Positions 1 to 33,246 of a DNA stretch of 33,246 nucleotides are shown here, piece by piece. The notes beneath the pieces were generated by a model. The model was not told where the DNA came from and ran no database searches. It saw only the letters and a program-made list of their open reading frames with translations. A program made the position numbers and the translations under genes. Origin of the DNA: Bacteroidales bacterium (lineage in GTDB: Bacteria > Bacteroidota > Bacteroidia > Bacteroidales > UBA932); assembly GCA_017451395.1 (NCBI GenBank), contig JAFSPR010000083.1, positions 1 through 33,246 of the forward strand, in the 5' to 3' direction. The first letter of the stretch is position 1. Every line of letters starts with the position of its first letter.

Positions 1-2
1 AT

Positions 3-845
3 GAGTCCCGCGTGAGGATGTTCGTGACCCAGAAGGTGAAGGACGAGGTTGAGTACGGCCTTCAGCAGTTAAGGGAAATCTATGCCGTCGCATCCAAGGA
101 TGTGAGGGAGGATGTTCCAGTGAGCGAGCTTCGCGTTGGGCTCAAGTGCGGCGGCTCTGACGGCCTTTCCGGCATCACGGCAAATCCGCTTCTTGGTGTA
201 TTCAGCGACTGGATTGTGGAGCAGGGCGGAACAACCGTCCTCACGGAGGTTCCGGAGATGTTCGGAGCAGAGACCATCCTTATGAACCGCTGCCAGGATG
301 AGGCTACGTTTGAAAAGACCGTCCACCTTATCAATGACTTCAAGGAGTACTTCATGAAGCAGGGTATGCCGGTTTATGAGAATCCTTCTCCCGGCAACAA
401 GGCCGGCGGCATCTCAACTCTTGAGGAGAAGTCCCTTGGCTGCACCCAGAAGTGCGGAAAGAGTCTTGTACGCGGCGTCCTGAAGTACGGTGAGCGCCTT
501 CAGGTGAAGGGCCTCAACCTTCTATCGGCCCCCGGCAATGACCTTGTGGCTTCAACGGCCCTTGCATCGGCCGGCTGCCAGATAGTGCTCTTCACAACGG
601 GCCGCGGCACTCCTTTCGGAAGTTACGTGCCCACCATGAAGATTTCCACCAACACCCCGCTGTTTGAAGGAAAACCTAACTGGATTGACTTCAACGCCGG
701 CGTCCTTGCCCAGGATGAAAAGATGGAGAGCGTTGCCGCCCGTTTCCGTGACTACGTCCTTGCTGTTGCCAGCGGCGAGCCCGTGAACAACGAGAAGAAC
801 GGCTACCGTGAACTTGCCATCTTCAAGCAGGGCGTAACGCTGTAA
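3..845 (+). CDS. uxaA: Altronate dehydratase, C-terminal part (5' truncated by window)
   Basis: Altronate dehydratase converts D-altronate to 2-keto-3-deoxygluconate (KDG) in the cytoplasm, the last isomerate-pathway step of galacturonate catabolism. The reading frame is open to the left edge, so this is the C-terminal ~280 residues of a protein that is usually about 495 residues long. The family-typical block GGSDGLSGITANPLLG followed by VEQGGTTVLTEVPEMFGAE is intact, as is the GRGTPFGS region. The ATG at base 1 is in another frame and stops after four codons. Galactarate dehydratase (GarD) is a paralogue that cannot be fully excluded, but the nearby uxaB and exuT argue for altronate. It probably starts or belongs to the same + strand pectin operon as the genes that follow. 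Confidence 0.93.
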   Translation, partial: ESRVRMFVTQKVKDEVEYGLQQLREIYAVASKDVREDVPVSELRVGLKCGGSDGLSGITANPLLGVFSDWIVEQGGTTVLTEVPEMFGAETILMNRCQDEATFEKTVHLINDFKEYFMKQGMPVYENPSPGNKAGGISTLEEKSLGCTQKCGKSLVRGVLKYGERLQVKGLNLLSAPGNDLVASTALASAGCQIVLFTTGRGTPFGSYVPTMKISTNTPLFEGKPNWIDFNAGVLAQDEKMESVAARFRDYVLAVASGEPVNNEKNGYRELAIFKQGVTL

Positions 846-853
846 TCCCTCTT

Positions 854-904
854 TGTCATTTCGAGCGGAACCCGCAGGGCGAAGTTCGCTCAGTCGAAAT
901 GACA
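854..904. repeat. REP-like palindrome in uxaA-pectate lyase gap
   Basis: An exact 11-bp inverted repeat, TGTCATTTCGA at 854-864 and TCGAAATGACA at 894-904, encloses a GC-rich centre. Its first 16 bases equal those of the in-frame copy at 9233. It fills most of the 84-nt gap between uxaA and the pectate lyase gene. The transcript would fold into a hairpin, so it may also act as a terminator or processing site. Confidence 0.75.
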
Positions 905-929
905 GATAAAGGTATTTTTAACCAACAAT

Positions 930-3458
930 ATGAAGATCAAACACATCATCCCCATACTCCTCACTGCGGCGGTGGCGCTGCTGTCCTGCACCCAGGAGTA
1001 TGACGACAGCATCCTGAAGGCCAAGGTGGATGCGCTGTCCAGCCAGGTTGCAAAACTGGCCGAACAGGTCAATGAACTGAACACCCAGGTCCAGGGCTTC
1101 AAGGAAGTCATAGACCAGTGGAAAGCCGGCGGCTTTGTGGAGAGCATCCAGGACGTGACCGGCGGCAAAACCATTACCTTCGTGGGCGGAAAGACCGTGA
1201 CCATCTACGACGGCACCAACGGTAAGGACGGCAAAGACGGCGTCGACGGCACCTCGCCCGTCATCGGCATAAAGGCCGATACCGACGGCACCCAGTACTG
1301 GACCGTTGACGGCGAATTCCTCCTTGTCGGCGGAAACAAAGTCCCCGTGGCCGTGATCCCCGTCTTCTCCACCAACGAAAGCGGAGAACTCATAGTGACC
1401 GTTAACGGCGCGCAGACAAACCTGGGCAAAGTATCGGCCGCAGGAGACGCAATCTTTCAGAGCGTAGTGGCCGATGCCGACAAAGTGACCTTCACCCTTG
1501 TTGGCGGCCAGAGTTTCGAGATCCCCTTCGTGAAAGCCTTCAAACTGGTCATCGAAAAGATAGCCTACACAGAAGTCAAGGCAGGGGAGACCATAGACGT
1601 CCCTTACACCGTCACAGGCTCCGACAACGCCACCGTAATGGCATTCGCCGGCGGTGCATACAAGGCGTCCGTGAATTCGGCCGAAAACAAGGTGAACATT
1701 ACCGTCCCCACCCCCGCATCAGACGGCCAGGTGATGGTATGGGCTCAGACAGAGACCGTTGTAAGTCCGGCGGTCATCCTTACCTTTACTCCTGACGCTG
1801 AGGCTCCCACCCCCGGCGAAGAGCCTACCCCCGGAGAATCGGCCGACCTAAACTGCCCCACGCCTCCTACGGTTGGGACAGTTGATCCCACCGCCCTTGT
1901 GGGGTACGGTAGCGGCGTAACCGGCGGCGAAGGCGGCACAGTGCTGCACTTCAACAGCGGCAAGGCCCTCCAGACCTGGCTCCTGCAGCGCACTAAGGAC
2001 GAGAAAAAGGGCACCCATACCCCCACCGTCATCTGGCTCAGCGGCACTTTCAAGAGCGACGAAGGCCGAGACTTTTCATCGGCCCATCCCTGGTTTGATG
2101 TCAAGGACGTCTCCAACCTGAGTTTTATCGGCACGGATGACTTTGTGATGGACCAGATTGGAATCTTCTGCGTGCGCGCCAGCAACATCATCATCCGCAA
2201 CATCAATTTCCAGCAGCCCAAAGCCAATAACGGGGCCGATGCAGTGTCCATGCAGGAATGCGACGGCGTGTGGGTAGACCACTGCACCTTCACATCCCTC
2301 AACCAGACAAAGGATTACGAGGACGGCTCCACCGACGTTACCCACGGCTCAAAGAACGTCACCGTTTCCTGGTGCCGCTACATAAAGACCCAGAAGAGTT
2401 GCCTGGTGGGCCATTCCAACAGCCAGAGTTCCGACACCCAGATCTCCGTCACATTCCACCACAACTGGTTTGAACAGTCCTCCTCACGCCATCCGCGCGT
2501 CCGTTTTGGAAAGGCCCACGTGTACAATAACCTCTACGACGGCTGCACCACCTACGGCGCAGGCAGCGCTTACGGCGCAATGGTCCTTGTGGAATACAAC
2601 TACTTTGACGGCGTGCAGCTCCCTACGGACATCTGCACCTATCCAGCCAAGGAAAGCAACGAATCCAACCTTCAGGGCTCCGTGGCAGGTTACCTCTATC
2701 CCACCCAGAACGTTTACGTGAACCGCCCTGCAAAGGCAAAGGACCCGTATCCGCTTTCAAACGTGCAGTATACAAAGTACAACGGCAGCACCATCACTCC
2801 TCTTACCTATGCCGATTTCCAGCCGTCCTACGACTATACGGTAACGGCAGCTGAGGACGTTCCCGCCCTTGTGAAGGCCAACGCCGGATACGGCAAGATG
2901 ACAGGCTTTGCGGAGGCTCCCGTTCCGGTGGATAACGCCGGCATCAACGACTTCAACGGCACTGACGACGATCCCGTCGATCCCGACCAGGGAGATGAGG
3001 ACGATCCCGTGACTCCCTCGGAGCCTGAAACCGGCAATCACGTTCACGTGGTATACTACAACACAAGTTCGGAAAAGACCATCCTTACGGACGGAGCCCC
3101 AAGCAACTATTTTGATGCTACGGCTAAGACCGACCTTTCAAGTTATGCCGTAAAGAGCTGGGAACTTGAAGGTTACAGTTCCAACAGGGGCATTAAGATG
3201 AATTCCTCCGGCTATGTGAAATTCACTACATCGGCAACGCTGAACTCTACCGTCAGGTTCTACGCCATCCAGAAGACGGCGGGATCGGCCAAACTCCAGC
3301 TTGTCCCTACCGGCGGCGAGGCCCAGGAGTTTGCCTCCGGCTATGACACCATAGGAGACAGCGGAGTCATTGCCCTGGAGAAAGGAACCGAATATACCAT
3401 CAAACAGGTGTCCAGCGAGCAGGCGCTCCTGCTGGTAGTTGTAAGAGAAACCGAATAA
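930..3458 (+). CDS. Pectate lyase (PL1) lipoprotein with N-terminal coiled coil and C-terminal module
   Basis: A surface or periplasmic lipoprotein that cleaves de-esterified homogalacturonan by beta-elimination, giving unsaturated oligogalacturonides. A type II signal peptide ends in LLSC (Cys20). Residues ~28-65 look like a coiled coil, then a DUF4988-like segment with a short collagen-like stretch (NGKDGKDGVDG, 97-107) and a BACON/Ig-like domain (~205-285). After a Pro/Glu linker the PL1 beta-helix runs ~310-660: WVDHCTF at 448-454, DGSTDVTHG at 465-473 (probable Ca2+ ligands D465 and D469), and RHPRVRFG at 520-527 with the RxPxxR catalytic motif (R520, R525). An acidic linker (~675-700) leads to a ~140-residue C-terminal beta module, possibly carbohydrate binding. 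It is followed 21 nt later by uxaB. Confidence 0.92.
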   Translation: MKIKHIIPILLTAAVALLSCTQEYDDSILKAKVDALSSQVAKLAEQVNELNTQVQGFKEVIDQWKAGGFVESIQDVTGGKTITFVGGKTVTIYDGTNGKDGKDGVDGTSPVIGIKADTDGTQYWTVDGEFLLVGGNKVPVAVIPVFSTNESGELIVTVNGAQTNLGKVSAAGDAIFQSVVADADKVTFTLVGGQSFEIPFVKAFKLVIEKIAYTEVKAGETIDVPYTVTGSDNATVMAFAGGAYKASVNSAENKVNITVPTPASDGQVMVWAQTETVVSPAVILTFTPDAEAPTPGEEPTPGESADLNCPTPPTVGTVDPTALVGYGSGVTGGEGGTVLHFNSGKALQTWLLQRTKDEKKGTHTPTVIWLSGTFKSDEGRDFSSAHPWFDVKDVSNLSFIGTDDFVMDQIGIFCVRASNIIIRNINFQQPKANNGADAVSMQECDGVWVDHCTFTSLNQTKDYEDGSTDVTHGSKNVTVSWCRYIKTQKSCLVGHSNSQSSDTQISVTFHHNWFEQSSSRHPRVRFGKAHVYNNLYDGCTTYGAGSAYGAMVLVEYNYFDGVQLPTDICTYPAKESNESNLQGSVAGYLYPTQNVYVNRPAKAKDPYPLSNVQYTKYNGSTITPLTYADFQPSYDYTVTAAEDVPALVKANAGYGKMTGFAEAPVPVDNAGINDFNGTDDDPVDPDQGDEDDPVTPSEPETGNHVHVVYYNTSSEKTILTDGAPSNYFDATAKTDLSSYAVKSWELEGYSSNRGIKMNSSGYVKFTTSATLNSTVRFYAIQKTAGSAKLQLVPTGGEAQEFASGYDTIGDSGVIALEKGTEYTIKQVSSEQALLLVVVRETE

Positions 3459-3479
3459 TTCTAATAACATAATACTACA

Positions 3480-4919
3480 ATGGAAAGACTAAACCGCAAA
3501 TCTGCGCCTCAGGCAAAGCAGTACACAGAAAAAGTGATCCAGTTTGGCGAGGGTAACTTCCTCCGCGCATTCATCGAGTGGATTATCTGGAAGACCAATC
3601 AGAAGACGGACTTCAATGGCTCCGTGGTGGTTGTCCAGCCCATCGAGAAAGGTATGGTTGGCTGGCTCAACGAGCAGGACGGCCTCTATCACCTCAACCT
3701 CCAGGGCCTTCAGAACGGTGAGCCCGTCAACAGCCTGGACCTTATTGACGTAATTTCCCGCGGCCTCAACCCCTATGAGGACTTTGAGGCATACCTCAAA
3801 CTTGCCGAACAGCCGGAAATCCGCTTCGTGATCTCCAACACCACAGAGGCAGGTATCGCCTTCGATCCCGCCTGCAAACTGGATGACAAGCCCGCAAGTT
3901 CCTATCCCGGCAAACTCACGCAGCTCCTGTATCACCGCTTCCAGTATTTCAAGGGCGCCGCGGACAAGGGCCTTATCATCTTTCCCTGCGAACTTATCTT
4001 TGAAAACGGCAAGCACCTCAAGGAATGCATCCGTGAGTACATCAAGTTGTGGAACCTTGGTGAGGCATTCAGCGCCTGGTTCGAGAACTCCTGCGGTGTG
4101 TACTCCACCCTTGTAGACCGCATTGTTCCCGGTTATCCCCGTGACACCGCCGCAGAACTCTGCGAGCGCGCCGGTTACGACGACCACCTCCTTGACAAGG
4201 CGGAAATCTTCCACCTCTGGGTAATCGAGGCACCTAAGGAAGTAGCAGAGGAATTCCCGGCCGACAAGGCGGGCCTCCACGTTCTCTTCGTTCCTTCAGA
4301 GGCTCCTTACCATGAGAGAAAGGTTACCCTCCTGAACGGTCCCCACACCGTGCTTTCCCCCGTCGGCTACCTTTCCGGCCTCAACACCGTGAAGGAGTGC
4401 TGCGAGGATCCTGAGATCGGCCAGTTTGTACACAAGGTGATGTACGAGGAACTTCTTCCCACCCTCAACCTCCCGGAGAGCGAACTCCTCCAGTTTGCAG
4501 GTGACGTTGTGGAGCGCTTCCGTAACCCGTTCGTGAAGCACTTCGTGACTTCCATCATGCTCAACTCCTTCCCCAAGTTCAAGACCCGCGACCTCCCCGG
4601 CCTCAAGACCTATCTTGAGCGTAAGGGCGAACTCCCGAAGGGCCTGGTGCTTGGCCTCGCCGGCATCTGCACCTACTACAAGGGCGGAAAGAGAGGAGAA
4701 GACGAGATTGTTCCCCAGGACGACGAAAAGATTGTGGGCCTCCTCAAAGACCTCTGGGCAACAGGCGATGTCCGTAAGGTTGCGCAGGGCGTCCTTGCCG
4801 ATGATTTCATCTGGGGCGAAGACCTCAACGCCATCCCCGGCCTTACGGACCTTCTTGCCGCAGACCTTGCCCTCATCCAGGCCGAAGGTATGCGCGCCGC
4901 AGTAAAATCCATCCTGTAG
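3480..4919 (+). CDS. uxaB: Tagaturonate reductase (altronate oxidoreductase)
   Basis: NADH-dependent reduction of D-tagaturonate to D-altronate, feeding UxaA. The protein has 479 residues, the normal UxaB length in the polyol-specific (mannitol) long-chain dehydrogenase family. The N-terminal dinucleotide-binding stretch VIQFGEGNFLRAF (about residues 20-32) and the catalytic-region motif KVTLLNGPHTVLSPVGYLSG are present. It lies 21 nt after the pectate lyase gene and 3 nt before exuT, so the three are very probably co-transcribed. Mannonate oxidoreductase (UxuB) is the closest alternative; sequence and neighbours favour UxaB. Confidence 0.93.
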   Translation: MERLNRKSAPQAKQYTEKVIQFGEGNFLRAFIEWIIWKTNQKTDFNGSVVVVQPIEKGMVGWLNEQDGLYHLNLQGLQNGEPVNSLDLIDVISRGLNPYEDFEAYLKLAEQPEIRFVISNTTEAGIAFDPACKLDDKPASSYPGKLTQLLYHRFQYFKGAADKGLIIFPCELIFENGKHLKECIREYIKLWNLGEAFSAWFENSCGVYSTLVDRIVPGYPRDTAAELCERAGYDDHLLDKAEIFHLWVIEAPKEVAEEFPADKAGLHVLFVPSEAPYHERKVTLLNGPHTVLSPVGYLSGLNTVKECCEDPEIGQFVHKVMYEELLPTLNLPESELLQFAGDVVERFRNPFVKHFVTSIMLNSFPKFKTRDLPGLKTYLERKGELPKGLVLGLAGICTYYKGGKRGEDEIVPQDDEKIVGLLKDLWATGDVRKVAQGVLADDFIWGEDLNAIPGLTDLLAADLALIQAEGMRAAVKSIL

Positions 4920-4922
4920 CCT

Positions 4923-6371
4923 ATGTCAACGCAGAAAAAACTTATGACAAACTGGCGGTGGTGGATTTGCTCCCTGCTTTTCATCGCCACCACGGTGAAC
5001 TACCTGGACCGCCAGGTGCTTTCACTCACATACAAGGAGTTCATCGCTCCGGAGTTCCACTGGACCGATGCCGACTACGGCACAATCACGTCCCTGTTCT
5101 CCATCTTCTACGCAATCGCCTGCCTCTTTGCCGGTAAGTTCGTGGACTGGATGGGAACAAAGAAGGGCTACCTCATCGCCATCGGCGTCTGGAGCCTTGG
5201 TGCCGTGATGCACGCAGGCTGCGGCGTTGCTACCACGTGGTTTGTGGACGGCGTGGATTCTGTCCAGGCCCTCAGGGCCGTTGAGGCAGGATCCAACATC
5301 GCCCTCACCATCTCCACGGTGAGCGTGTACCTGTTCCTTCTTTGCCGCGGCATCCTGGCCCTTGGTGAGTCCGGAAACTTCCCGGCCGCCATCAAGACCA
5401 CAGCCGAATACTTCCCCAAGAAGGACCGCGCTTTTGCTACCTCCATCTTCAATGCAGGTGCATCAGTGGGCGCCCTTGCGGCTCCTCTCCTGATACCCCC
5501 GCTTGCCAAGAACCTTGGCTGGGAGTGGGCTTTCATCATCATCGGCGGCCTGGGCTTCCTGTGGATGTTCCTGTGGCAGTTCATGTATGACAAGCCTGAA
5601 AAGAGCAAGCACGTGAATGAGGCGGAACTTGAGTACATCCACCAGGATGACGCAGAGACCGCTGCCGTGAAGGCTCCCGCAGAGGAAGAGAAATCAATCC
5701 CGTTTGTGAAGTGCTTCGGCTTCAAGCAGACCTGGAGCTTCATTGTGGGTAAATTCCTCACGGACGGCGTGTGGTGGTTCTTCCTGTTCTGGGCTCCTGC
5801 ATACTTCCAGGACCAGTTCAACGCCCCCGCTTCATCTCCTCTGGGACAGGGCCTCATCTTCACCCTGTACGCAATTGTGACGGTAGTTTCCCTCTTTGGC
5901 GGCTACCTTCCCAAACTGTTCGTGGAGCAGAAGGGAATGCATCCCTACAACGGCCGAATGCTGGCCATGCTCATCTTCGCCTTCTTCCCGCTGGTGGCAC
6001 TGGCCGCCCAGCCGCTGGGCGCTTACAGCCCCTGGTGGCCGGCCATCCTCATCGGCATAGCAGGCGCAGGTCATCAGGCCTGGAGCGCCAACATCTTCTC
6101 CACTGTGGGTGACATGTTCCCCAAGAGCACCATCGCTTCCATCACCGGTATCGGCGCTATGGCCGGCGGCATTGGCTCAATGATCATCCAGAAGGTTGCA
6201 GGTAACCTCTTCACATATGCAGAGGGCCAGGGCGCCGCATTCCATTTCATGGGATTCGAAGGCAAGCCCGCCGGCTACTTCATTATGTTCTGCTTCTGCG
6301 GCCTTGCTTACCTCACCGGCTGGATTATTATGAAGGCCCTGGTGCCCAAGTACAAGCCTGTGGAAGTGTAG
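4923..6371 (+). CDS. exuT: Hexuronate MFS transporter, ExuT-like
   Basis: An inner-membrane proton symporter of the major facilitator superfamily (anion:cation symporter branch), likely importing galacturonate and/or glucuronate. It has 482 residues and about 12 hydrophobic segments. The first helix ends in the family signature NYLDRQVLSL, followed by GTITSLFSIFYAIACLFAGK and the loop motif DWMGTKKG. LALGESGNFPAAIKTTAEYF matches the conserved substrate-channel region of ExuT-type carriers. It begins 3 nt after uxaB, so the two form a transport-reduction pair. The exact hexuronate specificity is inferred from the neighbours. Confidence 0.9.
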   Translation: MSTQKKLMTNWRWWICSLLFIATTVNYLDRQVLSLTYKEFIAPEFHWTDADYGTITSLFSIFYAIACLFAGKFVDWMGTKKGYLIAIGVWSLGAVMHAGCGVATTWFVDGVDSVQALRAVEAGSNIALTISTVSVYLFLLCRGILALGESGNFPAAIKTTAEYFPKKDRAFATSIFNAGASVGALAAPLLIPPLAKNLGWEWAFIIIGGLGFLWMFLWQFMYDKPEKSKHVNEAELEYIHQDDAETAAVKAPAEEEKSIPFVKCFGFKQTWSFIVGKFLTDGVWWFFLFWAPAYFQDQFNAPASSPLGQGLIFTLYAIVTVVSLFGGYLPKLFVEQKGMHPYNGRMLAMLIFAFFPLVALAAQPLGAYSPWWPAILIGIAGAGHQAWSANIFSTVGDMFPKSTIASITGIGAMAGGIGSMIIQKVAGNLFTYAEGQGAAFHFMGFEGKPAGYFIMFCFCGLAYLTGWIIMKALVPKYKPVEV

Positions 6372-6406
6372 GCGTCTTTGTTAACTAATTGATTATTAAT
6401 TTGATA

Positions 6407-6446
6407 TGATTTTTACTCCCGGCCGATTTACTGGGAGTAAAAATCA
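6407..6446 (+). terminator. 14-bp perfect inverted repeat after exuT (terminator or operator)
   Basis: TGATTTTTACTCCC at 6407-6420 and its exact reverse complement at 6433-6446 flank a 12-nt loop. The loop contains the window's over-represented heptamer GGCCGAT. The stem has a GC-rich top and A/T-rich base, so it could terminate exuT transcripts. It ends 13 nt before the pectinesterase ATG, so a role as operator or 5' leader element of that gene is also possible. Confidence 0.65.
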
Positions 6447-6459
6447 CAAATGATTGACT

Positions 6460-8187
6460 ATGAGAGTGTTAGTTAAAACGGCGTTATGTCTGCTACTGGC
6501 GGTGGCCTGTGGAAAACCGGCGGCGGATGTGCCTTCGTCTGATATCCCTGCCGTGCCTCAGAACCTGAAGTTCCACAGTGCTACGGATATCAGCCTCACT
6601 TTCCAGTGGGGAGCCGTGGAGGGCGCAACTTCCTATGAGTGGGAACTCACGGGAGAGGGCTCTTTCCTGAAGGAAGGGACATCGGCCAAAAGGAACGTTA
6701 CCGTTGAGGGCCTTACCGCCGGAACTTCGTACAGTTTCTCCGTCCAGGCCGTGAACGCCGCCGGAAAATCCGGCTTCTGTGCCCCCGTGGAGGCATCTAC
6801 CACCGGAAAGACACCGGAGCCCCCGGGACCGGAAGGACCTGATACCCCGTCATCGGCCCTTTGCGTGGATGCGCCTCTTACCGTTGAGGTTGGCTCAGGC
6901 GCTGCCCTTGGCACCTCCGGTCTCATCCAGGTTTTCAAGGCGGACGGCACCCTTGTGGACAAGATTGATATGGCCGATATCTCCAAGGTGGATATCCTTT
7001 CAGACGGCACTATGGTCCCTAAGGAGACAATTGACAACGGCACCGTGCTCCACACCTTTATGGATCTTCTTCACAGTACGCGTTACCGTCCGGTGCACTA
7101 CACTCCCGTACGTCTTGAAGGCGGATCCCTTGTGATAAAACTTCACAACGAGGCACTTGACTTCGGCGGCAGTTACTACTTCACCGTAGACGCTTCCGTT
7201 GCCGGTAAGGCCGTTGAGAGGGCCGATTTCACCACCAAGGCAAAACCCTCCGGCACTACCCTCAAGGTTGCGGCTGACGGCAGCGCCGATTTCTGCACCG
7301 TGCAGGGAGCCCTGAGTTATGCCACAACCCTTGGAAAGAACGATGCAGTCACCATTGAGGTGGCAGACGGCACATACCGTGAACTCCTCTATCTCCGTGA
7401 CAAGAATAACCTCACCATAAAGGGAGCGTCCCGCGGAAAGACAGTCATAGCATATCCCAACAACGAGAGTTATGCAACGGGCTCCGGCTCTGCGGCATCC
7501 AGTAAGCCTTTCCTTGGTTCCACCGTGGGCGTGCTTGGCGGCCGCTGCCTCTTCCTGGCGGAAAGTTGCGACAACCTTGTCATAGAGAACCTCACCATAG
7601 AGAACACTTTCTGGGCCGATGACCACAAAGGCCAGGCTGAGACCATCTATTTCAACGGCGACAACAAGAAACTCACCATAGAAAGTTGCAACCTCATCTC
7701 CTGGCAGGATACTTTCCTGTGCAAAGGAGAGGTGTGGGTGCACAATTCCCTCATAGCGGGGCATGTGGACTTTATCTGGGGCTATCCCAAGGCCTGCCTG
7801 TTTGAAGACTGCGAGATCCGCTCCCGCGCCGGAGGGTACATTGTCCAGGCCCGCTGCCCTGCAGGCTCAAAGGGATTTGTGTTCCTGAACTGCTCTCTCA
7901 CTGCAGAAGACGGCGTGTCCAACGGTTCCGTCTGGCTTGCCCGTTCCGGCGGAGACACATCCGTATTGGACAACGTCACTTATGTGAACTGCTCAATGAC
8001 TGCTGCCATAGCCCCCGCAGGCTGGCACACCGGAAAAACGCCAACTCCCGCCACTCCTACGGCAACCGAAGGCTGGAAGGAATACGGCACCACGGGCGTT
8101 TCCACGTCTTCCCGCAATTCATATGGCAAAATCCTCACTGCTGCTGAAGCAGAGGCCTACGCTTCAAAGGAAGCGGTATTGCCGTAG
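6460..8187 (+). CDS. Pectinesterase (CE8) lipoprotein with FN3 domain
   Basis: Removes methyl esters from homogalacturonan at the cell surface, exposing it to pectate lyase. The ATG at 6460 is chosen over an in-frame TTG at 6454 because it places a clean lipoprotein signal (LAVAC, Cys17) at the N-terminus. A fibronectin type III domain (~30-115), a Pro/Gly linker and an Ig-like domain (~135-262) precede the CE8 beta-helix (~268-575). CE8 motifs: GQAET 391-395, SWQDTFL 414-420 with D417, GHVDFIWG 434-441 with D437, and LARSGG 493-498. The usual LGRPW motif is thus altered: the substrate-binding Arg (R495) remains but the Pro-Trp pair is lost. It begins after a hairpin, so it may have its own transcript. 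Confidence 0.9.
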   Translation: MRVLVKTALCLLLAVACGKPAADVPSSDIPAVPQNLKFHSATDISLTFQWGAVEGATSYEWELTGEGSFLKEGTSAKRNVTVEGLTAGTSYSFSVQAVNAAGKSGFCAPVEASTTGKTPEPPGPEGPDTPSSALCVDAPLTVEVGSGAALGTSGLIQVFKADGTLVDKIDMADISKVDILSDGTMVPKETIDNGTVLHTFMDLLHSTRYRPVHYTPVRLEGGSLVIKLHNEALDFGGSYYFTVDASVAGKAVERADFTTKAKPSGTTLKVAADGSADFCTVQGALSYATTLGKNDAVTIEVADGTYRELLYLRDKNNLTIKGASRGKTVIAYPNNESYATGSGSAASSKPFLGSTVGVLGGRCLFLAESCDNLVIENLTIENTFWADDHKGQAETIYFNGDNKKLTIESCNLISWQDTFLCKGEVWVHNSLIAGHVDFIWGYPKACLFEDCEIRSRAGGYIVQARCPAGSKGFVFLNCSLTAEDGVSNGSVWLARSGGDTSVLDNVTYVNCSMTAAIAPAGWHTGKTPTPATPTATEGWKEYGTTGVSTSSRNSYGKILTAAEAEAYASKEAVLP

Positions 8188-8213
8188 AATGGAAGTTGCT
8201 GATATACTGTGTT

Positions 8214-8245
8214 TTATGCAATTTCCCCTATGTATAATTGCATAA
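8214..8245 (+). terminator. 10-bp inverted repeat between pectinesterase and GH43 genes
   Basis: TTATGCAATT at 8214-8223 pairs perfectly with AATTGCATAA at 8236-8245 around a 12-nt loop, followed by GGGTTTTGTG. It lies 26 nt after the pectinesterase stop and 28 nt before the GH43 start. The stem is AT-rich, so it is a weak terminator at best and could equally be a regulator-binding palindrome. Confidence 0.45.
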
Positions 8246-8273
8246 GGGTTTTGTGATAAATGATTGATTTGTA

Positions 8274-9965
8274 ATGATTTGTATTCGACGCCTCCTTGTA
8301 ATCCTTCTGGCATGTGCGGTATCTTGCAGCCCCAAGGCCCGGATTGAGTACACCAACCCCATCCTGCATCTGGATTATAGTGATCCGGATGTGTGCAGGG
8401 TGGGGAAGGATTACTATATGACGGCGTCGTCATTCAACTGCTTCCCGGGGCTGCCCATATTGCACTCCAGGGATCTGGTTCACTGGGAACAGATAGGCGC
8501 CGCCCTCCTGGACTATCCCTGCGACGGAACTGATGCCGATTTCCGTACAACTGTCCAGCACGGAAACGGCGTATGGGCGCCTGCAATCCGTTACTATGAC
8601 GGTTGGTTCTACATCTATGTGGGAGACCCGGACAGAGGTATCTTTATGGTTAAGGCCCAAAAGCCGGAAGGCCCCTGGGAAAAACCTATCTGGGTAGTGC
8701 GCCAGAAGGGATTCATAGACCCCTGCCCGCTTTGGGACAAGGACGGGAAGGCATACCTTTCCCACGGCCTTGCAGGCTCACGTGCCGGGCTTAAGAGCGT
8801 GCTTTTTGTGGCCCCTATGGCGGCCGATGGCACTTCACTCACGGGCCCTTCAAGGATTGTCTACGACGGCCACAAGACCCAGCCTACCATTGAGGGAACA
8901 AAGTTCTACAGAAGGGGAGAGTACTACTACATCTTCTCTCCGGCGGGCGGGGTTGCAACAGGCTGGCAGACCGTCCTGAGGGCAAAGGACCCCTTCGGCC
9001 CGTATGAGGAGAAGATTGTGATGGCCTGGGCTCCCGGGACCATCAACGGCCCTCACCAGGGCGCATGGGTTGACGCTCCGGACGGCAAGGACTGGTTCCT
9101 GCATTTCCAGGACAAGGGCGCCTACGGCCGGATTGTCCACCTCCAGCCGCTTTCCTGGCAGGCCGATGGATGGCCGCTCATAGGCGAAGACCCTAACGGT
9201 GACGGCGTAGGGCAGCCGGTGGCTGGGGGATCTGTCATTTCGAGCGGAGGCGAAGCCGGAGTCGAGAAATCTCCTTATGGTATAGACTGGGCCTGGCAAT
9301 ACCCCTCAATCCCCGGCCCTTACTGGCATATGGCGCTTCCGGAGGGCGGCGTAAGACTCTACAGCGTAGAGCAGAAATGGCCCTACAGGAGCCTCTGGGA
9401 CTGCCCCAACCTGCTTTCACAAAAGTTCCCCGCCGAATCCTTTACAGTGAAGGCCAAGATGATTTTCTGCCCCAACCCGCAGCTTAAGCAGCGCGGAGAA
9501 ACCGCGGGCTTTGTGGTAATGGGGAACGACTATGCCGGGCTCCGTATGACGGATACCCCGGAAGGACCCGTACTTGACTATGTAACTTCAATTGGAGCGT
9601 CAAAGGGTGCAGGGGAAGATGCCCTCACCCTTTGCACGCTGCAATATTCTTCCCGCCCCCAGCCGCACCAATTTGAATCGAAGAACGTGCCTCTGGTGGA
9701 TTATCCTGACAGGCAGGAGGCTACCCTTTATGTGAAACTTGAGGTGGCTCCAAGGCCCGTGGAAGGCAATGTCCCGGACGCCGTATGCCACTTCTCATAC
9801 AGCCCGGACGGAAATAATTGGACCGCCGTCCCGGGAGAGTTCATCGCCCGGCCTGAACTATGGATTGGCGCCAAATGGGGCTTTTTCTGCAACCGCTTTG
9901 CTCCAAAGAACGATGCGGGGTGCGTAGACATAACAGATATTTCAATTATAGCATCATATGACTAA
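8274..9965 (+). CDS. Glycoside hydrolase family 43 lipoprotein (xylosidase/arabinofuranosidase type)
   Basis: A secreted or surface-anchored hydrolase that probably removes arabinose or xylose side chains from pectin or hemicellulose. The lipobox is AVSC (Cys18). The five-bladed propeller spans ~25-315 with the three expected acidic residues: base D37 in YSDPD, pKa modulator D149 in FIDPCP and acid E207 in PTIEG. A C-terminal beta-sandwich (~340-563) follows, as in beta-xylosidase-like GH43 proteins. Between the domains, residues ~320-334 are encoded by a 44-bp palindromic repeat also found elsewhere in the window. The gene overlaps the next start by 8 nt, so translation is probably coupled. 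The subfamily and sugar specificity are not settled by sequence reading. Confidence 0.88.
   Translation: MICIRRLLVILLACAVSCSPKARIEYTNPILHLDYSDPDVCRVGKDYYMTASSFNCFPGLPILHSRDLVHWEQIGAALLDYPCDGTDADFRTTVQHGNGVWAPAIRYYDGWFYIYVGDPDRGIFMVKAQKPEGPWEKPIWVVRQKGFIDPCPLWDKDGKAYLSHGLAGSRAGLKSVLFVAPMAADGTSLTGPSRIVYDGHKTQPTIEGTKFYRRGEYYYIFSPAGGVATGWQTVLRAKDPFGPYEEKIVMAWAPGTINGPHQGAWVDAPDGKDWFLHFQDKGAYGRIVHLQPLSWQADGWPLIGEDPNGDGVGQPVAGGSVISSGGEAGVEKSPYGIDWAWQYPSIPGPYWHMALPEGGVRLYSVEQKWPYRSLWDCPNLLSQKFPAESFTVKAKMIFCPNPQLKQRGETAGFVVMGNDYAGLRMTDTPEGPVLDYVTSIGASKGAGEDALTLCTLQYSSRPQPHQFESKNVPLVDYPDRQEATLYVKLEVAPRPVEGNVPDAVCHFSYSPDGNNWTAVPGEFIARPELWIGAKWGFFCNRFAPKNDAGCVDITDISIIASYD
9231..9274 (+). repeat. In-frame 44-bp palindromic repeat inside the GH43 gene
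   Basis: The block begins TCTGTCATTTCGAGCGGA and ends GTCGAGAAATCTCC, and is read in frame as SVISSGGEAGVEKSP. It matches, without gaps and with about seven differences by eye, the reverse-strand copy at 29065-29108, and shares its start with the intergenic copy at 854. It falls in the linker between propeller and beta-sandwich. Confidence 0.85.
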
Positions 9966-10761
9966 CATCTTTTCTCTTGAAGGCAAGAACGCCTGGGTGA
10001 CAGGTGCCGCTTACGGAATTGGCTTTGCCATTGCCAAGGCATTTGTTGAGGCAGGCGTGAAGAACATCATCTTCAACACTTCCAATGAGGCTTCCATGGA
10101 AAAAGGCCTTCAGGCTTACAGGGAAGCCGGCATCACCAACGTGCACGGCTATGTGTGCGACGTGACGGACGAAGTCGCCGTGAAGGCCCTTGTGGAGCGC
10201 ATCCATAAGGAAATCGGCCAGATAGACATCCTTGTGAACAACGCCGGCATCATAAAGCGCATCCCTATGCATGAGATGTCAAGGGCCGATTTCCAGAGGG
10301 TGATTGACGTAGACCTTGTGGGCCCGTACATCTGCGCCGCAGCCGTGGTCCCGGAGATGATGGAACGCCGCGAGGGCAAGATCATAAACATCTGCTCCAT
10401 GATGTCAGAACTCGGCCGTGAGACTGTATCGGCCTATGCAGCGGCAAAGGGCGGCCTCAAGATGCTCACCCGCAACATCTGCTCGGAATATGGAGAGTAC
10501 AACATCCAGTGCAACGCAATAGGCCCCGGCTACATTGCAACGCCCCAGACCGCGCCGCTCCGTGAAAGGCAGGCCGACGGTTCTCGCCATCCCTTCGACT
10601 CCTTCATCTGCGCCAAGACTCCCGCAGGCCGATGGCTGGACCCCGACGAACTTGCCGGTCCCGCCGTTTTCCTGGCTTCAAAGGCCTCGGACGCCGTCAA
10701 CGGCCACATCCTCGACGTGGACGGCGGTATCCTGGCATACATCGGTAAACAGCCCAAATAA
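9958..10761 (+). CDS. kduD: SDR-family 2-dehydro-3-deoxy-D-gluconate 5-dehydrogenase (KduD-like; often annotated gluconate 5-dehydrogenase)
   Basis: A cytoplasmic NAD(P)-dependent short-chain dehydrogenase that should reduce 2,5-diketo-3-deoxygluconate (DKII) to KDG, joining the lyase branch to the galacturonate branch. The 267 residues include the Rossmann motif TGAAYGIG (15-22), NNAG (94-97), and catalytic S147, Y160 and K164 (YAAAK). The C-terminal half closely resembles Bacteroidales proteins labelled gluconate 5-dehydrogenase. The pairing with kduI two genes on makes the KduD role more likely than gluconate metabolism. Its ATG lies within the last codons of the GH43 gene. Confidence 0.87.
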   Translation: MTNIFSLEGKNAWVTGAAYGIGFAIAKAFVEAGVKNIIFNTSNEASMEKGLQAYREAGITNVHGYVCDVTDEVAVKALVERIHKEIGQIDILVNNAGIIKRIPMHEMSRADFQRVIDVDLVGPYICAAAVVPEMMERREGKIINICSMMSELGRETVSAYAAAKGGLKMLTRNICSEYGEYNIQCNAIGPGYIATPQTAPLRERQADGSRHPFDSFICAKTPAGRWLDPDELAGPAVFLASKASDAVNGHILDVDGGILAYIGKQPK

Positions 10762-10764
10762 CAA

Positions 10765-10879
10765 ATCATAGGGGTATATATTCCGGAATCTCTGGCCACC
10801 CTCGGCCGGATAAGAGGGAGGGGCCCACGAAGTGGGAGGGGTCGCGAAGCGACGATTCCGGAATATATACCCTTATGAT
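10765..10879. repeat. MITE-like element, 26-bp terminal inverted repeats
   Basis: A 115-bp element bounded by 26-bp inverted repeats (10765-10790 and 10854-10879) with a single mismatch; each arm contains ATATATTCCGGAATC or its complement. The inside is GC-rich with small palindromes such as CCCACGAAGTGGG. It starts 3 nt after the kduD stop and ends 12 nt before the gatC-like start, nearly filling the gap. There is no transposase and no clear target duplication, so mobility is inferred only from the architecture. In mRNA it would form a long hairpin. Confidence 0.75.
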
Positions 10880-10891
10880 AAAGGATTAGAT

Positions 10892-12301
10892 ATGGAACAA
10901 GTATTCAGTTATATTATCGGCCTTGGGGCGGCGGTGATGATGCCCATCCTCTTCTTTATCCTGGGGGTGTGCATCGGCATAAAGCCCGGAAAGGCTCTTA
11001 AGAGCGGCCTTCTTGTGGGCGTGGGCTTCGTAGGTCTCAGTGTGGTCACGGCCCTTCTTACATCCAGCCTTGGAGGCCCCCTGAAGCAGGTTACGGAGAT
11101 TTACGGCCTGCAGCTTGGCATCTTTGACATGGGATGGCCGGCGGCGGCTTCCGTGGCGTACAACACCACGGTGGGCGCTTTCATAATCCCGGTGTGCCTT
11201 GCCATAAACGTGGTACTGCTGCTTTGCAAAGCCACAAACACCATCAACATAGACCTTTGGAACTACTGGCATTACGCTTTCATCGGCGCGGTGGTGTACT
11301 TTGCCTGCGACAACATCTGGTGGGGCTTCTTTGCGGCAATAGTGTGCTTTATCATCACGCTTGTGATGGCCGATCTTACCACAAAGAAATTCCAGAGTTA
11401 TTATAAGGACCTTGATGGAATATCCATTCCTCAGCCGTTCTGCCAGGGATTCGTCCCATTTGCCGAAGGTCTTAACTGGTGTATGGACAGGATCCCCGGA
11501 TTCAGCAAACTGGACATTGACGCGGAAGGGATGAAAAAGAAATTCGGCCTTCTTGGAGAGCCGCTTTTCCTTGGCGTAATAGTGGGCCTTATCATAGGCT
11601 GCCTCAGTTATCCTTCCTGGAGTGAGATTGTCTCCCACATCCCCGCCATCCTTGGCCTTGGCATCAAGATGGGCGCCGTTATGGAACTCATTCCCCGAAT
11701 CACAAGCCTCTTCATCGAGGGCCTGAAACCCATCGCGGAGGCTACCAAGGACCTTGTTTCCCGCAAGTTCAAGAACTCTGCAGGAATCAATATCGGCATG
11801 AGCCCGGCGCTGGTGATAGGCCATCCCACAACCCTTGTGGTGTCCCTTCTCCTTATCCCCGTGACGCTGCTTCTGGCGGTCATCCTTCCAGGCAACCAGT
11901 TCCTGCCGCTGGCATCGCTGGCCGGAATGTTCTACGTGTTCCCGGCGGTGCTCCCCGTGACAAAGGGCAATGTTGTGAAGACGTTTATCATCGGCCTTGT
12001 GGCACTTACCGTGGGCCTGTATTTTGTGACAGACCTTGCGCCTTACTTCACGCAGGCCGCGCAGGACGTGTATGCCCGCACCGGAGATGCCGCAGTGGCT
12101 ATTCCGGAGGGCTTCCAGGGCGGCGCGCTGGATTTTGCCTCCAGCATTTTCTCCTGGGTAATCTTCCATCTTGTGCATGACCTCAAGTGGGTTGGCGCAG
12201 GCATCCTTGTGGCCGGTACCACCGTTATGGCCATCTTCAACAGGCGTAGAATAATTAAAGCATCATATGAAAAAAATCCTGACGGCAGCACTGCTGCTTA
12301 G
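10892..12301 (+). CDS. GatC-like PTS galactitol-family IIC permease without IIA/IIB partners here
   Basis: An integral inner-membrane protein of the PTS galactitol IIC (GatC, COG3775) family: 469 residues against about 450 for E. coli GatC. Shared blocks include [14 protein letters not shown], a [12 protein letters not shown] segment, [26 protein letters not shown] with [10 protein letters not shown], and [10 protein letters not shown] with ILPGNQFLP. About ten hydrophobic segments are visible. The frame also opens earlier, at a GTG inside the MITE-like repeat, but the ATG at 10892 begins right at the first helix and is preferred. No IIA, IIB, HPr or EI gene is in the window. It lies between kduD and kduI, so the cargo is probably a uronate or keto-deoxyuronate, perhaps without phosphorylation. 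It overlaps kduI by 35 nt. Confidence 0.85.
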
Positions 12302-13184
12302 CACAATTGCAATGAGCGCACAGACTTCTTACACAATCCAGACGGCCTGCCATCCGGCCGATGTAAAGGGCTATGACACGGAAACCCTTCGTTCCAGGTT
12401 TGTAATGCCTGAGGTAATGGCGGCCGATGAAATCCGCCTCACCTACTCTATGTACGACCGCTTCATCTTTGGAGGCGCATTCCCCGCCACCAAGGAACTG
12501 AAACTTGAGACCATAGACCCCCTGAAGGCCCCCTACTTCCTTTACAGCAGGGAACTTGGCGTGATTAACATAGGCGGAGACGGCATTGTGACCGTGGACG
12601 GCAAGGAGTATGTCCTGAAGTTCAAGGAGGCCCTGTACGTGGGCCGCGGCAACAAGGAAGTCACTTTCCGGAGCAAAGACGCCTCAAAGCCCGCAAAATT
12701 CTACCTGAATTCAGCAACGGCTCATAAGGCTTACAAGACCCAGCTTATCACAATTGACGGCCGCAAAGGCTCCCTCAAGGCCAATTCCTTTGCAGCCGGC
12801 AAGATGGAGGATTCCAACGACAGGGTGATTAATCAGCTCATCGTGAACAATGTCCTTGAAGAAGGCCCCTGCCAGCTTCAGATGGGCCTTACGGAGCTTA
12901 AGCCCGGTTCTGTATGGAACACCATGCCGGCCCACACCCACGCCCGCCGCATAGAGGCCTACTTCTATTTCAACGTATCTGAGGGCAATATGATATGCCA
13001 CCTTATGGGCGAACCCCAGCAGGAGAGGCTCCTGTGGCTTTCCAACGAGCAGGCCGTGATGAGCCCGGAGTGGAGCATCCACGCCGCGGCAGGAACTTCC
13101 AACTATATGTTCATATGGGGAATGGCCGGAGAGAATCTTGACTACGGAGACATGGATAAGATCCCCTACACAGAGATGCGTTAG
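12267..13184 (+). CDS. kduI: 5-keto-4-deoxyuronate isomerase with apparent signal peptide
   Basis: KduI isomerises 4-deoxy-5-ketouronate (DKI), the spontaneous product of unsaturated galacturonate, to DKII for KduD. The cupin enzyme is complete: zinc ligands H223, H225 and E230 in [14 protein letters not shown]272 in WSIHAA, and the blocks [11 protein letters not shown] and [19 protein letters not shown]. Unusually, the N-terminus (Lys-Lys, a ~13-residue hydrophobic core, then MSAQ) reads as a Sec signal peptide, predicting export, although KduI is normally cytoplasmic. An in-frame ATG at 12312 would drop the leader. The first 35 nt overlap the gatC-like gene. The stop shares 4 nt with the stop of the convergent rRNA methyltransferase gene. 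Confidence 0.92.
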
Positions 13185-14323
13185 ACGTCCATCCTTATCC
13201 TTTTAGCCTTGGGATAGAGGTTGTTACACCTTGTCTCAAGGTTTTTTGCCGCCCCAAGGGGATGGCCCTCATAGCATATTGTAATAAGGCCGATAGGGGC
13301 GTCCTGGAGCCTCAGCGCATCACCGTGGAGGTACTGAAGGGCAGTCTTTCGGTCAACGTTCACGTGGGGGGCGTCATGCCCGGCCTGATCGGGCATCTCT
13401 GCCCTGAATATCTTCAGCGGGTCTCCGCGGCGTATGCCGTCATTTTCCCCGCGCTTTCTCAGCGCAGCCACATACTGGCCTTCTCCGGGAACGAAGCCTG
13501 GAAGGAGAACCTGGCCGCAGCGTGTGAGGATGGCGGGAGGGAAGTCCTCCGGAGGGATGATATCGGCCCCTAATTCTGAGGCTATCCACTCCACTGTGTC
13601 GTCGTTTTCAAAGTGGTTGAAAGTGCAGGTGGAATAGATGAGGATGCCGCCGGGGACAAGAGCGGGCCAGATATCTGAAAGGATGCGGCGGCTTCGGGCG
13701 GCGCAGAACTCAACGGTTTTGAGGGACCAGTCTTCCACGGCCTTGGCGTCTTTGCGGAACATGCCTTCGCCGGAGCAGGGGACATCGGCCACTATCATAT
13801 CAAAAAGAGGTGCGCTTCCAAAGGCCGATGGGTCGCGTGATAGGGCGCCTGTACGGCTGTCTCCCCAGGTTTCAAGGTTGGATCTCAGGGTGTTGTACCG
13901 GGCCCGTACAACTTCATTTGCAAGGAGGGTGAAGTTATCCCCGAAGCGTTCACGGAGGGATGCGGCAAGGTCTGTGGATTTGCCGCCTGGAGCGGCGCAA
14001 AGGTCAAGGACGCTCATTCCGGGACGGTCCATGAAACGCCTTGCCACGTGACCGGGGAACATTGCGCTGGTGTCCTGCACATAATAGCATCCGGCGTGGA
14101 AAAGAGGGTCCAGGGTGAATGACGGGCGTTCCTTCAGGATGTAGCCGTAGGGGCTCCAGGGCACGTTTTTAGCGTCCGGGAACGGGCATTCAGTGAGTTT
14201 GGCTGGGTTAAGGCGAATGGATACGGAAGGCTCCCCGGAGAGCGCCTTCAGCGCAATCTCCGCCTTCTCTTCGCCTACAGAATCGGCCAGTAATTTCCTG
14301 AATTCCTCTGTCACTTCATCCAC
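13181..14323 (-). CDS. rsmF: RsmF/NOL1-NOP2-Sun family rRNA cytosine-C5 methyltransferase
   Basis: An S-adenosylmethionine-dependent methyltransferase that likely makes m5C in rRNA. The SAM motif [13 protein letters not shown] lies at 105-117, the first catalytic Cys (C183) in [13 protein letters not shown], and the nucleophile C233 in [12 protein letters not shown]. The C-terminal ~60 residues resemble the PUA-like RNA-binding end of Bacteroidota RsmF ([24 protein letters not shown]). The start is GTG at 14323, overlapping the upstream SRPBCC-like gene by 13 nt, so the pair is one operon. Residues ~310-318 (MPDQAGHDA) are encoded by a palindromic repeat, between the methyltransferase and RNA-binding parts. 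RsmB is a possible alternative, but the layout fits RsmF better. Confidence 0.88.
13373..13399 (-). repeat. Palindromic repeat within the rsmF coding region
   Basis: On the + strand, GTCATGCCCG and CGGGCATCTC flank a 7-nt centre, giving a 7-bp perfect stem (ATGCCCG/CGGGCAT). On the coding strand it is read in frame and contributes the peptide MPDQAGHD. The form resembles a short dispersed palindrome (GTCATGCCCG...CGGGCATCTC) that I recall from many bacterial genomes; this is recognition from memory, not a search. Confidence 0.6.
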
Positions 14324-14757
14324 TGTTTTGGATCGAAGCCTTCCGGCATTTTGCCGTTTGAGGCATCCACAAGGCCGTCCACAACCTTGTCAAGGGCTTC
14401 CTTCACCTTGCCGGAGAGCATCATTTTCATCATAAGGTTGAGATCGGCCTCAACCATTACGTGGAAATCCGTCTTGTAGGGGTCTTCCGCGGCTGGATCA
14501 AAATGAAGGACTATGTGGAAGGCGAAGGGCGCGCCGTAGTCCACAAGTTCAATGCGGGAGTAGGGAACCCTCTCATGCACTTTCACGCCAATATTGAAGC
14601 CCTGGACCGTTGCCTGGAGGGTGTCAAAGGTGGCTTCTATCATGTCCTTCTTGTCTTCAGGGAGCATGGCCTTGAAGTTCTGGAGGTCCGTGAAAGACAT
14701 GTAGAGTTCATGGGGCTGGCGGGAAACTATGCCGTGTTTGCTTTCTATTGTTGTCAT
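14311..14757 (-). CDS. Conserved hypothetical protein, possibly SRPBCC/START-like fold
   Basis: A 148-residue cytoplasmic protein with no signal peptide or membrane segment. The start at 14757 (MTTIESKHGIV) is preferred over an upstream in-frame codon because a TAnnTTTG box lies exactly 23 nt before it. The sequence alternates predicted strands and ends in helices with Met/Lys-rich character (MVEADLNLMMKMMLSGKVKEALDKVVDGL). This suggests a polyketide cyclase/SRPBCC-like hydrophobic-pocket fold, but no diagnostic motif is present. It overlaps rsmF by 13 nt and is divergent from the NUDIX gene. Function unknown. Confidence 0.7.
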   Translation of the reverse strand: MTTIESKHGIVSRQPHELYMSFTDLQNFKAMLPEDKKDMIEATFDTLQATVQGFNIGVKVHERVPYSRIELVDYGAPFAFHIVLHFDPAAEDPYKTDFHVMVEADLNLMMKMMLSGKVKEALDKVVDGLVDASNGKMPEGFDPKQWMK

Positions 14758-14764
14758 AAGTTTG

Positions 14765-14772
14765 TATCTTTG
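14765..14772 (+). promoter_or_regulatory. -7 promoter box for the NUDIX gene
   Basis: TATCTTTG fits the Bacteroidota -7 consensus TAnnTTTG and lies 23 nt before the ATG at 14796. It forms a near-mirror pair with the opposite-strand box at 14781-14788. Confidence 0.7.
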
Positions 14773-14780
14773 TAACTCCG

Positions 14781-14788
14781 CAAAGATA
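14781..14788 (-). promoter_or_regulatory. -7 promoter box for the SRPBCC-like/rsmF operon
   Basis: CAAAGATA on the + strand reads TATCTTTG on the - strand, 23 nt before the start at 14757. The two divergent boxes are only 8 nt apart, so RNA polymerase cannot bind both at once; the operons may compete. Confidence 0.7.
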
Positions 14789-14789
14789 G

Positions 14790-15407
<618 letters not shown>

Positions 15408-15427
15408 CCGTTCTTTTGTTCCACCCA

Positions 15428-15569
15428 GCCCGTAATGCCGATGCGGTGGAGCTTAATGTGTTGTTTTACAACCATTTACAGAGTTCTTTGGGATTACCGG
15501 TAATCCCAAACGATCGCGCAACTCGCTGTGGCCCAGCTACTTAGCGTCCACCGCATCCGCATTACGGGC
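15428..15569. repeat. Palindromic repeat element, copy A
   Basis: A 142-bp structure with 23-bp inverted ends (15428-15450 and 15547-15569, one mismatch). Inside is a perfect 24-bp palindrome at 15487-15510 whose half-site is TTTGGGATTACC. The same element recurs in opposite orientation at 17450-17571. The two copies differ mainly by transitions while keeping the palindrome intact, which is typical of a structured mobile repeat or structured RNA. There is no ORF inside. Confidence 0.85.
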
Positions 15570-15571
15570 CG

Positions 15572-15671
15572 GGGCAATGAATCACACGTTTTGGGCGTTT
15601 TTTGTGCGTTTCGTTGCCCAAATGGTCAATGATTAACACGAAAACGGCGATTTTTGTGCGTTTCGTTGCCC
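15572..15671. repeat. Two tandem copies of a ~52-bp repeat
   Basis: The segments 15594-15619 and 15646-15671 are 26 bp each with one mismatch and share TTTTTGTGCGTTTCGTTGCC. The sequence before each also aligns (CAATGA...ACACG), giving a unit of about 52 bp in two copies. It adjoins repeat copy A and the G-rich tract. Function unknown. Confidence 0.8.
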
Positions 15672-15800
15672 CGGGGAGGCCCCGGGGAGGTCCGGTGGGA
15701 GCCTGGTGAGGTCCTGGTGAGGTCCGGTGGGAACCGGGGTGGGGTCCTGGTGAGGTTCCGGGGACGGTTCCGGGGGTGTTCCGGGGGAAGCCGGGGTGGG
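15672..15800 (+). repeat. G-rich degenerate repeat tract after the symporter gene
   Basis: About 130 bp on the + strand made of variations of GGTCCTGGTGA and GGTCCGGTGGGA, with many GGGG runs that could form G-quadruplexes. It abuts the stop codon of the - strand symporter gene, so the G-rich strand is that gene's template strand; it may slow RNA polymerase. The + strand open frame across it is a composition artefact. Confidence 0.7.
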
Positions 15801-15806
15801 CTGGAA

Positions 15807-16751
15807 TTATCGGCCCGGATGCTGCTTACGGTAGAGTTCCCAACTGTTGAAGAGGTTCTGCCAGATGGCGTAGAGGCCGCCGGCAACGGATGTGACGGGA
15901 GTCATATAGTTGTAACCCAGCCAGATAAGAAAGCCGGTGTTCTTCTGGCCAAGGGCCTGGCCGGGGGTGATTTTATCGGCCCCAAGACGGCGGCCGATAA
16001 AGAACTGCAGGAAGCAGCAGAACACTGAAACCAGCACTATTCCGGCAACGGCTGCTGCTCCAAGGCCGCTTTCCATGAGCGCGCGGGTGGCAAGGATCAT
16101 TGCCAGGGTGAGCCCCACGCCCCATATGTAGAATGAATTGGAACTCCATCTCATCAGGCCCCTCTGGAGCCGGTGAGTGGTGTATCGGATGGTCCATGCC
16201 AGAAGGCCGGGCAGCACCAGCACGGGGAAAACCTTCAGCGCAATGTGCCCCACGTATGCCCAGAAGCCCATTGTGGCCGATGGATTGACAAGGGGAATAA
16301 CCAGCGGAATGAGGAAGGTGCCTGCAAGGTTTATGAGCACAAGGTAAGTGACGGTTCCGGCAAGGTTCCCGCCAAGTTTTTCCGTAATCACGCCTGCGGC
16401 CGATGCAGTAGGGCATATGAGGCACAGCATTGCGCACTCAAGGAGCATACGCGGGTCTCCGACGGGCATAAAAGAAATTATGGCCGATAACCCAAGGAAC
16501 AGCCCCACCTGGAACGCCAGGGCAAGGAAGTGCCAGCGGGTGAAACGGAGGTCGTGGGGGGAAATCTTCACAAACTGGAAGAACAGAAGCGTGGCTATCA
16601 CAACGCGCTGGCCCTCGGAGACAAGAAGATGGAGAAGGCGCTCGTGGCTGTGAAGCCCCGGCGAGAAGTAATAGGCAAGATACAGGCTTATGCCCAGAAC
16701 AATTGCTCCGGGCAGCATCCAGTCATTCACAAGTTGCCGTGTGCGGCTCAT
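15807..16751 (-). CDS. BASS (bile acid:sodium symporter) family transporter
   Basis: An integral membrane protein of the BASS superfamily, 314 residues with nine or ten hydrophobic segments. Two family landmarks are visible: CPTASAAGVITEKLGGNLAG in the first half and GQALGQKNTGFLIWLGYNYM in the second, corresponding to the crossed, discontinuous helices that bind Na+ and substrate. The substrate could be an organic anion or vitamin precursor; bile acids are only the family's name. Its ATG overlaps the TGA of the YczE-like gene by 4 nt, so the two are translationally coupled. The pair sits between two inverted copies of a palindromic repeat. Confidence 0.83.
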   Translation of the reverse strand: MSRTRQLVNDWMLPGAIVLGISLYLAYYFSPGLHSHERLLHLLVSEGQRVVIATLLFFQFVKISPHDLRFTRWHFLALAFQVGLFLGLSAIISFMPVGDPRMLLECAMLCLICPTASAAGVITEKLGGNLAGTVTYLVLINLAGTFLIPLVIPLVNPSATMGFWAYVGHIALKVFPVLVLPGLLAWTIRYTTHRLQRGLMRWSSNSFYIWGVGLTLAMILATRALMESGLGAAAVAGIVLVSVFCCFLQFFIGRRLGADKITPGQALGQKNTGFLIWLGYNYMTPVTSVAGGLYAIWQNLFNSWELYRKQHPGR

Positions 16752-17410
16752 TTTTTAGTGAAGATGCGGTCTATGAGAGGGTCCGTAAACCTCATGCAGA
16801 TGCCTGTGAGTATGGCAAGGATGAGGGTGCCCTCACGGATGACAACTGTGTGGCCGTTGCCGTCCAGGAGCCCGAACACAATGAATGAGAACGCGGCCGT
16901 AAAGGCAACCATCACTATGTCAAAGATCACTTTCACCCTGCTGAAAGGGCTCTTTGTAACTTCCGACAGCACCGCCACAAGTTTGTCACCGGCAAGGATC
17001 CAGCCGTCTCCAACAACCTCCAGTTTGATGCCGATAGCAGTGATCACTACCGCTCCAAGGCTCAGAAGGATCTGGACCACGTAGTTTGTGGAGGGAGCAT
17101 CTATGGCATTGAAAAGCCAGATAGAGGCGTCGCACATATAGCCAAACACAAAGGCCGCAGGGATCTGCATCAGGTAGCGCAGTTGGAACTTCTTCCCAAG
17201 CAGGGCCCACTGCGTAAGGATGAACACAATGTGCATCATCCAGGTGAATGTGCCGATGGAAATGGCTCCCCACTTCAATGAAAGGATGGTAGGAGGGCAG
17301 GAAGGAGGGGCGATCCCCAGGTTGCTCTTTATGGAAATACCCACACCAAGGGCCACTAGGACGAGGCCCAGCGTGGATATGCTGTATCTTCTTAGAATGT
17401 CTGAACTCAT
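16748..17410 (-). CDS. YczE/YyaS/YitT-family membrane protein
   Basis: A 220-residue integral membrane protein with about six hydrophobic segments. The opening (STLGLVLVALGVGISIKSNLGIAPPSCPP) matches the start typical of YczE/DUF6198-like proteins, often suggested to be transporters or regulators but without an established biochemical role. The ATG at 17410 is preferred over a TTG at 17443. A TAnnTTTG box lies only 8 nt upstream, so the mRNA would be nearly leaderless. It is the first gene of a two-gene unit with the BASS transporter (4-nt overlap). Confidence 0.78.
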   Translation of the reverse strand: MSSDILRRYSISTLGLVLVALGVGISIKSNLGIAPPSCPPTILSLKWGAISIGTFTWMMHIVFILTQWALLGKKFQLRYLMQIPAAFVFGYMCDASIWLFNAIDAPSTNYVVQILLSLGAVVITAIGIKLEVVGDGWILAGDKLVAVLSEVTKSPFSRVKVIFDIVMVAFTAAFSFIVFGLLDGNGHTVVIREGTLILAILTGICMRFTDPLIDRIFTKK

Positions 17411-17418
17411 AACAGGTA

Positions 17419-17426
17419 CAAAGGTA
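17419..17426 (-). promoter_or_regulatory. -7 promoter box close to the YczE-like start
   Basis: The - strand reads TACCTTTG, 8 nt before the ATG at 17410. The short gap places the predicted transcription start only a few bases from the start codon. Confidence 0.5.
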
Positions 17427-17449
17427 CGAAAAAAAACGGACAAGGAAGC

Positions 17450-17571
17450 CGGTGGAGGTTAAGTGATTGAGCTACAACGTGTTGCACGATCATTTGGGAT
17501 TACCGGTAATCCCAAAGAACTCTGTAAACGACTGTAAACCAGCATATTAGGCCCCACCGCATCGGCATTAC
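17450..17571. repeat. Palindromic repeat element, copy B (inverted relative to A)
   Basis: The reverse complement of copy A aligns along ~122 bp, including the exact 24-bp palindrome (17493-17516), the flanking GAACTCTGTAAA, and the end ACCGCATCGGCATTAC. The left terminal arm of A is only partly kept. It occupies the space between the diverging YczE-like and porin genes. Confidence 0.85.
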
Positions 17572-17618
17572 AAGAGAGGGGAGGGGGCGAAGGGGTTGGG
17601 AAAGTTGTGAAAATACGT

Positions 17619-17626
17619 TATATTTG
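17619..17626 (+). promoter_or_regulatory. -7 promoter box for the putative porin
   Basis: TATATTTG lies 6 nt before the ATG at 17633, with a TTG about 20 nt further upstream as a possible -33 element. The spacing predicts a near-leaderless transcript. Confidence 0.65.
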
Positions 17627-17632
17627 TAGGCT

Positions 17633-20479
17633 ATGTCTAAGATAGGGAACATACTGCTGCCAATAGCCGTGGCCGGTCTGGTTGCGGCCCAGACGGTGGG
17701 CGTGGAGGTGAACCGCGCCGCCCGCCTGCACAGGTGGTTCCCCGTGGCCGTGAAGGATACGGTGAAGGCCGATTCATCAGCCGCCAAGGCCGTAGAGGCT
17801 AAGAAAGCGCCAGATAGCCTTGTGGCGGCCGCAGACAGCGTGATTGCCACCGCAGACAGCGCCGCAACTGCCACCGCAGACAGCGCCGCTGCCGTCCTTC
17901 AGCATAAGCGTGACTCTATCCAGGCCCTTATTGACAGCCTGAAAGCCAAGGCCGATACCGCCAGGATGGACTCCCTCTACAATGTCCTCCTGCAGATGGA
18001 TTCATCGGCAAGGAGCCCCCTTGACAGTCTGGCCGATGAAGAGGATTTCGACCTATTCGGCATCCCCCAGGAGGACACTATGCCAAAGGTCTATGCCCGT
18101 GACACTATGAAAGTCCCGGACAGCCTGAAACTTACTGACCCCTTCCTCTATGAGTGGTACGTTGCCGTAAAGGACTCCTTCACACACAGGCTTGTTGTGG
18201 ATTCCCTGAAGGCCGAAGGAGACTCCCTCCTCTGGCCCCGCATCGATTCCCTCTATCTTGACGATTCCACCCGTACCGCCAAGGAGAAGTTCGAAAGGTG
18301 GTACGCCGGCCTTACCAAGGCGGAGCGCAAGCGCTATGACTACGAGCAGAAACTCCCCATCCTCCTTCACAGGCAGGATTCCATCCTAAAGCACAAGGAC
18401 AGCATCAAGCGCGTCAAGGACAGCATCCGCCAGAGCACTCCCAGGGTACTTGAGACGGCCTTCCTCCCGGACAGCCTTTTTTTCAAGCGCCTCATATCCT
18501 GGAGGCGTGACCGTAACTACAACGGCATAGAGTACAAGGAGTGGGACACCACCGCCAACTACCGTTTCTACGACTACCCCCATATGAGGGAGGACGTAGG
18601 CGCCACCTGGCTTGGTTTCACGGGCTCCGCCGTCCAGACCTTCAACTTCTTCAGAAGGGGCCGGGAACTCACCACCAGTTACTATGAGCCGATGGAAACC
18701 TGGACTTACACGGCCGACAACATCCCCTTCTTCAACACCAAGACCCCTTACACGGAGTGGGAATACTACGGATCCCTCTTCTCCAGCGGCACGGAGGCCA
18801 ACGACGCCTTCCGCATATTCACAACACAGAACATCCTCCCGCAACTGAACCTGTCCCTGGAGATGAAGCGTTACGGCGGCGCAGGTAACCTCAAGAACGA
18901 GGAAACCGACAACCGCACCTACTTTGTCACCGCCAACTGGCTTGGCAAGAAGTGGCTGGCCCACGCCGGATTCATCTCCAACAGCATAACCCGCCAGGAA
19001 AGCGGCGGCGTAATTGACAATTTCTGGATCAGGGATACCACGGTGCAGGTAAGGGAAGTGGAAGTGAACCTGCCGTCGGCCACAAACCGATACAGGAAAA
19101 CCACGGTGTTCTTTGACCAGAACTACCGCATCCCCTTTGAGTTCATAGAGAAACTCAGGCACCGCAAGGACACCGCCTGCGTGCCTTCGGATACCCTCAA
19201 CACCAACACCACAACCGCTTTCATCGGCACCGGAACAGAGTGGACCACATACAGCAAGAAGTACGTGGACAACACCTCCCAGTCCCTGGCGGAATTCTAC
19301 GACGAAACCTTCTACATAAATCCCACCAAGAGCACGGACTCCCTTCGCACGATGCGTCTTGACAACCGCATCATATTCCGTCTCCAGCCGTGGAAGGAGG
19401 ATGCCATAGTATCCAAGATAGAAGGCGGCATAGGGGACCGTCTCCAGACTTTCTACCTAAGGCAGCCCGGATACTCCCTCATAAAGCCCGTCAACACTGT
19501 GTGGAACACTATCTACGTATATGCTGGGACTGAGGGCAGGCTGAGCAAGTACCTTGAATGGGACGCCACCGGAAGGTATCATCTAACGGGGGTAGAGGCC
19601 AACGACTTCAGCCTTGGCGGCCGCATCAAACTGAACGTGTTCCCCTTCAGGCGGCATCCTTCCAGTCCTATGTCCCTGGAGGCTTCCGTGGAGACTTCCC
19701 TGAAGGCCCCTGACTTCTACCAGCAGCACTTCTACTCCAACCACTATATGTGGGAAAACAGTTTCCAGAAGGTATCCACAACCAAACTTCACGCCACCTT
19801 CAGCGTCCCGCGCTGGGACCTCAAGGCCGAGGCCGGTTATGCCCTCCTGGCAAATAACGTCTACTACGACACAACCGGAATAGCGCGGCAGAACACAGTC
19901 CCGATGAGCGTCCTTACGGTGGCCCTCACCAAGAACTTCGCGTTCGGCCCCGTCCATCTTGACAACCAGGCCCTGCTGCAACTCTCCTCCAACCAGAACG
20001 TCCTGCCGCTGCCCACCCTGGCCCTCAACCTCAGGTGGTATCTGCAGTTCAACATTGTGGATCCCAAGGTTATGAAACTGCAGGCCGGCATTAACCTCAG
20101 GTACAATACCCTGTGGTACGCCCCTTCGTACAACCCCGTTGCCGGTGTGTTTATGAATCAGAACCAGCAACTCTACGGCAACGCCCCCATATTCGATCCC
20201 TTCATAAACCTCCAGTGGAAGAAAGCCTGCATATTCATAAAGTTTGAGAATATGGGCAAGGGCTGGCCGCTGGACAAGCACGAATACTTCAGCGCCCACC
20301 ACTATATCAACCCTCCCGCAGTGTTCAAATTCGGCATTTCCTGGCCGTTCTACCCGCCTCTCGGGAAGGTCAAGACCCTCAGCGAAAGGGCCGGCGCCGG
20401 AATGGGCGGCGGCGGTGGCGGCGGTCTTGGCGGCGGTCTCGGCGGCGGCCTTGGCGGTATGCTGAGGGGTGGCCGATAA
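17633..20479 (+). CDS. Putative porin, large outer-membrane beta-barrel protein
   Basis: A 948-residue protein of the Bacteroidota 'putative porin' type, with a hydrophobic N-terminus (ILLPIAVAGLVAAQTVG) acting as a signal. Residues ~40-85 are an Ala/Asp/Ser low-complexity region with repeated ADS units, and DS pairs recur to about residue 250, suggesting a helical or extended periplasmic part. From ~300 on, alternating aromatic strands (e.g. TAFIGTGTEWTTYSKKY, YSLIKPVNTVWNTIYVYAG) are consistent with a barrel. Oddly, after the last strand (FKFGISWPFYPPLG) the chain continues into a Gly-rich tail of about 26 residues, including a run of seven Gly. It is 3 nt before the lytic transglycosylase gene. 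Substrate unknown. Confidence 0.8.
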   Translation: MSKIGNILLPIAVAGLVAAQTVGVEVNRAARLHRWFPVAVKDTVKADSSAAKAVEAKKAPDSLVAAADSVIATADSAATATADSAAAVLQHKRDSIQALIDSLKAKADTARMDSLYNVLLQMDSSARSPLDSLADEEDFDLFGIPQEDTMPKVYARDTMKVPDSLKLTDPFLYEWYVAVKDSFTHRLVVDSLKAEGDSLLWPRIDSLYLDDSTRTAKEKFERWYAGLTKAERKRYDYEQKLPILLHRQDSILKHKDSIKRVKDSIRQSTPRVLETAFLPDSLFFKRLISWRRDRNYNGIEYKEWDTTANYRFYDYPHMREDVGATWLGFTGSAVQTFNFFRRGRELTTSYYEPMETWTYTADNIPFFNTKTPYTEWEYYGSLFSSGTEANDAFRIFTTQNILPQLNLSLEMKRYGGAGNLKNEETDNRTYFVTANWLGKKWLAHAGFISNSITRQESGGVIDNFWIRDTTVQVREVEVNLPSATNRYRKTTVFFDQNYRIPFEFIEKLRHRKDTACVPSDTLNTNTTTAFIGTGTEWTTYSKKYVDNTSQSLAEFYDETFYINPTKSTDSLRTMRLDNRIIFRLQPWKEDAIVSKIEGGIGDRLQTFYLRQPGYSLIKPVNTVWNTIYVYAGTEGRLSKYLEWDATGRYHLTGVEANDFSLGGRIKLNVFPFRRHPSSPMSLEASVETSLKAPDFYQQHFYSNHYMWENSFQKVSTTKLHATFSVPRWDLKAEAGYALLANNVYYDTTGIARQNTVPMSVLTVALTKNFAFGPVHLDNQALLQLSSNQNVLPLPTLALNLRWYLQFNIVDPKVMKLQAGINLRYNTLWYAPSYNPVAGVFMNQNQQLYGNAPIFDPFINLQWKKACIFIKFENMGKGWPLDKHEYFSAHHYINPPAVFKFGISWPFYPPLGKVKTLSERAGAGMGGGGGGGLGGGLGGGLGGMLRGGR

Positions 20480-20482
20480 CCT

Positions 20483-21073
20483 ATGAAAAACCGGACCCTG
20501 GCATACGCGGCGGCGTTCACGCTGCTTCTCCTTCTCATCCCGCAGAAAAGCAGGGTGCCCCGCGCCGAAACCCCTGAGGAAATAATGGCAAATGAGCGCT
20601 CCTCGGAATCCCTCAGCGCCTACGACAAGGTAATCAAAGCTACGGCCGATTCCCTGGGGATGGACTGGCACCTTATTGCAGCCGTGGTGTATCACGAGTC
20701 CCGTTTTCACAACGAGGCGCAGTCGGCCCGCGGAGCCGTGGGGCTTATGCAGGTACTCAGTTCCCGCTATTCGCAGGAATATCTCCTTGAGCCCGCCAAT
20801 AATCTCAGGGTGGGTTCACGCTACCTCAAGCGCCTCCAGAATATGTATTCCACAACGGCCGCAAATCCCACGGAAGCCCTGAAATTCGCCCTTGCGGCAT
20901 ATAACTTCGGGGAGGGGAAGGTTTGGCGCCTGATTAAGCAGGCGCAAGACGCCGGGGAGGATGCCAGCCGCTGGGACGTAGTTGCCTCTACGCAGCTTCC
21001 AAAAGGCCACCACACCGTCTCCTACGTGGAGAAGGTGCTGGACACTTATTCCTATTATTACCAGAGGTATTAG
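20483..21073 (+). CDS. Lytic transglycosylase (SLT domain)
   Basis: A periplasmic or membrane-anchored enzyme that cleaves peptidoglycan with formation of 1,6-anhydroMurNAc. A short N-terminal hydrophobic segment (AAAFTLLLLLIP) is followed by the goose-lysozyme-like SLT domain (~45-190): catalytic E72 in YHESRF, the ARGAVGLMQV motif, and ALAAYNFGEGKV. With 196 residues it is a minimal single-domain form resembling the catalytic half of MltF. It follows the porin gene by 3 nt, so the two are one operon; it may open peptidoglycan for barrel assembly, but that is speculation. The 114 nt after it, up to the convergent lipoprotein gene, show no recognisable terminator or gene. Confidence 0.9.
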   Translation: MKNRTLAYAAAFTLLLLLIPQKSRVPRAETPEEIMANERSSESLSAYDKVIKATADSLGMDWHLIAAVVYHESRFHNEAQSARGAVGLMQVLSSRYSQEYLLEPANNLRVGSRYLKRLQNMYSTTAANPTEALKFALAAYNFGEGKVWRLIKQAQDAGEDASRWDVVASTQLPKGHHTVSYVEKVLDTYSYYYQRY

Positions 21074-21187
21074 CGTATACAGCATTTGATTTTGCACGTG
21101 CTCTTTTACCGAAATACAGGCCATACGAAAACATTAATGCTGGTAGCCCTGATATGTGAATGATGAAATCACAAAACTTATGCGGCT

Positions 21188-21679
21188 TTACTCTGGATAT
21201 ACAATTCTCATCTGTTCTATCGCTCCACTGGGCGGATATGTGATGCGGTAGTCAAGTTTCTCCAAATCATCAATATCCAAAACGTACTCAAGTTCATACT
21301 TGTATTTTGTCCCCATATTCTGAATAAACTCTTCCCATCCGACTTCTTGAATCAGTTCATTATTCCAAACCTGAATTCGCAAACTATCTGGATATTCATA
21401 CTTTTTAATCCACTCCCACCCATTTTTAGTTGGGGAGTCAAAGATTAAAGACGAAGAAAGTTTCTTAACGAAAAAAAATGCAGTTTTATCTTGATAAACT
21501 CTATCCTCATGCTTTATTGGAGACCCAATAAGATTCGGGTCGGTATGAGAGAACCAGAGGTCCTCATATGAGTTATTAATGCACCCAATAGAGACTCTTC
21601 CAGAATAATCCATAATGCAAGATGAAAATAATAAGACAATCAAGAGACTTACTGACAAATGAATATTGCTTGAAATCAT
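21188..21679 (-). CDS. Small lipoprotein downstream of RHS protein, candidate immunity partner
   Basis: A 163-residue protein starting at 21679 with a lipoprotein signal ending in LFSSC (Cys21). An upstream in-frame start would overlap the RHS gene and hide the signal peptide. The body is soluble and AT-rich in codon use. The end (LDIDDLEKLDYRITYPP) resembles a motif I recall in small Bacteroidota proteins encoded beside RHS or effector genes; their function is not established to my knowledge. It begins 22 nt after the RHS stop on the same strand, the position where cognate immunity proteins of polymorphic toxins usually lie. Periplasmic location would suit a toxin acting there. Immunity is inference. 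Confidence 0.7.
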   Translation of the reverse strand: MISSNIHLSVSLLIVLLFSSCIMDYSGRVSIGCINNSYEDLWFSHTDPNLIGSPIKHEDRVYQDKTAFFFVKKLSSSLIFDSPTKNGWEWIKKYEYPDSLRIQVWNNELIQEVGWEEFIQNMGTKYKYELEYVLDIDDLEKLDYRITYPPSGAIEQMRIVYPE

Positions 21680-21701
21680 ATGCTTGAGATTTAGAAGTAT
21701 G

Positions 21702-24700
21702 TTAAAGAGGATATAAGCTCGCATAGGTTTTACCATGAAACGTATCACTGAGCCAATTAACACCATAATGAGTCCCGAAATAGGATGAGGCATTGTTGTT
21801 TGCACGAGTTTCAGTCCAATAGTAACTGTGAGCCCAGAGGTAACCAATCTTTTCGTCAGAAGAGGCACTTATTGCACTTGGGACCCCTATTGCGAGCAAA
21901 TACGCAGGACCAAATCTCTGACTGTCAATATAATGACCATATTCATGCATATAAAGCGGATTGTGAGTGGCGTATTCTTCAAAAGTGCCAGTTACTGCTC
22001 CCGTATCATTTATATTTAGGAAACTGCCGAATGATATTCCTGAGCCATCAGAATACTCTCTAGTGGCGTATGTAGCACCACCAAGATAATCCACCCTATC
22101 AACTGCCCCAACAGTGTTTCTGGCAGATGACCAGAAATAACCTAATGCTTGTTGTGGGGCTTCCCACGTGTGACGGAGAATACCTTCTCCAACCTGACCC
22201 CAGAATGACTTGTTTTCATCAAGGTAGAAGTTGCCTAGGAATATCTTGCCAGCGTTGGCCAGACCTTTACCTCCAACAAAACTAGTAATAGTAGCACCGG
22301 TTTTAGCTAAACCTGTCCCAATAGTCCCATACAGCAACGTTTTTCCTACTCCTCCCCAGAATCCGGACATGCCAGCTAAAGCCGTCATTCCCGAGACGCC
22401 TGCATAACCTAATGCACCTACGGCAAAACCTGCAAGTGAGCCCGTCATTAAATACTCTATCCACTTGCCGCTACTCAAATCCTCTCCGCGAATAGCATGT
22501 GCTGCGACATTACCTGCCCCAAAAACAGCGGCACTGAAACAGGCCACCCAGAATAGTGTAGTAAATGCAAACTCACCATTCGGATCCCGATACTTCAGCG
22601 GATTATTCAGCGCATAGCTGTACCGGTTGAAGTTCTGGGTGAAATCCGGGGCCTGGACATAAGGGTCAGGACTCAGGAAACGGCCCAGGAGAGGATCATA
22701 CAGCCTGGCGTTCATGTTTATGAGACCAAACCAGGTAAGGTGTTCGTGACCGGTGTAGCCACGGCCAAGGAAGAGCGCCGGCTCGGTTCCCGGAGTATAT
22801 ATGGCCTGTATGGCAGGGTTACGGAGCCGCCCCCAAGGGTCATAACTATATTCGGCCACAAGAGTTCCGCTGGTAGTGGCTATGTGGGTGACACTGCCAA
22901 GGTAATCACGTCCTATGTTATATGCCGTCCAGCTGCCGTTGTTCACCCGCTGATATACCATTGGTGCCGAATATGCGTCTCCACCGAGGTACAATCGTTC
23001 CTTTGTGCCGCTCGATGTGACATCACATTCATATTGGCCACCTATATAGTATCGGGTAAGCTCCTGCGTAAGGCCGTCGGTAATCTGCATCCTTACCCTG
23101 TCTCCTACAGCGTTATATGTGAAGGCCGCCGTTTTACTGCCCTCCTCCAGGAGTGACGGACGGTCAAGGCTGTTGTAACTTATATCCTGAGTTCTGGAGG
23201 GGACCAGACCGGAATATACAGGAGTATAGCTTGACACCTGATAAGGCTTTCCCGTATTTGCATAAGACATTGAACCTACGCTGGTCAAAGAAAGGATATT
23301 ACCGTTATTTGCATACTGGGCAACCCGAGTACCAAGTGTATCAAGCCTGTTCAAAACATCATACTTGAAGGACTCTGTCTTATTGTTTATAACATCCGTC
23401 CTTGAAGTCAGGTTCCCGTTGTTTACATTGATCTGGTATGTGAAGTTCTGGAGGCTTCCGCCAGCCATCTTCCTGTATGCGGGAAGCCCATATTCGGTGA
23501 AGCCGTATTGCCGGCTGGTTGACCCTGTGGTAATCTGAGTTGGTTGCCCAAGGTCATTCTCTGACACAAGGGTCCACACAGTTGTCCCGTCAGTGATAGA
23601 TGATCCTGTGTTACAACCATTGGCATAAGAGTATGTCTCCGTGGTAATGTCTCCATCATGGGTGGTATACTTTACCGTGGATAGATTGCCCCAGCTTCCA
23701 TAGGTGTACGTCTTCTTCAGCCATTTGCCGTCAGGGACTATTTCCTTTACTGTGGAAACGCGGTCGTTATAATCATATGTATATTCCGTTCCCGTGCCGT
23801 TGGTGGACTGCTCACTTGAAAGTAAGCCGTAGGTGTTGTACGAATATGTTGTATTGAACTCCCCGGGGCGCACGACCGACGTTGTCCTTCCGTACTTGTC
23901 CCAACTGGTAGTAATGCTGCCATTGGGGCCCGTGTGCGTCTGCTCGTGAGAGCCATCGGCATTCCACACGTAGGCTTCAGTCCGTGTTCCGGCACTGGGG
24001 TCTGTGATTCCTGTCCTCCGGCCATAGCCGTCATAAGTGAAAGTGGTCTCTACGTTCCCGGGGGCTGTCACTTTGGATGGCTGGCCATCGTCCCGGAGGG
24101 TGTATGTGATTGTACCTCCGTCATCCAGCACGCTCACTACATTGCCGCTTGGATCCTTGGTGCTTACGGAAACGATTCCGTCCTTTACGGTTGTTACGCT
24201 GGTGCCGCTGTAGGACCATGTAGTCTCCTTACCTGAAGGTTCCAGTATCTTTATGGGGAGGTCATAGTTGTCATAAGTGTACGTATTCCAATAAGCGGGT
24301 TCAGCTTCCCGGAAAGGAAGTGAGGTTTGGCTTACCTGCCCGTAGCGGTTATATTTAGTGTCTGTGTACTGCCACTGGGCATCGAAGCGCTTATTACCGC
24401 TTCGCACTTCACGGTCCAGAGCATCATAATGAGTAATGGAAGAAGGACCGCCATACGCCTCTGTCTTTGTAACTGTATATACCCCAGTTCCGCCCCAGGC
24501 ATAGGTGGTATATTCAACGGAACCATCTATACGCCTTACGGTTATTACTCTTCCCCAAGGGTCATAGGAGTAATATGTATTCCTGCCACGGTAATCATCC
24601 ACGCGCCCGGGCTTTCCAAACTTGTTATAATTCACATAGTGGGTTGTATGCCCAAGGGCGTCGGTATCAGTGAGCATATATCGGCCATTAGCATCATAAG

Positions 24701-27700
24701 TATATGTATGGCCGATGAACTCCGTGGCATCATACGAGGCGCTCTTTTCCGTGAGGACGTTGCCGTGGCTGTCATAGGTCCAGCGGGTCTCGCCTGCAAG
24801 GAGAGTGGAATCCGAAATCTCATACTGAGGGTTAGTCGGGACGCATTTACTTAAGCCCGTATATGATTTGCGGGTAAGAGGGTGGAAGTTGGCGTCATAC
24901 GTTGTGAGCACCTTGTTCTTCCACTGGCGGTAAAGCTGACCGTCAAGGTCTAGCCACGTGAATTCATTGGTAACACTGCCAAGAACATACTTGGTGGACG
25001 TATTACTGTGTTGGTAGCTGTATGTACGTCTTTCGCGCTGGGAATTGTTTTGGCCGGAGAAGTGCTTCTCTTCGAGTATTTCCGTCGGGTAATCCCAGCT
25101 GTCATAATAGTAGTTTGTTCCTGAGATTACTCCCGTAAGATCATCAGATGTGACACTTTGGGAAAGTCGTGGGTTGAGTTTTCCGTATGTGGTGCTGTGG
25201 TCGCTCCAAGTATTTGTAAGGGTATAATAGGTCTCGGAGGTGCTACCGGTAATCTTTTTGCGCTCAACCTTTGTCAGAACACCCATCTTCTCAGCATCGT
25301 AGTATGAATCAGCGACGTCGTGGATGACGTTTTGCTGCGCCACGTTTACCATAACCCGCTTGCGTATTTTTGAGAAGCCGCAGAAACCGAGGCCACGCTT
25401 ATGTGCTACACCGTTGTAGTACTCGTATTGATTGACATCGTAAAAAGAGGATGCTGAACTAGACAAGTACGAATATTCACTTGAAAGAACATATATCGGT
25501 AATGTCTGGAAGGCGTAACCCTGGGAGTTGTTGACCGTGAGTGAGGTGTCGGTCCACGTTGGGGCATTGGTTGGAAGATATGTGTAACTGCTCCTGAGCC
25601 GCTTCCCATAACTGTCCACGGCCATGGTTATGTGGCGGGATGCACTGGTTATGCCCTGGTAGGAGTAGTTATAGACGGTGCGTCCATCAAACTTAATAAA
25701 AGCACTTGGACGGTTATATGCAGAAACATTCACCGGGACTATTCCCTTGGCATTCTTTACGTTATTAGGTGATTCTTGGTAAAAACTAAAGGAATAACCG
25801 TTAAGGTTCACTCGGCAGCCAAGCGTGGCGGTGGTGTCAGATGTTTCATTGATTGTCACCATGTCGGCCATACCGTCACGGTTCACGTCTATGAACACCG
25901 CGTTGGTAAAAGATGACGAGGGATTGAGACCCACTAAACCTACAGTGAAAGAGTTTCCGTTATAATAGTATACTTCCCATGAATATGAAGCGTTTGAAGA
26001 GGGTGTCCTAATAATATCTATATATCCGTCGCCATTAATGTCAGCGAAATAACACGGACGAAATCTGGAACATAGAATAGTATAGGTGAGATCAGGGAGC
26101 GTCTTCTCTAAAGCAAAGTGGCCGTTGTCCAGAAGTCGATAAATTCTTAATCCATTACTGTCTGCATGACACAGTTCTGTGCGACCGTCATTATCAATAT
26201 CATTTACAATAAGGCATTTATCCCAATCATAAGGTGAATCTGGATCCCCGCTTTGCGGGAGATAAAACAGGTACTCATCAGAAAGAACTGTCTGAGATTC
26301 ATAGTCAATTATTGCCGCATAACAAGTTTGATCTCGTCCATAGTCCGCTGCGATATCTTTACTTGGCGCTATTGCCAGTAAATCACACTTACCGTCTCCA
26401 TTAAAATCGCCCCAATAGTATTTACGATTGTATGGGGAATGGTCGCTATGAACTCCATTTAAACTGACGATAAAACTATTTATCCACATCGGATAGCCAT
26501 CATCATTGCATTTATATGTCGTGATACTTACTCTGGTTTTATCCCCAAATACTCCTTCCAACAGATTGATTTTAACAATCTCATCAGCGCCATCTCCATC
26601 AACATCTACCGCGTCTATTGACTGAAAGCCTTTTTCAAACACCAAACTTAAATTGAATTGTAAGTTATTTTCCAGTCTGGGAATAAAGATAATCTGTTTG
26701 TCTTCAGGCGCGAACGGGCCATATCTCCAAATATTATAATCAGAATCCCATACTCTCTCATACGTTGGATATCCGGGATAAATCAATATGCCGTCACGGA
26801 AATCTCCCGACGTGAATTTTCCACGTTTATACAAAATAGGCAATATCGCAGAAAAATACGTTGCGGGGAGCGTAATGCTTTGGTTGTCTTTCTTGAGATA
26901 TTGGGATGTAGGAACACTAGCGTACGTGAACTCCACCGGCGGGAGTGACGCCGACCCGGAGGTGCGGTCAATATGGTTCAGAAGCCATAGAGGACCGGAT
27001 TGTTGGTATGAGAAGTTGTAAGTGTAAAGGACCTCGCCGTCAGAACGGGATTCGATAGAGGTGAGACGATAGCCGTTTCCATACTCTACACCAGCATAAT
27101 AACGTAGTGGCGCATCTATCCAGCTATCGTAATTGAATACAATCTCACCACTGTAATTATCGGAGTCGTCATATCCATAACGAATTGACAATATCCTATC
27201 ATATCCCGCTACTCCATCCAAATCATAATCAAAAACAATTTTGTTACCCTCAATATCATGTAGTTCAGTCAGATAATAATATGCGTGAGCATATTCACTT
27301 GTTGTTCCATGACCAAAAACCGCAGTTATTCCATTGGGGTATAACGCTCTAAAACGCCCTATTTTCCCATTAATGTATTCCTCTCTTACCAAAATGTGTC
27401 CCCGTGCCGATTCAAGAGGATAAGTTGTTTTTGTCTCAGGATGTTCATTGCGGACCAGCGGATTGCCATCCAAAGCAAACACCTTACCTGCAGAGGCATT
27501 AACATCGGCCGCCTTGATTTCTCCGTGATAGTATGTGTTCTTGTTTATGAGTTTGATACAAGAAATGCCTTGAATATCCCAGCCATAACCAGCCCAGCCT
27601 TCGGCCGACTGGCTGTTATATGCTAGGGAGATGTTTGGAACCAGTTTAAACCCTGCCGCCGTAGGGATGGGAAGATTATATGTGCGGGCGCCAGTAGGTG

Positions 27701-28112
27701 AAACTCCTTCCTGCAAGGGAATGGATCCAACCGAATACGTTGTATTAACAGCTCTAAGTTTGGGTTGCTTTTCAAATTCTTTCCACCAAGCCTCCTCTCC
27801 GGCCATCTGGGACTTGAAAAACTCATCGTTCAGCCAGGACTTTTCGTCCTCTGAAAGCACAAACGGGAGGTTGTTTGGGTCGAGTGAGACCTTTGTCCTG
27901 ACGGACTTGATATTTAGAGTATCTGCGCTTGCCGGAATTGCAACTGGCAGAAGACTGTCTAAACTTGTATGCCTTATCATAGCGTTTCCTGCTGCCCAAC
28001 TACGGGAACTGCGATTGCCGGCATTGTCATAGCCGTAAGATACTGCGTTCTGGGCGAAGGACGGAAACGAGGTCAGCAGTAGCAATGCTATTGAAAGGAT
28101 AATTCGTTTCAA
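21702..28112 (-). CDS. Secreted SpvB/FG-GAP/RHS-repeat protein with HExxH metallopeptidase-like C-terminal domain
   Basis: A 2136-residue protein of the polymorphic-toxin/RHS type. The start is TTG at 28112; no ATG is available upstream, and it gives a clean signal peptide ending SFAQ. A SpvB-like domain (PLQEGVSPTGARTYNLPIP) is followed by FG-GAP/VCBS calcium-binding-like repeats (DVDGDGADEI, DFNGDGKCDLL, DIDNDGRTEL, DINGDGYIDII, DVNRDGMADM). A long series of YD repeats leads to the RHS core end (YDPLLGRFLSPDPYV ... NNPLKYRDPNGE) near residue 1845. The ~290-residue variable tip has hydrophobic segments and then HEYGH (H2056, E2057, H2060) with a downstream glutamate in TETRAN (E2101), a zincin arrangement. 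It lacks most GGCCGAT motifs and is more AT-rich than its neighbours, so it was probably acquired. Confidence 0.88.
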   Translation of the reverse strand: MKRIILSIALLLLTSFPSFAQNAVSYGYDNAGNRSSRSWAAGNAMIRHTSLDSLLPVAIPASADTLNIKSVRTKVSLDPNNLPFVLSEDEKSWLNDEFFKSQMAGEEAWWKEFEKQPKLRAVNTTYSVGSIPLQEGVSPTGARTYNLPIPTAAGFKLVPNISLAYNSQSAEGWAGYGWDIQGISCIKLINKNTYYHGEIKAADVNASAGKVFALDGNPLVRNEHPETKTTYPLESARGHILVREEYINGKIGRFRALYPNGITAVFGHGTTSEYAHAYYYLTELHDIEGNKIVFDYDLDGVAGYDRILSIRYGYDDSDNYSGEIVFNYDSWIDAPLRYYAGVEYGNGYRLTSIESRSDGEVLYTYNFSYQQSGPLWLLNHIDRTSGSASLPPVEFTYASVPTSQYLKKDNQSITLPATYFSAILPILYKRGKFTSGDFRDGILIYPGYPTYERVWDSDYNIWRYGPFAPEDKQIIFIPRLENNLQFNLSLVFEKGFQSIDAVDVDGDGADEIVKINLLEGVFGDKTRVSITTYKCNDDGYPMWINSFIVSLNGVHSDHSPYNRKYYWGDFNGDGKCDLLAIAPSKDIAADYGRDQTCYAAIIDYESQTVLSDEYLFYLPQSGDPDSPYDWDKCLIVNDIDNDGRTELCHADSNGLRIYRLLDNGHFALEKTLPDLTYTILCSRFRPCYFADINGDGYIDIIRTPSSNASYSWEVYYYNGNSFTVGLVGLNPSSSFTNAVFIDVNRDGMADMVTINETSDTTATLGCRVNLNGYSFSFYQESPNNVKNAKGIVPVNVSAYNRPSAFIKFDGRTVYNYSYQGITSASRHITMAVDSYGKRLRSSYTYLPTNAPTWTDTSLTVNNSQGYAFQTLPIYVLSSEYSYLSSSASSFYDVNQYEYYNGVAHKRGLGFCGFSKIRKRVMVNVAQQNVIHDVADSYYDAEKMGVLTKVERKKITGSTSETYYTLTNTWSDHSTTYGKLNPRLSQSVTSDDLTGVISGTNYYYDSWDYPTEILEEKHFSGQNNSQRERRTYSYQHSNTSTKYVLGSVTNEFTWLDLDGQLYRQWKNKVLTTYDANFHPLTRKSYTGLSKCVPTNPQYEISDSTLLAGETRWTYDSHGNVLTEKSASYDATEFIGHTYTYDANGRYMLTDTDALGHTTHYVNYNKFGKPGRVDDYRGRNTYYSYDPWGRVITVRRIDGSVEYTTYAWGGTGVYTVTKTEAYGGPSSITHYDALDREVRSGNKRFDAQWQYTDTKYNRYGQVSQTSLPFREAEPAYWNTYTYDNYDLPIKILEPSGKETTWSYSGTSVTTVKDGIVSVSTKDPSGNVVSVLDDGGTITYTLRDDGQPSKVTAPGNVETTFTYDGYGRRTGITDPSAGTRTEAYVWNADGSHEQTHTGPNGSITTSWDKYGRTTSVVRPGEFNTTYSYNTYGLLSSEQSTNGTGTEYTYDYNDRVSTVKEIVPDGKWLKKTYTYGSWGNLSTVKYTTHDGDITTETYSYANGCNTGSSITDGTTVWTLVSENDLGQPTQITTGSTSRQYGFTEYGLPAYRKMAGGSLQNFTYQINVNNGNLTSRTDVINNKTESFKYDVLNRLDTLGTRVAQYANNGNILSLTSVGSMSYANTGKPYQVSSYTPVYSGLVPSRTQDISYNSLDRPSLLEEGSKTAAFTYNAVGDRVRMQITDGLTQELTRYYIGGQYECDVTSSGTKERLYLGGDAYSAPMVYQRVNNGSWTAYNIGRDYLGSVTHIATTSGTLVAEYSYDPWGRLRNPAIQAIYTPGTEPALFLGRGYTGHEHLTWFGLINMNARLYDPLLGRFLSPDPYVQAPDFTQNFNRYSYALNNPLKYRDPNGEFAFTTLFWVACFSAAVFGAGNVAAHAIRGEDLSSGKWIEYLMTGSLAGFAVGALGYAGVSGMTALAGMSGFWGGVGKTLLYGTIGTGLAKTGATITSFVGGKGLANAGKIFLGNFYLDENKSFWGQVGEGILRHTWEAPQQALGYFWSSARNTVGAVDRVDYLGGATYATREYSDGSGISFGSFLNINDTGAVTGTFEEYATHNPLYMHEYGHYIDSQRFGPAYLLAIGVPSAISASSDEKIGYLWAHSYYWTETRANNNASSYFGTHYGVNWLSDTFHGKTYASLYPL

Positions 28113-28134
28113 GACAAATTCGTTTTGACTAGGG

Positions 28135-28142
28135 CAAATATA
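28135..28142 (-). promoter_or_regulatory. -7 promoter box for the RHS gene
   Basis: The - strand reads TATATTTG, 22 nt before the TTG start at 28112. This supports the TTG as the true start. Confidence 0.6.
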
Positions 28143-28203
28143 ATGAATGCCACAAATAAATACAAGAATTAACTCGAGTCCCTCAAATAATGCCCAAAAT
28201 GCC

Positions 28204-28233
28204 GGATTTCAGTTCGGCTCTCGACTGAAATCC
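28204..28233. repeat. Perfect 10-bp hairpin between the RHS and FtsX-like genes
   Basis: GGATTTCAGT (28204-28213) and ACTGAAATCC (28224-28233) are exact reverse complements around a 10-nt loop. The flanking text AAAATGCCGGATTTCAGTT is echoed as AAAATGCGGGATTTGAGTT about 50 bp away, so two related units seem to lie side by side. Confidence 0.6.
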
Positions 28234-28237
28234 TGTG

Positions 28238-28264
28238 AAAAAAGCTCAAAATGCGGGATTTGAG
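28238..28264 (-). terminator. Probable intrinsic terminator of the M13 peptidase-FtsX operon
   Basis: On the - strand, CTCAAA and TTTGAG (28264-28245) form a short stem with an 8-nt loop, followed by CTTTTTT. It starts 1 nt after the FtsX-like stop codon at 28266. The stem is short, so strength is uncertain. Confidence 0.5.
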
Positions 28265-28265
28265 T

Positions 28266-29447
28266 TTAGTCGGCCTTGACGGTCTCCGCAGGGTCTATCT
28301 TGGAGATGGATAGCGCCGGGAGCCACATCAGGAGAACTATGCCGGCAAAAGCGGCTATATCGGCCCCAAGGATGCCCCAGAAGGGGAGATGGACGGGGAC
28401 GAAGGAGACAAAGTAGTTGGCCGGATCCAGTTTTATAAGATGCGTTGTGCCCTGGATGAGGCAGAAAAGAAATGCGAGGGCATTGCCGACGACCATACCC
28501 TTGAGCACGGCTTCGGCGCCGATGCGCACGAATAATCGGCCTATGGCCCTGTCCTGCATCCCAAGCGCCTTAAGGGTGCCGATGAGAGGGATATTCCTGA
28601 GGAGCATCACCAGAAGGCCGCTTATCATATTGAAACCCGCCACCAGCGTCATCAGGAGAAGGACAATGAGGACATTCACGTCCAGAAGCCCCAGCCAGTC
28701 AAAAATTTGCGGATAACTCCGGGCCGATGAAATGACAAACAGCCCGTTTTCATCCTCATCCTCACTGGCCGCAAGAATGTAACTTATGCGGGCCTCGATG
28801 TCCTTGAGGACCTTGGGGGAAGCGTCCCTCACCCTTACCTCCAACTGGGATACGCTGGTGGAATCCCAGCCGTTGAGCCGTTGCATATCTTCAAGGCCGG
28901 CGTAGACAAGGAGGTTGTCGTCCGTTTCAATGATGTCCCGATGCTCTGCGGTGATATGGAATTTACGCGCACGTACCTTTTCACCCACAAAGTAGGTTGT
29001 GAGGTCTTCTCCGGCCTGAAGGCCAGTGATTTCCGCCAGGCGGTGGGGGATGGAGACGGCAAGAGGAGATTTCTCCGCTCCGCCTTCGGCTCCGGTCAAA
29101 ATGACAGAAGGGGTCCCTTTCACGATTACCCCGTGCACAATTTCCCCGTTTTTCACAATGCCGGCGCGGCTTATGGCAGGGACGATTTCAACTACCCCGG
29201 GAATGGCAAGGATCTTTTCCTCAGATGGCAGGTGACGGGGCATTGGGACGGGATCCTGGCCGCCGGAGACATAAGGAGTGATCTTTATGTCTCCGGTCAT
29301 TGCGGCCACGCCGTCCCTTATGCTATGGCGGAAGCCTGAACTTACCGCCACGGCAACTATTATAACAAAGAAACTCACGGCCGTAGCAACGGCCGCGATG
29401 TTTCCTTTGAACTTTATCTTACGTGATATGAAGGAGTCCGCTACCAA
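28266..29447 (-). CDS. FtsX/LolC-LolE-type ABC transporter permease
   Basis: An inner-membrane permease of the MacB/FtsX superfamily, most like LolC/LolE, which release lipoproteins from the inner membrane. It has 393 residues: one N-terminal helix (~18-38), a large periplasmic domain (~40-255), then three C-terminal helices, the first near VLIVLLLMTLVAGFNMISGL followed by LRNIPLIGTLKALGM, the family's coupling-helix region. The start is TTG at 29447, overlapping the M13 gene by 7 nt; no ATG lies near the expected N-terminus. Residues 114-128 (SVILTGAEGGAEKSP) are encoded by the 44-bp palindromic repeat. No ABC ATPase gene is adjacent in this window, so the partner must be elsewhere. Confidence 0.83.
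   Translation of the reverse strand: MVADSFISRKIKFKGNIAAVATAVSFFVIIVAVAVSSGFRHSIRDGVAAMTGDIKITPYVSGGQDPVPMPRHLPSEEKILAIPGVVEIVPAISRAGIVKNGEIVHGVIVKGTPSVILTGAEGGAEKSPLAVSIPHRLAEITGLQAGEDLTTYFVGEKVRARKFHITAEHRDIIETDDNLLVYAGLEDMQRLNGWDSTSVSQLEVRVRDASPKVLKDIEARISYILAASEDEDENGLFVISSARSYPQIFDWLGLLDVNVLIVLLLMTLVAGFNMISGLLVMLLRNIPLIGTLKALGMQDRAIGRLFVRIGAEAVLKGMVVGNALAFLFCLIQGTTHLIKLDPANYFVSFVPVHLPFWGILGADIAAFAGIVLLMWLPALSISKIDPAETVKAD
29065..29108 (-). repeat. In-frame 44-bp palindromic repeat inside the FtsX-like gene
   Basis: The - strand starts TCTGTCATTTTGACCGGA and ends GCGGAGAAATCTCC, matching the GH43 copy at 9231-9274 over the full 44 bp. Both genes read it in the same frame, giving SVI-x-x-G-x-E-x-G-x-EKSP in each protein. 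It sits in the periplasmic domain where LolC/E homologues vary. Confidence 0.85.
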
Positions 29448-31447
29448 ATGTGTACGCGCTCTTCCTCCGGACGGAACATAGGATCTCCCTCCTCGATGTC
29501 AAATGCCTCGAAGAAGGTCTCGAAGTTACGTACGCTCACGTTCACACGGTTCTGAGCCAGTGAGTGAGGATCCATATTGGTGAGGCGTGCCTTCTCCTGG
29601 TCAGTGATGTTCTGGGCCCAGATGGCGCCGTAACTGAGGTAGAAGCGCTGGGCGCGGGTGAAGCCATCGATCATAGGATCCGGGCCCTTTACGGCATTCT
29701 CCATTGCGGTGAATGCGATTGAGAGGCCGCCGTGGTCTCCGATGTTTTCACCAAGGGTGTACCTGCCATTAGCGTGTACGCCGGGAAGGATCTCAACCTC
29801 GTCAAACTGGGCAACCAGTTTGTCTCCAAGGGCGTCGAACTTGGCCTTGTCCTCTGCAGTCCACCAGTTCACCATATTGCCGGCGGCGTCGAACATGGAA
29901 CCCTGGTCGTCAAAGCCGTGAGACATTTCGTGGCCGATAACCACGCCGATTCCGCCGTAGTTCACGGGGTCATCGGCCTCAGGGTCGAAGAAAGGCTTCT
30001 GGAGGATTGCCGCAGGGAAGCATATCTCGTTGGTGGTGGGGTTGTAGTAGGCGTTCACCGTCTGGGGAGTCATACCCCATTCGGTCCTGTCCGTGGGCTT
30101 TCCAAGTTTTGAGAGATTGTCCTTCACATACCAGGCGCTGGCGTTACGGAGATTCTCATAGTAGGTGTTCTCAGGGTTGATGTCCATTGAACTGTAGTCC
30201 TTCCATTTGTCAGGATATCCGATCTTCACGGTGAAGGCGGCCAGTTTCTCGCGGGCGCGCACCTTTGTGGAATCGCTCATCCACTCAAGTTCGTCAATGT
30301 GCTGTCCAAGGGCGGTGCGGAGGTTCTCTACCAGCGCAACCATCTTCTTCTTGGAACTTTCCGGGAAGTAGCGGGCTACGTACATTTCACCTACGGCCTC
30401 TCCAAGGATGCCGTTAGGAACGCTCATAGCGCGCTTCCAGCGGGGAGTCTCCTCCTGGGCGCCGGCCATCTGGTGGGAGAAGAACTCCCAGCTGGCGGTG
30501 TAGAATTCGTCGGAGAGGGCGCCTGCCTGGCCGCTTACGAACTGGCAAAGTAGGTATGCCTTGAGGGTCTCAAGAGGGCATTCTTCCATGAGTTTTGAAA
30601 GGCCGTCAAAGTATGAGGGCTGCTGGACGATCACTTTCTCCTGGGGCTCTACGCCTGCTGCGGCGGTGACGGCGTCAAAGCGGACTGCGGGCCACCTTGA
30701 GGCAATCTCCTCAGTGGACATGGGATTGTAGATGGCCGCCATATCGCGGTTCTGCTCACGGCTCCAGAAGATCTGGGCCATAGCGTTCTCAACCTCCATA
30801 TCCTTTGCTACAAGGTCTTCAGCGTTCTCTACGCCTGCAAGGCCTAGGACTTTATTCAGGTATTTTTCATAACCGGCCTTAAGCTGAGCGTTCTCGGGCT
30901 TCAGGTAGTAGTCGCGGTCTCCCATTCCAAGGCCTCCCTGGCCCAGGTAGAGGACCTGCATATCGGAGTTGGTAAGATCGGCCTCCACGCCAAATCCCAT
31001 GAATCCGCCTTCTCCGTAGAGGTTCATCCTGCCAAGGAGCGCGGCAAGGGCGTCCTTTGAATCAACTGCATTGATTTCTGCAATATAGGGCTTGATGGGC
31101 TCTGCGCCAAGGCTGTTGCGGGTGGTGGAGTCAAGGGCCATCTTGTAGAGGTCACTGATCTTCTGCTCCACGGTGCCGGGCTTTGTCTTGAGGGTGGTCA
31201 TCTCCTGGAACAGGGCGTTGAGGTTTTCCTGAGCCTGCTCACGGAGGGCGTCAAAGCTGCCGTAACGGGAGAATTCGGGCCTCAAGGGGTTCTTAACCTG
31301 CCATCCGCCGGTTGCGTACTGATAGAAATCCACCTTGGGTGAAGCGGTGGTGTCAAGGTCTGTCAAATCCAGTGCGGGTGCTCCGGATTTGGGAGCGCAC
31401 GCCGCCATTGAAAGGAATGACATCATAAGGATAAACGCTTTTTTCAT
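29441..31447 (-). CDS. M13 (neprilysin/PepO) family metallopeptidase lipoprotein
   Basis: A zinc endopeptidase of family M13 that degrades short peptides in the periplasm or at the surface. The ATG at 31447 gives a lipoprotein signal ending MAAC; an upstream in-frame start (31471) overlaps the promoter and is rejected. Length 668 residues, normal for the family. Visible: N-terminal substrate-cap domain, substrate-binding NAYYNPTTNEICFPAAIL, zinc motif HEMSH (H506, E507, H510), and third ligand E567 with D571 in GENIGDHGG. The C-terminal RVNVSVRNFETFFEAFDI also fits M13. A TATCTTTG box lies 23 nt upstream. The FtsX-like gene overlaps its end by 7 nt. Confidence 0.95.
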   Translation of the reverse strand: MKKAFILMMSFLSMAACAPKSGAPALDLTDLDTTASPKVDFYQYATGGWQVKNPLRPEFSRYGSFDALREQAQENLNALFQEMTTLKTKPGTVEQKISDLYKMALDSTTRNSLGAEPIKPYIAEINAVDSKDALAALLGRMNLYGEGGFMGFGVEADLTNSDMQVLYLGQGGLGMGDRDYYLKPENAQLKAGYEKYLNKVLGLAGVENAEDLVAKDMEVENAMAQIFWSREQNRDMAAIYNPMSTEEIASRWPAVRFDAVTAAAGVEPQEKVIVQQPSYFDGLSKLMEECPLETLKAYLLCQFVSGQAGALSDEFYTASWEFFSHQMAGAQEETPRWKRAMSVPNGILGEAVGEMYVARYFPESSKKKMVALVENLRTALGQHIDELEWMSDSTKVRAREKLAAFTVKIGYPDKWKDYSSMDINPENTYYENLRNASAWYVKDNLSKLGKPTDRTEWGMTPQTVNAYYNPTTNEICFPAAILQKPFFDPEADDPVNYGGIGVVIGHEMSHGFDDQGSMFDAAGNMVNWWTAEDKAKFDALGDKLVAQFDEVEILPGVHANGRYTLGENIGDHGGLSIAFTAMENAVKGPDPMIDGFTRAQRFYLSYGAIWAQNITDQEKARLTNMDPHSLAQNRVNVSVRNFETFFEAFDIEEGDPMFRPEEERVHIW

Positions 31448-31470
31448 TATAAATGATTTAATTTGAATCA

Positions 31471-31478
31471 CAAAGATA
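31471..31478 (-). promoter_or_regulatory. -7 promoter box for the M13 peptidase gene
   Basis: The - strand reads TATCTTTG, 23 nt before the ATG at 31447. It lies in the 43-nt gap after the DUF1963 gene, so the peptidase-permease operon has its own promoter. Confidence 0.7.
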
Positions 31479-31490
31479 GCAAAAAAACCT

Positions 31491-32123
31491 TTAGCAGGAA
31501 CTCATATAGGCTTTCACCAGTTTCCACTTTCCGGCCGCAAAATCGGCCTTGGTGTAGAGGAGGTTGAGTTGCCCTTCGTCGTAAAAACGCAGGCCCGCGG
31601 TGTCGGAGTCTATCTGAAGGAAGTTGATGCAGCCTTCCATCTCCTGACGCACCTCCTCAAAGAAGGGGACGCCGAGGAGTTTTGTGCAGTCATCGGTGTC
31701 CGGGCAGGCCTCAAAGGTCATTTTGAGGGCCTTCTGGGTGAGGGGCTGGTCTTCGTCGTCCACCAGGATGGCGCTTCGGAAGGTTTCCATATTGACGGCC
31801 TTGGTGTATTTCACCACCACCTGCTTTCTGGGCCACTCCCCAATTCCGTTGTGCCAGGGGCTGTCAAAGCCAAGGTACTCGTCAAGGCCTGCAAAGATGT
31901 AAAACATTCCTTCGTGGGGAAGCCGGCCCTCGGGGTCATAGGGCGCTATATCGGCACAGTCTATCTGGCAGATGAAGGTGAGAGGATAGTCAAACTCCTC
32001 GCCGTCTTCCTCCGCCTTTGCAAGGGGATATTCCATATCGGCCGGAAGGTCGGGGTCTCCCCACCATTTTGAGCAGCAGAAGAGTTCCTGCTCCGTTTCC
32101 TGAAGGTTTATCTTGATAGCCAT
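31491..32123 (-). CDS. DUF1963 (YwqG-like) family protein
   Basis: A 210-residue soluble cytoplasmic protein. The N-terminus SKWWGDPDLPADMEYP and the block FICQIDCADIAPYDPEGRLPHEGMFYIF are the typical landmarks of the YwqG/DUF1963 family. The C-terminal INFLQIDSD and LRFYDEGQLNLLYTKADF also fit. The family's biochemical role is not known to me. It starts 3 nt after the DUF296 gene, so both are one transcript. Confidence 0.85.
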   Translation of the reverse strand: MAIKINLQETEQELFCCSKWWGDPDLPADMEYPLAKAEEDGEEFDYPLTFICQIDCADIAPYDPEGRLPHEGMFYIFAGLDEYLGFDSPWHNGIGEWPRKQVVVKYTKAVNMETFRSAILVDDEDQPLTQKALKMTFEACPDTDDCTKLLGVPFFEEVRQEMEGCINFLQIDSDTAGLRFYDEGQLNLLYTKADFAAGKWKLVKAYMSSC

Positions 32124-32126
32124 ATC

Positions 32127-32555
32127 CTAAAACTGATAAAGGTTGAGGCCTGTTTCGGGGTCCTGGTATCGGCCGATAACAGCCCCCGGGAAAGCCTCCA
32201 CGTAAAGTTCGCAGGCGCCGTTGATGCGGGCTGTGAGAAGATGCCCGCCCACGCAGGTGTAATCCCTCCGGCTGGCGGTGATGTGAAGATGGAGGTACGG
32301 CTTTCCGTCCTTCTCAGAGATATTCCCTGTAAGGTTTGTGATTTCCATCTGCTCCCGGAAAGTTTTGTCCACGTACTTCTTGGTGGCAGGGTCCAGGAAA
32401 CGGAAAGTGGCCTCAGAGATTGCCCCAAGGCCCGTTATGTTGCCGGCAAGGATGTCCTTTTCCTTGCAAAAAGCCATAAGGGCGGCCGAAACTTCCTCAT
32501 GGTTGTCTATACTCAGGACAAACGCATTGTCCTTTACCTCTTTGTACTTATACAT
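32127..32555 (-). CDS. DUF296/PPC-domain protein
   Basis: A 142-residue protein of the PPC (plants and prokaryotes conserved)/DUF296 family, which forms trimers; in plants the domain accompanies AT-hook proteins, while bacterial single-domain versions have no settled function. Visible are GNITGLGAISEATFRF, the metal-site-like LHLHITAS block, and GGHLLTARINGACELYVE. The ATG at 32555 is preferred over an earlier in-frame start that would lie upstream of the promoter box. A TATCTTTG box ends 4 nt before this ATG, predicting a leaderless mRNA. It is followed by DUF1963 after 3 nt. Confidence 0.85.
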   Translation of the reverse strand: MYKYKEVKDNAFVLSIDNHEEVSAALMAFCKEKDILAGNITGLGAISEATFRFLDPATKKYVDKTFREQMEITNLTGNISEKDGKPYLHLHITASRRDYTCVGGHLLTARINGACELYVEAFPGAVIGRYQDPETGLNLYQF

Positions 32556-32559
32556 ATTG

Positions 32560-32567
32560 CAAAGATA
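32560..32567 (-). promoter_or_regulatory. -7 promoter box abutting the DUF296 start codon
   Basis: The - strand reads TATCTTTG, then four bases, then ATG. Transcription would start at or very near the start codon. Confidence 0.6.
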
Positions 32568-32695
32568 GCAAAATTCCAGGCTGGTGGCCAGCTTGGGACA
32601 CAAAAAAGGGCCGATTTTGTTTCACGCGGCGGCCTCAGCCGGCGGAGACTCCTTCCGCAAACACGGCCGGCATTGGAATCCTCCCGTAAAAATGC

Positions 32696-32703
32696 TATAT
32701 TTG
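32696..32703 (+). promoter_or_regulatory. -7 promoter box for fumarase
   Basis: TATATTTG lies 23 nt before the ATG at 32727. A TTG at 32674, 19 nt upstream of the box, fits the -33 element. Confidence 0.7.
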
Positions 32704-32726
32704 TAAACTGAACAAATAAATCCATT

Positions 32727-33246
32727 ATGGCAGAATTCAAATATGCACCCATGTTCCAGTTGGGCCCGGATACCACAGAGTATTACAAGATTCCCGGTTC
32801 TGAAAAACTGGTAAAAACTTCCAAATTCGGTGACAAAACCATCCTGGAGGTATCTCCGGAGGCCCTTACGCTGGTAGCCCAGCAGTCTTTCCACGACTGC
32901 CAGTTCATGCTTCGCCGCTCCCACAATGAGCAGGTGGCCGCAATCCTGAAGGACCCGGATGCCTCAGACAACGACAAATACGTTGCCCTGCAGTTCCTCC
33001 GCAACGCAGAGACTTCCGTGAAAGGCGTGCTTCCGTTCTGCCAGGACACCGGCACGGCCATCATCCACGGAGAGAAAGGCCAGCGCATGTGGACGGACTT
33101 TGAGGACGAGGAAGCCATGAGCCTTGGAGTATTCAACACATATACCAGGGAGAATCTCCGCTACAGCCAGAACGCCCCCCTGGATATGTACAATGAGGTT
33201 AACACCAAGTGTAACCTCCCGGCCCAGATTGACATCGAGGCCACTC
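32727..33246 (+). CDS. Fumarate hydratase class I, N-terminal part (3' truncated by window)
   Basis: Class I (iron-sulfur) fumarase interconverts fumarate and malate in the TCA cycle or the reductive succinate pathway. The first 173 residues are present and the frame is open at the right edge. [18 protein letters not shown] holds the first conserved cluster cysteine (C105); [31 protein letters not shown] matches the single-chain FumA/FumB-type enzyme. Transcribed from its own promoter with normal 23-nt spacing, divergent from DUF296. A close relative such as the L(+)-tartrate dehydratase fold is less likely given the sequence length and match. Confidence 0.9.

Follow-up and report, generated by a model that had tools for sequence, protein, structure and literature searches.

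The window, the whole 33,246-nucleotide stretch of Bacteroidales DNA analysed here, carries a short TGTC-tagged palindromic element that is very probably a non-autonomous REP-like repeat, a divergent relative of the CGTC/TGTC-tagged REPs, which has spread genome-wide and sits inside genes where the reading frame is kept. The initial annotation had described a 44-bp palindromic repeat, read in the same frame in two unrelated proteins and aligning end to end, with a third relative between genes at 854. A repeat search of the window recovered the two in-gene blocks as a single inverted pair, at 9231-9275 on the forward strand and 29064-29108 on the reverse strand, which bears out both the end-to-end alignment and the common frame. 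The repeat is real, with two corrections: its length is 45 nt (87% complementary), and each in-gene copy is by itself a weak palindrome. The third relative was found as an inverted pair with outer tags. The features concerned are as follows.

3..845, forward strand: 3' portion of uxaA (altronate dehydratase); in orthologues of this gene, elements occupy two linkers
854..904, no strand assigned: inverted pair forming one long common stem, each outer end bearing a TGTC tag, in the gap between uxaA and the next gene (folding z -6.16)
8274..9965, forward strand: host gene for a GH43 family glycoside hydrolase with a C-terminal GH43_C2 domain (Pfam)
9233..9273, forward strand: TGTC-tagged palindromic element, 41-nt form, in frame in the GH43 gene and coding VISSGGEAGVEKS
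28266..29447, reverse strand: host gene for an FtsX/LolE-like permease (Pfam FtsX above cut-off; MacB_PCD at 23.6 bits, under its cut-off of 27)
29066..29106, reverse strand: TGTC-tagged palindromic element, 41-nt form, in frame in the FtsX-like gene and coding VILTGAEGGAEKS

Both 45-nt blocks comprise the element plus flanking bases common to the two copies, and they translate to SVISSGGEAGVEKSP in the GH43 protein (563 aa) and to SVILTGAEGGAEKSP in the FtsX-like protein (393 aa). The GH43 copy falls between the Pfam GH43 (residues 26-301) and GH43_C2 (residues 335-542) domains. The intergenic pair starts 8 nt past the stop of uxaA. A 17-nt probe from the 5' half of the element, allowing up to 3 mismatches, matched five sites in the window against 0.72 expected, a count reached by none of 100 shuffles; two of these sites are the halves of the 854-904 pair and the fifth lies at 23006-23022 with 3 mismatches. 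When folded and compared with shuffled sequence, the in-gene copies taken singly did no better than the shuffles (z 1.22 and -0.39), whereas the pair at 854 folds strongly; the fold energies rule out a strong hairpin in single copies. The N-terminal part of uxaA has a partial match on another contig of the draft (C53), which may be a second copy of the gene since it overlaps the window part in the query.

Over 346 distinct copies, with duplicates by sequence removed, the unit opens with TGTC, followed by AT with three further bases and by GA(G/C)CGNAG; after an optional middle come (C)GA, the three bases complementary to the first three together with AT, and a terminal CTC or CTT. An end could be read in 298 of the copies, and the dominant lengths among these are 29 nt (197 copies), 28 nt (29) and 41 nt (25). 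The stem triplets are complementary in 289 of these 298, the other 48 copies being excluded from the stem count. Complementarity persists after removal of the dominant TTC/GAA combination, with 47 of 56 stems pairing where 1000 shuffles average 8.4 and never exceed 18, and the stem covaries through TTC/GAA, TCT/AGA, TCC/GGA, GTC/GAC, CTC/GAG, GTT/AAC, CCT/AGG, CCC/GGG and ATT/AAT. Copies also cluster. An opposite tag within 60 nt is found in the tags-inside arrangement for 51/346 copies (13/282 shifted windows) and in the tags-outside arrangement for 34/346 (17/282 shifted windows), and a tag of the same orientation lies within 60 nt of 119/346. At four loci (L348, L259, L262 and L242) tandem head pieces of the element, spaced by about 24-33 nt, precede a full copy, and L348 holds three element sites in frame within a mutL-like gene.

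The repeat is dispersed well beyond the window. The genome of origin is a draft (81% complete, 2.15 Mb, 133 contigs), in which the 5' half, with up to 3 mismatches allowed, matches at 40 sites and the reversed pattern at 5, and we place the copy number at roughly 20-35. The exact core is present in 69 of 200 genomes of the genus and missing from 131, with a range of 0 to 63 copies per genome. A 29-nt form with two free positions is matched exactly in no fewer than 119 stretches from the genomes of named species. By record title, the matches listed come from Bacteroidales, other Bacteroidia, Flavobacteriia, Clostridia, Treponema, Chloroflexota (including SAR202 and Anaerolineae), Phycisphaerales, Verrucomicrobia, another PVC bin and Omnitrophota. 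Most of the records listed are metagenome bins by title; strain-named records that carry no MAG label are Gillisia mitskevichiae DSM 19839, Flavobacterium sp. 270, Polaribacter sp. WD7 and Polaribacter sp. Hel1_85.

Counting the in-gene copies and their frames, a check that the initial annotation had proposed, brought out one favoured reading. The copies read were those at 30 loci of the own genome, at up to about 20 places in each of six relatives and on named contigs, so that the in-gene fractions are samples. In-gene calls were made from open frames and codon usage, and copies in the same gene less than 160 nt apart were counted once, which reduced 82 calls to 75 events: the seven genus genomes contribute 49 (from 154 copies) and the named contigs 26 (from 192 copies). 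The majority of copies read have no in-frame in-gene call. Frame +2, read as xVISSxxEKSx, accounts for 49 of the 75 events and the remaining frames for 13, 5, 5, 2 and 1 (p = 2e-17 against 1/5). The preferred reading (GTC ATT TCG AGC GAA GTC GAG AAA TCT, preceded by T and followed by C) gives VISSEVEKS. By distinct host open reading frame the same frame is used in 46 of 68, or in 45 of 64 once four without a Pfam match are removed; 67 of the 68 were scanned against Pfam (L292 was left out) and 63 of the 67 have a family. The safest figure is a collapsed one, because some events are shared by descent: 33 of 51 combinations of gene family and frame, collapsed by hand from Pfam names, are in the xVISSxxEKSx frame (binomial p = 5e-12 against 1/5).

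Host families, as named by Pfam, include IleRS, MetRS, DNA polymerase I, UvrA, DnaG, MutL and DnaX, as well as MnmG, RibF, Fmt, RimM, chorismate synthase and MetH. Many of these genes are essential. Polaribacter sp. WD7 has a copy in frame within a gene of the Eco57I type. In the consensus, the two commonest frames, VISSEVEKS and, on the other strand, DFSTSLEMT, are the sole open frames without arginine or cysteine, and tolerance of the peptide may be the cause of the frame bias. We also considered a frame set by the 3' end alone, which is ruled out by the phases: 5' and 3' phases are equally biased, with 44 each of 70 phasable events.

The linkers of orthologues were then compared in both window genes. 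For the FtsX-like protein one of 30 orthologues was dropped as the anchor motif was absent, and tagged palindromes of differing sequence occupy 3 of the 29 linkers read, the window's own included; the other two filled linkers are those of G028, with a tag-inside pair of other palindromes, and G005, with a single one. Orthologues lacking the inserted residues, which the initial annotation had proposed to look for, do exist: the linker is 9-10 residues long in G019, G003, G034 and G002, compared with 19 in the window. Untagged FtsX linkers vary, up to 24 residues (G013), and linker length alone proves nothing because some of them are as long as the filled ones. The tag hexamer occurs without a recognised element in three FtsX and two GH43 orthologues, and the hexamer alone also occurs by chance.

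The GH43 linker behaves differently, at 24 residues in the window against 27-32 in five orthologues. In the closest relative, that of G005 (78% identical over residues 6-319), the element recurs at this very position with an opposite copy ahead of it; the insertion therefore probably predates the split of the two species, two separate insertions being the alternative. The GH43 gene of G003 has a variant with a TTCC stem in the same linker, and the linkers of G019 and G011 contain no recognisable element. In G081 an element lies between the GH43 and GH43_C2 domains of another GH43 protein. The proposal that insertion adds a tolerated peptide agrees with the FtsX orthologues that lack the residues and needs one correction: in GH43 the linker is occupied and not simply lengthened. 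The broader proposal of a dispersed repeat that inserts into genes is supported by the dispersal, the unfilled orthologues and the frame preference.

Presence and absence also alternate in MetRS and UxaA. The sets were the best 30 matches of the 200 and 91 genomes with a match, respectively, and may favour carriers, as the queries themselves carry the element; each carrier was read as a whole element in DNA or peptide. One linker of MetRS is filled in 12 of 30 orthologues and the gene tree needs at least 10 changes; one linker of UxaA is filled in 8 of 30 and needs at least 7. The trees were built without the linker columns, and a change on them is gain or loss alike. The UxaA linker is exactly 17 residues long in 15 of 30 orthologues, and whole elements are found in MetRS linkers whose counterparts in relatives are short and similar. 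In the pair G088 and G173, metG is empty in G088 and filled by a tag-inside pair in G173 (95.6% protein identity), and uxaA is filled in G088 and empty in G173 (96.1%). The two are sisters on the MetRS tree, and the UxaA tree puts G173 with G003, which is likewise unfilled. Neither a clean target site nor a duplication was readable, because the sequence around the insert differs even between close relatives. The UxaA linker also holds other recurring in-frame inserts (L429, L439, L447, L451 and L454), of the type KTFSTxKGSEKVLSAP and GGNAPRPLGVQGD, which appear to be additional dispersed families that lack the TGTC tag.

Among known repeats, the element comes closest to the CGTC-tagged REPs defined by Di Nocera et al. 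2013, described in the accessible text of that paper as having a TGTC variant, an AT stem base and no linked transposase (PMC3733652). The same text gives these REPs a patchy multi-phylum range, naming Bacteroidetes once among the phyla, and lists intragenic units, including some in repair and tRNA-synthetase genes; it equates the intragenic repeats of R. conorii with RPE-4 and RPE-6, and bulged forms were possibly missed by the published search (PMC3733652). The likeness extends to the unpaired terminal tag, which is TGTC in both window copies and CGTC or TGTC in related linker inserts; our pattern searches required TGTC and are no independent test of the tag. It extends further to the AT...AT stem opening, seen in the window copies and most 5'-half sites, to the patchy distribution over several phyla with units inside genes, and to the lack of a linked transposase, examined here within 500 nt of 43 Y1 genes. 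Against the published stem of 8-9 bp and loop of 4-5 nt, the present element has a 5-bp stem, a bulge and a middle of at least 6 nt; other inserts of the same linkers (ATTCCCGA/TCGGGAAT) fit the published stem and loop better. The 3-nt tail is CTC or CTT and not, as mostly published, CCA. Tags-outside (HH) pairs predominate in the published account, where tags-inside (TT, tail-to-tail) and same-orientation arrangements are rare, whereas both of the latter are common here, and here one translated frame dominates. Because stem, loop, tail and pair orientation are unlike that description, we call the element, on its sequence, a divergent relative of the CGTC/TGTC-tagged REPs that would stand outside the four published families.

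A likeness in concept to the Rickettsia palindromic elements had been suggested from the start, and it holds: copies lie in frame, at sites that are unfilled or otherwise filled in orthologues. The closer link is the tag of the CGTC/TGTC REPs, RPE-4 and RPE-6 among them (PMC3733652). The accessible text of PMC3767692 describes ATGAC in RPE-4, -6 and -7, and R. japonica inserts at the same loci of orthologues, those for IleRS and PheRS included; ATGAC is the reverse complement of the GTCAT found here. In-frame insertion, conserved host genes, recurrence at the same loci of orthologues and different groups in different species are features in common (PMC3767692), and exposed insertion sites are reported for the Rickettsia palindromes (PMC3767692, PMC3733652). 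By analogy, the mode of working is like that of RPE-4, -6 and -7. The R. japonica inserts are longer, at 68-192 bp against single units of mostly 28-44 nt here, and in the text available all Rickettsia orthologues are reported filled, whereas here carriers alternate with unfilled relatives. RPE-1 (Ogata et al., cited in PMC2229807) is likewise palindromic and in frame within protein genes, but it measures 105-146 bp (PMC2229807) and, in the portion of PMC3767692 seen, is almost without ATGAC. GTAG REPs with their RAYT genes are also short, palindromic, dispersed and in part intragenic; the element falls outside that class, with TGTC as its tag and no core site within 500 nt of any of the 43 Y1 genes scanned. 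In the open-licence literature no bacterial repeat of this sequence appeared by title among the matches listed, and none of this kind in Bacteroidales beyond the general REP paper PMC3733652; one-frame dominance and repeated filling of the same linker in a Bacteroidales genus were not found there either, in the titles listed and the texts read.

How the copies move was approached through the Y1-type transposases. To our knowledge, CGTC/TGTC-type REPs have no known transposase. Y1-type genes, of about 300 aa in this genus, were found in 46 of the 61 genomes searched, our own included with 5. None of 43 Y1 loci scanned for the core has a site less than 500 nt from the gene, and 40 of the 43 have no core site at all; the three others have one at 511, 562 and 1105 nt from the open frame. 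Linkage of the element to RAYT genes is ruled out over these 43 loci, 20 of which were inspected with 260-nt flanks. Several of the Y1-type genes at L183-L202 have flanking palindromes of their own, by eye, which differ from gene to gene. Within the window, inverted repeats of 122 nt (15432-15553 and 17450-17571, 84% complementary) surround a two-gene block coding for an SBF-like transporter and DUF6198, and their core TTTGGGATTACCGGTAATCCCAAA resembles a palindrome that follows a Y1-type transposase gene elsewhere in the same genome, on contig C3 (L186).

Under the preferred reading, the unit has an unpaired TGTC tag, a short stem opening with AT, a middle of variable length and a CTC or CTT tail, and a putative enzyme acting in trans would spread copies across the genome, probably by transposition. 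In-gene copies, such as those of both window proteins, occur where the frame stays intact and, in the genes compared here, within linkers or loops; harmful insertions would presumably be lost. A classical RAYT-mobilised REP, moved by the Y1-type transposases of these genomes, seems improbable to us. Those genes are widespread, and GTAG-tagged REPs are the proposed substrates of Y1-type enzymes (PMC3733652, in the text available), but the core is missing from nearly all Y1 loci, several Y1 genes adjoin palindromes of their own, and G179, a genome at 97% completeness, holds 34 copies yet gives no Y1 match with the one Pfam model used (E 0.001). We give a somewhat better, though still minor, chance to spread without a transposase, mainly through recombination or gene conversion between existing repeats or through template switching during replication. 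The tandem head pieces and mosaic arrays, the frequency of same-orientation tags, the replacement rather than extension of the GH43 linker and the lack of a Y1-type transposase linked to the element would all suit it. Many unrelated genes are hit, however, as the 51 combinations of family and frame attest, and whole elements sit in MetRS linkers for which relatives show short, similar sequences, though earlier copies may have stood at those sites.

Selection of the peptide for protein function, with the repeats as domesticated linker modules, is a reading we consider very unlikely: a single frame does dominate and proteins of essential families retain the insert, yet the same linker holds different elements, frames and orientations in close relatives and empty linkers are common. 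Chance similarity, or an ancient coding sequence common to the two linkers, is refuted by the genome-wide copies, the control counts and the orthologues without the residues, and its probability is negligible. A bolder form of the preferred reading, which we put forward tentatively, is that of a frame-locked coding REP. Its commonest reading, VISSxxEKS, would be harmless in linkers and its entry into essential genes regular, and it would steadily produce new linker sequence, with the same linkers of MetRS and UxaA rewritten afresh in closely related species.

Other features of the window lie apart from the element. An inverted repeat of 26 nt (96% complementary) surrounds a 63-nt stretch at 10765-10879, just upstream of a PTS EIIC gene. 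Part of its interior (TCTGGCCACCCTCGGCCGGATAAGAG) recurs on contig C39, close to a copy of the element (L025), which suggests a second dispersed repeat. An intergenic G-rich tract of short repeats of the type GGTCCGGTGGGAGCC occupies 15670-15800, and an open frame of 2136 aa with FG-GAP and RHS repeats spans 21702-28112.

Rickettsia is the best-known source of protein-coding palindromes, and the accessible text of PMC3733652 lists REPs inside genes in several other species. The same kind of event is now seen in a Bacteroidales genus with 200 searchable genomes, where filled and unfilled close relatives are at hand for MetRS and UxaA. In-frame copies could mislead length-based annotation and domain comparisons. 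What moves the CGTC/TGTC-type REPs, whether peptide tolerance sets the frame, and how often selfish DNA becomes protein are questions that can now be tested.
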